64,000 nucleotides of DNA, taken from contig JAAYHS010000192.1 in the NCBI GenBank assembly GCA_012735315.1, positions 1-64,000 of the forward strand. Direction: 5' to 3'. Source of the DNA: Bacillota bacterium (lineage in GTDB: Bacteria > Bacillota > UBA4882 > UBA8346). The notes under the pieces are model-generated. The model did no database searches. It saw only the letters and a program-made list of their open reading frames with translations, and had not been told where the DNA came from. Positions 1 through 64,000 of this stretch are shown here, in pieces. A program made the position numbers and the translations under genes. The stretch's first letter is position 1. Each line of letters opens with the position of its first letter.

Positions 1-34
1 AGTGGCTTTCAAATTCACGTCTTGAGCGACCTTT

Positions 35-79
35 CCTCTCTATTGACACGACTTTCAAAATTACTTCGTGATAGAGAGG
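35..79. repeat. Inverted repeat at left edge of window
   Basis: CCTCTCTAT (35-43) and ATAGAGAGG (71-79) are perfect complements, with a further ACG/CGT pair inside. No T-run follows on either strand, so it is not an obvious terminator. It lies beyond the 3' end of nfnB and what flanks it to the left is outside the window. Confidence 0.5.
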
Positions 80-97
80 CAAGGTGAGTCAATTTTT

Positions 98-121
98 AAG
101 GCGGCCCATCAGGACCGCCTT
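98..121 (-). terminator. Hairpin downstream of nfnB
   Basis: AAGGCGG (98-104) pairs with CCGCCTT (115-121), with CC/GG continuing inside. It sits about 30 bases past the nfnB stop. There is no U-tract after the stem in the direction of nfnB transcription, so it may only protect the 3' end or be a weak terminator. Confidence 0.35.
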
Positions 122-151
122 AGTCTTATCGAATTGATTGTCGACTAGCCG

Positions 152-1543
152 TCAACCGGCAGCCAACTTTTTTTGCTTACAATATTCCACCATCTGCTTG
201 GCCGCTTTCTTGCCCGCGCCCATGGCCGCGATCACCGTAGCCGCGCCGGTGACGATGTCGCCGCCCGCGTACACACCGGGCAGGCTGGTCGCCAAGGTCT
301 CCGGATCGGTCTCGATGTAACCCCACTTATTCAACTTCAGACCGGGGGTTGTCCGTAGCAAAATCGGGTTTGGACCCTGGCCGATGGCGACGATTACATT
401 GTCCACCGGGAATTGAAATTCCGAATCCGGGATCGGGATCGGTCGCCGGCGGCCGCTGGCGTCGGGTTCGCCCAGTTCCATCCGGATGCACTCGAGCGCC
501 GCCACCTCGCCCTGATCGTTTCCGATGATCCGGGTCGGGTTATGCAACAATTTAAAGATAATTCCTTCCTCTTCGGCGTTTTCGATCTCTTCATGCCGGG
601 CTGGGAGTTCTGCCCGGGAACGCCGGTAAACGATATAAACCTCCTTGGCTCCAAGCCGTAGAGAGGTCCGGGCCGCATCCATGGCCACGTTGCCGCCGCC
701 GATCACCGCCACCCGTTCGCCGATCCGCACCGGGGTGTCGTATTCCGGAAAACGGTAGGCTTTCATCAAGTTGACCCGGGTTAAAAACTCATTGGCCGAA
801 TAAACCCCGTTCAGGTTTTCGCCGGGAATATTCAGGAAATAGGGGAGTCCAGCCCCGGTCCCGATGAAGACCGTATCGTAACCTTGCTCCACTAACTCTT
901 GGACGGTAACGGTTTGTCCCACCAGGACGCTGGTCTTGATCTCCACGCCCAGTTTTTTAATATAATCCACCTCGCGGGTCACGATGTCTTTCGGGAGACG
1001 GAACTGGGGTATCCCGTATTGGAGCACTCCGCCGGGTTCATGCAATGACTCGAAAATAGTCACGTCAAAGCCTTGCAACGCCAAATCGGCGGCGCAGGTC
1101 AGACCGGCCGGTCCGGCGCCGATAATCGCCGCTTTACAATTTATTTTTTTAATCGGAGGAATGGGTTTTTCAGGCGCAGCCGCCTCCCGGTCGGCGGCGA
1201 AGCGTTCCAAAGCACCGATGGCGACCGGTTCGCCTTTTTTCCCCAGGATGCAGTGTTTCTCGCACTGGTTCTCTTGCGGGCAGACCCGGCCGCAGACCGC
1301 CGGCAGGCTGTTTTTCTCCTTAATTTTGGCCGCCGCGCCTAAAAAATCTTTCTCCTTGATTTTCATGATGAATCCGGGAATATCGATCTCCACCGGACAA
1401 CCCTGCACACAGAGCGGCTTTTTACAATTCAGACAGCGGGAAGCCTCCGCCAAGGCTTGTTCTTCGGTATAACCGAGAGCGACTTCATCAAAATTTTTGC
1501 TTCTGACCTTCGGATCTTGTTTGGGAATTATTTGGCGTGGCAT
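152..1543 (-). CDS. nfnB: NADH-dependent reduced ferredoxin:NADP+ oxidoreductase, large subunit (NfnB; GltD-like)
   Basis: Cytoplasmic flavin/iron-sulfur subunit of the glutamate-synthase small-subunit family. N-terminal cysteine clusters (CLNCKKPLC and CGRVCPQENQCEKHC, residues about 35-100) bind two [4Fe-4S] centres; IIGAGPAG is the FAD-binding dinucleotide fold and VIGGGNVAMD the NADPH one. Because the upstream neighbour is the SudB/NfnA-type subunit, I call this NfnB rather than glutamate synthase; no large GltB-type subunit is present. In-frame ATGs occur at 1549 and 1543; the latter is chosen because GGAGGG sits 6 bases before it, giving 463 residues, usual for the family. The start lies inside the end of nfnA, so the two are translationally coupled. 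Annotation pipelines often name this gltA. Confidence 0.85.
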   Translation of the reverse strand: MPRQIIPKQDPKVRSKNFDEVALGYTEEQALAEASRCLNCKKPLCVQGCPVEIDIPGFIMKIKEKDFLGAAAKIKEKNSLPAVCGRVCPQENQCEKHCILGKKGEPVAIGALERFAADREAAAPEKPIPPIKKINCKAAIIGAGPAGLTCAADLALQGFDVTIFESLHEPGGVLQYGIPQFRLPKDIVTREVDYIKKLGVEIKTSVLVGQTVTVQELVEQGYDTVFIGTGAGLPYFLNIPGENLNGVYSANEFLTRVNLMKAYRFPEYDTPVRIGERVAVIGGGNVAMDAARTSLRLGAKEVYIVYRRSRAELPARHEEIENAEEEGIIFKLLHNPTRIIGNDQGEVAALECIRMELGEPDASGRRRPIPIPDSEFQFPVDNVIVAIGQGPNPILLRTTPGLKLNKWGYIETDPETLATSLPGVYAGGDIVTGAATVIAAMGAGKKAAKQMVEYCKQKKLAAG

Positions 1544-2379
1544 CGGCATCCCTCCGTTCCATGTTGATGTTGATGGTAAGCTTGTTGTTCCTGGTCCCGG
1601 TAGTAGCGCTGCCGCTGGCGAAGCTCGGCGAAATCGACTTTCAAGCCGTCGAAGGCGGGACCGTCGACGCAACAGAATTTGCTCTCGCCGTCCACCGTAA
1701 CCCGGCAACCGCCGCACATTCCGGTGCCGTCAACCATGACCGCGTTCAAACTAACCACGGTTTTAACGTTCCGTTCCTTGGTCAACTTAACGCAGGCTTC
1801 CATCATCGGCACCGGCCCGATGGCGATAACTTCATCGACCTTTTCCCGGTCGAGGATCTGGCGCAAAGGCTCGGTAACCAAACCTTTAATGCCGTAACTG
1901 CCGTCGTCGGTGGCTACGATTAACTCCCCGACCGCTTTTAGTTCATCCATTAAAATCAGTAAATCCTTGCGTTGCGCTCCCAGAATGATGATCACCTTAT
2001 TGCCGGCTTCGGCCAGAGCCTTGACTTTCGGATATAAGGGGGCGGCGCCCAAACCTCCGGCCACGCCGACCACGGTACCGATTTTCTCAATGGGGTAAGG
2101 AGTTCCCAGCGGCCCCAAGACATCCGCAAATGAATCCCCCGGTTCCATCCGGTTGATCAAAGCCGTGCTCTTGCCGACTTCTTGAATAATCAGGGTGATC
2201 GTTCCCTGGTTCCGATCGAAATCGGCGATAGTGAGGGGAATCCGTTCCGCCCGGTCGTTTAACCGCACCACCACGAAATGGCCCGGTTGGGCTTTGGCGG
2301 CTATAGCCGGAGCCTCAATCACCAATTTCACGATCTTTGGAGCCAAGACCGCCTTGGCTAAGACTTTCAAATTCATCAC
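1528..2379 (-). CDS. nfnA: Ferredoxin-NADP+ reductase-like subunit (NfnA; FAD/NAD, 2Fe-2S)
   Basis: Small subunit of the Nfn/Sud oxidoreductase, related to dihydroorotate dehydrogenase electron-transfer subunits. RIPLTIAD (near residue 45) is the flavin-binding RxxxT/S motif, GVAGGLGAAP the NAD-binding loop, and the C-terminal MCGGCRVTV...FCCVDGP cysteines ligate a [2Fe-2S] cluster. Known NfnAB enzymes couple NADH and reduced ferredoxin to NADP+ reduction by electron bifurcation, which suits an anaerobe. The gene is first in the pair and overlaps nfnB by 16 bases. Two adjacent ATGs (2379, 2376) follow GAGGTG with almost no spacer; the second may be used. Length 283 matches the family. Confidence 0.85.
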   Translation of the reverse strand: MMNLKVLAKAVLAPKIVKLVIEAPAIAAKAQPGHFVVVRLNDRAERIPLTIADFDRNQGTITLIIQEVGKSTALINRMEPGDSFADVLGPLGTPYPIEKIGTVVGVAGGLGAAPLYPKVKALAEAGNKVIIILGAQRKDLLILMDELKAVGELIVATDDGSYGIKGLVTEPLRQILDREKVDEVIAIGPVPMMEACVKLTKERNVKTVVSLNAVMVDGTGMCGGCRVTVDGESKFCCVDGPAFDGLKVDFAELRQRQRYYRDQEQQAYHQHQHGTEGCRCHAK

Positions 2380-2492
2380 CTCAAAAAAATGATCAGGGAT
2401 GCTCCCCCGTCCAATTTGTTAATACTTCACAATTAATCATAATACCTTAAATGAATAAAAAACTCAAGCCGGGTATCGCCCAAAAAAACAAA

Positions 2493-2516
2493 AGAGGGCG
2501 TCCCCTCTCTTTTTTT
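2493..2516 (-). terminator. Rho-independent terminator (bidirectional)
   Basis: AGAGGG (2493-2498), loop CGTC, CCCTCT (2503-2508). Runs of T on one strand and A on the other flank the stem, so it can work both ways. It lies just past the 3' end of the ferredoxin gene on the minus strand. Confidence 0.7.
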
Positions 2517-2568
2517 AACCCCGATTAATATCGCGCCGCCGCTTTGAGATTGAACGCCGGGCCATCCC

Positions 2569-2868
2569 TTAATTCCGGGGGATGACGAATTGTTCCGACC
2601 GGCCGTCGGCATAAGTCAACTCCCATTCGATGCGATCGGGAAACATTTTCGGTTTTAAAGACGCCCCCAAATCGGCCAGACAAAAAGGAAGCCTGGTCTC
2701 GAGCGCGCCCTGGGGGCAGCTTTTAATACAAGCCATGCAATCCCAACAATCCGCTTGATTCCTAATCGAGCTCTTGCCGTTTTCATCGAGTTTCAACAAA
2801 TCTCCGGGGCAAATTTCAACACAGCCGCCACACCCGGAGCATTTTTCCGAATTAAATTTTAAACCCAT
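2569..2868 (-). CDS. Two-cluster [4Fe-4S] ferredoxin-like protein
   Basis: Ninety-nine residues with two CxxCxxCxxxC motifs: CSGCGGCVEICP at about residues 10-21 and CWDCMACIKSCP at about 42-53, so it should carry two [4Fe-4S] clusters. The C-terminal 40 residues (containing a short beta-rich WELTYADGRS stretch) resemble the tail seen in adenylylsulfate-reductase beta-subunit-like ferredoxins, but no catalytic APS reductase subunit is nearby, so the partner is unknown. It is transcribed in the same direction as nfnAB but ends in its own terminator, hence a separate unit. Start ATG at 2868 is preceded by GGGG in the leader. A role as electron carrier is inferred only. Confidence 0.75.
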   Translation of the reverse strand: MGLKFNSEKCSGCGGCVEICPGDLLKLDENGKSSIRNQADCWDCMACIKSCPQGALETRLPFCLADLGASLKPKMFPDRIEWELTYADGRSEQFVIPRN

Positions 2869-3012
2869 TTCAGTCCCCCTGTTTTAAGTTTTTTGCCTTA
2901 TTTTAGAAGATCGTTGATTGAAAACTTAAAGATAGCGATGGATCCTCTTCAGAGGCACTTAATATTCTATGTCTAACCCGGCGTTTCAGGTGCCGGACCC
3001 GAAAAAGGGCAT

Positions 3013-3036
3013 CAAAATAGCCCGGTTTCCCGGGCT
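3013..3036 (-). terminator. Terminator-like hairpin
   Basis: AGCCCGG (3019-3025) pairs with CCGGGCT (3030-3036). Read on the minus strand the stem is followed by ATTTTG. It lies about 30 bases past the stop of the four-helix membrane protein gene. Confidence 0.5.
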
Positions 3037-3065
3037 GCTTTCAATTATTATTATTTATTTTAGAT

Positions 3066-3482
3066 TCAGCCGCCGGATTCGCTGTTGTTGGTAAAGGTGA
3101 TGATGAAGAAGGCCAAAATCGAAGCCAAAACGACGGCCGCGTGAGGGAGCAAATGATAGACGGCGTTGATCCCTTCGCCCCGGAAGTAACTGTCCATTTT
3201 GGCGATGGTTGTAAACAAGGTATAATACATTCCGAGGATGCCGCCGCAAAAAATCGCCAATCCAACCAGCAGGGGAGACCGCGGTCTGCAGAAAACAAAA
3301 ACTAGGGCCAGCGCAGCGACAAACGCCGCTCCGAACGAAATTAACCAATAATAATTTCCGGGCAAATTCATGGTGGAAACCATTCTGGCGCCAAAGCCTT
3401 CAAAAATGGTGTTTAACAGGGAAAAAACAAAGTAAAAGCCGAGCAAAGCAAGGATAAAATTGAGCCAACTGTTACGATCCAT
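3066..3482 (-). CDS. Four-TM hypothetical membrane protein
   Basis: I do not recognise the family. The 138 residues contain four clear hydrophobic segments: about 8-28, 45-65, 70-92 and 112-132, with short polar loops and a conspicuous loop around KMDSYFRGEG before the last helix. Start ATG at 3482 follows a good ribosome binding site (AAAGGAGGAACCCGTA on the minus strand). It stands alone, with a hairpin after it and the ferredoxin gene further downstream. Nothing in the sequence indicates a substrate or partner. Confidence 0.75.
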   Translation of the reverse strand: MDRNSWLNFILALLGFYFVFSLLNTIFEGFGARMVSTMNLPGNYYWLISFGAAFVAALALVFVFCRPRSPLLVGLAIFCGGILGMYYTLFTTIAKMDSYFRGEGINAVYHLLPHAAVVLASILAFFIITFTNNSESGG

Positions 3483-3502
3483 TACGGGTTCCTCCTTTTA
3501 GT

Positions 3503-3658
3503 CTATTTCCGTCGCATTAATTTTTTAGGATGCGCGCGGTTTGGCTCGGGATACTTACCTAAACCATAATCCGATGACGCATCCTTTCCCGGCGCTGATT
3601 CAAATGTTAAAGTCACTTTAGAAAAATTGCCACCGGATCGCTTGAACAATTTTTCCAT
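3503..3658 (-). CDS. Possible small basic protein
   Basis: An open frame of 51 codons from ATG 3658, ending in a Lys/Arg-rich tail (HPKKLMRRK). It lies just upstream of the membrane-protein gene on the same strand, about 20 bases away. No convincing ribosome binding site is visible at this ATG or at an earlier in-frame ATG (3694). Reported because of its position and protein-like composition; it may be a chance frame. Confidence 0.25.
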   Translation of the reverse strand: MEKLFKRSGGNFSKVTLTFESAPGKDASSDYGLGKYPEPNRAHPKKLMRRK

Positions 3659-3694
3659 GTTAAAAATTAGACATGATCCGTAAATTTCCTGCAT

Positions 3695-4153
3695 TCCGGG
3701 AACTTGATTTTTAATTTTATGCAGGATTATTCCCTCATCTTGGATGCCGGCGATAATCTCAAACTCTAGGAATGCATTTTAAGTTTTATTCCGGACAAAC
3801 GCCGAACTTCCGTTATTTTAATATGCCTCTTTTCGGAAAATATGACATTTTTATTTGACCGCGGTCCTCTTTGATTGAGCGGCTTCCGCGCGGCGGCCTG
3901 AGGCGGTATGAAATGAACGACACCGGTTTTCAAACCACCCCTTTTCGCGCTGCTGCGGCTGAATCATTATTGGCCGCGGCGATGCGGAAACGCCGGGGGA
4001 ATCCTTCTTTGACCGGCCCCGTCAATAGCGGCCGAGGGAAGCTGCCAACGGCTTATTACCGGTAAAAGTGAAAACCGCATATTATGTAGTATCCAGCGAC
4101 AACCATATAAGTTTGGATTTAAACTATTTGGTATCAGGAAGAGGATGGTCAAA
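3695..4153. other. Gene-poor stretch
   Basis: No gene is supported here. An open frame on the plus strand (3871-4065) lacks a ribosome binding site and recognisable content. The region separates minus-strand genes on the left from plus-strand genes on the right, so it presumably holds divergent promoters, but I cannot pick a convincing one. Confidence 0.4.
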
Positions 4154-4357
4154 ATGGGATATTATCAAAGCAACGCCGCAAGAAAGGCGGAAATAGCCTC
4201 GCAGCGGTTGGAACAACTGGATTTAATCCGCCGGCTCTCATGCAAGGCGTTTCCCAGAGCCGATCGTTCAAATATTAAACTGATGTTATTCATTCTGGGG
4301 CTCTTGGCGGACGACGATACCGGCGAGGAAGTATTTAAGATAATGCGCCGTTTTTGA
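4154..4357 (+). CDS. Small hypothetical protein
   Basis: Sixty-seven residues, helical and charged in the first half, with a hydrophobic patch (LMLFILGLL, about residues 47-55) in the second. In-frame ATGs occur at 4145 and 4154; the second is preferred because GAGG lies about 9 bases before it, while it directly abuts the first. It precedes the anchored helical protein gene at 4444 by 86 bases on the same strand. No family recognised. Confidence 0.45.
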   Translation: MGYYQSNAARKAEIASQRLEQLDLIRRLSCKAFPRADRSNIKLMLFILGLLADDDTGEEVFKIMRRF

Positions 4358-4443
4358 TAAAGGAATTTTTTCCTTGATCGCGAAATAAACATCAACGATA
4401 ATCACTCGCGTCTCCGTTTCAATTTAAACTGAAGGAGAACAAA

Positions 4444-5436
4444 ATGAATCATCAAAAAATCAAACCGGTTTTAGAAGGGCTTTTTGTAACCATACTAATC
4501 TTGGCCGGTTTAGGGTACTGGTTTTATCCCTATTATCTTTCCAAAACGATCAACCCCGTTGCCCCCCAAATACAGCCGGTAAAAGAACCTACCCAGCCTT
4601 TAAGCCTTGCCGAGTACCAAGATTATTTAAATTCGCTTGACCGTTCGCAACCGGCGGCGGTGGCAGGCGGGATCAGGGTCCTGGAACGGAGCATCCCCCA
4701 TTACTCCGGCAAAGATGCGGATTTGGCGTTTTTAGCTTTTAACACTTTTTATATCGAAGCCCAAAATCATTGTAATGAAACTTTTTGGAGAAATGAGGCT
4801 TTGATCGCTAAAATCCGTTCCGCCACCCAAGGGATGACCGCCGACCAAATTCACGAGTATTTGAATCAACCCTCCGCCCTCCAAAAGGATCCCGAGATTA
4901 AGGAGTTTGCGCGGCAAATAAGTTCTGGCGGTTTTGTTTTAAAATCACGAGCGGGTAATTTTTATCTCGTCGAAAATCCCGACTTCTTTTACAATAAGTT
5001 TTCAAAGTATTTATCCGAATCCCTCCGGGAGTTTTTAGATTTACGCCGCCGGGAGACGGCCGAAGGTTTTACGGCGAATGGAGATTTGCTGATTTCCTTT
5101 AAAAAAATCGGGGAACGCATCATCAACTGGGAAGTATATTTGGACAAATATCCGGATTCACCCTTAAAAGAGCTGGCCGATTATCATCGTCAGCTCTACC
5201 TGGGCGTCTTCCTCTTCGGGATGGAGGACTCCCGGACCTTTGAGCGTAAACGTTTAAAACCCGAGCTCAAAGCGGTTTATGAGGATTTTAGCGAGCGGTT
5301 TTCCGCCACGAAAAGCGGCGATTTAATCGGCCGCTATTATGAGGTTTTACGGGCCAACGATTATCAATACACGAAAGAGGTGGCGGATTTTCTGGAGACC
5401 AACCAGGTTCAAATCTATCCCGGTCTTCAATTATAG
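4444..5436 (+). CDS. Membrane-anchored helical hypothetical protein
   Basis: Unrecognised 330-residue protein. Residues about 10-32 form a single N-terminal hydrophobic segment followed by a Pro-rich linker (PVKEPTQP), typical of a signal anchor with the rest exported. The exported part is almost all helical, with spaced Leu/Tyr/Asp patterns that resemble TPR-type or solenoid repeats, but no repeat can be defined by eye. Start ATG 4444 follows GAAGGAGAACAAA, a strong site. The next gene encodes a LysM/GH18 protein on the same strand 93 bases on, so a link to the cell envelope or spore coat is possible but only inferred. Confidence 0.75.
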   Translation: MNHQKIKPVLEGLFVTILILAGLGYWFYPYYLSKTINPVAPQIQPVKEPTQPLSLAEYQDYLNSLDRSQPAAVAGGIRVLERSIPHYSGKDADLAFLAFNTFYIEAQNHCNETFWRNEALIAKIRSATQGMTADQIHEYLNQPSALQKDPEIKEFARQISSGGFVLKSRAGNFYLVENPDFFYNKFSKYLSESLREFLDLRRRETAEGFTANGDLLISFKKIGERIINWEVYLDKYPDSPLKELADYHRQLYLGVFLFGMEDSRTFERKRLKPELKAVYEDFSERFSATKSGDLIGRYYEVLRANDYQYTKEVADFLETNQVQIYPGLQL

Positions 5437-5529
5437 AGTCGAAGTTTTAATTTTTAAATTGAAACGAGCGTAACTTAGCGGGACTAAATCACATAAGATG
5501 GATTGTATTAACCTAAGGAAGTGATCGGT

Positions 5530-6987
5530 TTGGAAATCTATGTGATCCGTCCCGGAGATACCCTTTATGCAATCGCCGTCCGTTTCGGCGTCCCTCTTTC
5601 CGAAATTATTAATATCAACCGGTTCCCCAATCCCGATCAATTGGCGTCGGGTCAGGCGATCTTGATTCCCACCGCCGCGGTGGAGCCGCTTCGCTATACC
5701 ATAGCGCCGGGCGACACCCTGTTCCAACTGGCGCAGGTATTCAATACCACCGTAGCGGCAATAGCCGCGGCCAATCAAATCCCGGATCCGAACCGGATTC
5801 AAGTGGGCGCCGAGTTGATTATTCCCGGATGGTCTCAGACCAGTTATGTTGTGCGTTCCGGCGACACTTTGTTTCAAATCGCGAACCGTTTCGGGGTTTC
5901 ACTGGACCTGCTGATTCGCGTCAACCGGATTACCGACCCGTCCAGGATTTTTCCGGGCCAAATTTTAAACATTCCCCAAGCCCGGCCTCAGGTAACCAAA
6001 AGAACTATTGAGACAATGGGTTACTTTCAGTTCACCAATTTGGCGGGGCTGGCCCGTTCTTTGGAGACGATCGGGTCGTTCATTACCTACGGAGGATTGT
6101 TTCAGTTTCCGGTTTCCGCCGGCGGAGAAATCGCCGCGCCGGGCAATACCCGCCAAGCGGCGGCTATTTTGAGGGAGTTTAACGTCCGACCGTTGCTGGT
6201 GCTTACCAATTGGGGCCCGACCGGGTTCGAACTCGATCTGGCGCGGGCGATAATCGGTAATCCGGCGGTAAAGACGCGCGTGATTGAAAATATGCTGCGT
6301 TTATTGGAAGATTATGGGTTTGCTGGAGTCAACGTCGACTTTGAGAACATGTATCCGGAAGACCGGCAACTCTATACCGATTTTATCAGGGATTTGCGGG
6401 ACGCGCTCCGGCCTCGCGGTTTCCTGATTTCACTGGCGGCGCCTCCCAAGGCGGCCGATTTTCCGAACGCCCCCTGGGTGGGAACTTTTGATTATCGAGC
6501 TTTAGGCGAATTGGCCGATTTCATTTTCCTGATGACCTATGAGTGGGGCTGGATCGGAGGCCCGCCGATGGCCATCGCTCCCATCGACCAAGTCCGGCGC
6601 GCGCTTGATTATGCGGTGACTCAAATTCCGAGTGCCAAGATTTTGCAGGGGGTTCCCTTTTACGGCTATAACTGGGAGCTTCCGGATACTCCGGAAAATG
6701 TGGCGGTTCCCGTAAATCTGGTGGAGGTTTACTCTTTGGCTTACCGTTACGGCGCTACGATTAACTATGATCAGACGGCGCAGGCGCCTTGGTTTCGGTA
6801 TGTCGATGCAGCGGGCGTCGGCCATGAAGTTTGGTTTGAGGACTCCCGTTCGGTCGAGGTCAAATACGATACCGCCGCAGAGTATAATCTCCGAGGAGTC
6901 GGTTGGTGGAGCTATGTTAATGAGCCCTATGGCTTCCCGCAAAACTGGCTGATTATGGATGAGAAATTTTACGTTAGCAAGGGATAG
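5530..6987 (+). CDS. LysM/GH18 spore-lytic glycosidase (YaaH/SleL-like)
   Basis: Three LysM domains lie in tandem at about residues 1-45, 52-98 and 101-147 (repeated R/APGDTL and IPG signatures), followed by a glycosyl hydrolase 18 domain from about residue 155. GVNVDFENM carries the GH18 acid motif (DxE). Proteins with this layout bind peptidoglycan and cleave cortex or coat-associated glycan in spores, so this supports an endospore former. No signal peptide is present, as for YaaH, which acts from within the mother cell. Start: TTG 5530 is preferred over GTG 5521 because AAGGAAG is 8 bases before it and the protein then starts right at the first LysM. It converges on the ABC operon. Confidence 0.85.
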   Translation: MEIYVIRPGDTLYAIAVRFGVPLSEIININRFPNPDQLASGQAILIPTAAVEPLRYTIAPGDTLFQLAQVFNTTVAAIAAANQIPDPNRIQVGAELIIPGWSQTSYVVRSGDTLFQIANRFGVSLDLLIRVNRITDPSRIFPGQILNIPQARPQVTKRTIETMGYFQFTNLAGLARSLETIGSFITYGGLFQFPVSAGGEIAAPGNTRQAAAILREFNVRPLLVLTNWGPTGFELDLARAIIGNPAVKTRVIENMLRLLEDYGFAGVNVDFENMYPEDRQLYTDFIRDLRDALRPRGFLISLAAPPKAADFPNAPWVGTFDYRALGELADFIFLMTYEWGWIGGPPMAIAPIDQVRRALDYAVTQIPSAKILQGVPFYGYNWELPDTPENVAVPVNLVEVYSLAYRYGATINYDQTAQAPWFRYVDAAGVGHEVWFEDSRSVEVKYDTAAEYNLRGVGWWSYVNEPYGFPQNWLIMDEKFYVSKG

Positions 6988-7026
6988 AACAGACAAAAAA
7001 CCGTCCTTTTCAGCGGCGTTTTTTTA

Positions 7027-7794
7027 TCATCCGTACGTATCCGAAAACCGTTGCAGAAAGGCTTTGGTCCGTTCATTGGCGGGATTGCCGAAGATCTTTT
7101 CCGGAGTGCCGGATTCGACGATTCGGCCGTTATCCATAAAGATGACCCGGTCGGCGACATCGCGGGCAAAAGCCATTTCATGGGTAACCACCATCATCGT
7201 CATATGTTCGGCGGCCAGATCGCGGATGACCTTTAAAACCTCACCGGTTAGTTCCGGGTCCAGGGCGGAGGTGGGTTCATCGAAAAAGAGCACCTCCGGT
7301 TTCATCGCCAGAGCCCTGGCAATTGCCACCCGTTGGCTTTGCCCGCCGGAAAGCTGATAAGGGTAAGCATCGACTTTATCTTCCAATCCAACCTTTTTCA
7401 ATAATTGCAACGCATTGGCCTTGGCGGTCTCATAGGGGATTCCGGCCACATGGACCTGGGCTTCGGTGATATTTTGGAGTACTGAAAAATGGGGGAACAG
7501 GTTAAAGTTTTGAAAGACCATCCCCAATTTCAACCGGATTATCCGCAGCGTTTGCTCCGGCGCGTAACAAGGTTTGCCGGTGGCTGAATCTACCATGGTA
7601 TCCCCGGCGACGATTATTTTGCCCCAGTTGATTTTCTCCAGCAGAGTCAGGCAACGTAACAAGGTGCTTTTTCCGGAACCGGAAGGGCCGATGAGGGCGA
7701 TAACCTCGCCTTTGTTGATTTCCAGCGAGACATCGTCCAAGATAACTTCGCGGTCAAATATTTTCCGGAGGTTTTCAACTCTTAAAATTTCCAT
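7027..7794 (-). CDS. Polar amino-acid ABC transporter, ATP-binding protein
   Basis: ATPase of the GlnQ/HisP type that powers amino-acid import. GPSGSGKST is Walker A (about residue 35), LSGGQSQR the ABC signature, [12 protein letters not shown] Walker B, and the switch His is in VVTHEMAFA. The start is ATG 7794, with GGAG about 8 bases before; a GTG at 7803 is in frame but overlaps that site. Length 255 is slightly longer than the usual 240, owing to an insertion after the Walker A half (residues about 65-75). It is the last gene of a three-gene operon with permease and binding protein. Confidence 0.9.
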
Positions 7795-7807
7795 TAACGC
7801 CACTCCA

Positions 7808-8470
7808 TTACTGATAATAACTCAATTTTTGCTCGGATAAATGGAAAACCTTGGTCACCAACCAGTTCATCATCAGGTAGAAAAGTCCGGCGATAAAGAT
7901 GGGAGTGGTGGAAAAGACCCGCGACGATTCATTTTTGGCGACCCTGAACAATTCGGAAATGCCGAGGACTTGAACCAGGGCGGTGTCCTTAACCAAGGTG
8001 ATCACCTCATTGCTGACCGGCGGGAGAATTCGCTTGATCACTTGCGGGAGGATGATTCGCATAAAGGTCTGGGATTTGGTAAATCCCAAAACCGCCGCCG
8101 CTTCATATTGCCCCCGCGGGATGGACTCGATGCCGCCCCGGTAAATTTCAGCGAAATAGGCCGCGTAATTTAGGGAAAAGGCGATAACCGCCGCCACGAA
8201 ACGATCCAGATTTATCCGGTAACCTTCCGGCAGCATAAAGGAGGGAGCGAAATAAACGAAAATAATTTGCAGTAATAAGGGCGTGCCCCGCATAACCAAG
8301 ATATAGAGTTTAAAGGGGCCCCTGATCCACGGTTTGGGAGACATTCTTCCCAAAGCCACCGCCAGACCCAGCGGGAGGGAAAAAATCAGAGTATAGAAAA
8401 AAAGTTGCGCCGAAGTCAGGGCGCCGCGAGAAAGAAGACTGAGCAGCTTGACCAGGCCCGTCCATTCCAT
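7808..8470 (-). CDS. Polar amino-acid ABC transporter, permease
   Basis: Inner-membrane permease of the HisMQ/GlnP family with about five hydrophobic helices. The EAA loop that docks the ATPase is visible as [21 protein letters not shown] near residues 130-150. A single permease gene is present, so a homodimer is expected. The start ATG 8470 is chosen because AAGGAG lies 8 bases upstream; the GTG at 8479 falls in the spacer. It is followed after 13 bases by the ATPase gene. Confidence 0.9.
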
Positions 8471-8555
8471 GATTGGCACTCCTTATCCTTTTAATTGCTT
8501 TTATATTTTTTAATGCGTCCCCGGCGGACCGGGTTGAGCGACTACTCAAAAGAAC

Positions 8556-8578
8556 AGGCCGGCGTGAGGCGCCAGCCT
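8556..8578 (-). promoter_or_regulatory. Intercistronic hairpin between binding-protein and permease genes
   Basis: AGGCCGGCG (8556-8564) and CGCCAGCCT (8570-8578) form a 9-bp stem with one G-U pair and a 5-base loop; on the minus strand it is followed by GTTCTTTTGAG. Such hairpins after the binding-protein gene commonly reduce read-through or stabilise the upstream mRNA so that binding protein exceeds membrane parts. Confidence 0.55.
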
Positions 8579-8602
8579 GATTCGATATTCGGAACTCCCG
8601 GT

Positions 8603-9409
8603 CTATTCAGCGGCGATGGTGGTAATGTCTTTGCCGAACCAGGCGGTGGAAATTTCGGCCAGTTTGCCGTCGGCGGCCATTTCTTCCAAAGTTTGCTCGA
8701 TTTTATCCTTTAGTTTTTGGTCTTTTTTACGGAATCCGATTCCATATTCTTCGTGCGCCAACTCTTGATCAAGCACTTGATACTGTTTCTGTTTATTTTG
8801 GATATAGAAACGGGCGACTATTTCGTCCATCAAGACAACGTCGATGCCGCCTTTTTCCAAATCCATCAAGGCGGTCATGTTATCATCGAATTCAACCACT
8901 TCCTGAAGATCGGCTTTAAAGTCGGGAGCGCTGTTCAAAGCGTCCGCGGCGCTGGAACCGGCTTGCAGCCCCAGCTTTTTGCCTTTGAGATCCGCCAAGG
9001 TTTTGAAGGGGGCGCCGGAGTTAACGATTAAAACTTGACGGTTATTCATGTAAGGTTCAGTGAAAAGCACATTTTTTTTGCGTTCCTCGGTAATGGTGAA
9101 CCCGTTCCAAATACAATCGATATTGCCGGAATTCAACTCTTGCTCTTTGGCGTCCCAATTGATCGGTTGCAATTTTAATTCCACGCCTAAGCGAGAACAG
9201 ACTTCCTTGGCGAGGTCCACGTCGAAGCCGACAATTGCGCCGTTTTCATCCCGGAAACCCATCGGAGGGAAACTGTCGTCCAATCCCATTATAAATTGGC
9301 CTTTTTCCTCAACTTTTTCCCAAGAATCATCTTTGCCCGATTCACCGCAGCCGGTAATTAAGAAGGCGGTCAAACCGAGGATTAAAAAGGCAAACGTCAA
9401 TTTTTTCAA
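8603..9409 (-). CDS. Amino-acid ABC transporter substrate-binding lipoprotein
   Basis: Family 3 extracellular solute-binding protein, 268 residues. The N-terminus is a lipoprotein signal (hydrophobic stretch ending in LITGC, lipid on Cys21). The pattern GLDDSFPPMGF...VGFDVDLAKEV near residues 42-70 is the ligand-binding signature of polar amino-acid binding proteins; the exact ligand cannot be read. The start is TTG 9409, with GGAGG 9 bases upstream; the ATG at 9414 runs into a stop. It is the first gene of the operon, so its promoter must lie in 9410-9600. Confidence 0.9.
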   Translation of the reverse strand: MKKLTFAFLILGLTAFLITGCGESGKDDSWEKVEEKGQFIMGLDDSFPPMGFRDENGAIVGFDVDLAKEVCSRLGVELKLQPINWDAKEQELNSGNIDCIWNGFTITEERKKNVLFTEPYMNNRQVLIVNSGAPFKTLADLKGKKLGLQAGSSAADALNSAPDFKADLQEVVEFDDNMTALMDLEKGGIDVVLMDEIVARFYIQNKQKQYQVLDQELAHEEYGIGFRKKDQKLKDKIEQTLEEMAADGKLAEISTAWFGKDITTIAAE

Positions 9410-9706
9410 GGCATGATTCCTCCCTTATTATTCGTTGCATAACTAAATATATTACCTTACTAATTTGTCACATAGTCATTTTACTTTAAAACTTTAGTTT
9501 AGTAAAGGCGAATCTTTAAAGGCGCCGTCCAATATTGCCGGTTGTTTTCGGATGGCGCGATTAAAATAGTGGAAAATATCATTCAGGGCGCATTAATAAG
9601 CAAAGGAACTTATGTCCGTCTTTGCAGGCGGGAAGTCAAGCAGGGTTGACTTTAGACAACTTTTTCAAAAAGAAGCTTAGGCATGGTAATATTTTTAGCA
9701 AGATCG

Positions 9707-9961
9707 TCAATCCAACTTTTTAATTTCTTCCAAACAAGCCGGACAAACGTATTTCCCTCTAATATTGATAAGTCCTTCGCTATTGCGGCAAAATAAACAG
9801 TTAAAATGGTATTTCTTGAGGATGATATTTTTGGCTTCCTCGTCCACGAAGATTTCAAGCGGATCGCGTTTTTCAATACCCATCAACGAACGTAATTCCG
9901 ATGGTAAAACCACTCGGCCTAATTGATCAACTTCCCTGACTATTCCCGCGGATTTTTTCAT
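9707..9961 (-). CDS. AbrB/SpoVT-type transcriptional regulator with C-terminal zinc-finger-like tail
   Basis: The first 50 residues are a swapped-hairpin AbrB DNA-binding domain (GIVREVDQLGRVVLPSELR...DPLEIFVD). The last 30 residues carry CLFC...CPAC, a four-Cys set that looks able to bind zinc; plain AbrB ends differently. Such transition-state regulators control sporulation, stress and motility genes in Firmicutes. ATG 9961 is used: AAGGAGAGG precedes it, and residues encoded before it in the longer frame are not family-like. Length 84. Confidence 0.85.
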   Translation of the reverse strand: MKKSAGIVREVDQLGRVVLPSELRSLMGIEKRDPLEIFVDEEAKNIILKKYHFNCLFCRNSEGLINIRGKYVCPACLEEIKKLD

Positions 9962-10137
9962 CTTTAATCCTCTCCTTCTAATAATAATCCAATTATACCA
10001 TTTTCTATTGAAAATACCAAACCAGTAATGTAATAAATTGGCGTTTTTCATAAATATTTTCGGTGATTACGATCCGATTTCGCCGCGGTTCATTTTCGAC
10101 CGCTTCGTTGATAAACGGAAACGAAGCATAGCAACTG

Positions 10138-10171
10138 ACAAAAAACGGGATGAAGCCAAACCATCCCGTTT
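10138..10171 (-). terminator. Rho-independent terminator of hsp20 gene
   Basis: AAACGGGATG (10143-10152) pairs with CATCCCGTTT (10162-10171); on the minus strand the stem runs into six T residues. It lies 28 bases past the Hsp20 stop. Confidence 0.85.
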
Positions 10172-10198
10172 CAGTTAATTTTATTGAAGCTGTTTTTA

Positions 10199-10654
10199 CT
10201 ACTGCTTGAAATCGCCGTCGCTCTCAATCTTGGGTTTAAAACCGCGTCTGGCTGTGGTTCGCGCTTTCGGAACCCGCAACTCGAGAACGCCGTTTTTATA
10301 TTTGGCTACCGTCTGATCGGATTTAACCTCGGCCGGTAGGGGAACGGTACGATAGAAGCTGCCGTAGCGGCGCTCCGTAATGTGGTAACCTTTTCCTTCG
10401 CGGACTTCGTCGCGTTTGGTTTCGCCTTTGAGAATAATTAGATTTTCATCGACGGTAATATCCAGATCCTCCTGTTTAACCCCGGGAAGATCCGCGTGGA
10501 GAATGAATTCATTATCGGTTTCCCGGAGGTCGATTGAAGGACCGAAATTAGCGGCGTGAAAAAGATCGTGAAAACCGCGCGGCATTAATTGATTAAAGAA
10601 ACGGTCGTTGAAAAAGTCGTTGTTGAACGGACTCAACCAATGTTTATGTTCCAT
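10199..10654 (-). CDS. Hsp20/alpha-crystallin small heat-shock protein
   Basis: ATP-independent holdase chaperone of 151 residues. The alpha-crystallin domain spans about residues 40-135; the family hallmarks are the core IDLRETDNEFILHADLPG, GVLELRVPK (the A-x-x-x-n-GvL motif is YKNGVLELRVPK). The N-terminal arm is rich in Phe and Asn, as in other family members that form oligomers. Start ATG 10654 follows AAGGAGG with a 7-base spacer; a TTG two codons earlier is less likely. Single-gene unit with its own terminator. No CIRCE operator is visible upstream. Confidence 0.92.
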   Translation of the reverse strand: MEHKHWLSPFNNDFFNDRFFNQLMPRGFHDLFHAANFGPSIDLRETDNEFILHADLPGVKQEDLDITVDENLIILKGETKRDEVREGKGYHITERRYGSFYRTVPLPAEVKSDQTVAKYKNGVLELRVPKARTTARRGFKPKIESDGDFKQ

Positions 10655-10965
10655 CCCCAATCCTCCTTAATAAATAACATGTTAGTATAGTTTTCCCGCT
10701 AATCATTATATTTACTCAAAAACTGATTAGCATCAATCGAATGACCGGACCGGGAATAGGAAGGGGAGTTTAGTACTGAAAAAATTAAGATAAAAAATAG
10801 AAAGAATTCGCTTCATTGACGCCTTTCAATCCGGACATTACAGCGGTTGCGGATAAGACCGAAGGTTGTTTTCCAATATTAGAAAATCCGAATTCCGAAA
10901 TATTAACTTATTAATCATAAATACGGGAAATTTCCAAAAATATTTCCAAATATTTTTGTTATTTA

Positions 10966-10994
10966 TTGCAACATAATACCAAAAGTGATAATAT
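10966..10994 (+). promoter_or_regulatory. Predicted sigma-A promoter of lacI-type gene
   Basis: TTGCAA (10966-10971), 17 bases, TAATAT (10989-10994), 54 bases before the gene start. The preceding 300 bases, back to the hsp20 start, hold no gene. Confidence 0.5.
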
Positions 10995-11010
10995 AATGTT
11001 AAAGTTGAAA

Positions 11011-11030
11011 AAACGTATTTTTAAACGTTT
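11011..11030 (+). promoter_or_regulatory. Possible autoregulatory operator
   Basis: AAACGT-N8-ACGTTT forms an inverted repeat just downstream of the predicted transcription start and before the LacI-family gene. The right half extends to a perfect AAACGTTT. LacI-type proteins bind palindromes centred on CG and often repress themselves; the assignment is inferred. Confidence 0.35.
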
Positions 11031-11047
11031 TGTCTAGGAGTTGTCAA

Positions 11048-12076
11048 ATGGGAAAAATTCCAAAACGGGCTACTATCCGTGATATCGCCAAATTGGCGCA
11101 GACATCCGTAGCAACGGTGTCCTGGGTTTTAAACGGCGATTCCCGAAAGTACGTCAGCGATGCGTTAAGAGAACGCGTGCTTGAAGCGGCTAAAGCCCTT
11201 AACTATCAACCCAATTTGTTAGCCCAACGTCTCAAGGGTAAATCCCGAAAGTTGCTGGCCGTAATCGTCCCCCAACTCGAAAATATTGTTTTCAACCGGA
11301 TCGTTATCGGGGCTGAGAAACACGCGAGCGCGCGCGGGTATAAGCTCCTGATTTGCAGCACCGACGACAATTCTCAAAAAGAGATTGAACTTATTAACCA
11401 ATTGCTTGCCAGTTGGGTGGATGGTTTTTTAATCGCTCCATCCTTGGACGGCGCTAATTCCGTTGATTTAATCGCTCGTTCGGGAACTCCATTGGTATTA
11501 TTGGACCGGTTGGTTCAAGGCGATTATGATGCCGTGACCACGGATAATATTGACGCGGCCTATACCGGCGCCAAATATCTTATGGAACATGGGCATCGCC
11601 GGATCGCTTATATCGGCTGGGATATTGGCTTAAATACCATTTTGGACCGGTACAAAGGTTTTTTGAAAGCAGTAGACGAGTTCAAGCTCTCCGACCGGGA
11701 GATCATTATTCGGAAATGCCCTCGCCTGGCTGAAGCCGGGTATAAACTGGCCGTTGAAATACTGGATGAATTTCAACCCACCGCCTTTTTTGTCGACCAA
11801 CATAATATCGCCGAGGGTGTGGTCCAGGCTTTACGGGACCGAAAAATCAGAATTCCCGAGGATGTTTCGGTATTAATCTATGGCGATCCGAGTTGGGCTA
11901 AGCTTAACGTGCCGGAGTTCACCTGTATCCATATTCCGGATATCGAGATCGGGGCTGAGGGCGCCAAGAAATTAATCGATGACTTGGAAGGTAAAGACAA
12001 AGCCATCCGCACCATTTTCCTAAAGGCTAATTTACTTGAACGGGGTTCGGTGGCTCAATCTCCGGTAAAAGGATGA
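11048..12076 (+). CDS. LacI-family transcriptional regulator
   Basis: The N-terminal helix-turn-helix and hinge are clear: ATIRDIAKLAQTSVATVSWVLN...RVLEAAKALNYQPNLLAQ (residues about 9-60). A periplasmic-binding-protein-like sugar domain fills the rest, with PLVLLDR and YGDPSWAK as typical strands. It should bind a sugar or derivative and repress or activate a catabolic gene; the gene that follows, a Gfo/Idh oxidoreductase, is the obvious target. ATG 11048 has AGGAG 8 bases upstream; an in-frame TTG at 11030 has none. 342 residues. Confidence 0.9.
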   Translation: MGKIPKRATIRDIAKLAQTSVATVSWVLNGDSRKYVSDALRERVLEAAKALNYQPNLLAQRLKGKSRKLLAVIVPQLENIVFNRIVIGAEKHASARGYKLLICSTDDNSQKEIELINQLLASWVDGFLIAPSLDGANSVDLIARSGTPLVLLDRLVQGDYDAVTTDNIDAAYTGAKYLMEHGHRRIAYIGWDIGLNTILDRYKGFLKAVDEFKLSDREIIIRKCPRLAEAGYKLAVEILDEFQPTAFFVDQHNIAEGVVQALRDRKIRIPEDVSVLIYGDPSWAKLNVPEFTCIHIPDIEIGAEGAKKLIDDLEGKDKAIRTIFLKANLLERGSVAQSPVKG

Positions 12077-12144
12077 TTAATGAGTGTCCGGTAGCTATTT
12101 TTTTATATTTCGCAATACGGTTCGAAAGTTAAAGGAGGATTTAT

Positions 12145-13182
12145 ATGGAGCCTCTGGGGGTAGCTGTAGTCGGATGCGGCCAGATAGCCAAGGTTCATTT
12201 AACCGCGCTTCGTGAAATTCCCGAAGCCCGGCTTCGCGGAGTTTGGAGCAGGAATCCCGAGACTACCGAAAGATACGCGGCGGAGCATGGGGTAAAAAGG
12301 TACGAAAGTTTCGAGTCCGTCTGTAAGGACCCGGAAATCAGGGTAATCATTTTATGCACGCCTCCGGGGTTCCATGTTGACTATGGATTGCAAGCTGCCG
12401 CCGCCGGAAAAGATTTAATCGTCGAAAAACCGCTCGATATCAATTATCAAAAAGCTGAAAAACTGGTTAAGACTTATCGTCAAAAAGGCCTAAAATTGGC
12501 GGTTATTTTTCAAAATCGTTACACTAAGGCCGCCCGTCGGGTTAAAAGCGCTTTGGATCAAGGCTTACTCGGGAAGCTGATTCTAGGCGACGCTTATGTG
12601 AAGTGGTTTCGCTCCCCGGAATACTATGCCGGCGCGGCTTGGAGAGGAACTTGGGAAGTTGAGGGCGGCGGTTCGTTAATTAATCAAGCGATTCACAGTA
12701 TTGACCTCCTGCAATGGTTTATGGGGGAAGTCAAGTGTGTTTCGGGAATGGTTCAAATCGCCAGACACCGGATTCAAACCGAGGATCTGGGCGTAGCGAT
12801 TCTGCAATTTCAAAACGGCGCCTTGGGCGTAATTGAAAGCTCAACCGCTATCACCCCCGGTTTTAAAGAACGGATCGAGATTCACGGTGAAAAAGGCAGC
12901 ATAATTTTAGAGCGCGGCCGGATCAAAGAATGGAAAGTCGAGGGTTGCAATGAGGCTGATTATGTCCATGTTGCCCCGAATGAAGATGGGGATGTTAATT
13001 CGCCCGCGATTCCCGGCATCAATCACCAAACCCAATTGCGGGAGATTTTTACCAGCATTCAAAATGGTAAAGATCCCGAAGTAACCGGCGAAGAAGGACT
13101 TAAATCCTTGAAAATCGTATTGGGGATTTATCAATCATCAAAGCAACGCCGAATAATAGATTTGGATAATGATTTTTGTTAA
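12145..13182 (+). CDS. Gfo/Idh/MocA-family sugar oxidoreductase
   Basis: NAD(P)-dependent dehydrogenase of 345 residues acting on a sugar, inositol or derivative. VAVVGCGQIAKVHLTAL is the N-terminal Rossmann motif and VEKPLDINYQKAEKL the family EKP motif (about residues 93-108); the GGGSLINQAIHSIDLLQW segment supplies the catalytic-site His in the C-terminal domain. RBS AAAGGAGG precedes ATG 12145. It follows the LacI-type regulator by 68 bases and ends in a strong terminator, suggesting a two-gene regulated unit. The specific substrate cannot be told. Confidence 0.88.
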   Translation: MEPLGVAVVGCGQIAKVHLTALREIPEARLRGVWSRNPETTERYAAEHGVKRYESFESVCKDPEIRVIILCTPPGFHVDYGLQAAAAGKDLIVEKPLDINYQKAEKLVKTYRQKGLKLAVIFQNRYTKAARRVKSALDQGLLGKLILGDAYVKWFRSPEYYAGAAWRGTWEVEGGGSLINQAIHSIDLLQWFMGEVKCVSGMVQIARHRIQTEDLGVAILQFQNGALGVIESSTAITPGFKERIEIHGEKGSIILERGRIKEWKVEGCNEADYVHVAPNEDGDVNSPAIPGINHQTQLREIFTSIQNGKDPEVTGEEGLKSLKIVLGIYQSSKQRRIIDLDNDFC

Positions 13183-13214
13183 TTAATGTGGTAAATCGAA
13201 GGCGCTTCATTGGT

Positions 13215-13242
13215 GAAACGACCCGAAACGGTCGTTTCTTTT
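13215..13242 (+). terminator. Rho-independent terminator
   Basis: GAAACGACC (13215-13223) and GGTCGTTTC (13230-13238) form a 9-bp stem, followed by TTTT. It closes the oxidoreductase unit. Confidence 0.85.
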
Positions 13243-13260
13243 GATTAATGGAGGATAAAA

Positions 13261-13629
13261 ATGGGATCTTTGATTATAATAAGATTAGGTATAATCTCGG
13301 TAAACGAACGGTGGAAACGAAAGATGAAACTAAAAGGTTTAATATGGGTGAGCAGTTTTGCAACCATATTTCTATTTTTACCTTCCTTAGCTTTTAAATT
13401 ATGGGAGTTTTTAACCCAAGCCCCGTGGGCTCAAAAAAGCTGGCTGGTATATTCGGCGACGGGACTGGTTTTGTTGCAGGTTGTAGGAGCGAGGCTGCGC
13501 TTTCGAAAAAAAATAGCGGGGCCGCGTTCTCCGGAATCGTTGCTTTTTTTAGCCAAACAGCGCCTTGTCAAAGGGGAGCTAAGCTTGGAAGAATTCCGGC
13601 AAATCCGGGAAGAAATACTGAAGAATTAA
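13261..13629 (+). CDS. Membrane protein with C-terminal SHOCT-like segment
   Basis: Two hydrophobic segments (about residues 26-48 and 62-80) are followed by a cytoplasmic tail whose last 25 residues (LVKGELSLEEFRQIREEILKN) fit the SHOCT pattern of short C-terminal domains, which are thought to mediate oligomerisation. The start is ATG 13261 with GGAGG 6 bases upstream; an ATG at 13324 would give a more compact 101-residue form but has a poor binding site. Function unknown; it lies before ddl with its own leader. Confidence 0.65.
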   Translation: MGSLIIIRLGIISVNERWKRKMKLKGLIWVSSFATIFLFLPSLAFKLWEFLTQAPWAQKSWLVYSATGLVLLQVVGARLRFRKKIAGPRSPESLLFLAKQRLVKGELSLEEFRQIREEILKN

Positions 13630-13744
13630 GCAAGAGATTTTTAGATTTACGGCAGGAAAGAATCGGATCGAACTAGAATAGCTGTGATAATCGGTAGTTA
13701 TAAGGCATACAGATATAGCGTCTTAATAAAAACGGAGGTTCGGT

Positions 13745-14848
13745 ATGTCTACAGTCAGGGTGGGGCTTATTTACGGCGGCCGTTCGGGAGAACATGAGAT
13801 CTCGGTGTTATCGGCCAATTCGGTGATGTCCGCTATTGATCGTGGCAAATACGACGTCTTTCCGATCGGGATAAGCAAGGAGGGTCGTTGGATTCCGGGA
13901 CTATCGCCCGCCCGGTTGGTTGAGAGTAAGGAGTTGCAGGTCCGTTTTTTGAATGACGTACCCGAAAATGAGAACGCCGATAATCAATTGTCGGTTCTAT
14001 CAAACCAGCGGGGAAACTTATTGGCCGGATTGCGGGAGCGGGTGGACGTGGTTTTCCCGGTCATGCACGGGCCATTTGGCGAAGACGGGACGATTCAAGG
14101 CTTGTTGGAATTGGCCGGTATTCCTTATGTGGGCGGGGGAGTACTCGCTTCAGCCGTGGGGATGGATAAGGTTATAATGAAAATGGTCTTTGAGCGAAAC
14201 GGTTTGCCGGTGGGAGACTATTTGTACTATTTGCGCAAAGATTTAAACGGCGGTATGGGAGCCGTCTTAAATGAAATCGAACGCCGCTTGGGATATCCCT
14301 GCTTCGTCAAGCCGGCTAATCTTGGTTCCAGTGTCGGAATCTCCAAAGCCCATAACCGGGACGAGTTAATCCGGGCGTTACACTACGCGGCCGAATACGA
14401 CCGGAAAATTGTGGTTGAGAAAACCATCCACGGGCGGGAAATCGAATGCGCGGTTTTGGGCAACGATGAACCGATCGCCTCTGTTCCCGGCGAAGTGAAG
14501 CCGTGCGCCGAGTTTTACGATTATGAAGCCAAATATATTTTAAACGACTCGAAGCTGGAGATACCGGCGGTTTTACCCGAAGAAATCACCGCCAGGGTCC
14601 AAGATTTGGCGATTAGGGCCTTTAAGGCCATCGATTGCTCCGGTTTAGGCCGGGTCGACTTCTTCGTTAACGAGGATACGGGCGCGATCTTCGTAAACGA
14701 GATTAATACCATACCGGGGTTCACCAGAATAAGCATGTATCCGAAACTTTGGGAGGCGTCCGGTATCGGTTATACTGAATTAATCGATCGCTTATTAATG
14801 TTGGCGCTGGAAAGATATCAAGATAAAGTCCGCAACCGTATCGGTTAA
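13745..14848 (+). CDS. ddl: D-alanine--D-alanine ligase
   Basis: ATP-grasp enzyme that joins two D-Ala for peptidoglycan precursor synthesis in the cytoplasm. GGRSGEHEISVLSA (about residues 11-24) is the N-terminal family motif; VFPVMHGPFGEDGTIQG binds the first D-Ala; CFVKPANLGSSVGISKA lies in the ATP site; and the metal-binding FVNEINTIPGFT sits near residue 325. Length 367 is normal for Ddl. ATG 13745 is preceded by CGGAGGTT. It seems to be a single-gene unit. Whether it is D-Ala or D-Lac specific cannot be settled by eye. Confidence 0.93.
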   Translation: MSTVRVGLIYGGRSGEHEISVLSANSVMSAIDRGKYDVFPIGISKEGRWIPGLSPARLVESKELQVRFLNDVPENENADNQLSVLSNQRGNLLAGLRERVDVVFPVMHGPFGEDGTIQGLLELAGIPYVGGGVLASAVGMDKVIMKMVFERNGLPVGDYLYYLRKDLNGGMGAVLNEIERRLGYPCFVKPANLGSSVGISKAHNRDELIRALHYAAEYDRKIVVEKTIHGREIECAVLGNDEPIASVPGEVKPCAEFYDYEAKYILNDSKLEIPAVLPEEITARVQDLAIRAFKAIDCSGLGRVDFFVNEDTGAIFVNEINTIPGFTRISMYPKLWEASGIGYTELIDRLLMLALERYQDKVRNRIG

Positions 14849-14870
14849 GAATTACGGGGAATAATTCCCT

Positions 14871-14900
14871 GCGAAAATATTAGCGCCGGCGTTTTTTCGC
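14871..14900 (+). terminator. Possible terminator after ddl
   Basis: GCGAAAA (14871-14877) can pair with TTTTCGC (14894-14900), around an inner GCGCCGGCG stem. The T-run is inside the 3' arm, so strength is uncertain. Confidence 0.4.
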
Positions 14901-14943
14901 ATCCAAGTTGAAAGCGCTGATATTTCGGACAAGCCGCTCCCAA

Positions 14944-14998
14944 TTATCCCTCCGGTTTAAACGGTTCCCTCCGGGAGAGAATAGTACCGGAGGGATAA
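14944..14998 (+). promoter_or_regulatory. 5'-UTR hairpin sequestering the SD of the PHP gene
   Basis: TTATCCCTCCGGT (14944-14956) is a perfect 13-base complement of ACCGGAGGGATAA (14986-14998), which contains the GGAGGG Shine-Dalgarno of the GTG at 15002. A second CCCTCCGGGAG stretch lies in the loop and could offer an alternative pairing. The arrangement would hide the ribosome binding site unless opened. Confidence 0.65.
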
Positions 14999-15001
14999 AG
15001 C

Positions 15002-15751
15002 GTGGTTTGGCATGTTTTCGCCGATTATCATACCCATACGGTATTTTCCCACGGCAGCGGAACTATTTTGGAGAATGCCGAAGCCGCGAAGAAGGCTGGT
15101 TTGGAGGAACTGGGAATCGCCGATCACGGTCCGGCCAACTGGGGGCATATCGCCATCACCAGTTTGGAAGAGTTTGAATTAATTATTGATGAAACGCGGC
15201 GGGTTCAAGAGAAGATCGGCGGCATCAGAATTTTGGCCGGGACTGAGGCCAATATTGTAAGCTACCGGGGGGAACTGGATGTCCCCTTGGAGTTGCAGCG
15301 AAAATTGGACCAAGTGTTGGCCGGTTTTCACGTCACAATTTATCCTAATTCCGTAAAGGATGGGATAAAATTTCTTTCCCATTGGACGTTGGGGAAACTC
15401 AGTAAACAACTGAGGCAAAAAGCCAGAAACGAGAATACGAAAGCGATCGTGGCCGCGGTTTATCAAAATGAAATCGATATCATCACCCACCCGGGTTTGA
15501 ATGTCAGTATCGACACTCCGGAACTGGCAAGAGCCTGTGTTAAATGCGGCGTCGCCTTGGAGATTAATGCCCGGCACGGCGTAAAATCAGTGGAGTTTAT
15601 CCGGGCGGCCGCCCATGAAGGAGTAAAGTTCGCCATCGGGAGCGACGCCCATGCGCCCGAAAACGTAGGGCGGCTGGAAGCGGGAGTAAAGGCGGCTCGC
15701 TTAGCCGGACTTGACCCGGACCAAATCATTAATGTCCGCCTGCAGAAATGA
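15002..15751 (+). CDS. PHP-domain phosphoesterase (YcdX-like)
   Basis: Polymerase-and-histidinol-phosphatase fold, 249 residues, a metal-dependent phosphoesterase. Metal ligands: DYHTHTVFSHGSG (about residues 8-20), IADHGP (about 40), GTEAN (about 80), DIITHPG (about 158), and ASDAHAPENVG-type GSDAHAPEN (about 218). It resembles YcdX/PolX-type stand-alone PHP proteins; the substrate is not evident. GTG 15002 is chosen: GGAGGG lies 8 bases upstream and the reading frame begins shortly before the first metal motif. The upstream hairpin suggests translational control. Confidence 0.85.
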   Translation: MVWHVFADYHTHTVFSHGSGTILENAEAAKKAGLEELGIADHGPANWGHIAITSLEEFELIIDETRRVQEKIGGIRILAGTEANIVSYRGELDVPLELQRKLDQVLAGFHVTIYPNSVKDGIKFLSHWTLGKLSKQLRQKARNENTKAIVAAVYQNEIDIITHPGLNVSIDTPELARACVKCGVALEINARHGVKSVEFIRAAAHEGVKFAIGSDAHAPENVGRLEAGVKAARLAGLDPDQIINVRLQK

Positions 15752-15840
15752 AAATATTGGTTCCCTAAACAGACATTAGCGGTGGTTGATCGCGGAAAAT
15801 TGCTTTATGATGGTTCAGGGATAATTTAATGACGTATTAT

Positions 15841-15869
15841 TTGATTTTTTAATACGACATATTTGTTAT
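15841..15869 (+). promoter_or_regulatory. Possible promoter for rapZ-yvcK
   Basis: TTGATT (15841-15846), 17 bases, TGTTAT (15864-15869), about 160 bases before rapZ. Modest match to sigma-A consensus. Confidence 0.35.
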
Positions 15870-16029
15870 TGAATCACAAACATCAAACGCCGTTCTTTTT
15901 ATTAAGATCGGCGTGAGCAAACGGAATGAGGATCATTCCAACTTTTCGCAACAATGATTGATATGGATTTCGGTTTAATGGCTTGGCTAAACATTGAGGA
16001 GAAGTGTTACTCAAGGAAGAAGGAGAAAA

Positions 16030-16902
16030 ATGGCTGAAAGTATTAGATTCGTAATTATCACCGGTCAATCCGGGGCTGGGAAAACCGAAACGATTAGATG
16101 TTTTGAAGATCTCGGTTATTTCTGCGTCGATAATTTACCGCCGGTATTGATACCGAAATTCGCGGAACTTTGCTCACAATCCGAAGGCCGGTTTAATAGG
16201 ATAGCATTGGTGGTTGATATTAGAGGCGGCAGCTTTTTCGATGATGTGTTTGAAGCCTTGGAAACCTTGGAGCAGAATGGTTTCACTTATGAAATCGTAT
16301 TTTTGGAAGCCCGCGAGGAGGTTTTAATCCGGCGTTTTAAAGAAAGCCGGCGTAAGCATCCCTTGTCGCAGACGGGGGGTATTAGCGACGGTATTGCGGC
16401 GGAAAAGCAAAAACTGGAGCAGATCAGAGGCAAGGCGAGTATGATCATCGATACTTCCGATCTGGACGTCCGCGGTCTCCGGGACCTTATCAACCGAAAT
16501 TATGAAAGTTCCCCGCAACAAGAAAAAATGATGGTTACGGTGGTGTCGTTCGGGTTTAAAAAAGGATTGCCCTTGGATGCCGATCTAATCTTCGATGTCC
16601 GGTTTTTGCCGAATCCTTTTTACGTGGAATCGTTAAAGGAATTGGACGGCAATAACGCCCAAGTGGCTAATTATGTTTTGAAATGGCCCGTAACGGCGCG
16701 TTTTTTAACCAAGCTTTTTGATTTCATTGATTTTTTAGCTCCGCAGTACGCCAAAGAAGGGAAATCCAACTTGATTATCGGCATCGGTTGTACCGGAGGA
16801 CAACACCGCTCGATAACAATCGCCAATAAACTGGGTGATTTTTTGAGAGCCAAAGGTTATCTGGTGGCCGTAAACCACCGGGATATTAAAAATCTGAATT
16901 AA
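16030..16902 (+). CDS. rapZ: RapZ-family nucleotide-binding protein (YvcJ)
   Basis: P-loop protein of 290 residues. GQSGAGKT (about residues 10-17) is Walker A; YFCVDNLPP follows; the C-terminal half holds the conserved GIGCTGGQHRS motif (about residue 255). In enterobacteria RapZ adapts RNase E to sRNAs and senses glucosamine-6-phosphate; in Bacillus the homologue YvcJ is linked to competence. The start is ATG 16030, with GAAGGAG before; the longer frame from 15994 begins with non-family residues. It is followed after 20 bases by yvcK, as in many Firmicutes. Confidence 0.92.
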   Translation: MAESIRFVIITGQSGAGKTETIRCFEDLGYFCVDNLPPVLIPKFAELCSQSEGRFNRIALVVDIRGGSFFDDVFEALETLEQNGFTYEIVFLEAREEVLIRRFKESRRKHPLSQTGGISDGIAAEKQKLEQIRGKASMIIDTSDLDVRGLRDLINRNYESSPQQEKMMVTVVSFGFKKGLPLDADLIFDVRFLPNPFYVESLKELDGNNAQVANYVLKWPVTARFLTKLFDFIDFLAPQYAKEGKSNLIIGIGCTGGQHRSITIANKLGDFLRAKGYLVAVNHRDIKNLN

Positions 16903-16922
16903 GAAAGGAGGACGGACCGGGA

Positions 16923-18221
16923 ATGCCATCCAAAAACCGATTTCAAATCGCGGCGGTGTGTTGGCTTGTTTGTATGTTGGTCTGTCTTGCCTTAATAGGA
17001 ACCGGAACGGCAATCGGCTTCAACATTTGGAAAATTGCCTTGAATCCATGGGCGCGCGTTTTCTGGAGTATAATAATGATTGCCGTCGGATTAAGCATGG
17101 GATATTACGGAACTTTCAAATTTTTTTGGACGATCGTTTCCTGGCTCGCCAAACATGAACGGCATCGCAACGGTAAGGGCAACAAAGGCCCTAAAATTGT
17201 AGCCATCGGTGGAGGCACCGGCCTTGGCGCCATTTTACGGGGTCTTAAGGAAATTACCTCAAATTTAACGGCGATTGTAACCGTTGCCGATGACGGGGGA
17301 AGTTCGGGCCGCTTGCGTCGGGAGTTCGGTATTCTTCCTCCCGGCGACATTCGCAACTGTCTGGTGGCAATGGCCGATATTGAACCTTTAATGGAGAAAT
17401 TGTTTCAATACAGGTTTGCGGGTTCTTCCGACTTGTCGGGACATAATTTCGGCAACTTGTTTATAACGGCGATGACTGATATTACCGGTGATTTTGAGGC
17501 TGCCATTAGGGAGTCCAGTAAGGTTTTGGCGGTCAGAGGTCAAGTTTTACCCGCCACCCTAGAGCATGTTGTATTGAAAGCCGAATTGGCCGACGGCCGG
17601 ATCGTAACCGGGGAATCCGAGATACCTAAAGCAAGGGTACCCATTAAACGCGTTTTTTTGGAACCCGTCGACTGTAAACCGGTGCCGGAAGCGGTGGCTG
17701 CGCTTGAAGAGGCCGAGATAATCATCTTAGGGCCGGGGAGCCTTTACACCAGCGTTATCCCTAATTTGTTGGTGGCCGAAATCGCCGAGGCAATCAGGAA
17801 TTCGGCGGCCATCAAAGTATACGTCTGCAACGCAATGACTCAGGCGGGTGAAACGGACGATTATTCGGCAAGCCGCCACATCGAAGCGATTATTAATCAT
17901 GCCGGAACGGGATTGGTGGATATCGCCGTGGTCAATAATGAGGTCATTGATGCCGATATCTTGGAGCGGTACGCTGAAGAATGCGCCGAACCGGTTGCAG
18001 TTGATTTGGAGGCCATCGCCCGTTTGGGAATCAAACCGCTGGCGGCGCAGGTTATCACTAAAACCAATTTTATCCGGCATGATGCCGACAAATTGGCGCG
18101 GATCATATTGGAAATTTACCGCGCTCACCGGATCGAGCGCGCCTTCGGCAAGTCCGTCACGAAGCGGATTAATCCATTTTTAAAAAGCCTGATCGGTTTG
18201 TTTATTACCAAATTGTCATAG
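16923..18221 (+). CDS. yvcK: Gluconeogenesis factor YvcK/GlmR (CofD-like), membrane-anchored
   Basis: UDP-GlcNAc-binding regulator that stimulates glucosamine-6-phosphate synthesis in Bacillus and is needed on gluconeogenic carbon. The CofD-like core starts near residue 93 with KIVAIGGGTGLGAILRGLK, followed by VADDGGSSGRLR and PGDIRNCLVAM. Two hydrophobic segments (about residues 10-33 and 40-62) precede it, as in the long form found in many clostridia; the Bacillus protein lacks them. ATG 16923 follows AAAGGAGGACGGACCGGG. whiA, normally the next gene, is absent; an intergenic repeat region follows. Confidence 0.92.
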   Translation: MPSKNRFQIAAVCWLVCMLVCLALIGTGTAIGFNIWKIALNPWARVFWSIIMIAVGLSMGYYGTFKFFWTIVSWLAKHERHRNGKGNKGPKIVAIGGGTGLGAILRGLKEITSNLTAIVTVADDGGSSGRLRREFGILPPGDIRNCLVAMADIEPLMEKLFQYRFAGSSDLSGHNFGNLFITAMTDITGDFEAAIRESSKVLAVRGQVLPATLEHVVLKAELADGRIVTGESEIPKARVPIKRVFLEPVDCKPVPEAVAALEEAEIIILGPGSLYTSVIPNLLVAEIAEAIRNSAAIKVYVCNAMTQAGETDDYSASRHIEAIINHAGTGLVDIAVVNNEVIDADILERYAEECAEPVAVDLEAIARLGIKPLAAQVITKTNFIRHDADKLARIILEIYRAHRIERAFGKSVTKRINPFLKSLIGLFITKLS

Positions 18222-18256
18222 TTTAGTATTTTGTGTTTTTAGTTTCAAGATACCCG

Positions 18257-18276
18257 CCCACCCCGGCGCGCCGGGG
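18257..18276. repeat. Short dispersed palindrome, copy 1
   Basis: CCCCGGCGCGCCGGGG (18261-18276) is a perfect palindrome preceded by CCCA. Two relatives with AT at the centre lie at 28240 and 35601. Copy 1 and copy 3 share GGATGAAAATA a few bases on. Confidence 0.6.
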
Positions 18277-18311
18277 CAAGCGAAAGGATGAAAATATGGT
18301 AATCTACCCGA

Positions 18312-18395
18312 AACCGCTAATGAATACTAATAAACGCGAATAAAACCCTAAGGTTTTTTAGATTTATTAGCGTTAATTCGCGTGTATTAGCGGTT
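18312..18395. repeat. Long imperfect inverted repeat
   Basis: Outer arms AACCGCTAAT (18312-18321) and ATTAGCGGTT (18386-18395) are perfect; an inner CGCGAAT/ATTCGCG pair lies at 18335-18341 and 18375-18382. The whole folds as an 84-base hairpin. It is the main content of the 330-base gap between yvcK and flgF. Its left arm resembles the GCGG-tailed repeats at 28.4 and 45.06 kb. Confidence 0.6.
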
Positions 18396-18551
18396 AAATC
18401 TTTAATCGGTTTATTTCTTTCTAAGTAGGGCTTTCTTAATATCAAAAGGAAGTCCTTTTTATTTTCCGATTATTTAAGCAAAACCAAGCTTAATTTTTCC
18501 GGGCTATCGTCCGATAATATTAAAGAAGCTTAAAGAAAAGGAGGTGAAATA

Positions 18552-19271
18552 ATGCTGAGAGGGATTTATATCTCAACCACGGGCATGGTAGCGGAGATGG
18601 ATCGCCAAAACGTTATCGCCAACAATCTCGCCAATGTGGATACGGTGGGGTTTAAACGTGATAATGTCGTCCAACAGCCTTTTGCCGAGATTTTATTGAA
18701 CGCTTATTCCAAACGAACCATTCGGAATATCGGACCTTTAGGGCTGGGAGTTCAAGCGGTTACCGAGTATCCCGATTTTACCGGCGGCAGCATAGTAACC
18801 ACCGATAACCCTTATGACTTGGCAATCGAAGGGGCGGGCTTTTTTGCGGTTGAGGCCGATAACGGGGTTAAATATACCCGGGCCGGTAATTTTATCGTGG
18901 ACCGCGATAATTATTTGGTTACCAAGAACGGATATCGGGTGTTGGGACAAAACGGCCCGATTCGGGTGGAGGGCAATTTTACGGTCGGTCAAGACGGCGC
19001 GATAATCCAAGATGGCGCGGTAGTCGACCATTTAATGATTTTCAGTGAAGTCGGGATGGTCAAAGCGGGCGAAACGTTTTACGTTAACGATAATCCTCAA
19101 TTGGCCACCGAATTTAGGGTGATTCAGGGCGCTCTGGAACGTTCCAATGTGAACGCCATTCGGGAAATGATTCAAATGATTAACGTTACCCGGACTTATG
19201 ACACCAACCACCGGGCATTAATGGCGCATGACGAGACTCTGGCCAAGGCCGTCAATGAATTGGTTAGGTAA
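18552..19271 (+). CDS. flgF: Flagellar basal-body rod protein FlgF
   Basis: Proximal rod component of 239 residues, exported by the flagellar type III system, so no signal peptide. It begins MLRGIYISTTGM with the ANNLANVDTVGFK heptad-type N-terminal motif, and the C-terminal SNVNAIREMIQMINVTRTYDTNHRAL forms the coiled coil that joins rod subunits. Shorter than FlgG and lacking its middle insert, hence FlgF. AAAGGAGG lies 7 bases before ATG 18552. First gene of a six-gene flagellar cluster; a structured RNA separates it from flgG. Confidence 0.92.
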   Translation: MLRGIYISTTGMVAEMDRQNVIANNLANVDTVGFKRDNVVQQPFAEILLNAYSKRTIRNIGPLGLGVQAVTEYPDFTGGSIVTTDNPYDLAIEGAGFFAVEADNGVKYTRAGNFIVDRDNYLVTKNGYRVLGQNGPIRVEGNFTVGQDGAIIQDGAVVDHLMIFSEVGMVKAGETFYVNDNPQLATEFRVIQGALERSNVNAIREMIQMINVTRTYDTNHRALMAHDETLAKAVNELVR

Positions 19272-19298
19272 TAAAAGCTCAAAATGAATAAAGCAAAA

Positions 19299-19438
19299 GG
19301 CAGTTGAGTGAGTGGAAGAAAACCGGACCGCTTGCGGAGGTTTTTAGGGAATCGACCGACTGAGATTCCCCCGATAGCGAATCAGTGAACTCAAACTGCC
19401 AGGTAGCTTCTTTTATCTGTGCGGTTTTTTCTTTTATT
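19299..19438 (+). ncRNA. Structured leader RNA between flgF and flgG (candidate riboswitch-like element)
   Basis: A closing stem GGCAGTTGAGT (19299-19309) with ACTCAAACTGCC (19389-19400) encloses two hairpins: AAAACC..CCG / CGG..GGTTTT (19319-19344, loop CTTG) and GGGAATC / GATTCCC (19347-19370, 10-base loop). The second loop's ACTGA (19359-19363) can pair with TCAGT (19382-19386), giving a pseudoknot. GCGGTTTTTTCTTTT (19421-19435) follows and can pair back with GAAGAAAACCG (19315-19325), so a terminator/antiterminator choice is possible. I compared it from memory with c-di-GMP-I/II, THF, SAM, TPP, cobalamin and ZTP classes and found no match. Confidence 0.6.
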
Positions 19439-19455
19439 GAAGGAGGTCGATTAGA

Positions 19456-20244
19456 ATGATGAGGGCGTTATGGACTGCGGGTTCAGGCATGTTGACCCAG
19501 CAAACTAATGTGGATACCATCGCCAATAACCTCTCCAATGTGAATACCATCGGTTTTAAAAAGATGAGGGCTGAATTTGAAGACCTACTCTATCAAACCA
19601 TCCGCGAGGCAGGCGCCGCTTCGGCTCAAGGCAGGGAACTTCCCACCGGCTTACAAGTCGGACATGGTTCCCGGACCGTGGCGACGACCAAAATTTTTAC
19701 TCAAGGCGATTTTCAGCAGACCGATAACCCCCTGGATTTAGTGATTGAGGGGGACGGCTTTTTTCAAATTATGATGCCGGACGGAACGATTCGCTACACC
19801 AGGAACGGTGCGTTTAAGCTTGATTCCGAAGGCAGGATGGTCACCTCGGAAGGGTTTTATTTGGAACCGGAGATTACGATTCCCGAGGGAGCGATCGAAA
19901 TCGTCGTCAGTCAGGATGGATTGGTCTCCGTTTTAATGCCCGGAGAGATTTTACCCCAAGAGATTGGCCAGATCGAACTGGCCCGCTTTATCAATCCCGC
20001 CGGTTTAATAAACGACGGCAAGGGTCTTTACAGACAAAGCGTCGCTTCCGGTGTCCCGTTGGTAGCTACTCCGGGAACGGAAGGTTCGGGAACCATCATT
20101 CAAAGATATTTGGAAATGTCCAATGTTAAAGTGGTTGAGGAAATGATTAACATGATCGTAGCCCAGCGGGCGTACGAGATCAACTCCAAAGCGGTGCAGG
20201 CCTCGGATGAGATGCTGCAAACGGCGAATAATTTACGACGCTAG
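19456..20244 (+). CDS. flgG: Flagellar distal rod protein FlgG
   Basis: Distal rod protein of 262 residues that joins the hook and is surrounded by the P and L rings. The N-terminus MRALWTAGSGMLTQQTN...ANNLSNVNTIGFKK and the C-terminal LEMSNVKVVEEMINMIVAQRAYEINSKA coil are nearly canonical; the YQTIREAG(AAS) insert near residue 50 is FlgG-specific and sets rod length and straightness. GAAGGAGG precedes ATG 19456 by 8 bases. Adjacent genes flgA, flgH and flgI encode ring parts of the same structure. Confidence 0.95.
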   Translation: MMRALWTAGSGMLTQQTNVDTIANNLSNVNTIGFKKMRAEFEDLLYQTIREAGAASAQGRELPTGLQVGHGSRTVATTKIFTQGDFQQTDNPLDLVIEGDGFFQIMMPDGTIRYTRNGAFKLDSEGRMVTSEGFYLEPEITIPEGAIEIVVSQDGLVSVLMPGEILPQEIGQIELARFINPAGLINDGKGLYRQSVASGVPLVATPGTEGSGTIIQRYLEMSNVKVVEEMINMIVAQRAYEINSKAVQASDEMLQTANNLRR

Positions 20245-20257
20245 AGGTAGGTAAGCG

Positions 20258-21208
20258 ATGCTTAGATTCTTCCGTTTAACCGCCTGTTTATTCATATTAA
20301 TCTTCGGTCTCGGGCAGATAGAGGCCGCCGCTATTCCGGTTTTGGAAATCCAGGACCGGGTCACGGTGCCCGGACCCAAAATTTATTTATCGGATTTGGG
20401 TACCGTTCGGAACGCCTCCGAGGCTGTGCTGATGAACTTAAAGGTAGACCTGGGGCCGGCGCCTTATCCCGGTCAAGTAAGAGTCTTATCCAAGAATTAT
20501 TTGGGATTAATTTTAAAGCAAAAAGGCTTCAGCCAAAAGGTAAATATCTTGATGGGACAACAGGTTGAGGTAAGAGTGGAGTCAACCTGTATTACCGGCG
20601 CTCAGTTGGCGGAAGCGATTCAGCAATTACTTCCTCAAAATGAACCGTCGCTCGTCAAAAGGTGGATTGAGTTTCGGAACTTGCCGAAGGAAACTTGGCT
20701 CAGTAAAGGGGACTGGCAAATCAAGGCCGAACCGTTGGGGGCGCTTCCCCTGGTCGGATCAGCCCTTTTCCGGGTAGTCCTTTCCAACGGCGCAACGGTT
20801 AAAACCATTAACGTTAGCGGCAAAATTCGAGCTCAAGGCCGGGTGTACCAAGCGGTCCTGGATCTCAAACGTCATTCGCTGCTGAATCCCGACGCTTGGA
20901 TGATTGTTGAGGCTGAGTTAACCAATGGTAAAGAATTTTTAGGGGAATTACCCCAGGCTATGCGGTTGACGAGAAGCATTCGCAAGGGACAGATTTTGGA
21001 AACCGGGCACCTACAGCCCCTGCCGTTAGTAAGCAAGGAAGACATCGTTAACGTAGTGGTTAAAGATGGGAACATCACGATCAAAATGACGGGAATCGCT
21101 CAAAATGACGGTTGGATGGGGGAACAGATCATGATCCTTAATCCCTCTAGCAAAAAATCCTTTCGCGGCCGGGTTGCCGGCCCGAATTTGGTGGAGGTGA
21201 CCTTATAA
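20258..21208 (+). CDS. flgA: Flagellar P-ring assembly chaperone FlgA
   Basis: Periplasmic chaperone for FlgI polymerisation. A signal peptide (residues about 1-22, ending near IEAAA) is present, and the C-terminal 130 residues form the SAF domain (RLTRSIRKGQILETGHLQPLPLV, about residue 235), typical of FlgA. The protein is 316 residues, longer than the enterobacterial 219, because of an N-terminal extension seen in other FlgA forms. ATG 20258 follows AGAGGTAGGTAAGCG. The gene ends one base into the flgH start codon (ATG overlap), so the two are coupled. Confidence 0.88.
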   Translation: MLRFFRLTACLFILIFGLGQIEAAAIPVLEIQDRVTVPGPKIYLSDLGTVRNASEAVLMNLKVDLGPAPYPGQVRVLSKNYLGLILKQKGFSQKVNILMGQQVEVRVESTCITGAQLAEAIQQLLPQNEPSLVKRWIEFRNLPKETWLSKGDWQIKAEPLGALPLVGSALFRVVLSNGATVKTINVSGKIRAQGRVYQAVLDLKRHSLLNPDAWMIVEAELTNGKEFLGELPQAMRLTRSIRKGQILETGHLQPLPLVSKEDIVNVVVKDGNITIKMTGIAQNDGWMGEQIMILNPSSKKSFRGRVAGPNLVEVTL

Positions 21209-21807
21209 TGAGACATTACATGCGGTCAATCATTATCGGTATGACTTTAACCATAATATTACTAATTCAGGGCAACGCCCTACTCGCCGATTCGCTCTGG
21301 ACCGATCAAAGCGTTTCCTTATATGGAAGCAAACCGCGCTTTTTTCAAGCCGGGGATATCCTTACCGTACTAATTGTCGAACAAGCCCAAGCGACCCAAA
21401 GAGCCGAGTCGTCCAGTGACGAGAGGAATTCGGTGAATGCCGGTCCGGGAACGGGTCTTTTATCAAAAATTTTCCCGGAAAACATCGGGGCCGATTGGGG
21501 CGCCAGTTCTCAGGGGAAAGGTTCGACCACCAGAGGCGGCAGTCTGCAAGCGAAGATCTCGGTGGAAGTTGTCGGGGTAAATCCCAATGGGGTTCTGGTG
21601 ATTGAGGGCCAACAGATAATTAAGGTCAATAACGAAGAACAAGTGTTAAAGATTAGCGGAATGGTCAGGGCCGAAGATGTCAGTAATGAAAATGTGGTGC
21701 TTTCATCGAATATCGCCAATGCGGTCATTGAATATCAAGGAAACGGAAATATAAACAATGCTCAGAAACCGGGAATTTTAACCAGATTCTTTCATTGGAT
21801 ATTTTAA
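21208..21807 (+). CDS. flgH: Flagellar L-ring protein FlgH (no lipobox cysteine)
   Basis: L-ring subunit expected in the outer membrane. SLWTDQSVSLYGSKPRFFQAGDILTVLI (split over residues about 30-58) and the STTRGGSLQAKISVEVV...NGVLVIEGQQIIKVNNEEQVLKISGMVR core are FlgH-specific. Residues 5-27 form a signal peptide, yet the protein contains no cysteine at all, so it cannot be the lipoprotein known from enterobacteria. 199 residues. The presence of FlgH argues for an outer membrane. GTGGAGGTGACC at the end of flgA supplies the ribosome binding site. Confidence 0.9.
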   Translation: MRHYMRSIIIGMTLTIILLIQGNALLADSLWTDQSVSLYGSKPRFFQAGDILTVLIVEQAQATQRAESSSDERNSVNAGPGTGLLSKIFPENIGADWGASSQGKGSTTRGGSLQAKISVEVVGVNPNGVLVIEGQQIIKVNNEEQVLKISGMVRAEDVSNENVVLSSNIANAVIEYQGNGNINNAQKPGILTRFFHWIF

Positions 21808-21920
21808 CCGGATTTAAGCAATTCACTTTCGATTTCGTTTGACGGATAGTCGGCTGAATTCTTTCAACGGGTAATCCTTTTTCTACCGGTTGTAAGTTAT
21901 TCAGGATTGGAGGTATTGAA

Positions 21921-23042
21921 ATGTCGACCAAAAGACCATTTATGTTGCTGGCGCTGGCGGCGCTGGTGTTCGGGATCGGAGTTCCGGCAGCGGCGGCGGT
22001 CAGCGTCCCGGCTGTTACCCGGGTTAAGGATATTGCCAGATTGCAAGGGGTTCGCGCTAATCAATTGAACGGCATGGGTTTGGTTGTCGGTTTAAATGGG
22101 ACCGGGGATTCTTCGAAAGCCAACGCGGAGATCGTCGCCAATGCCTTGGCCAAATGGGGAGTTCAGGTAAACGCTTCCGATTTAAAAGTAAAAAATATTG
22201 CCGTGGTGGCGGTCACCGCTAAATTCCCTCCTTATCTGCACCAGGGAGATACTATTGACGTTCAGGTTTCTTCGGTAGGGGACGCTAAAAGCTTGCAAGG
22301 CGGGGTCCTTTTACAAACTCCGTTGGTCGGGGCCGACGGCAAGGTTTACGCGGTGGCCCAGGGGCCGGTATATGTAGGCGGTTATTCGTTCACCGGCAGA
22401 AACGCCAGTCAGCAAAAGAATATCACCACAGTAGGAATTATTTCCAACGGGGCGATCGTCGAGCGGGAGGTTCCGATGCAACTCGATCATAACGGTAGAT
22501 TGCGTTGGGCTTTGAATACCCCTGATTTTACAACCGCGGTTCGATTGGCGGAAACCATCAACGACAACATCGCGATCGGAGCGGCCCGGGCCTTGGATAT
22601 GGGATTGGTTGAGGTTTTAATTCCCAGGGAACGGATGGCGGACCCGATATCCTATATTGCCGAAATCGAGAATTTGCCGGTTACACCCGACGGAATTGCC
22701 AAAGTAGTGGTTAATGAGCGGAACGGCACCATCGTGGTCGGCGATAAAGTTAGAATCGCGACGGTAGCGGTTACCCACCGCAACATCACGGTAAAAGTGG
22801 GTTCTGAAACTGCGGTATCCCAGCCGGCTCCGTTTTCGATGGGTCAAACCGTGGTTACTTCCGGAGATCGGCTTGATGTCCAGGAAGAGGAGGGGAATAT
22901 GATCTTAATGCCGGCCGGAACCGATATCGGCGGCATTGTCCGGGCATTAAACGCGGTGGGAACCACTCCTCAAGATATTATCGCGATTTTGGTGGCGATT
23001 AAAGAGGCCGGCGCCTTGTATGGAGTTTTGGAGTTTATTTAG
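21921..23042 (+). CDS. flgI: Flagellar P-ring protein FlgI
   Basis: P-ring subunit in the peptidoglycan layer, 373 residues with a cleavable signal peptide (about 1-27, ending PAAAA). Family-defining motifs: RVKDIARLQGVRANQLNGMGLVVGLNGTGD near residues 35-64 (only partly listed here), and VVNERNGTIVVG near 255. Length matches enterobacterial FlgI. GATTGGAGGTATTGAA precedes ATG 21921. It ends 13 bases before flgJ. The 110-base gap to flgH has no terminator, so the cluster is probably one transcript. Confidence 0.95.
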   Translation: MSTKRPFMLLALAALVFGIGVPAAAAVSVPAVTRVKDIARLQGVRANQLNGMGLVVGLNGTGDSSKANAEIVANALAKWGVQVNASDLKVKNIAVVAVTAKFPPYLHQGDTIDVQVSSVGDAKSLQGGVLLQTPLVGADGKVYAVAQGPVYVGGYSFTGRNASQQKNITTVGIISNGAIVEREVPMQLDHNGRLRWALNTPDFTTAVRLAETINDNIAIGAARALDMGLVEVLIPRERMADPISYIAEIENLPVTPDGIAKVVVNERNGTIVVGDKVRIATVAVTHRNITVKVGSETAVSQPAPFSMGQTVVTSGDRLDVQEEEGNMILMPAGTDIGGIVRALNAVGTTPQDIIAILVAIKEAGALYGVLEFI

Positions 23043-23055
23043 GAGGAAAATAATC

Positions 23056-23355
23056 ATGGTCAATCAAGTTTTCAATAATTCTGCGCTTACCGGGTTCAAT
23101 AAGAACAAAAATGCTCTCACCCCGGAACAGCTGAAGTTGAAACAAGCCTGTACGGACTTTGAAGCGATTATGATCCGGCAAATGCTGGAGGTTATGAACA
23201 GTTCCACCAAATTTTTCGGTAAGGGTTTTGGGGGAGACTTCTTTCAAAGCATGTTTCTGGATGAGATTTCCAAGCAAATCGCCGCGCAGGGGTTGGGGCT
23301 TTCGAAGAACTTATATAATCAATTAAATAACACGGCGAATAATACCGCCAAGTAA
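23056..23355 (+). CDS. flgJ: FlgJ-like rod-capping protein (N-terminal domain only)
   Basis: Ninety-nine residues matching the rod-assembly half of FlgJ: LKQACTDFEAIMIRQMLEVMNSS...GFGGDFFQSMFLDEISKQIAAQGLGLSKNLYNQL. The peptidoglycan hydrolase half found in gamma-proteobacterial FlgJ is absent, as in many Firmicutes and alpha-proteobacteria, so another enzyme must open the wall. ATG 23056 is used, with AGGAGG 9 bases upstream; an earlier in-frame start at 23020 lies inside flgI. Last gene of the cluster. Confidence 0.88.
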   Translation: MVNQVFNNSALTGFNKNKNALTPEQLKLKQACTDFEAIMIRQMLEVMNSSTKFFGKGFGGDFFQSMFLDEISKQIAAQGLGLSKNLYNQLNNTANNTAK

Positions 23356-23367
23356 TCTTACGGAATT

Positions 23368-23412
23368 AAGCCTGAAATTTGCGAGGCAAAGCAAAGGAAG
23401 GCTTTTATTTTA
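23368..23412 (+). terminator. Possible terminator of the flg cluster
   Basis: AAGCCT (23368-23373) pairs with AGGCTT (23399-23404), followed by TTATTTT. The loop is long (25 bases), so strength is uncertain. The remaining 190 bases to the next gene show nothing else. Confidence 0.45.
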
Positions 23413-23601
23413 GCTTGAGAAGAAAGCGGCTGCGGAGCGCCGACTCGGGTAAACCCAAAAAATATTGCTGATAAAAAACCAGAAATTCAAAATAAAGGTT
23501 TGGCAATCATTTTTATGGAAACGGGAGGGAACTCTCAATCCATGGCGAATAAATAGATTATTTTAACGGAGGATGAAACTGAAAAAGGGGGCGCGAACTT
23601 T

Positions 23602-24414
23602 TTGAAGCAATTAAGCAAGAAATCAGCTAAACCGGCTGCTTCGGGCGGAGCCGCCAAAGGCTCTTTTAAAGAAAAACTGAGCCGGTTTTGGTCAAAAACT
23701 TATAATCTGTTGTTTCATGAGGATATCTATTATCGAATCGGGGGCTATCTTATCTTCGGTTTATTGCTTTTTCTAGTCGTATGGGCGCTATTCGCTTTTC
23801 TGATTAAAAAACCCGGTTTGCTAATGGATTCGTTTCTTGTTCAAAAATTCGGTAAGAATGAAGTAATCCGGACAATCGGTCCCTGGGGCGCTAAAACCTT
23901 CGGCGAGACCTGGAATATGTTCGGGAAGACCTACAAAGTATCCGAAATATTCGCGGTCTGGGGCAATGTCCTGGTGTTTACCTTTAAATTCTTCCTCAAT
24001 CATTTGGTGTTTGTGTTGATTTTTATTTTCGGACTTAATTTGTTCAAAATCGGCCGTTGGAACATGGGAGCGATTTACTTCGTATTTTATACGATTTTAT
24101 GGGGGGTTGTGGTCGGGACTAATTCGCAAACTTACCCGGTGGGCAACAATTTGATTATCGGACCGCTGATTCTGTTTGCCCGGTTCGGGCTGTGGAATTG
24201 GTTTTCCTACTTGCTGTTGGTTATCTCAACCGCCCATTTTAGTTGGTGGGCGGCGCCTAAGTGGACCGAATGGGCTTGGGAGAAAAAGCGCGAGTTCTGG
24301 CCGATCGCTTTTACTCCCGATCAAAAAGAATTGTTCATTTATGGTTTGCTGTTCCTGCTGGCGTCGAGTTTTGCGGAAGCCCGGGTATTTGTCCATTATA
24401 ACCCGCCGTTTTAA
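23602..24414 (+). CDS. Multi-pass hypothetical membrane protein
   Basis: Not recognised. 270 residues: a basic, Ala/Lys/Ser-rich cytoplasmic start (about 1-40), then about six hydrophobic segments (roughly 53-72, 128-148, 152-170, 188-206, 208-222, 244-260) rich in Trp, Phe and Tyr. The second half has WWAAPKWTEWAWEKKREFW between helices. The start TTG 23602 has AAGGGGG about 10 bases before it. A 10-codon frame (ATG 23573, right after GGAGG) ends in the TTTTTGA overlapping this TTG; one extra T would fuse the two, so the true N-terminus may be longer. Confidence 0.7.
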   Translation: MKQLSKKSAKPAASGGAAKGSFKEKLSRFWSKTYNLLFHEDIYYRIGGYLIFGLLLFLVVWALFAFLIKKPGLLMDSFLVQKFGKNEVIRTIGPWGAKTFGETWNMFGKTYKVSEIFAVWGNVLVFTFKFFLNHLVFVLIFIFGLNLFKIGRWNMGAIYFVFYTILWGVVVGTNSQTYPVGNNLIIGPLILFARFGLWNWFSYLLLVISTAHFSWWAAPKWTEWAWEKKREFWPIAFTPDQKELFIYGLLFLLASSFAEARVFVHYNPPF

Positions 24415-24437
24415 AAATAAGCTTTCAAGAGAAAAAA

Positions 24438-24468
24438 GGGGCTGTTACGATAACAGCTCCTAATTTTT
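24438..24468 (+). terminator. Rho-independent terminator
   Basis: GGGGCTGTTA (24438-24447), loop CGA, TAACAGCTCC (24451-24460), then TAATTTTT. It closes the membrane-protein gene. The following 220 bases up to the methyltransferase show no further feature. Confidence 0.8.
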
Positions 24469-24695
24469 AACCGGAATTAAGAGATTGCTTGGACAAGCTG
24501 TTTTGGGGCAAGACGATTAAATAATTGGACGGCGCGATTTAATTCAATAAATCCGGTGTTGATAGCCTTGAGAGGCGATTGGCGTCGATTCCTCAAATTA
24601 TTAAATCTCAAGTGGAGAATTTAAGATCAGTTTGGTAGAATAAAGGCGATCGGTTTTTGAATCCGACCGAGTATTGACTAAAGGAGGCTATTGTC

Positions 24696-25298
24696 ATAGC
24701 GGCTGAACATTACTATTCCAATAAGCCGTCTTCGGTACATGATTATCATCAATTTGAAATGAAGGTTCGCGGGATTACTCTGAAACTGCTCACCGACGCC
24801 GGTGTTTTCTCCAAAAAACGGTTGGATCCCGGGACCAAATTATTAATCGAGTCTTTGCCGCTCAGTCCCGATTACAAGCGGATTTTGGATTTGGGATGCG
24901 GTTACGGTCCAATCGGACTCGCCGTCGCCAAATTACTTCCGGAAGCAACCGTCTATATGGGCGATATTAACGAACGCGCCGTTGAATTGGGGCTTAGAAA
25001 CGCGCGTCTGAACGGAATTTCCAATGTAATCATCAAAGCGGGCGACGGTTTCGAACCCTTCCATGATCAAAAATTTGACTTAATCGTTACCAATCCTCCG
25101 ATTCGAGCCGGCAAAGGGGTGATGTACCAACTAATCGATCAGGCTTACACGGCGCTTAATCCCGGTGGACGCTTGTTGCTGGTCATTAAAACCAAACATG
25201 GCGCCAAGAGTATGGAGGCTAAACTAAAATCAGTCTTCGCGGAAGTGCGCGAACTGGAAAAAGGGAGCGGATACCGGGTCTATGAAAGCCGAAAATAG
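24696..25298 (+). CDS. RsmC/YbxB-like class I methyltransferase, apparent ATA start
   Basis: SAM-dependent methyltransferase of the RsmC-like family (rRNA or small-molecule N-methylation). The SAM loop is ILDLGCGYGPIGLAVAK (about residues 66-82) and TNPPIRAG is the catalytic NPPF/Y-type motif. The first ATG is at 24759, but the family N-terminus (AEHYYSNKPSS...) is encoded upstream in the same frame. The only start at a sensible distance from AAAGGAGG (24680-24687) is ATA 24696, 8 bases away; ATT 24690 is too close and no ATG, GTG or TTG exists there. With ATA the protein is 200 residues, the family length. Confidence 0.8.
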   Translation: MAAEHYYSNKPSSVHDYHQFEMKVRGITLKLLTDAGVFSKKRLDPGTKLLIESLPLSPDYKRILDLGCGYGPIGLAVAKLLPEATVYMGDINERAVELGLRNARLNGISNVIIKAGDGFEPFHDQKFDLIVTNPPIRAGKGVMYQLIDQAYTALNPGGRLLLVIKTKHGAKSMEAKLKSVFAEVRELEKGSGYRVYESRK

Positions 25299-25472
25299 AT
25301 TTCCAAAAATTTAAACTTCAACGGCAATAAAAGTAATGCTCAACATGTTTAAAAAGCTCCTTCCAGATTAAACTATAGGCAACGTCATTGTCGGCGGATG
25401 TGTTTCCTGGAGTTAATCCGCCAAGACTGATGAGTTGTAACGGTTAATCTTTTTGCTGAAGGAGTGTTTATT

Positions 25473-26969
25473 GTGAATGAAAATCCACTCAAGGTTCTGT
25501 TTTTAGCCTCCGAAGCGACGCCCTTCGCCAAGACCGGCGGTTTGGCCGACGTCGCCGGGGCTTTACCCAAAACCTTAAAAGAGCTGGGACATGACATCCG
25601 GGTAGTCATGCCCGGATATGGTTTTATTGATCGTGAAAAGTTTATGATCAAGGAATTCATGGCGGAACTAACCGTTCCGATGAACGGTCAAACCGAGCAG
25701 GCTGCTATCCTGGAAACGACGATCGGGCAGGCCCCGGTATATATGGTGTATAGTCCCAAATACTTTGATCGTGAAGGCATCTATATGTATCATGACGACG
25801 CCGACCGGTTCGTATTTTTCTGCCGGGCGGCCATGGAAATGCTGAAACGGATCGATTGGGCGCCGGATATACTTCATTGCAACGACTGGCATACCGCAAT
25901 CATCCCCAATTGGTTGCATACGATTTATAAAGATGATCCTTTTTTTAATAGGACCGCGTCGATATACTCCATTCATAATTTAGCTTACCAGGGAGTCTTC
26001 GGCCATCGGGTGTTGGAGATCGCGGGGGTGGCCAAATATCAGTTCATGATCCCGCCGGGAGTTTCCCCGGAGAACCAGATTAATATGATGGGGCGGGGAA
26101 TTTTCTTTGCCGATTTGGTTAACACTGTTAGCCGGACTTACGCGGAGGAGATTTTAACTCCCGAATACGGTCAGGGATTCGATTGGTTGCTGCGGGAACG
26201 CCGCGACCGGCTTTACGGAATTTTGAACGGTATCGATTATGAGGTTCAGAACCCGGCGACCGATCCGCATATTTATCGCCATTATGACCTGAATCACCCG
26301 GAATTAAAACTGGAAAACAAAACCGCGCTTCAGCGGGAAGCGGGATTGGCCGAAGAACCCAATACTCCTTTGATCGGCATGATTTCCCGGCTTTCCGACC
26401 AGAAAGGGTTTGATTTGGTCGGCCAGGTTATTGAAGCGATGATGGATAATTTACGCTTTCAATTCATCCTGCTGGGGACCGGAGAAGAACGTTACCATCA
26501 TCTTTTCAACAGTATCAAAGATAGATTTCCGGATCGTTCCGCAGTGTACCTCACTTTTAACGCCTCATTGGCCCAAAAGATTTACGCCGGCTCCGACATG
26601 TTTTTAATGCCGTCCCGTTTTGAACCTTGCGGCCTCGGTCAATTAATCGCCATGCGGTACGGAAGCGTCCCGATCGTCCGGGAAACCGGCGGGCTCAAGG
26701 ATACGGTTTCCAATTATAATCCGGCGACTGATAGCGGTAATGGGTTTACCTTTAAGAAATATGACGCGCTGGCGATGTATACCGCAATTGTCAGGGCGAT
26801 CGAAACTTACCGCTATCGCGAACGGTGGCGAACTTTGGTTAATCGAGGTATGAGCGCCGACTTTTCATGGCGTAATTCGGCCCTAAAATATGTGGATCTG
26901 TACCGGCGCGCTTTAAATATCCGGGCCGATCATCCCGTGCCCAACGAATTTTTAAATGTGCCCGGCTGA
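25473..26969 (+). CDS. glgA: Glycogen synthase (ADP-glucose)
   Basis: GT5 glycosyltransferase that elongates alpha-1,4-glucan from ADP-glucose. KTGGLADVAGALPK near residue 18 is the ADP-glucose binding motif (KTGGL), HNLAYQG lies in the N-terminal domain, and the C-terminal domain has MPSRFEPCGLGQLIAMRYG with the conserved Glu, and RETGGLKDTV. 498 residues, slightly longer than E. coli GlgA. The start is GTG 25473: AAGGAG is 8 bases upstream, while the GTG at 25464 overlaps that site. The next gene encodes a GalT-like enzyme, so the pair probably serves sugar storage; no glgC or glgB is in the window. Confidence 0.93.
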   Translation: MNENPLKVLFLASEATPFAKTGGLADVAGALPKTLKELGHDIRVVMPGYGFIDREKFMIKEFMAELTVPMNGQTEQAAILETTIGQAPVYMVYSPKYFDREGIYMYHDDADRFVFFCRAAMEMLKRIDWAPDILHCNDWHTAIIPNWLHTIYKDDPFFNRTASIYSIHNLAYQGVFGHRVLEIAGVAKYQFMIPPGVSPENQINMMGRGIFFADLVNTVSRTYAEEILTPEYGQGFDWLLRERRDRLYGILNGIDYEVQNPATDPHIYRHYDLNHPELKLENKTALQREAGLAEEPNTPLIGMISRLSDQKGFDLVGQVIEAMMDNLRFQFILLGTGEERYHHLFNSIKDRFPDRSAVYLTFNASLAQKIYAGSDMFLMPSRFEPCGLGQLIAMRYGSVPIVRETGGLKDTVSNYNPATDSGNGFTFKKYDALAMYTAIVRAIETYRYRERWRTLVNRGMSADFSWRNSALKYVDLYRRALNIRADHPVPNEFLNVPG

Positions 26970-27068
26970 CACAATTTCCCCGCTTGCGTTATACCGGCGC
27001 CGTTTGGCGATGGCGAATCCGCGGCCGGGTGTTGATTATATTCTAAATTTTAAAGAGGAGGGCGGATA

Positions 27069-28151
27069 ATGTTGACAGCCACTAAAAACATTGCTGAATT
27101 GGAACAGATCAAGAATGACCTTCCTGAGGCGGATCGAGAATTGTTCGACCGCTTTTTCCGGGTGGAAACCACCGAAGGGAGATTAAAAGCCCCCGTAGAG
27201 ATGCGCGGTTGGATCGATAAGAATTTCGGATCCTTGGAGAAGGTGGAACGGCAAAAAATTGTTAAAGTCACCAACCTGCAAACGATGGAAGGCTCTTTAT
27301 TCAATGAACTCCGCGCCAGCCGCCCCATGGATTGCCAAGTTAACGACGAAGTGAGACAGATTATCGAAAATAGCGCCGGTGATCCTTTTTGTAAGGCCGA
27401 AACCGGGACACCGGAGGATACCTTCGGACGCGTCAACGGAAGTCATTCGATTACAGCCGGGAATATCGCCAAATATGACGGCTATCACGGTCTGGTGATT
27501 TTTAAGGAGCACAACCCGTTGCAGGTTTCCAAGGAAGCGGTGGCGGACTATTTTGAGACGGGTTTCGAGTGGGCGAAGCGAGGTCTCCGGGAAGATCCGG
27601 AGAGTAAGTATTATTTTTTCATGTGGAATTGTCTGTGGAAGAGCGGCGCTTCCATAATTCACGGCCATGCCCAAATGACCCTCACCAAGGGAATGCACTA
27701 TCCGAAGGTGGAGGCGCTGCGCAGGACGGCTCGGAACTATTATCATCAGTATGGCTCCGATTATTTTGAGGATTTGCACCGGATCCACAAAAGCCTGGAT
27801 CTGGGTTGGGAATGGGACGGCGGCGTTAAGGGAATGGCTTATTTGACGCCGGTCAAAGAAAAAGAAATTATTCTTTTTGCCGATAAACCCGGAATTCCAC
27901 TTTACCATGGGGTTCATGCGGTGTTGGAAAAATACATGGAACTTTACGCCATCAGCTATAACCTTGCCCTGTATTTGCCGCCATTGAGCGATGCCGAAGA
28001 AGATTGGAACGGTTTTCCCGCTTTAATCAGGATTGTCGACCGGGGCAACCCCAATAATAAAACGGCGGACTTCGGCGCCATGGAACTGTACGCCGCCAGC
28101 GTGATCTCCAGCGACCCGTTCCGGGTGGCGGAAGCGATAGTTGGGAGATAG
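27069..28151 (+). CDS. GalT/HIT-superfamily nucleotidyltransferase-like protein
   Basis: 360 residues with the HIT-type active-site triad IIHGHAQM (about residues 196-203), which corresponds to the HPHxQ nucleophile motif of galactose-1-phosphate uridylyltransferase. FGRVNGSHSITAGNIAKYDGYHGLVIFKEHNP (about 118-150) matches the N-terminal half of the fold. It therefore probably transfers or cleaves a nucleotidyl group on a sugar phosphate; the substrate is not known. GAGGAGGGCGGATA precedes ATG 27069. It follows glgA by 99 bases without a terminator, so co-expression is likely. Confidence 0.75.
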   Translation: MLTATKNIAELEQIKNDLPEADRELFDRFFRVETTEGRLKAPVEMRGWIDKNFGSLEKVERQKIVKVTNLQTMEGSLFNELRASRPMDCQVNDEVRQIIENSAGDPFCKAETGTPEDTFGRVNGSHSITAGNIAKYDGYHGLVIFKEHNPLQVSKEAVADYFETGFEWAKRGLREDPESKYYFFMWNCLWKSGASIIHGHAQMTLTKGMHYPKVEALRRTARNYYHQYGSDYFEDLHRIHKSLDLGWEWDGGVKGMAYLTPVKEKEIILFADKPGIPLYHGVHAVLEKYMELYAISYNLALYLPPLSDAEEDWNGFPALIRIVDRGNPNNKTADFGAMELYAASVISSDPFRVAEAIVGR

Positions 28152-28152
28152 T

Positions 28153-28201
28153 GGTCAGGAGACAGGAGTTAGTGGCCAGTAGTCAGTAGTCAGGAGCCAG
28201 C
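28153..28201 (+). repeat. CAGGAG-type low-complexity repeat, left arm
   Basis: Runs of GTCAGGAGACAGGAG and CAGTAGTCAGTAGTCAGGAG directly after the GalT-like stop. The reverse complement of the same kind of text is at 28486-28519, so the two flank the 285 bases between as facing arms. Confidence 0.6.
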
Positions 28202-28239
28202 TTTGTCAGGTCAATTATTTGTGTCTATTGGGAGCCCAC

Positions 28240-28253
28240 CCCGGCATGCCGGG
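28240..28253. repeat. Short dispersed palindrome, copy 2
   Basis: CCCGGCATGCCGGG, preceded by CCCACC as in copy 1. See copies at 18261 and 35601. Confidence 0.6.
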
Positions 28254-28255
28254 AC

Positions 28256-28394
28256 CGTGAAAACCGCTTCGCCCCGCCCGTTGTCCGATCAGTCTTAGTT
28301 ATTCAGCAGCAACGCCCCTCTCCGCGAATGCAACTGATTTCGAGGGTTCGGAGAGGGGCGGCATTCTCTATTCGTGGTTTTAGTTGTCTTGCGG
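28256..28394. repeat. Dispersed ~140-bp hairpin element, copy 1
   Basis: Shares with 44917-45065 the blocks AAAACCGC, GATC-GTCTTAGTT, AGCAACGCCCCTCTCC, GAGGGTT-GGAGAGGGGC and TTATTCGTGGTTTTAGTTG (start may be CTATTCG here), in the same order and spacing. GCCCCTCTCC/GGAGAGGGGC form a stable stem. A terminator-like ACCCGT/ACGGGT stem with TTTTATTT follows at 28401-28428. It makes up most of the 370-base gap between the GalT-like and SDR genes; no gene is seen in it. Confidence 0.75.
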
Positions 28395-28485
28395 TTTAAG
28401 ACCCGTTCCTGTTTTACGGGTTTTATTTGTATGAATTCGTGTACATTAATGGTTTTATTAAATAGGCGATAAAGTTTAACTTTCA

Positions 28486-28519
28486 CTCCTGTCTCCTGGC
28501 TCCTATATGCTGACTACTG
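28486..28519 (-). repeat. CAGGAG-type low-complexity repeat, right arm
   Basis: CTCCTGTCTCCTGGCTCC and TGACTACTG read, on the other strand, as the CAGTAGTCAG..GGAGCCAGGAGACAGGAG text of the left arm. It abuts the stop of the SDR gene. Confidence 0.6.
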
Positions 28520-28522
28520 TTT

Positions 28523-29287
28523 TTACAGTGCTGCCAGCCAGCCGCCGTCAACATAGATGGTTTGGCCGTTAATATAGTCGGACGCTTTTGAGGCCAAGAA
28601 AATGGCGGCGCCGAGGAGATCGGAAGGCTCGCCCCATCTCTCCGCGGGCACCCGCTGTTTTACCCAGGCGTCGAATTGCGGATCGGCGGCCAGGGACTGG
28701 GTTAGCTCCGTTTTAAAGTAACCCGGGCCGATTGCGTTGACTTGAATATTAAACTTGCCCCATTCGGTAGCCATCGCTTTGGTCAACATTTTTAAGCCTC
28801 CTTTGGCGGCGGCGTAATTTCCCGTTGATGACCTGGCGCCTTCGGCCATGAGGGAGGTTATATTGATGATTTTGCCTTGCCGCCGGGCGATCATCCCTTG
28901 GGCTACATATTTGGAGGCGATAAAAGCGGCGTTTAGATTGAGATCGATTACTTGACGCCAATCGGCTTCGGACATTTCTTCGAGGGGAGCGCGGCGATGA
29001 ATGCCGGCGTTATTGATCAAAACGTCGATCGGGCCGACCTCCTCTTCGATAGCGGCAATTTTCAAGATAACTTGTCGGCTGTCGGTGATGTCAAAGGCGT
29101 ATCCGAAGACTTGACCGCCTTTGGCCTTAATTGCTTGGACGGTTTGCCTGACGGCTTCCTGATTTGTTCCGTTGACGATCACTTTAGCGCCATGTTCGGC
29201 GAAACCGGAGGCGAACCCGGCGCCCAGTCCCCGGCTGGATCCGGTGATCAAAACCACTTTGTCTTTAACGCTGAAAAGATCATGCAT
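28523..29287 (-). CDS. SDR oxidoreductase, gluconate 5-dehydrogenase-like
   Basis: Classical short-chain dehydrogenase of 254 residues. GSSRGLGAGFA (about 16-26) is the NAD(P) loop, NNAGIH the NNAG motif, and Ser in NITSLMAEG with Tyr/Lys in NYAAAKGG make the catalytic set. The sequence is closest by eye to gluconate 5-dehydrogenase (IdnO) and 2-deoxygluconate 3-dehydrogenase (KduD) types, which act on sugar acids; an eda-type aldolase gene lies 6.5 kb away. AAAGGAGCCGCTAAAT precedes ATG 29287. Apparently a single-gene unit. Confidence 0.8.
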   Translation of the reverse strand: MHDLFSVKDKVVLITGSSRGLGAGFASGFAEHGAKVIVNGTNQEAVRQTVQAIKAKGGQVFGYAFDITDSRQVILKIAAIEEEVGPIDVLINNAGIHRRAPLEEMSEADWRQVIDLNLNAAFIASKYVAQGMIARRQGKIINITSLMAEGARSSTGNYAAAKGGLKMLTKAMATEWGKFNIQVNAIGPGYFKTELTQSLAADPQFDAWVKQRVPAERWGEPSDLLGAAIFLASKASDYINGQTIYVDGGWLAAL

Positions 29288-29414
29288 ATTTAGCGGCTCC
29301 TTTCGATAATTGTGTTTATTGTTTTACTGGATTATGAGGATAATTTGATAACTCGCTAAATATCCTATATAATAAATGTGAGAAACCTTAATATGGAGTC
29401 GGGTATGAACTATT

Positions 29415-29709
29415 ATGACCAAGTCGAAGATTTTAAAAAAACAAATCGTCTCTAAATCGCTCCCGAAAAAATCCACCTATTCGGATCGGGAGCTAAGGGT
29501 GTTATTAAAAAAATAGCGATATTGATTTGTGTATCATTAAAGATACTTCTAAACCAAAACAGTTTAAGATAGATTTGCAGCTAAACTTGAATTCGGAAAT
29601 CCCATTTGATGTCATAGTCTATACTCCGGAAAGTTGGTTGAAAAATTCTAATGATATAACTAGCTTTGCCTATCAGATTAAGACCAAAGGAGTAAAACTT
29701 TATGGTTGA
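29415..29709 (+). pseudogene. MNT-type nucleotidyltransferase (antitoxin) with two frameshifts
   Basis: Translated in pieces the region reads as a minimal nucleotidyltransferase: MTKSKILKKQIVS from ATG 29415, then IHLFGSGAKGVIKK in another frame, then NSDIDLCIIKD through DVIVYTPESWLK to the stop at 29709 in a third. GSGAKG...SDIDL is the GSx10DxD active-site motif of MNT proteins. Both breaks fall in runs of A (about 29468 and 29507), each fitting loss or gain of one base. In HEPN/MNT toxin-antitoxin pairs this protein neutralises the HEPN RNase, whose fragment follows and overlaps. Confidence 0.8.
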
Positions 29710-29818
29710 TAGCAAGCGATATTTAGATTGGATAGCCAATGCCCAAAAAGACCTAAACGGAGCTAAAATCCTTCTTGAACACGGCGCCGATAATTCTTTG
29801 GTTTGTTTATACCAGTAG
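29702..29818 (+). pseudogene. HEPN-domain toxin, N-terminal fragment
   Basis: ATG 29702 overlaps the end of the MNT frame, as in intact pairs, and encodes MVDSKRYLDWIANAQKDL and about 20 more residues (…GADNSLVC) typical of the first helices of a HEPN protein. It stops at TAG 29816, before the catalytic RxxxH region, exactly where the last codons of the opposite-strand acetyltransferase begin. A deletion or insertion seems to have removed the 3' two thirds. Confidence 0.75.
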
Positions 29819-30307
29819 TTTCTGATATTCCACCGCGTCAAGCAGCCTTCCGAATTTTTTCCCGATTTCCTTAAAATGAGCGCGTTTAGTATAGCCGTTC
29901 TTTTCGAATAATTTGATACTGGCCGTATTTTCACCGCAGATAACTGAGATTAGGGAATGGAATTCATTATTGCGGGCAAAATCTTCAAGGAACCGCAGCG
30001 CCTGACTGCCGATGCCTTTTCCGGTACAATTTTGATCCAAATAGATAGTCACTTCAGCGGTGATGCTGTAGGCTTCACGTTCCTTATAAGGGGCCAGGAT
30101 GCAGTATCCGTTAATGTTTTGCTCCCGATCCAAAATCACGAACGATTGATACTTGGGATTATTGAAAAAAACGATCTTTCGCATTTCTTCCGATGAAAGC
30201 GGTTGAATGTGAAAAGTGGCGGTGCTGTTTTGAATGTAATGATTATAAATCTCCAGGACTCTAGGCAGGTGAGCTTCGGACATTTTGGTGAAAACGGCTT
30301 CGATCAT
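29807..30307 (-). CDS. GNAT acetyltransferase, phosphinothricin acetyltransferase-like
   Basis: 166-residue GCN5-type N-acetyltransferase using acetyl-CoA. LPRVLEIYNHYIQNSTATFHIQPLS at the N-terminus resembles Pat/Bar and YncA-type amino-compound acetyltransferases; VTIYLDQNCTGKGIGSQALRFLEDFA holds the CoA-binding RGxG-like loop (GKGIG). ATG 30307 follows GGGAGGAG. Its 3' end coincides with the truncation of the HEPN fragment on the other strand, suggesting it arrived with, or bordered, the rearrangement. Confidence 0.85.
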   Translation of the reverse strand: MIEAVFTKMSEAHLPRVLEIYNHYIQNSTATFHIQPLSSEEMRKIVFFNNPKYQSFVILDREQNINGYCILAPYKEREAYSITAEVTIYLDQNCTGKGIGSQALRFLEDFARNNEFHSLISVICGENTASIKLFEKNGYTKRAHFKEIGKKFGRLLDAVEYQKLLV

Positions 30308-30417
30308 TAAAACTCCTCCCAGCCTGTTAAGATAAGGAAATTTTACATCTTAAATTATATCATACCGGTTTGGAGAGGTATGGTTTTTAGGTGTAAAATT
30401 TAGGTGAAAGCCTTTGC

Positions 30418-30446
30418 TTGAAAAATCTCATTTGCTATGGTATTAT
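30418..30446 (+). promoter_or_regulatory. tRNA-Thr promoter
   Basis: TTGAAA (30418-30423), 17 bases, TATTAT (30441-30446), 26 bases before the mature tRNA start. A TATAAT at 30458-30463 has no matching -35. Confidence 0.6.
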
Positions 30447-30471
30447 ATTTATTGCTTTATAATAGACAACC

Positions 30472-30547
30472 GCCGACATAGCTCAGCTGGTAGAGCAGCG
30501 CACTTGTAATGCGCAGGTCATCGGTTCAAATCCGATTGTCGGCTCCA
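30472..30547 (+). tRNA. tRNA-Thr (anticodon TGT)
   Basis: 76 bases with encoded CCA. Acceptor GCCGACA pairs with TGTCGGC; the D arm is GCTC..GAGC; the anticodon arm GCGCA-CTTGTAA-TGCGC gives TGT; the T arm has GGTTCAAATCC. Promoter and terminator flank it, so it is a single tRNA unit. Confidence 0.95.
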
Positions 30548-30564
30548 ATGTTGACAATAAGACT

Positions 30565-30595
30565 AGCCCTCAGAATATGTTGGAGGGCTTTTATT
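30565..30595 (+). terminator. Terminator of tRNA-Thr
   Basis: AGCCCTC (30565-30571) pairs with GAGGGCT (30583-30589), followed by TTTATT. Confidence 0.8.
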
Positions 30596-30722
30596 CTGGC
30601 CTTAAAAGACAATATGGACAGGGGAGCCGTCGGAGAGGTTACACAAGAACACTTGTTCGCCAAATAGATATATGCTATAATTTATTCTGAACATCGTTTG
30701 GCAACTAAGGAGGCAGTTTTCT

Positions 30723-30926
30723 ATGTACATCATCGCTTTAAACAGCGAAAAGGACTTTTACTTCGTCAGCACCCAAGACCAGCGCCAAAACCTAGAGGCC
30801 CGAGGGATTTCAGTTTTGGACGGAAGTTTTGAAAAATTGACGGCTGCGGCGGTTGTCGTTAAGGAATTAAATAACCGAAAGCCCCAATTGCTGGGCGAAA
30901 GGGTTTTAAGAGCGTGTCGCGCCTAA
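30723..30926 (+). CDS. Small conserved-looking hypothetical protein
   Basis: 67 residues, starting with two short beta-strand-like segments (MYIIALNSEKDFYFVSTQD) then an Ala/Leu-rich helix and a basic end. A strong AAGGAGG lies 10 bases before ATG 30723 and a strong terminator follows the stop at once, so it is very likely a real gene with its own transcript. I do not recognise a family. Confidence 0.7.
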   Translation: MYIIALNSEKDFYFVSTQDQRQNLEARGISVLDGSFEKLTAAAVVVKELNNRKPQLLGERVLRACRA

Positions 30927-30947
30927 TAAATGTTAATTTGTCAGTAA

Positions 30948-30972
30948 AAAAGACCGGTGGCCGGTCTTTTCT
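30948..30972 (+). terminator. Rho-independent terminator
   Basis: AAAAGACCGG (30948-30957), loop TGG, CCGGTCTTTT (30961-30970). Symmetrical A and T runs make it bidirectional in principle. Confidence 0.88.
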
Positions 30973-30980
30973 ATTTATTA

Positions 30981-31107
30981 ATATTAGGCGATTTCATAAT
31001 TCCCGGATTTTTCATTTTGACACAATATATTGATAGATTAATCCGGGTTGGGCACCATATATTGTGTCAAAATCTTACTAGAGGTAATTATGAAAATCGC
31101 TTAATAT
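30981..31107. repeat. Large nested palindromic element
   Basis: Outer arms ATATTAGGCGATTTCATAATT (30981-31001) and its near complement ending GAAAATCGCTTAATAT (31086-31107). Inside, TTTTGACACAATATAT (31015-31030) and ATATATTGTGTCAAAA (31057-31072) are perfect 16-base complements, and CCCGGATT/AATCCGGG (31002-31009, 31040-31047) interleave with them. It lies between two 3' ends (the small gene and leuB). No coding potential. Confidence 0.75.
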
Positions 31108-31119
31108 AGATAAAAATGT

Positions 31120-32187
31120 TTAAATCCGATTTCTGACTAATTCGCCCATTTCCTTGGTCCCTACTTTCTTGCACCCTTCCGCCATAATATCGGCGGTCCG
31201 GTAACCGTCGGCCAAAACTTGGCGGACCGCTTTTTCAACCGCCGCGGCGGCTTCCTCCAGTTTGAAGGAATAGCGTAACATCAGCGCCGCGCTGAGGATG
31301 GTCGCCAGCGGGTTGGCCAGATCCTGGCCGGCGATGTCGGGGGCGGAACCGTGGGCCGGTTCATAGAGGGCGACTTTGCCGCCGATGCTGGCGGAAGCGA
31401 GCATTCCCAGGGAGCCGCTGAGCATGGAGGCCTGATCGGTCAGGATGTCGCCAAACATATTCTCAGTGACGATTACGTCGAATTGGCCGGGCCAACGGAC
31501 TAATTGCATGGCGCAATTGTCGACATACATATGGTTAAGCTCCACATCCGGATGTTCCGGCGCTATTTTAAGGACGGTTTCCCGCCAGAGCCTGGAACTT
31601 TCCAAGACATTGGCCTTATCGACAGAGGTTAACTTCTTGCGGCGGGAGCGGGCGGCCTCAAAAGCCAACCGGACGATCCGTTCGATCTCCTTGGTGTTAT
31701 AAACCAAAGTGTCGACGGCTTCTTCGGTTCCGTCGGCCAAAGTCGTCCGTTTTTTGGGACCGAAATATAAACCGCCGGTTAGTTCACGGAAAGTCAAAAT
31801 ATCCACTCCCCTGACCACTTCCGGTTTTAAAGTCGAGGCCGCAACCAGTTCGTCATAGACGATTACCGGGCGAAGATTGGCGAAAAGCCCCAGTTCCTTA
31901 CGGAGCGGAAGCAAGGCGGCCCGTTCCGGCCTTAGTTCCGGGGGGAGCAGGTCCATTTTGGGGCTTCCGACCGCGCCCAGCAAAACGGCGTCCGCTTGTT
32001 TACAGATTTCCAAGGTTTGCGGTGGTAAAGGATGACCGTATTTCTCGTAAGCGTCCTCACTGATTAAAGCCTCGGTGAATTCGAAAGCGCAATCATATTT
32101 TTCCGCGATCAACTTCAGGGTGGCGACGGCTTCCGGGACAATTTCACGGCCGATCCCGTCGCCCGCCAATACGGCAATTTTAAACAT
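31120..32187 (-). CDS. leuB: 3-isopropylmalate dehydrogenase
   Basis: NAD-dependent oxidative decarboxylase, third step specific to leucine synthesis. [28 protein letters not shown] (the metal/substrate-binding region, about residues 240-267) and [13 protein letters not shown] are diagnostic; the [17 protein letters not shown] segment is LeuB-type rather than isocitrate dehydrogenase. 355 residues, normal length. GGAGGAACCGG precedes ATG 32187; leuD ends 10 bases upstream. Last gene of leuC-leuD-leuB. Confidence 0.95.
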
Positions 32188-32197
32188 CCGGTTCCTC

Positions 32198-32695
32198 CTA
32201 TTTTCCGATCCGTTTTTTTACATATTCGATTAAACCGCCGGTGTTAATCAATTCCTGCATGAACTGGGGAAAGGCGGTCGCCTGATAGCTTTCATTCTTG
32301 GTAAGATTGGTTATTTTACCGGTATCCAAATCCACTTCGACCTGATCGCCTTCGGCAATATTATTAGAGGCTTCAGCCGACTCCAAAATCGGCAAACCGA
32401 TATTGAGCGCGTTCCGATAGAAGATCCGGGCGAATGAGGCGGCGATGACGCAGGAGACTCCGGCCGCTTTGATTGCGATCGGGGCGTGCTCCCTGGAACT
32501 GCCGCAGCCGAAATTTTTACCGGCGACGATAATATCGCCTTGACCAACCTTGCCCGCAAAAGTGGGGTCGGCGTCCTCCAGGCAATGTTGAGCCAGTTCC
32601 TTGGGGTCGCTGGTGTTTAAGTAACGGGCGGGAATGATTAAATCAGTGTCCACATCGTTACCGAAACGCCATACTTTTCCGCGTAGTTTATTCAT
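32198..32695 (-). CDS. leuD: 3-isopropylmalate dehydratase small subunit
   Basis: Swivelling-domain subunit (165 residues) of isopropylmalate isomerase, which works with LeuC. GDDVDTDLI-type motif is [15 protein letters not shown] at the N-terminus and [19 protein letters not shown] the substrate-binding loop. The short length and close form fit the archaeal/anaerobe-type LeuD rather than the 200-residue enterobacterial one. It overlaps leuC by 4 bases (ATGA). Confidence 0.95.
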
Positions 32696-33960
32696 TTTAC
32701 TCCAACCTCCTCCGGTCCGGCTATTTTACCGGCTACCGCCGAAGCGGCCGCTACCGCCGGACTCGCTAAATAGACTTCGCTCTCCGGATGGCCCATTCGG
32801 CCCACGAAATTCCGGTTGGTGGTGGCGACGGCCCGTTCTCCCTTGGCTAAGATGCCCATATGCCCGCCCAAACAGGGACCGCAGGTGGGTGTGGAAACGG
32901 CGGCGCCGGCATCGATAAAGATTTCAAACAAGCCTTCGCGCATCGCTTGACGCCAAATTTCCTGGGTGCCGGGGATGATAATCAAACGGACGTTGGGATT
33001 AACTTTTTTACCCTTTAGGACCGCCGCCGCTTCCCGCAAGTCCTCGATTCTTCCGTTGGTGCAAGAACCGATAATCGCTTGGTCGATGGATACATTACCG
33101 CACTCCGAAAGGGGTTTGACATTCTCCGGAAGATGCGGGAAAGCCACTTGCGGCTCAAGTTGCGAAACGTCCCATTCATATACTTGAGCATAGTGGGCGT
33201 CGGGGTCGCTGACGTAAACATTGAAGTTACGTTTAGCCCTGGGTTTCACATATTCCAACGTTTTTTCATCAACGTGGAAAATTCCGTTTTTAGCGCCGGC
33301 TTCAATGGCCATGTTGGCCATGGTAAAACGGCCGTCCATCGAGAGAGCGGCGATAGATTCGCCGGTGAATTCCATCGCTCGATACAGGGCGCCGTCAACC
33401 CCGATTTTACCGATGGTAAAGAGAATCAGATCCTTGCCGCCGACCCATTTAGGGAGTTTACCGTAGTAGATGAATTTAATGCTTTCCGGCGCCTTGAACC
33501 AGGCTTCGCCGAGGGCCATCCCGGCCGCCATGTCGGTGCTGCCGATGCCGGTGGCAAAGGCCCCTAAAGCGCCGTAAGTGCAAGTGTGTGAATCGGCCCC
33601 GATTACCAAATCTCCGGGAAGGACCAGACCTTTCTCCGGAAGCAGACAGTGTTCGATGCCCATTTGACCTACTTCGAAATAGTTCACTATTCCGTATTTA
33701 TGCGCGAATTCCCGGAGTATTTTGGCTTGCTCCGCCGATTTGATATCTTTGTTCGGGGTGAAATGATCCGGGATTAGGGCTATTTTTGCTTGATCGAAAA
33801 CCCTGTCGACGCCGATTTTTTCGAATTCCTTGATCGCTACCGGAGCGGTAATATCGTTACCAAGCACTAAATCGAGTTTGGCGTTGATTAATTCACCGGG
33901 AACTACCGTGGTTTTACCGGCATGAGCGGCCAAAATTTTCTCGGTTATTGTCATTCCCAT
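32692..33960 (-). CDS. leuC: 3-isopropylmalate dehydratase large subunit
   Basis: Aconitase-family [4Fe-4S] subunit that isomerises 2- to 3-isopropylmalate. Cluster ligands: IGSCTNGR (about residue 300) and CGPCLGG (about 360). [24 protein letters not shown] is the family signature. Length 422 and the accompanying short LeuD indicate the HACN-type lineage. ATG 33960 is chosen because GAGGTG lies 6 bases before; an in-frame GTG at 33969 falls in the spacer. leuA is not in the window and no T-box leader is visible upstream. Confidence 0.93.
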
Positions 33961-34065
33961 TTGTTTCACCTCATTTTTATTAATAAGTATTAAATTTCAT
34001 AAGAGATCGAAAAACATAGAGGAAGGAGTGGCGGAGTTTTGATCGATTTTGGGGCGGGGTAAAAG

Positions 34066-34896
34066 TTATGAAGGTTTGACTCCGGTCGCCCCGAACATCG
34101 AAATTTCCACCGTTACTCCGGATTTACTGGATGTTCGGCAGTTGCATCCCAAATCAAAAATTTCAATCTCGGAAAAGCCGGCGTCCAAAAGCCATCTTTT
34201 CAGCTCCGATCTTTCAATACCAAGCCAGATATCGGATTTTTCCACTTTGGTCCATTGGTAGTTATGCCGGTTGATATCACTGAGGACTATACGCCCTTGC
34301 GTTTTGAGAATCCGATAAAATTCTTTAATCGCCAAAGGGGGTTCCAGCAGATGGTGCAGCAACAGGTTGGCATAAACCATATCCTGTGAATCATCCTCAA
34401 AAGGCAAATCGTGCGCGTCGCCTTCGATAAGCCGAATGGTTTTTAGTTCTTGTTGGGACAAGTCCTTGCGGGCGACCTCCAACATAGCGGGTGAGATATC
34501 GATGGCATTAACAACTCTTGCGGTTTCGGACAATTTTTTAGCCAGATAACCGGTGCCGGTGCCGATATCGGCTACCGTCGACCCCGGTTCCGGCGGAAAA
34601 CGGGAGATTAAAATGTCGCGCAAAGCTTCACCGTAAAAATCTTTGCGCATTTCATCATAAACCGGGGCCACTTGAGCGAAATATGCCTTATTATCTTCTT
34701 CAGCGGAGACATATTCCCGGGAGTTTCCCGCGGCAATCCAATTCAATAGGGCGGTGCGGGAAAAACGCCATTCGCGGCCGATTTTACGGGCCGGAATATT
34801 ATCTTCGCGCAATAACTTTAGAAAAGTTTTCGTGCTTACTTGAAAGAGCTGACTGGCTTCTTCCAAGGACAGCACTTCTTTCTCGGTATCGGACAT
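34066..34896 (-). CDS. Excisionase-type HTH fused to SAM methyltransferase
   Basis: 276 residues in two parts. Residues about 8-55 are a MerR/excisionase-like helix-turn-helix (LSLEEASQLFQVSTKTFLKLLREDNIPARKIGREWRF). Residues about 75-230 are a class I methyltransferase: VADIGTGTGYLAKKL (SAM loop), AIDISPAMLEVA, and VYANLLLHHLLEP, of the UbiE/ArsM-like group. The end (LGCNCRTSS) has two Cys. The fusion parallels ArsR-methyltransferase proteins, suggesting a ligand-modifying regulator, but the target is unknown. ATG 34896 has GAAGGG about 10 bases upstream. It precedes leuC by about 105 bases on the same strand. Confidence 0.8.
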   Translation of the reverse strand: MSDTEKEVLSLEEASQLFQVSTKTFLKLLREDNIPARKIGREWRFSRTALLNWIAAGNSREYVSAEEDNKAYFAQVAPVYDEMRKDFYGEALRDILISRFPPEPGSTVADIGTGTGYLAKKLSETARVVNAIDISPAMLEVARKDLSQQELKTIRLIEGDAHDLPFEDDSQDMVYANLLLHHLLEPPLAIKEFYRILKTQGRIVLSDINRHNYQWTKVEKSDIWLGIERSELKRWLLDAGFSEIEIFDLGCNCRTSSKSGVTVEISMFGATGVKPS

Positions 34897-35081
34897 CAAT
34901 ACCAAACCCTTCGGTTTTTCCTTATTATAAACATGGAAAGTAAAAATTGTCAAGAATTATTTTCTTCTATCTTCCGTTATATTCTCTTATTTTCCATTAA
35001 AGTAGTATTAGAGTCGCTTAAATACCGGTATTAATATTTTCGTTATCCGCCGGAAATAAAGTCGGAGCAGCAGCGTCGCGG

Positions 35082-35507
35082 CTAGGTTTGTTGAGGGTCG
35101 TGGATTGCAGCTAAAGGAATTTTTCCCTTAATTCCTTTCAGGATAAATTCCATGGTACAATGGGGACAGGTTATGTTCAAACGGTGTTCTTTGATGGGGG
35201 CGAGCATTGGGCCTTCACAACGCGGGCAGATTAACACCACGCGGTCGGCGGGTTGACGGAGCGAAGGAACGGCGCTGCCAGGCGAAGACATTAGCGCGGT
35301 TTCCCTATTAATGGAATAGCCGCAAGTTACACAGGAAAAGATCTTCCCTTGTTTGGGCAGGGGAAATATCGGAATCAAAAAGAGCGATAGAAACAACCGG
35401 TATTCAACTTCCTGAAAATTGCGGAGATCGTTGCAATAGGGGCAATGATGCCTGATAACAACCTTTTTTACTTTTTTAACGGGATTGACTCCAACTACTA
35501 AAGACAT
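35082..35507 (-). CDS. Double zinc-ribbon protein
   Basis: 141 residues. Two Cys4 zinc ribbons: CPYC...CVTC (about residues 22-60) and CPRC...CPHC (about 94-116). A hydrophobic stretch (YRLFLSLFLIPIFPLP, about 36-51) lies inside the first ribbon, so it could contact membrane or another protein. No catalytic motif. The strand is that of the HTH-methyltransferase gene, 185 bases downstream. Function unknown. Confidence 0.7.
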   Translation of the reverse strand: MSLVVGVNPVKKVKKVVIRHHCPYCNDLRNFQEVEYRLFLSLFLIPIFPLPKQGKIFSCVTCGYSINRETALMSSPGSAVPSLRQPADRVVLICPRCEGPMLAPIKEHRLNITCPHCTMEFILKGIKGKIPLAAIHDPQQT

Positions 35508-35600
35508 GGAAGACGCTCCTTGTTAATAGATTGGATTCAGGGATTGAGCGGGAATTCCGATTAGACGCCAACTCCTGATGATCCTGATAGATAGTCGCCA

Positions 35601-35616
35601 CCCCGGCATGCCGGGG
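35601..35616. repeat. Short dispersed palindrome, copy 3
   Basis: CCCCGGCATGCCGGGG, preceded by CCA and followed by GGATGAAAATA as in copy 1. An ATAGAGGC/GCCTCTAT pair (35635-35642, 35680-35687) comes next. Together they are the main content of the 300 bases before eda. Confidence 0.6.
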
Positions 35617-35746
35617 GAACGTTAACGGATGAAAATAGAGGCACGGAGAAATCATTTTCCAAGCAGCAAAATATCCATAGCCTCTATATTATTTATCGGT
35701 TATCATCGGTAAAACCTGATGCCAGTTTAAAGTTTTGTTTCGGAAT

Positions 35747-35774
35747 TTGTCGGCAACCGGTCTTATGTTATAAT
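35747..35774 (+). promoter_or_regulatory. Predicted promoter of eda
   Basis: TTGTCG (35747-35752), 16 bases, TATAAT (35769-35774), 33 bases before the start codon. Confidence 0.55.
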
Positions 35775-35807
35775 GTTAAAGTAATAATGAAAACAGGGGG
35801 TATAACC

Positions 35808-36455
35808 ATGGATAAAGAAACGATCATCTCCAAAATTACGGAATGCGGTTTAGTGGCGGTGGTTAGGGCCGAATCCAGCGAACAGGGTTTAAAAATCGCC
35901 GAAGCCTGCGCTAAAGCGGGGGTGGCGGGGATCGAAATCACTTTTACCGTGCCCGGGGCCGCTGATGTAATCAAAGACTGTGTCAAAAGGTTTAAAAGCG
36001 GTGAGATTATTATCGGAGCGGGGACCGTTATGGATCCCGAAACCGCGCGGGTGGCGATTCTTTCCGGCGCCCAATACGTGGTCAGCCCTTACTTAAATCT
36101 TGAGATGGTTAAATTATGCAACCGGTACCGGGTCCCGGTCATGCCCGGCGCCATGACTATTAAAGAGATTGTCGAGAGTATGGAAGCCGGAGCGGATATC
36201 GTTAAAATCTTTCCGGGAGAGCTCTTTGGACCGGGGATTATCAAGGCGGTACGAGGACCGATTCCCTATGCGAAAATGATGCCTACCGGCGGAGTAAGCC
36301 TTGATAACGTTGAAGAATGGATTAAAGCCGGCGCCGTGGCCGTGGGAGTGGGCGGCAAGCTTACCGGAGGGGCGAAAACCGGCGATTATGATTTGATCAC
36401 TAAAACCGCCGAGCAATTCATCGCTAAAATTAAGGAAGCTCGAGCGAAAAAGTGA
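35808..36455 (+). CDS. eda: KDPG/KHG aldolase
   Basis: Class I aldolase that splits 2-keto-3-deoxy-6-phosphogluconate into pyruvate and glyceraldehyde-3-phosphate (or 4-hydroxy-2-oxoglutarate). The Schiff-base Lys is in GADIVKIFPGEL (about residue 131), the base Glu in GIEITFTVPGA (about 44), and the phosphate site in PTGGVSLDNV. 215 residues, normal. ATG 35808 is used: AGGGGG lies 8 bases before; the ATG at 35787 has no site. Own promoter and terminator, so monocistronic. It could process products of the sugar-acid SDR at 28.5 kb. Confidence 0.92.
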   Translation: MDKETIISKITECGLVAVVRAESSEQGLKIAEACAKAGVAGIEITFTVPGAADVIKDCVKRFKSGEIIIGAGTVMDPETARVAILSGAQYVVSPYLNLEMVKLCNRYRVPVMPGAMTIKEIVESMEAGADIVKIFPGELFGPGIIKAVRGPIPYAKMMPTGGVSLDNVEEWIKAGAVAVGVGGKLTGGAKTGDYDLITKTAEQFIAKIKEARAKK

Positions 36456-36476
36456 ACGACGGTTAATTAATAAAGG

Positions 36477-36520
36477 AAGGCTGTTGCAAAAGGGAGTAGA
36501 GGTTTTGCGGCAGCCTTTTT
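36477..36520 (+). terminator. Rho-independent terminator
   Basis: AAGGCTGTTGCAAAA (36477-36491) pairs with TTTTGCGGCAGCCTT (36503-36517) with one G-U, followed by TTT. Confidence 0.85.
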
Positions 36521-36566
36521 ACTTTTGGTCGCCGCTTTTTTAAGACGAGGACAAGGTATCGATAGA

Positions 36567-37415
36567 TTAGTTGATCCGGATGAGCTTGCGAAGCCGGGCA
36601 AAGAAATCGGACTCATATTCGTTTTCCTCATTACCGTCGTAATAGAGGTTAAGAACAAACCGGTAATCTTGGGGCGCCGACAAATCCTGCCGGCTGGGAT
36701 CGGTTGAAAGATTGCGAACCGGTTCGGGAAGTTTTTGGTTAATCAGGTTCACCAGCCGGAAAAAAGTTTTATTAATCGAATCGATCAAATTTTGAAGTTC
36801 GGAATCGTTCTCGATTAAATGGCGGATCGGTTCTTTTTCGGTATGGAAAGTTCCGGAAAATTGACGGCGATAGACAATTTTTTGAAAAACAGCCGCCGGG
36901 AACTTTTTAAGTTGAACCAAACGCCTTAGTTCTTCTTGTTCTTCTTCGAGAAATTTGGCTAATTTAGGTAATTGAGCGGCTGCATGTAGTTGAAAGAGCG
37001 ATTTTTGAAGCGCCTCCTTCAATTGGGAGGGTTCGTTAAAATTGTGGCGACGCGCTACCAGACCAAGACAAATTTTTTCAATTACTTGAACAACAGAGTG
37101 CCATTGTAAGGCAATGGCTTCAACTTGCTCGGTTTGCTCCGGATCCATTCGGTTTAACGCGCGGGTAAGACCGTCCAAGTCGCCGAGCAATGGATAGTTT
37201 TTATCGAGATTCGGGTAGTTTTCATATAGAACCCGGATTTTGCGCTGTAAACCGGTTGGCGGAATCTGATCTTTCGCGGTGATCAAGATATCGATATAAC
37301 CGGTTAAAGCCACCCTATTCCAGGATATTGAATGGATGGGGTTGGCCAATTGGGCTTGCAAATGCGCAAAATAAGGGAAGGAGAGCATTTCCAAATAATC
37401 GACGGTTTCACTCAT
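36567..37415 (-). CDS. Helical protein of unknown function, third gene of ParM-like/LSm-like operon
   Basis: 282 residues, almost wholly helical, no signal or membrane segment. Residues about 155-170 (LEEEQEELRRLVQLKK) look like a short coiled coil. The C-terminus is acidic then aromatic (DGNEENEYESDFFARLRKLIRIN). No family recognised. TAGGAGA precedes ATG 37415, 12 bases after the stop of the LSm-like gene. Its position as last gene of an actin-like/LSm-like operon suggests it could be an adaptor, analogous in place, not in sequence, to the DNA-binding partner of ParM. Confidence 0.75.
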   Translation of the reverse strand: MSETVDYLEMLSFPYFAHLQAQLANPIHSISWNRVALTGYIDILITAKDQIPPTGLQRKIRVLYENYPNLDKNYPLLGDLDGLTRALNRMDPEQTEQVEAIALQWHSVVQVIEKICLGLVARRHNFNEPSQLKEALQKSLFQLHAAAQLPKLAKFLEEEQEELRRLVQLKKFPAAVFQKIVYRRQFSGTFHTEKEPIRHLIENDSELQNLIDSINKTFFRLVNLINQKLPEPVRNLSTDPSRQDLSAPQDYRFVLNLYYDGNEENEYESDFFARLRKLIRIN

Positions 37416-37427
37416 ATCTTAGATCTC

Positions 37428-37850
37428 CTACCAATTCCTAACCAAATTATCCAATCGTTCTTTAAAATCGTTTCCTTTGGCGCCGGAGTTTTCAGCGCCG
37501 GTCGCCGGAGTTTTTACTTCGGTTAATACGGGTTTAAGTTTAGGAGGGACGGTATTTCCCGAAGCCATGGTTTTATCGGCGTTGGAGGAAGACGAATATT
37601 CAGTCGTAACCGCGGCTGAATCAACGGCCGAGATTTGATCCATTTCCGCCTGTAAGCGCAGGATTTTATTGATCCGGACCATCTGCAAATACTTGCCGTC
37701 TTTGATCAACAAGAAATCGGAATCCCAGCCCAACAAGGTCCCTGAAAGCTTGGCGCCGTCCTCTAGATATAAGATAAAGTCGCTTTTTTTGCGCAATAAA
37801 TAATTTAAAACCAGACTACTGTTGAAAATACCGGCATTGAATTCATTCAT
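37428..37850 (-). CDS. LSm/Hfq-like small protein with disordered tail
   Basis: 140 residues. About residues 20-65 match the Sm fold: LYLEDGAKLSGTLLGWDSDF fits Sm1 (Hfq has FLxNGxxLxGxIKGFDxF) and QMVRINKILRL fits Sm2. The rest is Ser/Thr/Pro/Ala-rich and looks disordered, ending in a short amphipathic helix (FKERLDNLVRNW). Such proteins form rings that bind RNA or proteins. ATG 37850 overlaps the end of the ParM-like gene, so translation is coupled; the ribosome binding site is weak (GGTAGCG). It is not the usual hfq, which is about 80 residues and lies next to miaA. Confidence 0.7.
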   Translation of the reverse strand: MNEFNAGIFNSSLVLNYLLRKKSDFILYLEDGAKLSGTLLGWDSDFLLIKDGKYLQMVRINKILRLQAEMDQISAVDSAAVTTEYSSSSNADKTMASGNTVPPKLKPVLTEVKTPATGAENSGAKGNDFKERLDNLVRNW

Positions 37851-38898
37851 CGCTACCAACCGCCGCTTCTAAACTGGAGGATGTCCGGTTGCGATTTCCA
37901 AAGAGCCGTTGCGCCAGCTTTCGGAATCCGTAAACATTGGCAAACTGGGCTTCTTTAGCTAATAATGAGTTTTCGAAATGCGGCATTAAATATTCGGCTA
38001 GAGCAATTCCGCCGCCGCCGGTGATAAAGACCATATCCAGTTCCCACTTATTAATCCACAGGCTGTTGATTTCGGTAACCAATTTTTCAGCGACGACACC
38101 GAAGGCGTGTTTCTTAATTTCCTCGAGATTATAGGTTTTGCCGGATATTCGGATTGACCCGCTCCGAACGATTTGGTCCAATTGATAAATGGGCTTGGAA
38201 ATTTTAAACTCTTCCTTTAAAAGTTCCGAAATCAGCACATAAGCGGTGCTTAAGGCGGTAGTGCTCGAACCGCTTAACCGGTCGATGTTTTCCAGGTTGT
38301 CGACTACGATGTAATCGGTGGTTCGGAAACCGACGTCAATAATACCTACCTTGGACGCGGCCAAATTTTCATCGACAATATTTCCGGTATAATCAAGAAT
38401 CAAGTCAAACAAGGAACCGAACGGTTCAGGCAAGACTTTGACCTCATTGACCATCAGCGTATAGTCTTGAACGGGACTCTGGTCTCTTTTGAAGGTGATG
38501 GTTTGACGGCCCTTATATAATTGGGTTAGGGCTTGTTTGGTTTCGGTAAAAAACCCTACCGGAAGACCGGTTACAATATTATAATTAGTGGCGCGGCCTT
38601 CGGCCAATAAAGCCAACACCGTCGAGAGCAAAACCTTGCTAATCCTTTCATCCATGCGGTTTTCATTTAAAGAAAACAATACAACATCCGATTGACGATT
38701 GGCGAGATCGCCCACGAAATATTCCCGGTCATCCACTACCACATGTAAGTTGTTAATCAGGTTAATTTCGGGGCTTTCATCGGTTATGTAGCGTAAAGTC
38801 CGGGCTTGCCCTACGACGGAAGGAAATATTTTGTCTTTCTTCCCGTCGGACGCCTTGACAAAACCGTAACCCAGATCGACTCCGATATTTTTTTCCAT
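37843..38898 (-). CDS. ParM/StbA-like actin-family ATPase
   Basis: 351 residues. The actin-fold motifs are present: phosphate-1 GVDLGYGFVKASDG (about 5-18), phosphate-2 GIIDVGFRTTDYIVVDN (about 183-199), and adenosine FITGGGGIALAEYL (about 290). The closest relatives known to me are plasmid ParM and crenactin-unrelated bacterial Alp proteins, which polymerise to move DNA. ATG 38898 has AAGGAGA 8 bases upstream; a longer frame to 38931 has no site. It heads an operon with an LSm-like and a helical protein. No plasmid replication gene is nearby, so this is a chromosomal copy or a domesticated one. Confidence 0.85.
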   Translation of the reverse strand: MEKNIGVDLGYGFVKASDGKKDKIFPSVVGQARTLRYITDESPEINLINNLHVVVDDREYFVGDLANRQSDVVLFSLNENRMDERISKVLLSTVLALLAEGRATNYNIVTGLPVGFFTETKQALTQLYKGRQTITFKRDQSPVQDYTLMVNEVKVLPEPFGSLFDLILDYTGNIVDENLAASKVGIIDVGFRTTDYIVVDNLENIDRLSGSSTTALSTAYVLISELLKEEFKISKPIYQLDQIVRSGSIRISGKTYNLEEIKKHAFGVVAEKLVTEINSLWINKWELDMVFITGGGGIALAEYLMPHFENSLLAKEAQFANVYGFRKLAQRLFGNRNRTSSSLEAAVGSDE

Positions 38899-38931
38899 AA
38901 CCCAAATCTCCTTCCATTTCATTATCATCAT

Positions 38932-39370
38932 GCTAAGCAGCGGTTTGTTCCAAAAGCGCTAATTAAGTAACGGAACAAATGATGTAACAATACATACTTC
39001 GTCAAAAATCATTGATAACTTTAGAGGAGTGTTAGATTTCACAAGGGAAAAACCGACTTTTTAAATATAAAGAGGTCGTTTTAACGGTGACATTATTATT
39101 ATATCAAAAGAATCGCCGATTGGAATTGAATTTCGCCCGTTAAGAAAGATTCAAATCCCGGATGGAAAAAGGTGGTTGATCGGTTGGTGTTTTATTTATT
39201 GTATTGCCGCTCTTCAAATAGCTATGGCGAGCTTTTTTAAACAGGAATAATGAAATTTGGATTAATACCCGCCGGAACGACTCAACCATTAATTCCGGGT
39301 AACCGATAAAATAGTTAAGGGAAAACTTAGCGGATCTCGATTGATGTCAATGATATTTCAGTTAAGGATA
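38932..39370. other. Gene-free divergent region
   Basis: About 440 AT-rich bases between the ParM-like operon (minus) and ftsEX (plus). No gene and no clear tandem repeats of the parC type are seen. CGTCAA at 39000-39005 gives a TTGACG -35 for the minus strand but its -10 is poor. Confidence 0.4.
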
Positions 39371-39373
39371 CAT

Positions 39374-39403
39374 TTGACGTTGAATAACGGCAGGAACTAA
39401 AAT
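39374..39403 (+). promoter_or_regulatory. Predicted promoter of ftsEX
   Basis: TTGACG (39374-39379), 18 bases, TAAAAT (39398-39403), about 50 bases before the ftsE start. Confidence 0.5.
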
Positions 39404-39454
39404 GGCGGTGTCGAAATAACGTAGCAATCATTTTTTCCCATGAGGTGACGACAA

Positions 39455-40135
39455 TTGATCCACTTTCAGGGCGTATCCAAGGTTTACCCCAATGGGGTGG
39501 TTGCGTTAAATAAAATAAATATGTTTGTCGATAAAGGAGAATTCGTTTTTCTGGTCGGCCCCAGCGGCGCCGGGAAAACCACCATCATTAAAATGATTAT
39601 CCGCAAGGAACTTCCGACCCAAGGGGTTATTTATATCGGGCGTAAAAATTTAGTAAGAATGAGAGAGAGCGAAGTGCCGTTTTTCCGGAGAAATATCGGA
39701 GTGATTTTTCAGGATTTTAAACTTCTTCCTAATAAAAATGTCTTTGAAAACGTGGCCTTTGCTTTGGAGGTAATCGAATCCTCCCGCAAGGAGATTATAA
39801 AGCAAGTGCCGGCGGTGCTGGAGTTGGTTGGACTTAAGGATAAGGCTCACCTTTTTCCGTCGGAATTATCCGGCGGCGAGCAGCAGCGAGTTTCACTGGC
39901 ACGGGCTATCGTTAATCGTCCTTTGCTGTTATTGGCCGACGAACCAACCGGGAATCTCGATCCGGATACTTCATGGGGAATAATGGACTTGCTCCTTGAA
40001 ATAAATAAGCGCGGAACCACGGTTATTATGGCTACTCACAATAAAGCGATTGTCGATAAGATGAGGCGCAGGGTCGTAGCCCTTGAATGCGGAAGGATCT
40101 GCAGAGATGATGCAAAGGGGGTTTACGAACTTTGA
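39455..40135 (+). CDS. ftsE: Cell-division ATP-binding protein FtsE
   Basis: ABC ATPase (226 residues) that works with FtsX to control peptidoglycan hydrolases at the septum. IHFQGVSKVYPNGVVAL at the start, GPSGAGKTT Walker A, LSGGEQQRVSLARAI signature and LLADEPTGNLDP Walker B are all FtsE-typical. The start is TTG 39455 with GAGGTG 7 bases before. It overlaps ftsX by 4 bases (TTGA). Confidence 0.95.
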   Translation: MIHFQGVSKVYPNGVVALNKINMFVDKGEFVFLVGPSGAGKTTIIKMIIRKELPTQGVIYIGRKNLVRMRESEVPFFRRNIGVIFQDFKLLPNKNVFENVAFALEVIESSRKEIIKQVPAVLELVGLKDKAHLFPSELSGGEQQRVSLARAIVNRPLLLLADEPTGNLDPDTSWGIMDLLLEINKRGTTVIMATHNKAIVDKMRRRVVALECGRICRDDAKGVYEL

Positions 40136-41001
40136 GAATCAAAACCTTCTGGTATTTTGCCAAAGAAGCGTGGATTGGCCTCGGCCGTAACGGGCTAATG
40201 ACGATCGCCACCATAGTCACTATTACCTTGTCCTTAATTATCTTGGGATTTTTCTATATTATTATCGCCAACGGCAATTACCTGTTGGATGCGGCTAAGG
40301 GCGTCCTGGAACTCCGGGTTTATCTTAAGGATGACGCCGATCCCTATGCTTTACAATCAAAAATTATTGAATATCAAGGAGTAAAAGATGTAAGCTTTGT
40401 CTCCAAGGAAGAAAGCGCCGAGTGGCTGGAGAAAAATCTGGGGATTCAGGATTTATTTAAGACAATGGAAAACCCCTTGCCGAATACGATCAACATTAAA
40501 CTCCGGGATGACGCCAAGGTTCGGACCTTGGCCCAAAAGGTGGCGGCTCTTGAAGGCGTCGACGAGGTGGAATACGGAGAGACATTCATCGAATGGATGT
40601 TAATAGCGGTCCAAATCGTTTGGGTCTTGGGAATCGGCTTGGTAACCATTGTCGGGATAGTGGTGTTATATATCATCGTTAATACGATTAGAATTACTGT
40701 TTTTGCCAGACGCAAAGAGATTGAGATTATGAAACTGGTAGGGGCGACCGATTGGTTTATCCGTTGGCCGTTTCTGATTGAAGGAATAATACTGGGGCTT
40801 ATTGGAGCGGTCATTGCTTTGCTGTTATTGTCAAAAGGGTACTACCTACTATTACAGTACATTAAACAATTTGCCCCGTTCATTCCTTTACTGACGGAAC
40901 AAGCAATTAACCGACAGCTATTCGTAATAACATTGGGGTTGGGTTTTTCCTTCGGGGTCATCGGCAGTATGTTGTCGTTGAAAAAATTTTTACGGGTTTA
41001 A
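40132..41001 (+). CDS. ftsX: Cell-division protein FtsX
   Basis: Permease-like partner of FtsE, 289 residues, four TM helices: one N-terminal (about 22-45), three C-terminal (about 165-190, 215-240, 262-282). The large extracellular loop (about 50-160) is where FtsX binds an activator such as EnvC or a CHAP/M23 hydrolase. IGLGRNGLMTIATIVTITLSLIILG is the usual first-helix region. Start TTG 40132 inside the ftsE stop; coupled translation. Confidence 0.93.
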   Translation: MRIKTFWYFAKEAWIGLGRNGLMTIATIVTITLSLIILGFFYIIIANGNYLLDAAKGVLELRVYLKDDADPYALQSKIIEYQGVKDVSFVSKEESAEWLEKNLGIQDLFKTMENPLPNTINIKLRDDAKVRTLAQKVAALEGVDEVEYGETFIEWMLIAVQIVWVLGIGLVTIVGIVVLYIIVNTIRITVFARRKEIEIMKLVGATDWFIRWPFLIEGIILGLIGAVIALLLLSKGYYLLLQYIKQFAPFIPLLTEQAINRQLFVITLGLGFSFGVIGSMLSLKKFLRV

Positions 41002-41129
41002 AACGGGGTTGCGGGGATTATCCTAGAAAATTTCGAGCGTAAAATCCAATAAGTCCAATAAGTCTAATATGATGAATTGAGAGTCGGTTGAGTTTGATCT
41101 CAGCACTAACGGTTCCATGGAGGTATTAA

Positions 41130-42272
41130 ATGCGACAGGCCCGATTGCTAATTGTTTTGTTGCTGATTTTCCTTTGTTCGTTTGCTTCGGTGGGTTGGAC
41201 TATTACCGAAGAAGAGCTGGAGACTAAAATCGATCAAACTAAAAAGAAATTGACCCAAACAAAAATCAAAGAACATTCGGTATTGGGGAATTTGAACCGG
41301 AGCCAGCAAGAGCTGGACAAAATCAGCGCCAATTTACAAAGACTGGACTCCAGAATAGGAATCACCCAAAAGAACATTGAGTTCATCAAATCTAAAATAA
41401 ACAACACTGAAGAGGAACTTGAAAGATTAGAGTCGGAAATTAACAAGCAACAAGAGGTTCTGAGCAAACGAATTTTAGCTATATATAAATATGGATACCA
41501 AAGTTATCTGGAGATATTGTTCACGGCCAAGGATTTCGGAGAGTTTTTAACCAGGTTTGATATGGTGCGGCGTTTTGTGGTGGCGGATATCCAGGCGATC
41601 AATGCTTTGCGGGAACAGCAAAAACTCATTTCCCAGAAAAAAGAGGAAATCTTACTACAACATCAAGATTTGGAAAAACAAAAACAATTATATAGCAGAT
41701 TACAAAATCAAAATAAATATGAACAAAGCAGATATATGGCGAAAATACAAAGTGCGCAGCAAGAGTTAATAAAAATTCAAAATGACCGTCTTTTATTGGA
41801 AAAAGCCCTTGATGAATTGGAAGAACTCTCAAGATCAATGGAGTCTCAAATCCGGGGGATCCAAGATAAGTCTAAAAAGGGGTTGGGCTCCGGAAAATAT
41901 ATCTGGCCGGTTTCGGGGGATATCACTTCCTATTTTGGATACCGGATGCATCCGATTTTGAAAAAACGCAAATATCATAGTGGAATTGACATCGCCGCCG
42001 GCATGGGAACGCCGATCAAAGCCTCCGACTACGGAGTGGTCATTTTTAGCGGACGAAACGGCGGTTATGGGTTGATGATCGTTTTAGACCACGGCGCCGG
42101 AATTTCCACAGTATACGCCCATTGCAGCCGGTTGTTGGTATCCAAGGGGGAAACGGTTTCCCAAGGCCAAGTCATTGCTCATGTTGGAAGCACGGGACTG
42201 AGCACCGGGCCGCATCTTCATTTCGAAGTGCGTAAGGACGGCGTGCCGGTGGATCCGTTGAAATATATTTAA
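41130..42272 (+). CDS. EnvC-like murein hydrolase activator (coiled coil + M23)
   Basis: 380 residues. Signal peptide about 1-25, long coiled coil about 25-245 (heptad-rich, Gln/Lys/Glu), then an M23/LytM domain from about 262. SYFGYRMHPI, SGIDIAAGMGTPIKASDYG and HLHFEVRKDG carry the usual zinc-site residues His (HPI), Asp (GIDIA) and HLHFE His, so it may be an active endopeptidase rather than a degenerate activator. Directly downstream of ftsEX, it is the natural ligand of FtsX. ATG 41130 follows GGAGG. Confidence 0.9.
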   Translation: MRQARLLIVLLLIFLCSFASVGWTITEEELETKIDQTKKKLTQTKIKEHSVLGNLNRSQQELDKISANLQRLDSRIGITQKNIEFIKSKINNTEEELERLESEINKQQEVLSKRILAIYKYGYQSYLEILFTAKDFGEFLTRFDMVRRFVVADIQAINALREQQKLISQKKEEILLQHQDLEKQKQLYSRLQNQNKYEQSRYMAKIQSAQQELIKIQNDRLLLEKALDELEELSRSMESQIRGIQDKSKKGLGSGKYIWPVSGDITSYFGYRMHPILKKRKYHSGIDIAAGMGTPIKASDYGVVIFSGRNGGYGLMIVLDHGAGISTVYAHCSRLLVSKGETVSQGQVIAHVGSTGLSTGPHLHFEVRKDGVPVDPLKYI

Positions 42273-42285
42273 GGGAGCGGTTTAC

Positions 42286-43542
42286 TTGTTTCTTAATAAG
42301 CTGAAGAAATACCGATTGGCGCTTGGGGTTCTTTTTTTCGCGGTCATCATGGGCTTGGGATGGTGGTGGCAGAATTTTGCGCGGCGGGGAAAATATCAGG
42401 ACTTAATCCCGGCTTTTTATTTAATGGGAGTTTTAAAACTCAGCTATTACCAGCCCGTGGAATTAACCGCTTTGATGAATGCTTATTGGCGTTCCGGCTC
42501 GATCGACGGGATGCTTAAAAGTCTTAACGACCCGTATACCCGTTTTTTGAATAAAGATGAGTATCGGGAATTAACCAAGGAGACTCAGGGGAGTTTCGGG
42601 GGTATCGGAGTTTATCTGATTCCTAAGGAAGAAGAACTGCTTATTTCGTCGGTGGTTAAAAATTCCCCCGGTGAAGCGGCCGGATTGCAACAAGGGGATC
42701 GCATTATTAAAGTAGGAGACGTGTCGGTGAAAGATTTAAGCCCCGAGGTGGCGATTAAACGAATCCGGGGGGAAGCCGGGACCAAAGTTTTGTTAAGGGT
42801 AGTCCGCGGCGAAGGCGAAAACCGCCGCGAATTGGAATTTGAGATCGTCCGCGATAATATTCTGATTCCAACGGTTGAGACGACGGTCAAACAAGATCCG
42901 GTTTTGGGAGAATACGCCATTATCCGCATTTCGCAGTTTGCCGAGACTACCCCGGCGGACTTGGATAAAAGTCTGCGGGAGATCGATAGATCCCAGTCAG
43001 TTAGGGGGATCATTCTTGATTTAAGATCGAATCCCGGCGGTTCCCTTGACGCCGCCGTGAAGGTGACCAGTCACTTTATTCCGGAAGGGACTCCGGTCTT
43101 GCACATTCAGCGCCGGGGCTTCCCGGTTCAAAAAATTTCCGCGGGCAGATATCAACACAAACAACTGCCGATGGCGGTTTTGGTGAATAATTGGAGCGCC
43201 AGCGCGGCGGAGATCGTTTCCGGAGCGCTGAAAGACCAAGAACGGGCCGTTTTGATCGGTAGTCCCACCTTTGGGAAGGATTTGATTCAGGAAGTTAAAA
43301 GATTACCCGGCGGTACGGGAGTTACCATTACCATCGCCAGTTACCTGACTTCGGGAAAGGTGAATATTCATAAGCGGGGTGTTCAGCCTGATAAAGTAGT
43401 TGAAATTCCGGGAGCGATGGACCGGTTGTTGAAAGAAGGAGACCCCGAGTTATTCTTTAAAATGCAAAAGCTTCAGGAAGAGGAAGCCTTAAAGGTCTTG
43501 CGGGATCAAGTAAGCGGCGCCGCTCTTAAAAAAGCCGGGTGA
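42286..43542 (+). CDS. C-terminal processing protease (CtpA-like, S41)
   Basis: 418 residues: N-terminal TM anchor (about 12-30), PDZ domain (about 105-185, GGIGVYLI...SPGEAAGLQQGDRI) and S41 catalytic domain. The catalytic Ser is in NNWSASAAEIVSGALKD (about residue 305) with Lys in GSPTFGKDLIQ (about 330). Such proteases act on the outside of the membrane, often on murein hydrolases. TTG 42286 is the start, with AAGGGAG 8 bases before. 13 bases after the EnvC-like gene, so co-transcribed. Confidence 0.92.
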   Translation: MFLNKLKKYRLALGVLFFAVIMGLGWWWQNFARRGKYQDLIPAFYLMGVLKLSYYQPVELTALMNAYWRSGSIDGMLKSLNDPYTRFLNKDEYRELTKETQGSFGGIGVYLIPKEEELLISSVVKNSPGEAAGLQQGDRIIKVGDVSVKDLSPEVAIKRIRGEAGTKVLLRVVRGEGENRRELEFEIVRDNILIPTVETTVKQDPVLGEYAIIRISQFAETTPADLDKSLREIDRSQSVRGIILDLRSNPGGSLDAAVKVTSHFIPEGTPVLHIQRRGFPVQKISAGRYQHKQLPMAVLVNNWSASAAEIVSGALKDQERAVLIGSPTFGKDLIQEVKRLPGGTGVTITIASYLTSGKVNIHKRGVQPDKVVEIPGAMDRLLKEGDPELFFKMQKLQEEEALKVLRDQVSGAALKKAG

Positions 43543-43610
43543 TGCGAAGCTGATGACGCCCGCTAAAGCCGAAGCGCTTGGTTGACTCTTTACGGGAGGA
43601 TGTGGTTTAA

Positions 43611-44903
43611 GTGCGGCCGTTATTACCGGAACAAAAAACGGCCTTAATTTTTTATCTGGCATTCGCCGGTTTGTTGCTGATCGTTACCGGTTGGTCTCCG
43701 GTGAAACCGGCCGTTTCCGATCAACGAAGTTCCGATGGTCAGGGCTTGGTAAACGGAGTTACCGATTTATCGGGCATTCATAGTAACTTTGAACTTTTGT
43801 GGGAAGAAGCTTTGGCCAGACGGGGAATGGACCAGAAAAATCTCATTTTACGATCGGAAACCAGGTTGGAAGAGGAAAAATTTGGGGAAGACGCGGTTAA
43901 ATGGGTTTACACATCAAAGGAGTTGTCGGTACCCGAGACCGTAACCGAGGCCGATTTGGCTCAATTGGCCGAGGATTGGAAAGAGATTAACCGCGCGCTG
44001 GAGTTGGCTGCTCCCGAGATTAAATGGGGTTATCAAGGAGGCCGATTGTGGTTGCGTCTGGGGAGTGAAGCGCCGCTGAAAGTATCCGGCGGCCCCAAAA
44101 CCGTTCCGGTTTTGCGGGTTACTTTAATCAAGAAATTGGAAACCGCCTCTCAACGGGGAATCCCGGGGCTTATTCCCCACTTTCCACCGAAAGTAAAACC
44201 GCCGGCGGCGAAGGAACCGCCGCGGGATCTTCCGGCGCTTAAAAAACCCAGAGTGGCGATTATCATCGATGACGTCGGTTATGTAAAGAAAGCGGCCGAC
44301 TCGATGCTCAAAGTACCGGCCCGGTTGACCTGGGCGGTGCTTCCTTTCACTCCCTACGCGTCCGAATATGTCGAGGCGGCAAAAGAACGCGGTTTTGAAA
44401 TAATGCTCCATTTGCCGTTGGAACCGTTGGACCATAACGCTAATCCCGGCCCGGGGTTGATTAAGACCGACTGGCCGGAAGAGGAGATCATCAAGCAGTT
44501 TGAGGCGAATTTAGACCAAGCGCCGGGGGCGGTCGGGGTTAATAATCATATGGGTTCCGCCGGAACGGCCGATGAACGGTTGATGGATCTGTTGATGGGC
44601 CAAATTAAAGCGAAGGGCCTTTATTTTGTAGACAGTATGACTACGGACCATTCGGCGGGCGAGGCTGCGGCCCGCCGTCATCAGACGCCTTATAAGAAAC
44701 GGGATGTTTTTATCGATAATTTACCCGATCCGGATTCTAAGAAAAGGGCTTTACGGGAATTGATTAAAATCGCTTTGGTGAAAGGAGAGGCGATCGGGAT
44801 CGGGCATGTCCGGAACGGCACCGCCGAGGCGATTATGGAGATGCTGCCGGAGTTTGAAAAGGCGGGAATCGAGATCGTGCCGGTTTCGGAGTTATTTAAG
44901 TAG
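43611..44903 (+). CDS. Divergent polysaccharide deacetylase (YibQ-like)
   Basis: 430 residues. N-terminal TM/signal segment (about 10-28), low-complexity linker, and a C-terminal divergent deacetylase domain (about 215-430): VAIIIDDVGY, LPFTPYASE, LHLPLEPLD and NNHMGSAGTADERLM. These genes commonly follow envC and ctpA and are thought to trim septal or glycan material. GTG 43611 has GGGAGGATG about 10 bases before. Last gene of the ftsEX cluster. Confidence 0.88.
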   Translation: MRPLLPEQKTALIFYLAFAGLLLIVTGWSPVKPAVSDQRSSDGQGLVNGVTDLSGIHSNFELLWEEALARRGMDQKNLILRSETRLEEEKFGEDAVKWVYTSKELSVPETVTEADLAQLAEDWKEINRALELAAPEIKWGYQGGRLWLRLGSEAPLKVSGGPKTVPVLRVTLIKKLETASQRGIPGLIPHFPPKVKPPAAKEPPRDLPALKKPRVAIIIDDVGYVKKAADSMLKVPARLTWAVLPFTPYASEYVEAAKERGFEIMLHLPLEPLDHNANPGPGLIKTDWPEEEIIKQFEANLDQAPGAVGVNNHMGSAGTADERLMDLLMGQIKAKGLYFVDSMTTDHSAGEAAARRHQTPYKKRDVFIDNLPDPDSKKRALRELIKIALVKGEAIGIGHVRNGTAEAIMEMLPEFEKAGIEIVPVSELFK

Positions 44904-44916
44904 TCGCCCATCCTCC

Positions 44917-45065
44917 GGTGTGCAAAACCGCCTATCGCCTCACCCCGTCTATCGGATCGGTCTTAGTTGTTTGGATAGCAACGCCCCTCTCCACCAACGC
45001 TACTCAATTCTGAGGGTTTGGAGAGGGGCAGCATGCTTTATTCGTGGTTTTAGTTGTTTTGCGGT
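44917..45065. repeat. Dispersed ~140-bp hairpin element, copy 2
   Basis: Partner of 28256-28394, same orientation. Shares CAAAACCGCC, GATCGGTCTTAGTT, AGCAACGCCCCTCTCC, GAGGGTTTGGAGAGGGGC and TTATTCGTGGTTTTAGTTG blocks. The CCCCTCTCC/GGAGAGGGG stem is conserved while its loop varies, pointing to selection on the fold or recent spread. Confidence 0.75.
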
Positions 45066-45213
45066 CAGATCTCCGCTGTGGGTTACAAAAAAATGCACGG
45101 TTGGATTTATGAAAACGTCATTCCGGGATCGGTTATCCTTTGCTATTCGGCTGCAAAGCATTACGGAGCCAGGTTAGACCGGGCTTTGGAATGTTTTTTA
45201 TTACTTAGCCGCG

Positions 45214-45481
45214 GGTTTTAACCCAATGTCATCAGGTGATCGTGGTAAAATTTAGTTTTAATGAATGCCGACCGGAGGCTAAAGCCATCCGGCTACAAGA
45301 TGGAAGCCCTTTGGGCTGGGTAAAACAGCCGGGATCGTTTTTGACGATTTATTATATCCCAAAATAGGGCCGGAGGCCCTTACATCTTGTAGCTGGAGCG
45401 TTTACGCTCCGGTTGACGAAAGAGAAATCAGATTTGGTTCCAAAATCTGTATCATTAACCCTATGACATTGGGTTTTAACC
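45214..45481. mobile_element. Candidate MITE-like element with terminal inverted repeats
   Basis: GGTTTTAACCCAATGTCAT (45214-45232) and ATGACATTGGGTTTTAACC (45463-45481) agree as inverted repeats at 17 of 19 positions. Within are CCGGCTACAAGATG (45289-45302) facing CATCTTGTAGCTGG (45383-45396), and smaller GGAGGCTAAAGCC and GGAGCGTTTACGCTCC hairpins. 268 bases, no open frame. It accounts for most of the gap between the YibQ-like gene and cbiM. Confidence 0.65.
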
Positions 45482-45534
45482 TGCAGCAGCTGAAATTCAC
45501 CTTGTTATTTTCTAGGTAGATAGGCGATTTTGGC

Positions 45535-45563
45535 TTGACTTTCCAATTAATCCGTGTTATTTT
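45535..45563 (+). promoter_or_regulatory. Predicted cbiM promoter
   Basis: TTGACT (45535-45540), 17 bases, TATTTT (45558-45563), 43 bases before the cbiM start. I do not see the GTATGA/TCATAC NikR palindrome known from enterobacteria. Confidence 0.5.
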
Positions 45564-45605
45564 TGTTATAAATGTGCTACTAACTTTTGCAAAGGAGATC
45601 ATATC

Positions 45606-46640
45606 ATGCATATGGCTGATGCTTTGGTTTCTCCGGCGGTCGGCGGGGCGATGTGGGCGGCCGCTGCCGGACTGACGGCTTATTCCGCCAAGAAAGTCCG
45701 GCTTGATCCGGACGAAAAAAAAGTGCCGCTGATGGGGGTGTTGGGCGCTTTTATTTTTGCGGCTCAAATGATTAACTTCACGATCCCCGGCACCGGTTCC
45801 AGCGGCCACTTGGGAGGCGGACTGCTCCTGGCCGCTTTGTTGGGGCCCTATGCCGGTTTTCTGACCATGGCTTCCATCTTGGCGGTCCAAGGGTTTTTCT
45901 TCGGGGATGGCGGTTTGCTGGCGATGGGATGCAACATTTTCAATCTCGGTTTCTATCCCTGTTTTATCGCTTACCCGCTCTTGTTTAAACCGATCGTCGG
46001 GAAAAGGCCGACACCGGGCCGGATATTGGCGGGCGCGTCTTTGGCGGCGATTGTCGGATTGCAACTGGGCTCTTTCAGCGTAGTCCTGGAGACTTTGGTT
46101 TCCGGCATCTCCGAATTGCCGTTCCGGGCTTTTCTCTGGTTAATGCAACCGGTTCACCTGGCAATCGGCATCGTCGAAGGCTTGATCACCGCTGCGGTGC
46201 TCACTTTTGTCTGGAAGGCCCGTCCGGAGCTTTTGGAAAGTACCGTCGCCGGAGCGGCTTACGGCGATCTTGACCTTAAAAAGGTATTGATCAGCCTTTC
46301 GATAGCGGCGGCGCTCACCGGCGGAGCCCTCTCCTGGTTCGCTTCAACCCACCCGGACGGTTTGGAATGGGCGCTGTTTCATGCCTCCGGAAAAGAGGAA
46401 CTGGAGGCCCCGGCCGGGATTCATCAAACTATGGCCGGAATTCAAGAAAAAACCGCTATCTTGCCGGATTACGGCTTTAAAACTCCGGCGGAAAATGCTG
46501 CGGCTGAAAGCGAACCGGTGGAAAGATGGCCTGCCGTCAGCGGCGGGACGAGCTTTGCCGGATTGGTCGGCGGCTTGTTCACCCTGCTGTTGACCGGGGT
46601 AATCGGGTACGGGTTAAGGATGGTTAAAAAGAGGGGTTGA
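45606..46640 (+). CDS. cbiM: Cobalt/nickel ECF transporter S component, CbiM fused to CbiN-like domain
   Basis: 344 residues. The N-terminus MHMADALVSP is the metal-coordinating start of CbiM/NikM (the mature N-terminus and His2 bind the ion), followed by six or seven TM helices to about residue 215. From about 225 a CbiN/PDGLE-type domain follows (helix, HPDGLEWAL, periplasmic loop, last helix), so both are one polypeptide. The nearby nikR suggests nickel. AAAGGAGATCATATC precedes ATG 45606. cbiQ and cbiO follow after a repeat array of about 730 bases. Confidence 0.92.
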   Translation: MHMADALVSPAVGGAMWAAAAGLTAYSAKKVRLDPDEKKVPLMGVLGAFIFAAQMINFTIPGTGSSGHLGGGLLLAALLGPYAGFLTMASILAVQGFFFGDGGLLAMGCNIFNLGFYPCFIAYPLLFKPIVGKRPTPGRILAGASLAAIVGLQLGSFSVVLETLVSGISELPFRAFLWLMQPVHLAIGIVEGLITAAVLTFVWKARPELLESTVAGAAYGDLDLKKVLISLSIAAALTGGALSWFASTHPDGLEWALFHASGKEELEAPAGIHQTMAGIQEKTAILPDYGFKTPAENAAAESEPVERWPAVSGGTSFAGLVGGLFTLLLTGVIGYGLRMVKKRG

Positions 46641-47345
46641 AATTTCGTTCCGGGTTCCGCGTTCCGGGTTTTGCGTTTGGTGTTTTAGTTCCCAGTTCAC
46701 AGTTCCCAGTTACCAGTTTTGGGGGTTTCGTGTTCGGGCTTCGTTCCGGGTTCCGCGTTTCGTGTTTCGGGTTTAGCGTTTCGGATTTCGCGATCTGTGT
46801 TTTAGATCCCTGGTTTTGAGTTTGACGTTCCGATTTTGGTTCCACGTTCCGGGTTCCGAGTTTCGGGTTTGGTTTATGGCCTATGGTTCCAAGCTATCGT
46901 TCCGGGTTCCAAGTTTCGGGTTCCGGGTTTGATCTATAGCCTAGGGTTCCATGTCTATCGTTCCGGGTTCCGAGTTTCGGGTTCCGGGTTTGATCTATAG
47001 CCTAGGGTTCCATGTCTATCGTTCCGAGTTCTGAGTTTCGGGTTCCGGGTTTGATCTATAGCCTAGGGTTCCATGTCTATCGTTCCGGGTTCCGCGTTCC
47101 GGGTTCCGGGTTTGATCTATAGCCTAGGGTTCCATGTCTATCGTTCCGGGTTCCGAGTTTCGGGTTCCGGGCTTGATCTATAACCTAGGGTTCCATGTCT
47201 ATCGTTCCGAGTTACGAATTACACATTTAGGGTTTATATGAGGAGAAGAAAGCGGAAGCAGTCCATGAACAAGTTGATCCCGGGCCGCTTCATCGACAAA
47301 GCAGTAAAAAAACTCGGAACGTTGAACGCGGAACGCGGAACGGAT
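46641..47345 (+). repeat. Low-complexity GTTCCGGG array with 61-bp tandem repeats
   Basis: From 46650 the sequence is made of GTTCCGGGTTCCG, GTTTCGGG and GTTCCCAG words. From 46931 to about 47215 a 61-base unit that begins GATCTATAGCCTAGGGTTCC is repeated five times (starts 46931, 46992, 47053, 47114, 47175). At 47310-47345 the reverse-complement words AACGCGGAACGCGGAACGG appear. Only short, unsupported frames cross it. It splits cbiM from cbiQO. Confidence 0.85.
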
Positions 47346-47367
47346 TGTTTGAAGGCGGGAGTTAGTA

Positions 47368-48180
47368 ATGGCGGATTTGGCGGCTGCTTGGTATAATCTT
47401 AAATTCTTCGATGAACTGGCCGGAAGGAATAGCGTGATTCACCGGATCCATCCGGTGAGCAAATTGTTGACCACCTTGGCCTATGTAGTCTGTGTGGTAT
47501 CTTTCGGAAAGTATGAAGTCCTTCCGTTGTTGCCTTTGATTTTATATCCGGTGGTATTGATCATATTGGCGGATTTGCCTCCGGGGGAGCTTTTCAAAAG
47601 GTTGTTGCCGGCCGCCCCCTTTGCGCTGGCGGTCGGAATTTTTAATCCGGTTTTTGACCGGACGCCGCTGTTGGATTGTGGAGGGTTCATCCTTACCGGA
47701 GGCTGGCTCTCCTTTGCCTCGATCATGTTCCGCTTCATTCTGACGGTGCTGGCGGCGTTGATTCTAATTGCCACCAGCGGCATCAATGAAGTGGGGCTGG
47801 CACTGTTGCAGTTGAAGCTGCCGCGAGTCTTCGTTACCCAGTTGCTCTTGCTCTATCGCTATCTGAACATTCTCATCGAAGAGACCGCCCGTACGGTGCG
47901 GGCTTATACGTTGCGTTCTCCACGGGAGAAAGGCGTCCGGTTTCAGGCTTGGGGTTCCTTGGCAGGACAATTGTTGCTGCGGACTATGGACCGGGCGGGA
48001 CGGATCTACCAAGCCATGCGTTGCCGGGGATTTAACGGAGAAATCCGGCTTTACCATAACCGGCCCTTACGGTTGGCGGATTGTCTCTATTTCGGGTGCT
48101 GGTCGTTGTTTTTCGGAATAGTCCGGTATTTCGATCTTCCCGGTTGGTTGGGCCGGGTGTTAATGGGGGTAGGCCGGTGA
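47368..48180 (+). CDS. cbiQ: Cobalt/nickel ECF transporter T component CbiQ
   Basis: 270 residues, about five TM helices. The two Ala-Arg-Gly-type coupling motifs of T components are visible: RTVRAYTLRS (about 175) and RIYQAMRCRGFNG (about 215), which dock the ATPase. HRIHPVSKLLTTL near the N-terminus is typical for CbiQ. GGGAG lies 6 bases before ATG 47368. It overlaps cbiO by four bases (GTGA). Confidence 0.93.
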   Translation: MADLAAAWYNLKFFDELAGRNSVIHRIHPVSKLLTTLAYVVCVVSFGKYEVLPLLPLILYPVVLIILADLPPGELFKRLLPAAPFALAVGIFNPVFDRTPLLDCGGFILTGGWLSFASIMFRFILTVLAALILIATSGINEVGLALLQLKLPRVFVTQLLLLYRYLNILIEETARTVRAYTLRSPREKGVRFQAWGSLAGQLLLRTMDRAGRIYQAMRCRGFNGEIRLYHNRPLRLADCLYFGCWSLFFGIVRYFDLPGWLGRVLMGVGR

Positions 48181-48932
48181 GCCATCATTTAGTGGAAGTC
48201 AAAGATTTGGAATATGTTTATCCCGACGGGCACCGGGCCTTGGAAGGAGTTTCTTTCCGGATCACCCACGGAGAAGCGGTGGGGATCGTCGGAGCCAACG
48301 GGGCGGGAAAGTCAACTCTGTTGCTGCATCTGATCGGAGCGCTTTTCCCCAAGGTCGGAAGCGTCCGGGTGGGGGACCTGCCGGTGGTCAAGGAGACATT
48401 GCCCCAGATCCGGCGGAGCGTGGGAATGGTTTTTCAAGATCCGGACGATCAGCTTTTTATGCCGACTGTCGGCGAAGATGTAGCCTTCGGCCCGTTGAAT
48501 CAGGGATTGCCCAGGCTGGAGGTTGAGCAACGGGTGGTCCAAGCACTGGAAACCGTCGGAGCGCTTCATTTGAAAGACCGGCCGCCCTACCGGCTTTCCG
48601 GAGGGGAAAAAAGAACGATAGCGATCGCTACGGTACTGGCGATGGCCCCGGATATTCTGGTGATGGACGAGCCCAGCGCCGCTCTGGATCCGGCTTCCCG
48701 CCGCAAGCTGGTCACCTTGCTGGCCGGGTTCAAACACACCAAGATCATCGCCAGCCACGACTTGGATCTGATCCTGGACCTTTGCGAACGGACCATTGTC
48801 TTAAGTAAGGGCCGGATTTTGGCCGACGGTCCGACCCTTGAAATCTTCAGCGATGAGGATCTGTTAAAGTGGAGCAATTTGGAGAAACCCTTCCGGATGC
48901 AGGGTTGTCCGGTTTGCGGGCAAAAACTATAG
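48177..48932 (+). CDS. cbiO: Cobalt/nickel ECF transporter ATPase CbiO
   Basis: 251 residues. GANGAGKST Walker [23 protein letters not shown] (the QDPDDQ loop is typical of ECF A components), [12 protein letters not shown] signature, and [13 protein letters not shown] Walker B. Start GTG 48177 overlaps the cbiQ stop. Its last six bases overlap the 3' end of nikR on the other strand. GCPVCGQKL at the C-terminus has two Cys, a small oddity that might bind metal. Confidence 0.93.
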
Positions 48933-49346
48933 ATTCTCCCCGGTTGTGGAAGTCACCAATTTGCAATGTTTGACTCCTTTGGCTCCACCCAACCGGTCGG
49001 CGATCGTTTGAATGGCCGCCTTCTCGCCTTTGACCACCAAAACTTCCAGGCAGTTGTGGGCGTCCAGATGCACGTGGAGCACGGAGATGATGTTCCGGTG
49101 GTACTGGTGTTGGAGATCCGTGAGTTTGCTCTCAATCTCCCGGTGATGATGGTTGTAGACCAGGGTAATGGTGCCGACGGCCGCGCCTTTCTCATTGCGC
49201 CAATCTTCCGCCACCAGATAATCCCGGATCAAGTCCCGGATCGCCTCGGAGCGGTTGGTGTAGCCTTTGGCTTCGATTAAACGGTCGAACTGCTCCAATA
49301 GGTTGAAGTCAATGGAAACGCCGAAACGTTGTAAGTTTGATTCCAT
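48927..49346 (-). CDS. nikR: Nickel-responsive regulator NikR
   Basis: 139 residues. N-terminal ribbon-helix-helix ([20 protein letters not shown]) and C-terminal ACT-like metal domain. Nickel ligands match E. coli NikR: His in YNHHHREI, the [17 protein letters not shown] block gives two His and the Cys. ATG 49346 has AGGAGG 5 bases upstream. Convergent with cbiO. It most likely represses the cbiMQO genes when nickel is high, though no operator is identified. Confidence 0.95.
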
Positions 49347-49541
49347 GGGAACCTCCTGAATGTCCACATATAGAATTTTATTCGCCCATCATGCGGTTAC
49401 TCCTTTCTTAGCCACGGTTAATTTGATGAACCTAAAAATAACTACGCAAAATAGGAAACCATGAAATTTTTTGTAAAAACAATATACATAATTAATTGTC
49501 GATAGTAGCATTGTATCGTCACAAAATGATGTGTGAGTCAA

Positions 49542-49635
49542 GAGGATCACATTTTCGTTATCATGTGGATCACAAATTCATTATCATTAGTGGATCACTT
49601 TTTCGATATCATGTGGATCACTTTTTCGTTGTCAA
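49542..49635. mobile_element. Tandem GTGGATCAC repeats, IS21-end-like
   Basis: Four units of 23-25 bases, each starting GTGGATCAC (first GAGGATCAC) and ending TTATCAT or similar: 49542, 49565, 49590, 49613. IS21-family elements carry several such repeats at their ends, recognised by IstA. No istA/istB is in the window, so this would be a relic. It marks the left side of the AT-rich island and is the main content of the 364-base gap after nikR. Confidence 0.5.
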
Positions 49636-49710
49636 TCGTAGTAAATGAAGGAAAATATGATTGTTTATCGAAAACATAATTAATCCTTTTATATCTGGAA
49701 GGATGAAACC

Positions 49711-50433
49711 ATGATTGAAAATATAGCCGAATTAACGCTAGATGAAATCGAAAATATTGAAAAGTTAAGTATGAGATGGCTTTACCAATCCGTATTAGAT
49801 TTTGGTTTCGAATCATATGTTATTTTTTACCATTCTCCTGATGATGTAAAAGATGTCGCTGAAGATGTAACAAGAGAAATTCTTGACAGATTACCGGGAT
49901 TTAACATCCAGCAGAGAATTTTTGGAACTGTTGATTATAAAAAAGCTAGATATGTAATTTTACCTCATGAAATAGTAAGACAAGCCATATTTGTAGATTC
50001 AAAAGCAGAAAAGGATTCTGATAGAACTGCAACTTTACAAAAATCTCAAACCTCGATGATTATAAAACAAATTCGAAATGGTCAGGCGGTGGAAGTACAA
50101 GGTTTACTTCCATCGATATATACTCATAATAATATGCAATTTTTAACTTCTACGCTACTACTACATTATTTTTATATTGATGATGAAACTTCAGGAAGGC
50201 ACATATTACAGCACATAACTTTATGTTGCATTCCAAATGGTTTATTACAGAATAGATATAATCCAACTCCTAACGACAGTTTTTGGAGAGCTGGGCGGAA
50301 TGCACCAACAAGAAATGAGGAGTTTCGTGTCCGCGTAAGTTTTAATGATTTACAGCAAAAAGCAAATTGGCGAGTTCAAAGAATCAAATTTTTACCGGAA
50401 AGTAAGTCGGTTTCTTCCATATGGAACGATTAA
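49711..50433 (+). CDS. SfiI-family type II restriction endonuclease
   Basis: 240 residues, AT-rich gene. By recall of SfiI the match is colinear: ELTLDEIENIEK at the N-terminus, VAEDVTREILD, GTVDYKKARY, IFVDSKAE, TLQKSQTSM, RYNPTPNDSFWRAG and NEEFRVRVSF. VDSK aligns with the VDAK catalytic Asp-x-Lys of SfiI. SfiI is a tetramer cutting GGCCN5GGCC; the site of this enzyme is not known. ATG 49711 follows GGAAGGATGAAACC. A methylase gene follows after 16 bases. Confidence 0.8.
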   Translation: MIENIAELTLDEIENIEKLSMRWLYQSVLDFGFESYVIFYHSPDDVKDVAEDVTREILDRLPGFNIQQRIFGTVDYKKARYVILPHEIVRQAIFVDSKAEKDSDRTATLQKSQTSMIIKQIRNGQAVEVQGLLPSIYTHNNMQFLTSTLLLHYFYIDDETSGRHILQHITLCCIPNGLLQNRYNPTPNDSFWRAGRNAPTRNEEFRVRVSFNDLQQKANWRVQRIKFLPESKSVSSIWND

Positions 50434-50449
50434 ATGGGTAGGTGAAAGC

Positions 50450-51448
50450 ATGGAATATTTAGATATTGATCAAGTATATTTAGGTGATTCAAGAGAGTTA
50501 CTAAAAAAAGTAAAGCCAAATTCTGTCGATCTGAGTATTTGGTCACCACCTTACCACGTTGGGAAAAAATATGAGCAAGAAATGCAATACGATGATTGGC
50601 TTTCTTTATTAGATACAGTTATTTCTTTACACTTTGATATTTTAAAGCCAGGTGGTTTTCTGGTTATTAATATTGCTGATATTCTGTGTTTCAAAGACGA
50701 AAAAATACCCAGAATAATGGCGGAAAATGTTAGCCGTCGAAAAGTACCGATAACTAAAGAACAAATATTAAAAACCTGGAGCGAATATCCAGGTTATAAT
50801 AGAAGACAAATTGCCGAGATACTTGGATGTAGTGAACAGACAGTTGATAGGAGATTAAAAGGGAACAATATACGTGGTGGAAAATACACACCTCAGACTA
50901 GGGTTAAATTAGTCGGCGGTCTTTTAGAAGATATGGCTTATAATGCTTCTCTTTACTTATATGACCGTAGGATATGGGTAAAAGATCCGGCATGGGAAAA
51001 CAGCAGATGGCATACAATATCTTATCGTGCTATAGACGAATTTGAATATGTTTATATTTTTTGGAAACCCGGCATTACTACCGTTAATCGTGAACGACTA
51101 TCAAAAGATGAATGGACAAATTGGGGGTCTCGAGGAGTTTGGTTTATCCCTTCAGTACGAGCTAATGATAATCATGAGGCTAAGTTCCCTTTAGAATTAC
51201 CAAGGAGAATCATTCAGTTACTCAGTGAGCCAAATGATTTAGTAATGGATTGCTTTATTGGAAGTGGGACAACTGCTGTTGCCGCAATACTTGAAAACCG
51301 TCATTTTATTGGTATAGATAAGGAACCTTCTTACGTTGAATTAGCGAGAAAAGCATGCAAAGACGCACGAATTGGTAAAATAAAGGTAGAACGACGATTA
51401 CCACCTGAAAATCAAAACCTTAGTTTATTTGATAGCAAAGTGATTTAG
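50450..51448 (+). CDS. DNA modification methyltransferase (SPPY class), partner of SfiI-like enzyme
   Basis: 332 residues, beta-class site-specific methylase. The catalytic motif SIWSPPYHVG (about residue 30) is of the SPPY type typical of N4-cytosine methylases; the SAM motif comes late, DCFIGSGTTAVAAIL...FIGIDKE (about 268-295). Between is a target-recognition insert with an HTH-like RRQIAEILGCSEQTVDRRLK. Start ATG 50450 has GGTGAAAGC before; upstream codons overlap the nuclease gene. It should protect the host against the preceding nuclease. Confidence 0.88.
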   Translation: MEYLDIDQVYLGDSRELLKKVKPNSVDLSIWSPPYHVGKKYEQEMQYDDWLSLLDTVISLHFDILKPGGFLVINIADILCFKDEKIPRIMAENVSRRKVPITKEQILKTWSEYPGYNRRQIAEILGCSEQTVDRRLKGNNIRGGKYTPQTRVKLVGGLLEDMAYNASLYLYDRRIWVKDPAWENSRWHTISYRAIDEFEYVYIFWKPGITTVNRERLSKDEWTNWGSRGVWFIPSVRANDNHEAKFPLELPRRIIQLLSEPNDLVMDCFIGSGTTAVAAILENRHFIGIDKEPSYVELARKACKDARIGKIKVERRLPPENQNLSLFDSKVI

Positions 51449-51458
51449 TTATCTTAGG

Positions 51459-51486
51459 GCGATGTTTATAATAACATCGCTTTTTT
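51459..51486 (+). terminator. Terminator of the R-M operon
   Basis: GCGATGTT (51459-51466), loop TATAAT, AACATCGC (51473-51480), then TTTTTT. Confidence 0.9.
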
Positions 51487-51632
51487 AGCATATTAAAGAA
51501 TTGAAGACACGCTCCATGGCTATTGATGGAATGGCGGTTACGCGTTTAACAAATAATTGCAATAATAGGCCTTGCGTCTTGATCGGGTAACCAACATTGT
51601 TCCGTCGCCATGGATATACTTTTTAGGATGAG

Positions 51633-52223
51633 TTGTTAGACTTATACCATTCCGTCGACAAACAGTTGTGGATTGAATATAAAAACGGAAATTTAACGTT
51701 GGATGAAGTATTAAACTCAAGGTTTTCAAAAACCATGTCGCAGTTGGGTGAAATTGTGGATGGCGCGGAATGGGAAAAAGAATATCGGGAATTTTTGGAT
51801 ATGGGACATCAATTGATCGATGGAGCGTTGGAGGTATGTCGGAGATTATCCGTATCGCATAGGCTATTTGTTATAACGAACGGTGTCAGAAAAACTCAGA
51901 TAAATCGTCTAAAGCTGGCGGGATTATATGGTTTTTTCGAAGACATTTTTGATTCTCAAAGCATTGGATTCTCAAAGCCGTCAAAAGAATTTTTCAGTTA
52001 TGTGATGAGACATATTAAGGATTTTAATGTAAGGGAAGCGCTTATAATCGGGGATTCTTTATATATGGATATCAAAGGCGGTCTCTTGGCGGGAATTGAT
52101 ACCTGCTGGTTCAATAGAAAGTCGCAGCAATGCTCTGCAGAAATTCAAAGCACCTATACAATTATAAGTTTAGCGGAATTATGCGACATTTGTGATCGAA
52201 AAAAGAGCATTATAAGTAGTTAA
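51633..52223 (+). pseudogene. HAD-family hydrolase (YjjG-like), 5'-truncated
   Basis: The readable part matches the cap and core of pyrimidine 5'-nucleotidase-like HAD proteins: motif II VITNG (about residue 88), SIGFSKPSKEFF with the motif III Lys, and motif IV IIGDSLYMDIKGG. The first 35-40 residues with the DxDxT nucleophile are missing; a TAG lies in frame just upstream. ATG 51610 opens MDILF in another frame, which could be a remnant of the true start. The breakpoint is at the edge of the restriction island, so an insertion/deletion there probably broke it. Confidence 0.7.
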
Positions 52224-52415
52224 TTTTTGAAATAATCGTCGTTGCGTCCCCACGTCCGCCTAGATGAAATTTCGGGCCTTTTGAAAATGGCTGTCTTTTA
52301 AGGGACGCATTGAGCCCGCAATCATGAAGGGCGGAAAGGATGGGATGGAACAATGGAGAAAAATCTGATCGAAATCGGTTTCTGGGGAAAAGGCAAAAAT
52401 CTCACGAGGTAAACC

Positions 52416-53237
52416 ATGTCCCACCCGACTCTCACCAAAAAACAGCTCAATGAAGCCCGCGCTAAACTCAACCGGCTCAATGACGGCCGGAAGATTCATG
52501 ACGACGCTACCGCCCGCCGGTTCATTAAGGAACGGGGATTCGTATTGTTAATGCCGATCGAGGGGATTCCGCTTCCCAGTCTCTCCGCGGCGGACGATGA
52601 CTTGCCGTGGCCGGGCTATAACATCACCGACCGGGCCTGGGAATGGAAGGAGACTTTGCCCGAACGGAAGCTGTGCGCTTACACCAAGCTAATCCATGGT
52701 AGGGGTACCTTCATCGATTGGGGGATCTATCCGGCCTTCCTCAAGGTATATGGACCCGACGGGGACTTGGATTATGAATATGAAAACGGTAGGTTGAACG
52801 TAGTCGAACGGGACCTCTGCCGGGTTATCCAAGATTATGGTCCGATTGATTCCCGGCAATTATGGGCAAGGGTCAAACCGATTTTCGGAGGAAAGCGAAG
52901 TCGGTTTACCGCCGCCTTGGAGCGGCTTCAATCCCGTTTCTTCATTACCGTGGCGGGCGGCTCTTTGGAAGGCTGGACCTTGCATACCTGGGATCTAGTG
53001 GAGCGGCAAGTTCCACAGGAGGTCTTGGCAAACCTTCCCGCCAAGGAAGAAGCCAGGGCGATTATCCTCGACCGGACCATCCGGAATTGTGTGGCCGTTG
53101 CCGAGGGAAAACTGCGTTCAATCTTGAAATGGCCCGTCCCGGATCTGAATCGATGCCTTGAGGCGTTGAAGCGGAAGGGGGATGTCTCCGCGGTTCGGGT
53201 GGAAGGAGAAAAGACGCCTTGGCTGATGCATGGGTGA
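52416..53237 (+). CDS. AlkZ-related winged-helix protein
   Basis: 273 residues of the AlkZ/YcaQ-like group by eye: early FVLLMPIEGIPLPSL, WPGYNITDRAWEWKETL and a run of winged-helix-like modules (VVERDLCRVIQDYGPIDSRQLW, RFTAALERLQSRFFITV, ILKWPVPDLNRCLEALKRKGDV). AlkZ proteins are DNA glycosylases for crosslinks or alkylated bases; this shorter relative may not have the same catalysis. The start ATG 52416 has ACGAGG about 7 bases upstream. Stand-alone gene; DUF1540 follows after 54 bases. Confidence 0.6.
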   Translation: MSHPTLTKKQLNEARAKLNRLNDGRKIHDDATARRFIKERGFVLLMPIEGIPLPSLSAADDDLPWPGYNITDRAWEWKETLPERKLCAYTKLIHGRGTFIDWGIYPAFLKVYGPDGDLDYEYENGRLNVVERDLCRVIQDYGPIDSRQLWARVKPIFGGKRSRFTAALERLQSRFFITVAGGSLEGWTLHTWDLVERQVPQEVLANLPAKEEARAIILDRTIRNCVAVAEGKLRSILKWPVPDLNRCLEALKRKGDVSAVRVEGEKTPWLMHG

Positions 53238-53291
53238 AAAAATTTCGGGTATTCTATAAATAATTAATTCCATTAAAGGAGATGTAGAGGA

Positions 53292-53483
53292 ATGCCCGAT
53301 GTCAATTGTACCGTGAACACCTGTAAGTATTGGGAGGACGGCAATCTTTGCAATGCCCAACAGATCGTGATTCAAAACGATGAGGAGGGCGGTTTTCCGC
53401 CAAACGTTAATCTCAAGCAACTTTCAGCCACTCCGGCCCAGTCCGAGGATGAAACTTGTTGCCAAACGTTTAAATTAAAGTAG
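53292..53483 (+). CDS. DUF1540 domain protein
   Basis: 63 residues with the Cys pattern of DUF1540: VNCTVNTCKYWEDGNLCNA at the N-terminus and ETCCQTF near the C-terminus. This family is common in spore-forming Firmicutes and is probably a small metal-binding protein; its function is not known. AAAGGAGATGTAGAGGA precedes ATG 53292. A strong terminator follows. Confidence 0.88.
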   Translation: MPDVNCTVNTCKYWEDGNLCNAQQIVIQNDEEGGFPPNVNLKQLSATPAQSEDETCCQTFKLK

Positions 53484-53490
53484 TTCAAAG

Positions 53491-53527
53491 AATCCCTCTC
53501 CGGAAAGAAACCGGAGAGGGATTTTTT
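53491..53527 (+). terminator. Rho-independent terminator
   Basis: AATCCCTCTCCGG (53491-53503) and CCGGAGAGGGATT (53511-53523), then TTTT. Confidence 0.92.
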
Positions 53528-53668
53528 ATGAGAAAATGTCTCTTCATCAAAACGGATTCGTAAAACAGGTTATATGTGATATGTTGGCGAATGTTACTAT
53601 ATAACTTAGCGCTTCTAACAATGATAACACTATTTTCATTTTAAACGATACTCGATAGGGGGACAATC

Positions 53669-54430
53669 GTGAAAAAAATTACCGCGTTTATCGGCAGCGC
53701 TCGAAAAAAAGGAACCTATTCGGCTGTTCAGGAATTTGAAAAGAACTTAAAAAAACTTGGTGACATTGTTTTTGAGTACGTTTTTTTGAACGACTATAAG
53801 CTCGAGTTTTGTAGCGGGTGCAAGTTATGCTTTGATAAAGGCGAGGGATTCTGCCCTTACAACGATGATCGTGATGCGCTGATCGCAAAAATGGAAGAGT
53901 CGGATGGCGTCGTTTTCGCAAGTCCGAGTTATGCGTTTCAAGTTTCAGGGCGAATGAAAAATTTTATCGACCGGATCGCTTTTATCTATCATAGACCGAG
54001 ATTTTTCAAAAAAACCTTCACAGCTATCGGAACGCAGTTTATCCCCTTTGGGAACCAAACTCAAAAATATCTGGAAAGCGTGGGGAATAATTTGGGTTTT
54101 GAGGTGCTAAAGGGTACAACGGTGATTATCCCTGAGCCGATACAGGAAAAACAGCTTAAAAAATTAAAAGCGAATATCAAGAGCTTATCGGAGAGGTTTT
54201 ATAAAAGATTAAACATGAAAAAACCGGTTAAACCTTCATTGTTTAAGATAATGATATTTAGAATGACACGCTCGGGGCTTCAAAGCTCAGATCTAAAACT
54301 TTATGATTATGAGTATTATAAAGAAAATGGTTGGTTTAAGTCCGGCTATTATTACGATATTAATTTGGGACCTATTCAAAAAGCGGTAGGCGGATTTTCC
54401 GATTTTTTGGGGCGAAAGTTATTTAAATAG
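53669..54430 (+). CDS. Flavodoxin-fold NAD(P)H-dependent oxidoreductase
   Basis: 253 residues of the FMN-reductase/iron-sulfur-flavoprotein group. FIGSARKKGTYSAVQEFEK (FMN phosphate loop), CSGCKLCFDKGEGFCPYNDDRD (Cys motif seen in this family) and FASPSYAFQVSGRMKNFIDR (FMN/active site) are clear. The last 90 residues form an extra C-terminal helical part. Likely reduces quinones, nitro compounds or disulfides with FMN; the partner is unknown. AGGGGGACAATC precedes its start GTG/ATG region; codon 53669 is GTG. Confidence 0.85.
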   Translation: MKKITAFIGSARKKGTYSAVQEFEKNLKKLGDIVFEYVFLNDYKLEFCSGCKLCFDKGEGFCPYNDDRDALIAKMEESDGVVFASPSYAFQVSGRMKNFIDRIAFIYHRPRFFKKTFTAIGTQFIPFGNQTQKYLESVGNNLGFEVLKGTTVIIPEPIQEKQLKKLKANIKSLSERFYKRLNMKKPVKPSLFKIMIFRMTRSGLQSSDLKLYDYEYYKENGWFKSGYYYDINLGPIQKAVGGFSDFLGRKLFK

Positions 54431-54474
54431 GTTGTGAATAGATAGCTGAGTGCGAGCGTTTTCGGGATTGAGCT

Positions 54475-54505
54475 AAAAGCCCCAAACACCTGCGGCGTTT
54501 GGGGC
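54475..54505 (-). terminator. Rho-independent terminator, minus strand
   Basis: GCCCCAAACACC (54479-54490), loop TGC, GGCGTTTGGGGC (54494-54505); on the minus strand TTTT follows. It serves the helical anchored protein and may also stop the flavoprotein transcript. Confidence 0.8.
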
Positions 54506-54530
54506 AAGTATCTCTATCAAACTACCCATC

Positions 54531-55028
54531 TTACCGGGAAAAAAGCAGCCTTATCAAGAAACCGACGATGCCGGCGGCTAAACCGCAATAGAATATTTTT
54601 ACCATATCGTTTAACAGTTGCTCTCCCTTGGAGAGTTTTATTTTTTGACGGTCGATGTAAGAGTGACTTTCTCTTAAAATTGAAGCCTTCAAGCTCAGTA
54701 GTTGGGAGGTTACTTGAGAGGAGGGTTGTTGCCAGTTGTTGACCAGAAAATCATAGAACGCGTCGTATTGGGTATCGATAAAACCGTTCATGGAACTGCG
54801 GATTAGTTCCCATTCTTTGGGTTTGGAAATAAAAGACCTGACCTCTGCTAAAATATCCAGGACTTCATTCGTTAACAGCTTGACGCTCTGCTCCAGGTAT
54901 TGTTCGGCGCCGGAAGGGGTTTTAGTAAGTCCTTTGCGGGCCAATTCATACCGGATTTGCTCAGTCCCGGTCTTGAGATTTTGTTCCGATTTCTCGGTCA
55001 AGGTTTTTAAATTTTCCAGAATTGTCAT
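54531..55028 (-). CDS. Tail-anchored helical hypothetical protein
   Basis: 165 residues, helical throughout, with a single hydrophobic segment at the very C-terminus (about 143-162, IFYCGLAAGIVGFLIRLLF), so probably tail-anchored with a cytoplasmic head. Two long amphipathic helices (about 1-30 and 45-70) may pair as coiled coil. No family recognised. GGTGGAAATTAG lies before ATG 55028. It diverges from uvrB. Confidence 0.65.
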   Translation of the reverse strand: MTILENLKTLTEKSEQNLKTGTEQIRYELARKGLTKTPSGAEQYLEQSVKLLTNEVLDILAEVRSFISKPKEWELIRSSMNGFIDTQYDAFYDFLVNNWQQPSSQVTSQLLSLKASILRESHSYIDRQKIKLSKGEQLLNDMVKIFYCGLAAGIVGFLIRLLFSR

Positions 55029-55240
55029 CTAATTTCCACCTTTATAATTTAAACTCTTAAGATCTTTTTCGGCAATTTTTTTCCATTCCTTTCTGGGGAT
55101 TAAGACCTATTTAGAATAAAAGATCAGCCCCTCGATAAGGCGACTCGGTGAATCAATCGGCGAAGGAGTTTTAATAATATGTTAAATTTTTTGGACGCTT
55201 AAAAAAGAATGATAAGCGGCAGGAAAGTAGGTTAATTTAT

Positions 55241-55254
55241 CGAATATTTGTTCG
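55241..55254 (+). promoter_or_regulatory. LexA (SOS) box upstream of uvrB
   Basis: CGAATATTTGTTCG fits the Firmicute LexA operator CGAACN4GTTCG with one mismatch in the left half. It sits just before the -35 of the predicted uvrB promoter. Confidence 0.65.
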
Positions 55255-55255
55255 A

Positions 55256-55283
55256 TTGATTTCGTGATTGATTACGTTAAAAT
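55256..55283 (+). promoter_or_regulatory. Predicted uvrB promoter
   Basis: TTGATT (55256-55261), 16 bases, TAAAAT (55278-55283), 118 bases before the start codon. The rest of the 370-base gap shows nothing else. Confidence 0.5.
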
Positions 55284-55401
55284 AGAGATAATGATTCATC
55301 GCCAAATCAAAAACAGCCGCTTGTTGCTGAATCCCAAGGTTAAAACCGGCGGTTGACTTGAATTACAAACGATCGGCGACGGGATTTTAAGAGGTGAAAT
55401 T

Positions 55402-57378
55402 TTGAAGAATAAATTCCGGTTTCATTCCGAATATCAACCGGCGGGCGATCAACCGGAAGCGATCGCCCAATTGACGGAGGGAATCAAAGCCGGTCTCAGG
55501 GACCAGGTTTTATTGGGCGTGACCGGTTCCGGAAAAACTTTCACCATGGCCAAGGTGATCGAGGCGGTCCAAAAACCGACTTTGGTTTTGGCTCATAATA
55601 AAACCTTGGCGGCGCAGCTTTACAGTGAATTCAAGGAGTTTTTCCCGGAGAACGCGGTTGAGTATTTCGTCAGTTATTATGATTATTATCAGCCGGAGGC
55701 TTATGTTCCGCAGACCGACTTATATATTGAGAAGGATTCCAGCATTAACGATGAAATCGACCGGTTGCGCCATGCAGCCACTTCGGCGTTGCTTTCCCGG
55801 AAAGACGTGATCATCGTGGCCAGCGTTTCTTGTATTTATGGCTTGGGTTCTCCCGAGGATTACGAAACTTTGACGCTTTCCTTGAAATCCGGGGAGTTCC
55901 GGGAACGCGACCAAATCCTCCGCCGTTTGGTGGGCATTCAGTACAGCCGGAACGATATCGGTTTCACGCGGGGCACTTTCCGGGTCCGGGGCGATGTGAT
56001 CGAGATAATACCCGTCTATGGGGAGAGCATCATCCGGATCGAGCTTTTTGGGGATGAGGTTGAAAGGATTATCGAGGTTGATCCTTTGACCGGCGAAGTG
56101 CTTCAAAACTTGGAAGAGGTGGCGATTTATCCGGCGACTCACTATATCACTTCGGAAGAAAAGATGAAGGCGGCCATCGTTGCCATCGAGGCCGAGTTGG
56201 AAGAGCGGCTTCGGGAGTTGCGCGAGGCGGGTCTTCTTTTGGAAGCCCAACGTCTGGAACAGCGGACCCGTTTTGACCTGGAAATGATGACGGAGGTCGG
56301 ATACTGCCAGGGGATCGAGAATTACTCGCGCTATCTGACGGGCCGCGGCCCCGGGGAACCTCCCGCCACCCTCTTGGATTATTTTCCGAAGGATTATTTA
56401 ATGTTCATCGATGAGTCCCATGTGACCATTCCCCAAGTGGGCGGCATGTACGCCGGTGACCGTTCCCGCAAGGAAACGCTGGTTAAATACGGGTTTAGAC
56501 TGCCGTCGGCCTTGGATAACCGTCCGCTCCGGTTTAACGAGTTCGAGGAACGGATCAATCAAGTAATCTACGTTTCGGCTACTCCGGGCCCTTATGAGCT
56601 GAAGAGGGCCGGCAAAGTGGTGGAACAGATCATCCGTCCCACCGGTTTAGTGGACCCGGAGATTATAGTCCGTCCGGTTAAAGGGCAGATTGACGATTTG
56701 ATGGAAGAGATTAGGGTTAGGACGGAACGAGATGAGCGGGTATTGGTGACCACTTTGACTAAGAAAATGGCGGAAGACCTTACCGAATATTTGGAAAGCG
56801 TCGGGATTAGGGTCAGATATTTGCATTCGGAGATCGACACCCTCGAACGGGTGGTAATTTTGAGAGACCTGCGTTTGGGTAAATTCGACGTGTTGGTCGG
56901 GATTAACCTGCTCCGGGAAGGTTTGGACCTGCCGGAGGTTTCGCTGGTGGCGATTTTAGACGCGGATAAGGAAGGTTTTCTGAGGTCGGAGACTTCACTG
57001 ATCCAAACGATTGGGAGGGCCGCCCGTAATGTGGAGGGGCGGGTGATAATGTACGCCGATAAGATTACCGATTCGATGCGGCGGGCGATTGATGAAACCA
57101 ACCGGCGGCGTCAAAAACAGCTTAAATATAACCAGGAACACGGAATTACTCCCGAATCAGTCAGGAAAGCGGTCCGGGATCTGATCAGCGCCGAACAGGC
57201 GGCCGAGGAGAAGGTGGAGTACGAAGTCGGACGAAATCCGCAGCTGACCCCGGACGAAATCAGAGAAAAGATCAAGACTTTGGAAACGGAAATGTTAAAG
57301 GCCGCCTCCAAGTTGGAATTCGAGAAAGCTGCCGAGTTGCGGGATGAGATGCGGAAGTGGGAGAAATTTCTTAATTAG
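55402..57378 (+). CDS. uvrB: Excinuclease ABC subunit B
   Basis: Damage-verifying helicase-like subunit of nucleotide excision repair, 658 residues. GVTGSGKT Walker A (about 40), the beta-hairpin [15 protein letters not shown] (about 93-107), DESH (about 338), helicase motifs V/VI ([26 protein letters not shown]) and the C-terminal UVR domain ([13 protein letters not shown]) that binds UvrC. Start TTG 55402 has GAGGTG 7 bases upstream. uvrA follows after an IVP-type insert, although the two are usually adjacent. Confidence 0.97.
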
Positions 57379-57391
57379 GGACGGGGTATAT

Positions 57392-57480
57392 CGTTTCGCG
57401 TTCCGGGTTCCGAGTTCCGCGTTTCGTTTTATCGCGTTTTGGGTTTTGTGTTTTGGTTTCACGGTTTCGGGTTTGGAATT
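57392..57480 (+). repeat. GTTCCGGG low-complexity block, left of IVP gene
   Basis: CGTTTCGCGTTCCGGGTTCCG and following GTTCCGCGTTTCG, GTTTTGGG and GTTTCGGG words, the same text type as the 46.6-47.3 kb array. The matching reverse complement stands at 58071-58102. Confidence 0.8.
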
Positions 57481-57573
57481 TTAGGGTTGTGGTTTCAAGT
57501 AAATTTTGGTAGGGTTTTTGGTATTTTTAGGCGGTTCAGACATCTTCGAAATAGTCTGAAGGAAGGTGAACAG

Positions 57574-57963
57574 GTGGGGCGGATCGAAAAATTCTAAGAT
57601 ATCGAAGCTTGGAAATTGATGCGAGAATTAACGAAAGAAATATACACCATAACGCAAGCGGGAGATTTTGCAAAAGACTACGGGTTGCGAGACCAAATTA
57701 GAAGAGCTGCCGTTTCCGTCATGTCGAATATAGCGGAAGGATATGAACGCAATGGAAACCGAGAGTTTCTCCAATTTTTATCGCAAGCCAAAGGTTCAAT
57801 CGGTGAAATTAAAACCCATCTTTATGTGGCGTTGGATGTTGGGTTTATTTCAAATGCTGATTTTGAGCGATTATTTAATGATGCCACCAAAGTTGGTCAA
57901 TTAATCGGCGGTTTGATGAAATATTTAATGGAATCGGAATTTAAAGGGAGTAAATATAAATAA
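57574..57963 (+). pseudogene. Four-helix-bundle IVP-family protein, interrupted by an early stop
   Basis: The family (23S rRNA intervening-sequence proteins, related to Avd) begins with a motif like KFEDLEAWKLARELT. Here GTG 57574, well placed after AAGGAAGGTG, reads VGRIEKF, then TAA (57595-57597), then DIEAWKLMRELTKEIY and the whole rest of the bundle (SVMSNIAEGYERNG, FLQFLSQAKGSIGE) to 57963. A Glu codon to TAA change would explain it. A product could still restart at TTG 57616 or ATG 57619, missing helix 1's tip. It is flanked by facing low-complexity repeats. Confidence 0.8.
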
Positions 57964-58070
57964 GGTTTAACTCTACTCTGAGCAAAATCATTAGATTTTA
58001 CGATATTCAAGTTTTGGTTTTGAGAGAATAATTAACGATTTATTTTCCGGGTTGACTCTCGAAGGATTTT

Positions 58071-58102
58071 AACGCGGAACGATGAACGCGGAACCCGGAA
58101 CG
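58071..58102 (-). repeat. GTTCCGGG low-complexity block, right of IVP gene (inverted)
   Basis: AACGCGGAACGATGAACGCG and GGAACCCGGAACG read, on the other strand, as CGTTCCGGGTTCCGCGTT, matching 57398-57415 at nearly all positions. It ends 30 bases before uvrA. Confidence 0.8.
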
Positions 58103-58131
58103 AATTAAAGATATTTACTGGAGGATTTTTA

Positions 58132-60972
58132 ATGTCAAGCGGTTTTATTAAGATTAAAGGGGCGCGGCAGCATAATCTTAAAAATATTGATTTGAAGATT
58201 CCCCGGGATAAGTTGGTGGTGTTTACCGGTTTGTCGGGGTCGGGGAAATCGTCATTGGCTTTTGACACCATCTATGCCGAAGGCCAGCGGCGTTATGTGG
58301 AATCATTGTCCGCCTATGCCCGCCAATTTTTGGGGCAGATGGACAAGCCGGATGTGGACTATATCGAAGGCCTTTCGCCGGCGATTTCCATTGACCAAAA
58401 GACCACCAGCCATAATCCCCGGTCTACAGTGGGGACGGTTACCGAAATCTACGATTATTTACGGCTGTTATTCGCCCGCATCGGGCAGCCCTATTGTCCC
58501 AAATGCCGTCAACCGATCCGGCAACAAACCGTGGAACAAATCGTGGATCAGGTGTTGGCATTTCCGGCGGGGACCAAATTTATGGTGCTGGCGCCGGTTG
58601 TCAGACGCAGAAAAGGGGAGTATGAAAAGGTTTTTGAGGATTTACGCCGGGACGGTTACGTTAGGGTCCGGGTTAACGGCGAGATCCACGATTTGAGCGA
58701 ATCGATTAAGCTGGAAAGATACAAACAGCATACCATTGAGGCGGTAGTCGACCGGCTGGTTTTGAAGCCGGAGATACGGCAACGCCTGGCGGACTCGGTG
58801 GAGTTGGCCTTGAAACTGGCCAAGGGACTGGTGACCATCAGCGTAATCGATGGCGAAGATTATATCTTCAGTGAAAAATTCGCTTGCCCTGATTGCGGTT
58901 TTAGTTTTGAAGAGCTGACGCCCAGAATGTTCTCTTTTAACACCCCTTATGGGGCGTGTCCCGATTGCGCCGGGTTGGGGTTTAAGATGGAGATCGATCC
59001 CGAGTTGTTGATCGATAAGGAACGTTCCTTGAATCAAGGGGGAATCAGGGCGTGGAGTTCGGATGAGGAATCCTGGTCGCTGCAATACTTGCGTTCGGTG
59101 GCCCGCAAATACGGATTGGACCCGGATCGCCCCTTAAAAGAGGCTACGCCTGAACAGCTTGAAGTCTTGTTATACGGAACCAACGGCGACAAGATCGAGA
59201 TTCACTATCAAGGACATGACCGGGAATTTAAGCATTTAGCCGTTTTTGAGGGTGTGGCCCGAAATTTGGAGCGGCGGTATCTCGAAACCAACTCGGAGTA
59301 TATGCGCAGAGAGATCGAACGCTATATGTCGAACAAGCCCTGTACCACTTGCGGGGGCACCCGTTTAAAAAAGGAAAGTCTCGCGGTGTTGTTGGGCGGC
59401 GTCAATATCAGCCAAGTGACCTCGTTATCCGTAATTGAGGCCAAACGGTTTTTAAATAATCTTAAATTGACCGCCCGTGATGAAGCGGTAGCCAGATTGG
59501 TGCTGAAAGAGCTCAATGAACGGCTGGATTTTTTGATTAACGTAGGTTTGGATTATTTAACCCTGGACCGGGCCGCCGGTACTTTATCCGGAGGGGAGGC
59601 GCAGCGGATTAGGCTGGCGACCCAGATCGGTTCGTCGTTGGTAGGCGTGTTGTACATTCTTGATGAACCCAGCATCGGGTTGCATCAGCGGGACAACCGG
59701 CGTTTGATCGAAGCCTTAAAAGGGTTGCGCGACTTGGGAAACACGGTGATCGTGGTTGAACACGACGAGGAAATGATTCGGGAGGCGGATTTTATCGTCG
59801 ATATCGGTCCGGGCGCAGGGGTCCACGGGGGTGAAATCGTTTGCGCCGGGGCGCTGAAGGACGTTCTTAATGAGCCTAAATCCATTACCGGACAGTATTT
59901 GTCGGGAGCTAAACGGATTTTAGTTCCTAACAAAAGGCGCCAACCCAACGGTAAATTCCTGGAGATTAAAGGCGCGGCTCAGCATAATTTGAAAAAAATC
60001 GACGTCAAAATTCCGTTGGGGTTGTTTGTTTGCGTCACCGGGGTCTCCGGTTCCGGAAAAAGCACTTTGGTGAATGACATTTTATACCCGGTGGCGGCGA
60101 CCAAGTTGAATAAGGCTTCTACCTTGCAAGCAGGAGAGCATCGGACGATTCTCGGTCTTGAGCATCTCGATAAGGTGGTGGACATCAACCAAGCGCCCAT
60201 CGGCAGGACCCCCAGATCCAATCCGGCCACCTACACCGGTGTTTTTGATCCGATTCGGGAACTGTTCGCCCAGACCCCGGAAGCAAAGGCCAGAGGGTAC
60301 AAAATGGGAAGGTTTTCGTTTAATGTCAAGGGTGGACGCTGTGAAGCCTGCGCCGGGGATGGGATTATCAAAATTGAGATGCATTTTTTGCCGGACGTTT
60401 ATGTGCCCTGTGAGGTCTGTAAGGGAAAACGTTACAACCGGGAAACTTTGGAGATCAAATATAAAGGAAAGACTATCTCCGAAATACTGGAGATGACGGT
60501 TGAGGAAGCATTGGAGTTTTTCTACAACATCCCGAAAATTCGCCGCAAGTTGCAAACCCTGTATGACGTGGGACTGGGTTATATCAAGTTGGGTCAGCCG
60601 GCCACCACCCTTTCCGGAGGCGAGGCCCAACGGGTCAAATTAGCCACGGAGCTTTCCAGGCGGTCAAACGGAAAGACCTTGTATATTCTGGACGAGCCGA
60701 CCACCGGTTTGCATTTCGCCGATGTCCATAATTTGTTGGAGATGTTGCAGCGGCTGGTGGAAGCGGGGGATACGGTATTGGTGATCGAGCATAACTTGGA
60801 TGTAATCAAGACCGCCGATTATCTGATCGACCTCGGACCCGAGGGCGGGGAAAGGGGCGGCCGGGTAGTGGCTACCGGCACCCCGGAAGAGGTCGCCCAA
60901 AATCCGAAATCCTATACGGGTCAGTTTTTGAAATCCTTGGTTTTGCGGGAAAAAGTTCCAATGGCTAAATAA
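58132..60972 (+). CDS. uvrA: Excinuclease ABC subunit A
   Basis: DNA-damage sensor ATPase, 946 residues. Two ABC modules, each with Walker A (GLSGSGKSS near 33, GVSGSGKST near 640) and signature (LSGGEAQR twice, with LDEPSIGLH and LDEPTTGLH Walker B). Zinc-finger Cys pairs: CPKC (about 118), CPDC...CPDC (about 250-280) and CEAC...CEVC (about 740-766). Length is normal. TACTGGAGGATTTTT precedes ATG 58132. No SOS box is seen directly upstream; read-through from uvrB across the IVP unit is possible. Confidence 0.97.
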
Positions 60973-60976
60973 GCGT

Positions 60977-61029
60977 AAGGGGCTGTCGTAAAATAGAGAT
61001 TTTGTTGTCTATTTTTGCAACAGCTCCTT
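60977..61029. terminator. Bidirectional hairpin between uvrA and the VOC gene
   Basis: AAGGGGCTGT (60977-60986) with ACAGCTCCTT (61020-61029) and, inside, AAAATAGA with TCTATTTT. It lies between two convergent 3' ends and overlaps the VOC stop. A clear T-run is lacking outside the stem. Confidence 0.55.
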
Positions 61030-61474
61030 ATTTCCAATTTTGGATTTCTACTATGTTTTGCTCCGGGTCTTTAGCGTAAGCGACGGTTAAGACTCCAACC
61101 CCTTCGACTGTGGTTGCGACGATTTCCCCAAGCAAACTCCCGCCGTGTTCCACAAGTTTTCGGCAATAAAACTCCACATCATCGACTAAAAAAGCCAGAT
61201 GGGCCAATCCGGGCCGGTTTACGGCGGGTTGAGTATCCGAATCGATGGTTTGATTATATTGAAAAATTTCCAAAGTCGGACCATTAGGGTAACCCGGCAA
61301 CCGGAGATGCACACCTTGAATCCGCGCATTTTTAAGAGCGGTAAGCCGGTCGAGCCAGTCGCCTTTGAGGTCGCGTTCGGGAGGGACGGGTTCGCAATTG
61401 AAAACTTCAATATAAAAGCGGGCCAGTTTCTTCCAGTCGCGGGCGACGATGTTGGTATGCGCGTATTTGAGCAT
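61028..61474 (-). CDS. VOC-family (glyoxalase/bleomycin resistance-like) protein
   Basis: 148 residues with the two beta-alpha-beta-beta-beta modules of the vicinal-oxygen-chelate fold: MLKYAHTNIVARDWKKLARFYIEVF at the start, GVHLRLPGYPNGPTLEIFQY in the middle and AHLAFLVDDVEFYCRKLVEHG then DPEQNIVEIQNW in the second. Potential metal ligands are His6, Glu in LEIFQ, His in LAHLAF and Glu in IVEIQ. The substrate is unknown. ATG 61474; weak ribosome binding site (GGTG). Confidence 0.85.
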   Translation of the reverse strand: MLKYAHTNIVARDWKKLARFYIEVFNCEPVPPERDLKGDWLDRLTALKNARIQGVHLRLPGYPNGPTLEIFQYNQTIDSDTQPAVNRPGLAHLAFLVDDVEFYCRKLVEHGGSLLGEIVATTVEGVGVLTVAYAKDPEQNIVEIQNWK

Positions 61475-61700
61475 CGTAAATCACACCTTAATAATATAAT
61501 CGGTTACTTAATAAGATAAGTAGATTCTTGCTTGACCCGGCGGACTCCTTTCCAATTTCCCAAGATTATCATTTTCCCGTGAAAACGAATTATACGTTAC
61601 GGTTTTCGTATCCGATTGGTTTGAGGCAATTTCTACAGCCGGATCTCCGATTTCCCCGGTATATAAACTTAGGATAATAGCCGGGGGAAGGCCTGTTCTT

Positions 61701-62543
61701 TTGTCACTCATATTCAGACGTAAGCATAAGCTAAACCAAAATGTGAGTGATCGAGGGATTAGGGTGGTCCAATTTTTAGCGCGATTCAACATAGTCTTCG
61801 CCGGGATTATTTGCAGCTTGGGGGCCGGACTATTAACCGGACTGGGCGCGGCGCCGATTTTCTTTAAAACCAACGTTTCCAAAAAGCTGTTGGATTGTTT
61901 ATTGGGTTTCGCAGCCGGAGTGATGCTGGCCGCCACCTCATTCAGCTTGATCGTGCCGGCGATCGAAAGCGGAGGCGGCGGGGTCAGGGGCGCTACGCTG
62001 ACTTTAATCGGGATCCTGTTGGGCGGCGTCTTCGTGGACCGGATCGATCATTTTTTCCCGGATACCAATCTTTATCTCGGTCCCAAAACCAACCACGACA
62101 ACTTAAGAAAAATTTGGTTATTTACCTTGGCGATTACCATTCACAATTTTCCGGAAGGATTGGCGGTGGGAGTCGGTTTCGGGGACGGCAATATCGCCAA
62201 TGGTTTGAGTTTGGCGATCGCCATTGGACTTCAGAATATGCCGGAGGGATTGGCGGTGGCCTTGCCTTTTTTGCGCGAGGGCTTTTCGCAAGCCAAAGCG
62301 TTTTGGATCGCATTCCTCACCGGGATGGTGGAACCAATCGGGGGTTTAATCGGAGCCGGGCTTGTTTGTGTCGCCAAACCGATGCTCCCGTTAATGTTGG
62401 CCTTTGCCGCGGGTGCGATGTTATTTGTGATTAGCCATGAGATTATCCCGGAAACTCATAAGGAGAATTCTTCCAAATTGACTACGCATTCATTGATCAT
62501 CGGGTTTGTGATCATGATGTTTTTGGATAATGTGTTGGGATAA
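61701..62543 (+). CDS. ZIP-family metal transporter
   Basis: Eight-TM metal permease, zinc or iron type. HNFPEGLAVGVGFGDG (about residue 146) and GLQNMPEGLAVALPF (about 176) are the paired metal-site helices IV and V of ZIP proteins; EPIGG and SHEIIPETH follow. The start is uncertain: TTG 61701 has GGGGGAAGG about 9 bases upstream, while GTG 61764 has GAGGG 7 bases upstream and begins closer to the first helix. The first 22 residues from TTG are basic and not family-like, so the shorter form (259 residues) may be right. Confidence 0.85.
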   Translation: MSLIFRRKHKLNQNVSDRGIRVVQFLARFNIVFAGIICSLGAGLLTGLGAAPIFFKTNVSKKLLDCLLGFAAGVMLAATSFSLIVPAIESGGGGVRGATLTLIGILLGGVFVDRIDHFFPDTNLYLGPKTNHDNLRKIWLFTLAITIHNFPEGLAVGVGFGDGNIANGLSLAIAIGLQNMPEGLAVALPFLREGFSQAKAFWIAFLTGMVEPIGGLIGAGLVCVAKPMLPLMLAFAAGAMLFVISHEIIPETHKENSSKLTTHSLIIGFVIMMFLDNVLG

Positions 62544-62581
62544 TGATTTTTGAGGTTTAAATGTTATTTAGCGAGATATTT

Positions 62582-63478
62582 TTATAGAGTGTTAGTCGGC
62601 GTTTTTTGAATGCTTTGAAACTGGGAGACGAGCATTCCCGTTAACATTAAAAGACATCCCAGATAGCCCCTGGCTCCCAGCTTTTCACCTAAAATAACCA
62701 AACCTCCGACGGCGGCGAAGACTGCTTCCAGACTAAGGATAATCGCGGCATGGGACGGTTTGGCGTATTTTTGACCGGCCGCCTGCAGGGTGTAGGCGAT
62801 CCCGACCGAGAAGATCCCACCGTAAAGAATCGGAATGACGGCGTGGCGAAGCGCGTCCCAGGCTGCGCTTTCGGTGAACAGGGCAACCGCCGTACTCAGG
62901 AGCGAGCAGGTTAGGAATTGAAAGAACGAAAGCTTGAGAAGGTCGGCTTTTTTTATGAAATTATCAATCAACAATAGGTGAAGCGCCCAGAAGAAAGCGC
63001 CCCCCAGTTCCAACAAATCCCCCCTGACGACGGAAAAACCACCGCTGACACTGAGAAAGTAAAGGCCGGTCCCGGCAATCGCCACCCCGATCCAATTGAA
63101 AAGGTGAATTTGGTGTTTTAAAAAGATACCGAGCAAAGGCACGATTACCATGTAAAGGCCGGTGATAAAAGCCGCTTTTCCGGCTTCGGTTTCGGCCAGT
63201 CCGATTTGTTGAAGGGATGAGGCTATAAAGAGAACGGTGCCGGCGATAATCCCGGCGGGTAGGGCGTTTCCCGGTTTAAAGCCGGGCTTCGGTCCGGACT
63301 TTTTAGCGGATAACACCAGCAGCGGGATTAATGAAAGGCCGCCTAAAGCGAAGCGGACGCCGTTAAAGGCGAACGGCTCCACATACCGGGCGCCGACGCG
63401 TTGCGCCACGAAGGCCAGCCCCCAAATGGCGGCGGTTAATAATAAATAAAGGTTGGAACGGAGAGTCCGGTTGCTCAT
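62582..63478 (-). CDS. EamA/DMT-family transporter
   Basis: 298 residues, ten TM helices in two EamA repeats of about 130 residues each (LTAAIWGLAFVAQRVGARYVEPFAFNGVRF begins the first; ELGGAFFWALHLLLIDNFIKKA the second). Such proteins export amino acids or other metabolites; the substrate is unknown. GGGAGACAAC precedes ATG 63478. Convergent with the ZIP gene. Confidence 0.9.
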   Translation of the reverse strand: MSNRTLRSNLYLLLTAAIWGLAFVAQRVGARYVEPFAFNGVRFALGGLSLIPLLVLSAKKSGPKPGFKPGNALPAGIIAGTVLFIASSLQQIGLAETEAGKAAFITGLYMVIVPLLGIFLKHQIHLFNWIGVAIAGTGLYFLSVSGGFSVVRGDLLELGGAFFWALHLLLIDNFIKKADLLKLSFFQFLTCSLLSTAVALFTESAAWDALRHAVIPILYGGIFSVGIAYTLQAAGQKYAKPSHAAIILSLEAVFAAVGGLVILGEKLGARGYLGCLLMLTGMLVSQFQSIQKTPTNTL

Positions 63479-63683
63479 GTTGTCTCCCTAATTTTCAGCG
63501 TAGTTGAATTTCTTGTTCCGGCGGCAAGGCCGACAACCGCCGTGACGGCTAGGACCTCAATCATGGCGGATATTCGACTTGATTGGGCGGTCTGTTAATT
63601 AATTCTCGTTTTATCAGTAATTCCTTTAATTTTGGATTATCTGTTTCACAAATTTAACTTAGAAGTCGAGAGGCAAAGGGTTA

Positions 63684-63712
63684 TTAGACATAAAGTAAGA
63701 ATATGTTATAAT
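63684..63712 (+). promoter_or_regulatory. Predicted promoter of glutaredoxin-like gene
   Basis: TTAGAC (63684-63689), 17 bases, TATAAT (63707-63712), 26 bases before the start codon. Confidence 0.65.
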
Positions 63713-63738
63713 GAAAAAAACATCCGGAGGCGACTTGG

Positions 63739-63996
63739 ATGGTTCGAATGATCGGCGCCGAATGGTGCGAAAAGTGCAAGCAGGCCAAGCGACTTTTGCA
63801 AGAGCGGGGTCTTTGGGACTTGATCGAATATGTTGATTATGATTCACTTGAAGGGAGAAGGCTGGCTTCGAAGCTGGAGGCCAAAAACATTCCATTTTTC
63901 GTCGCCGACGGCGAGTTGGTCCAATATGTCGGCGAAGTATTGCACCGTTTAACTGAAGAACGAATCAAACAGGCTTTCGGCGGAGAAGATGAATAA
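63739..63996 (+). CDS. Glutaredoxin/thioredoxin-like protein
   Basis: 85 residues with thioredoxin-fold features: MIGAEWCEKCKQAKRLLQERG carries the CxxC pair (Cys10 and Cys13), then YVDYDSLEG, and cis-Pro in NIPFFV. It probably reduces disulfides or carries redox equivalents. The CEKC active site is not the CPYC of glutaredoxins, so the exact partner is open. GGAGG lies 9 bases before ATG 63739. It ends near the edge of the window. Confidence 0.85.
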   Translation: MVRMIGAEWCEKCKQAKRLLQERGLWDLIEYVDYDSLEGRRLASKLEAKNIPFFVADGELVQYVGEVLHRLTEERIKQAFGGEDE

Positions 63997-64000
63997 TAAA

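Follow-up and report, generated by a model that had tools for sequence, protein, structure and literature searches.

An Hfq-fold protein in the usual place of ParR beside a chromosomal ParM-type actin in Bacillota

Which protein serves a ParM-type actin on a chromosome when the gene next to it does not encode a ParR? The question is raised by an operon of three genes, for a ParM-type actin (ParM-A), an LSm protein and a third protein, which we analysed in a stretch of 64,000 nucleotides (the window) of a chromosome-like contig from a Bacillota genome (G000:C137, assembly of 2.95 Mb), with leuCDB, ftsEX, uvrAB and flagellar genes nearby. The initial annotation had described three tightly packed genes, and the reading frames were confirmed, all on the minus strand and in the order ParM-A, LSm, third gene (Table 1). 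Lying immediately 3' of parM and overlapping it by 8 nt (ATGAATGA), the LSm gene takes the usual place of parR, and a gap of 12 nt separates it from the third gene. The genes ftsE, ftsX, an envC-like gene and ctpA run divergently from the operon, and on the other side, past the third gene, lie genes for a KDPG-aldolase-like protein, a zinc-ribbon protein and a methyltransferase, and then leuCDB (all names by eye). No integrase adjoins the operon, and its site is a fixed chromosomal one between ftsE and leuCDB. Elsewhere in the window, genes for the flagellar rod, L-ring and P-ring (FlgH, FlgI; 18552-23042, by eye) suggest that this lineage of Bacillota has an outer membrane, and genes for a CbiM/CbiQ/CbiO-like metal transporter, ending with a NikR-like regulator, were seen at 45606-49367 (by eye).

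Table 1. Features of the three-gene operon and of the region upstream of it (positions in the window).
Feature	Position	Strand	Basis
ParM-A, ParM-type actin-like ATPase, 351 aa	37843..38898	-	domains, nucleotide motifs, orthologues
LSm protein of Hfq fold, 140 aa, proposed as the ParM adaptor in place of ParR	37428..37850	-	profiles, AlphaFold2, Foldseek
Third protein, 282 aa, predicted helical, known only from this operon	36567..37415	-	ORF, orthologues, AlphaFold2
LSm protein, residues 8-70: Sm body with a helix and five strands	37641..37829	-	AlphaFold2, Foldseek
LSm protein, residues 71-126: variable linker, predicted disordered	37473..37640	-	pLDDT <50; dN
LSm protein, residues 127-140: conserved C-terminal helix, ending FKERLDNLVRNW	37431..37472	-	likeness to ParR tails
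C-terminal end of the third protein (FFARLRKLIRIN), basic and amphipathic, a candidate helix for membrane targeting	36570..36605	-	D score; three orthologues
Intergenic region up to the divergent ftsE, without direct repeats or parC-like iterons	38899..39454		

The presence of a ParM-like actin was borne out by the domains of ParM-A (Pfam ALP_N PF17989, E=5e-34; MreB-like_C PF21522, E=2.5e-16) and by its nucleotide motifs (phosphate-1 IGVDLGYGFVK, phosphate-2 GIIDVGFRTTD, adenosine ITGGGG). The nearest match in the PDB was the pCBH ParM (E=5e-29), and next came another ParM, Dh-cParM1, and CorM. ParM-A stayed under the equivalog cut-offs of the models for ParM, PRTRC_D and FcmB. A tree of 57 ParMs placed the LSm-linked members with the ParR-linked ParMs of loci L081, L091, L138 and L092 (84/91, with long-branch warnings), and when long rows were removed they were sister to L081, L091 and L138 (97/92), so that ParM-A appears to derive from a ParMR lineage. 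Some of these sister systems are found on mobile elements: a copy of L081 lies on a contig from a viral collection (L149), and L092 adjoins an integrase-like gene. Four orphan ParM-like actins (L014-L017) were considered as orthologues of ParM-A and rejected, as they group with the clade of bactofilin-linked ParMs.

Repeated, parC-like sites of the type TTGTWATACAA were found 5' of parM at three of the four sister loci (L081, L138, L091), and iterons of this type were missing at L092. Upstream of the three LSm operons only one such site, with two mismatches, was found in total and none in the region of the window. Direct repeats were absent from the regions upstream of the operon in G000 and G001, and three imperfect repeat copies upstream in G003 were considered as a parC and judged to be chance.

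The initial annotation had proposed an Sm fold for the 140-residue protein, and on this point structure prediction and the Foldseek comparison with Hfq agreed. The Pfam Hfq family (PF17209) was matched by all four LSm orthologues (best E=1.7e-4), and the window protein by itself (P0002) gave E=0.0041, short of the Pfam cut-off. When the family profile was compared with the PDB, mainly Hfq chains were recovered, over positions 15-63. The AlphaFold2 model, built from three sequences only, has a helix at residues 8-21 and strands at 24-29, 34-42, 46-51, 54-59 and 63-68 (pLDDT about 79-89), followed by a disordered stretch at 72-127 and a helix at 127-138. Its best 50 Foldseek matches were all Hfq (best 1.0 A over 60 columns), and E. 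coli Hfq superposes with an rmsd of about 1 A. As modelled, the middle protein of the operon has an Sm/Hfq fold, and the ribbon-helix-helix DNA-binding domain of ParR is not found in it.

After a linker that varies in length and sequence, the LSm proteins end in R-L-D-x-L-V-[RK]-N-[WL] (in summary form RLDxLVRNW), with R-L-D-x-L-V-[RK]-N kept in all four orthologues, and dN was higher in the linker (0.61) than in the Sm body (0.21) or the tail (0.25). Similar tails are found in the ParRs encoded beside the ParMs closest to ParM-A (KVDLLVDQF in L081, KINNIIENL in L091, KLDNLISNF in L092, KIDNLMDGF in L138, KIDSLIKIF in L148), the likeness being illustrated by SKLDNLISNF and NKIDNLMDGF. These ParRs are small ribbon-helix-helix-like proteins encoded immediately 3' of parM, an assignment made by sequence pattern and gene position, and the three that were scanned had no Pfam match above threshold. 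With a position-specific profile made from these five ParR tails alone, the four LSm tails scored 12.2, 8.0, 11.8 and 8.0 bits, whereas among 447 unrelated C-termini the highest score was 5.5. The test was post hoc, prompted by the noticed resemblance, and used five training tails and four LSm tails that are not independent. With a nine-tail profile, to which four more distant ParR tails had been added, the LSm tails ranked 1, 2, 1 and 2.

The LSm protein and ParR have a common layout of a compact N-terminal domain, a variable linker and a C-terminal helix. ParR binds ParM through its last 17 residues, in a manner that confines ParR to the barbed end of the filament (PMC9178275), and by its tail the LSm protein seems to keep this ParM-binding half of ParR. 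The match also argues for ParM as an old partner of the LSm protein. The contrast with ParR that the initial annotation had drawn is accordingly smaller than supposed. The amphipathic end that had been noted in the LSm protein reads better as a ParM-binding tail of the ParR type than as a membrane anchor. Short relatives of the ribbon-helix-helix part of ParR without the tail were observed at three other loci (L145, L146, L147), the first two of which adjoin integrase-like genes.

For the third protein the helical character that had been noted is predicted, but the AlphaFold2 model is poor (pLDDT 42). Weak matches to HAUS6, Dad2 and RecN were taken as helical noise, and a search of about 400 Bacillota genomes gave no further copy of the protein. 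Its C-termini are basic and amphipathic in the three orthologues (FFARLRKLIRIN, GLFAKLRSLLRI and NFFPLLRNFLK), and the window copy has the highest Heliquest-type D score among 454 C-termini. From these features the third protein may be a membrane anchor, a possibility to which we give somewhat less than even odds; it is by this route, rather than by the end of the LSm protein, that a membrane link is possible.

The full operon was found in three genomes of two genera (G000 and G001 of the same genus, G003 of the other), always beside ftsE, so that the three genes are indeed conserved together and in order, within a narrow range. The identities of ParM-A, the LSm protein and the third protein were 87, 58 and 66% in one comparison and 74, 43 and 42% in the other, and dN was low (0.077 for ParM-A) against a near-saturated dS. 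A fourth genome (G007) has a solitary LSm gene with an intact tail at the same site by ftsE (L007:8974-9381, minus strand), without ParM-A and the third gene, and carries a different ParM (L015); the LSm protein must accordingly be of use even where no ParM-A is linked to it. The same flanks without the operon were found in G002, G005 and G008. When 84,980 species genomes were scanned with a sequence pattern, only two LSm relatives turned up, both already known, no LSm matches were found on viral contigs or plasmids, and other Bacillota matches to the LSm profile were ordinary Hfq carrying YKHA. The operon is rare, with three genomes and a solitary LSm gene in a fourth.

Based on the computed operon, its conservation, the Sm fold, the tail similarity, the placement in the tree and the lack of iterons, we consider it likely, with a probability of about two in three, that the operon is a ParMRC system transferred to the chromosome, in which the DNA-binding half of ParR was swapped for an Hfq-fold module and the putative ParM-binding tail was kept. 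ParM-A would polymerise with ATP, and the LSm protein would act in place of ParR, with its flexible C-terminal helix docking on ParM where ParR tails bind and its Hfq-fold body standing in for the N-terminal ribbon-helix-helix domain. If the body forms a ring, as assumed from Hfq, it would present about six tails and could cap or nucleate the ends of ParM-A filaments without DNA, thereby playing the part of the ParR-parC complex, which holds several tails together. From the loss of the DNA-binding domain and of the parC iterons we infer that DNA is no longer the cargo of the filament. The module may be tied to the cell envelope by the third protein, and the role of the whole may be cytoskeletal, like that of FcmBC.

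The RNA-linked cytomotive system that the initial annotation had suggested, in which the LSm protein is an RNA-binding paralogue of Hfq and RNA is positioned or transported by the ParM filament, is in accordance with the clear Hfq fold and with the basic residues partly retained at rim-like positions (R20 and K22 in the window copy). However, the proximal RNA-binding motif of Hfq is lacking: none of the four LSm orthologues has the Sm2 signature YKHA or retains the QD and FDxF positions, all of which are kept in the true Hfq that the same genomes encode as a separate gene elsewhere. This loss argues against Hfq-like RNA binding, and as the tail is accounted for by ParM binding, we regard the RNA-linked system as unlikely. 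A body of the Hfq type might bind DNA instead, as E. coli Hfq can (PDB entry 5uk7 is Hfq bound to dsDNA), in which case the operon would still be a partition system that pulls the chromosome or an integrated element, in line with the descent of ParM-A from ParR-linked ParMs. Against such partition speak the upstream regions without iterons, the fixed site between ftsE and leuCDB with no adjoining integrase, and the absence of LSm matches on plasmids and viral contigs, which together make it improbable.

It is also conceivable that the LSm protein and the third protein act in division or envelope biology through ftsEX-envC-ctpA and that ParM-A is a late addition. The LSm gene lies beside ftsE in each of the four genomes that have it, including the one without ParM-A, and related bactofilin-linked ParMs adjoin putative M23 peptidases. 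The adjacency to ftsE is however explained by descent, since the ftsE-leuCDB flank is present also in genomes without the operon, and the match of the LSm tail to ParR argues for ParM as the old partner; we give this possibility a low probability. The exchange of the DNA-binding half of ParR for an Hfq-fold module is our preferred reading.

Compared with ParMRC (that of R1, and cParMR of Desulfitobacterium and others, PMC12270681), the operon likewise encodes a ParM-type ATPase and, downstream of it, a small adaptor with a variable linker and a conserved C-terminal helix resembling the tails of sister ParRs. It differs in the adaptor body, which is of the Hfq fold and not ribbon-helix-helix, in the lack of parC iterons and in the added third gene. 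The operon is in this sense a ParMR variant with an unexpected adaptor body. Hfq and LSm RNA chaperones share with the LSm protein the helix and five-stranded barrel, but it lacks their Sm2 motif, has a long linker and a ParR-like tail and is encoded beside an actin. In filamentous cyanobacteria FcmB and FcmC are a plasmid-type actin that moved to the chromosome and its downstream partner, shown to act in cell shape (PMC12645912), a precedent for the change of role proposed here. The gene arrangement is alike, whereas FcmC was without a conserved domain in the search of its authors (PMC12645912) and the partner here has the Hfq fold; ParM-A itself scored 47.6 bits with the FcmB model, for which the cut-off is 300. 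The initial annotation knew of no described system that joins an actin to an LSm-like protein, and in the open-access literature searched no description of such a system was found.

Other partners were observed beside ParM-like genes. At L085-L090 and L093-L099 (also L019 and L024) the ParM-like gene is followed by a bactofilin gene, the identity of which was confirmed with Pfam for L086, L093 and L097, and where the locus is long enough a putative M23 peptidase comes next. These ParMs are one clade (13 rows, 100/100) across 10 Bacillota families, and no paper on the pair was found in the open-access literature searched. As at the LSm locus, a non-ParR scaffold is in the place of parR and ends in its own conserved C-terminal motif, but the clade, the scaffold and the tail (mostly close to F-[YH]-x-S-[YF]) are different. 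Sister to this clade are the orphan ParMs L014-L017, of the same family or class, which have no ParR and carry a variable C-terminal extension of their own, with an RFAxxxFFEDxK-like ending in three of the four; at L014 a ComFB gene lies downstream. At L107-L112, L114 and L115 the ParM-like gene is directly followed by a gene for a protein of 56-81 aa with a KxYLTxRExKYIIRxCE-like pattern, not ribbon-helix-helix by eye, which may be another small partner family.

Partner exchange might be a general route from plasmid-type actins to cellular cytoskeletons, along which the tail is kept or re-evolved and the DNA-binding domain gives way to a self-assembling scaffold (an Hfq-like ring or a bactofilin), with a multi-tail ring capping the filaments and held at the membrane via the third protein; we put this forward as a tentative and rather doubtful generalisation. 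If the exchange at the LSm locus is true, a DNA-segregating actin would have gained a new job by changing only the cargo-binding half of its adaptor, and the Hfq fold would have the role of a structural scaffold instead of an RNA chaperone. ParR-like tails on unexpected proteins would then provide a simple sequence test for the partners of the many chromosomal ParM-like actins without ParR; which partners these have is a question posed by papers of 2025 on FcmB and on genome-encoded ParMs.
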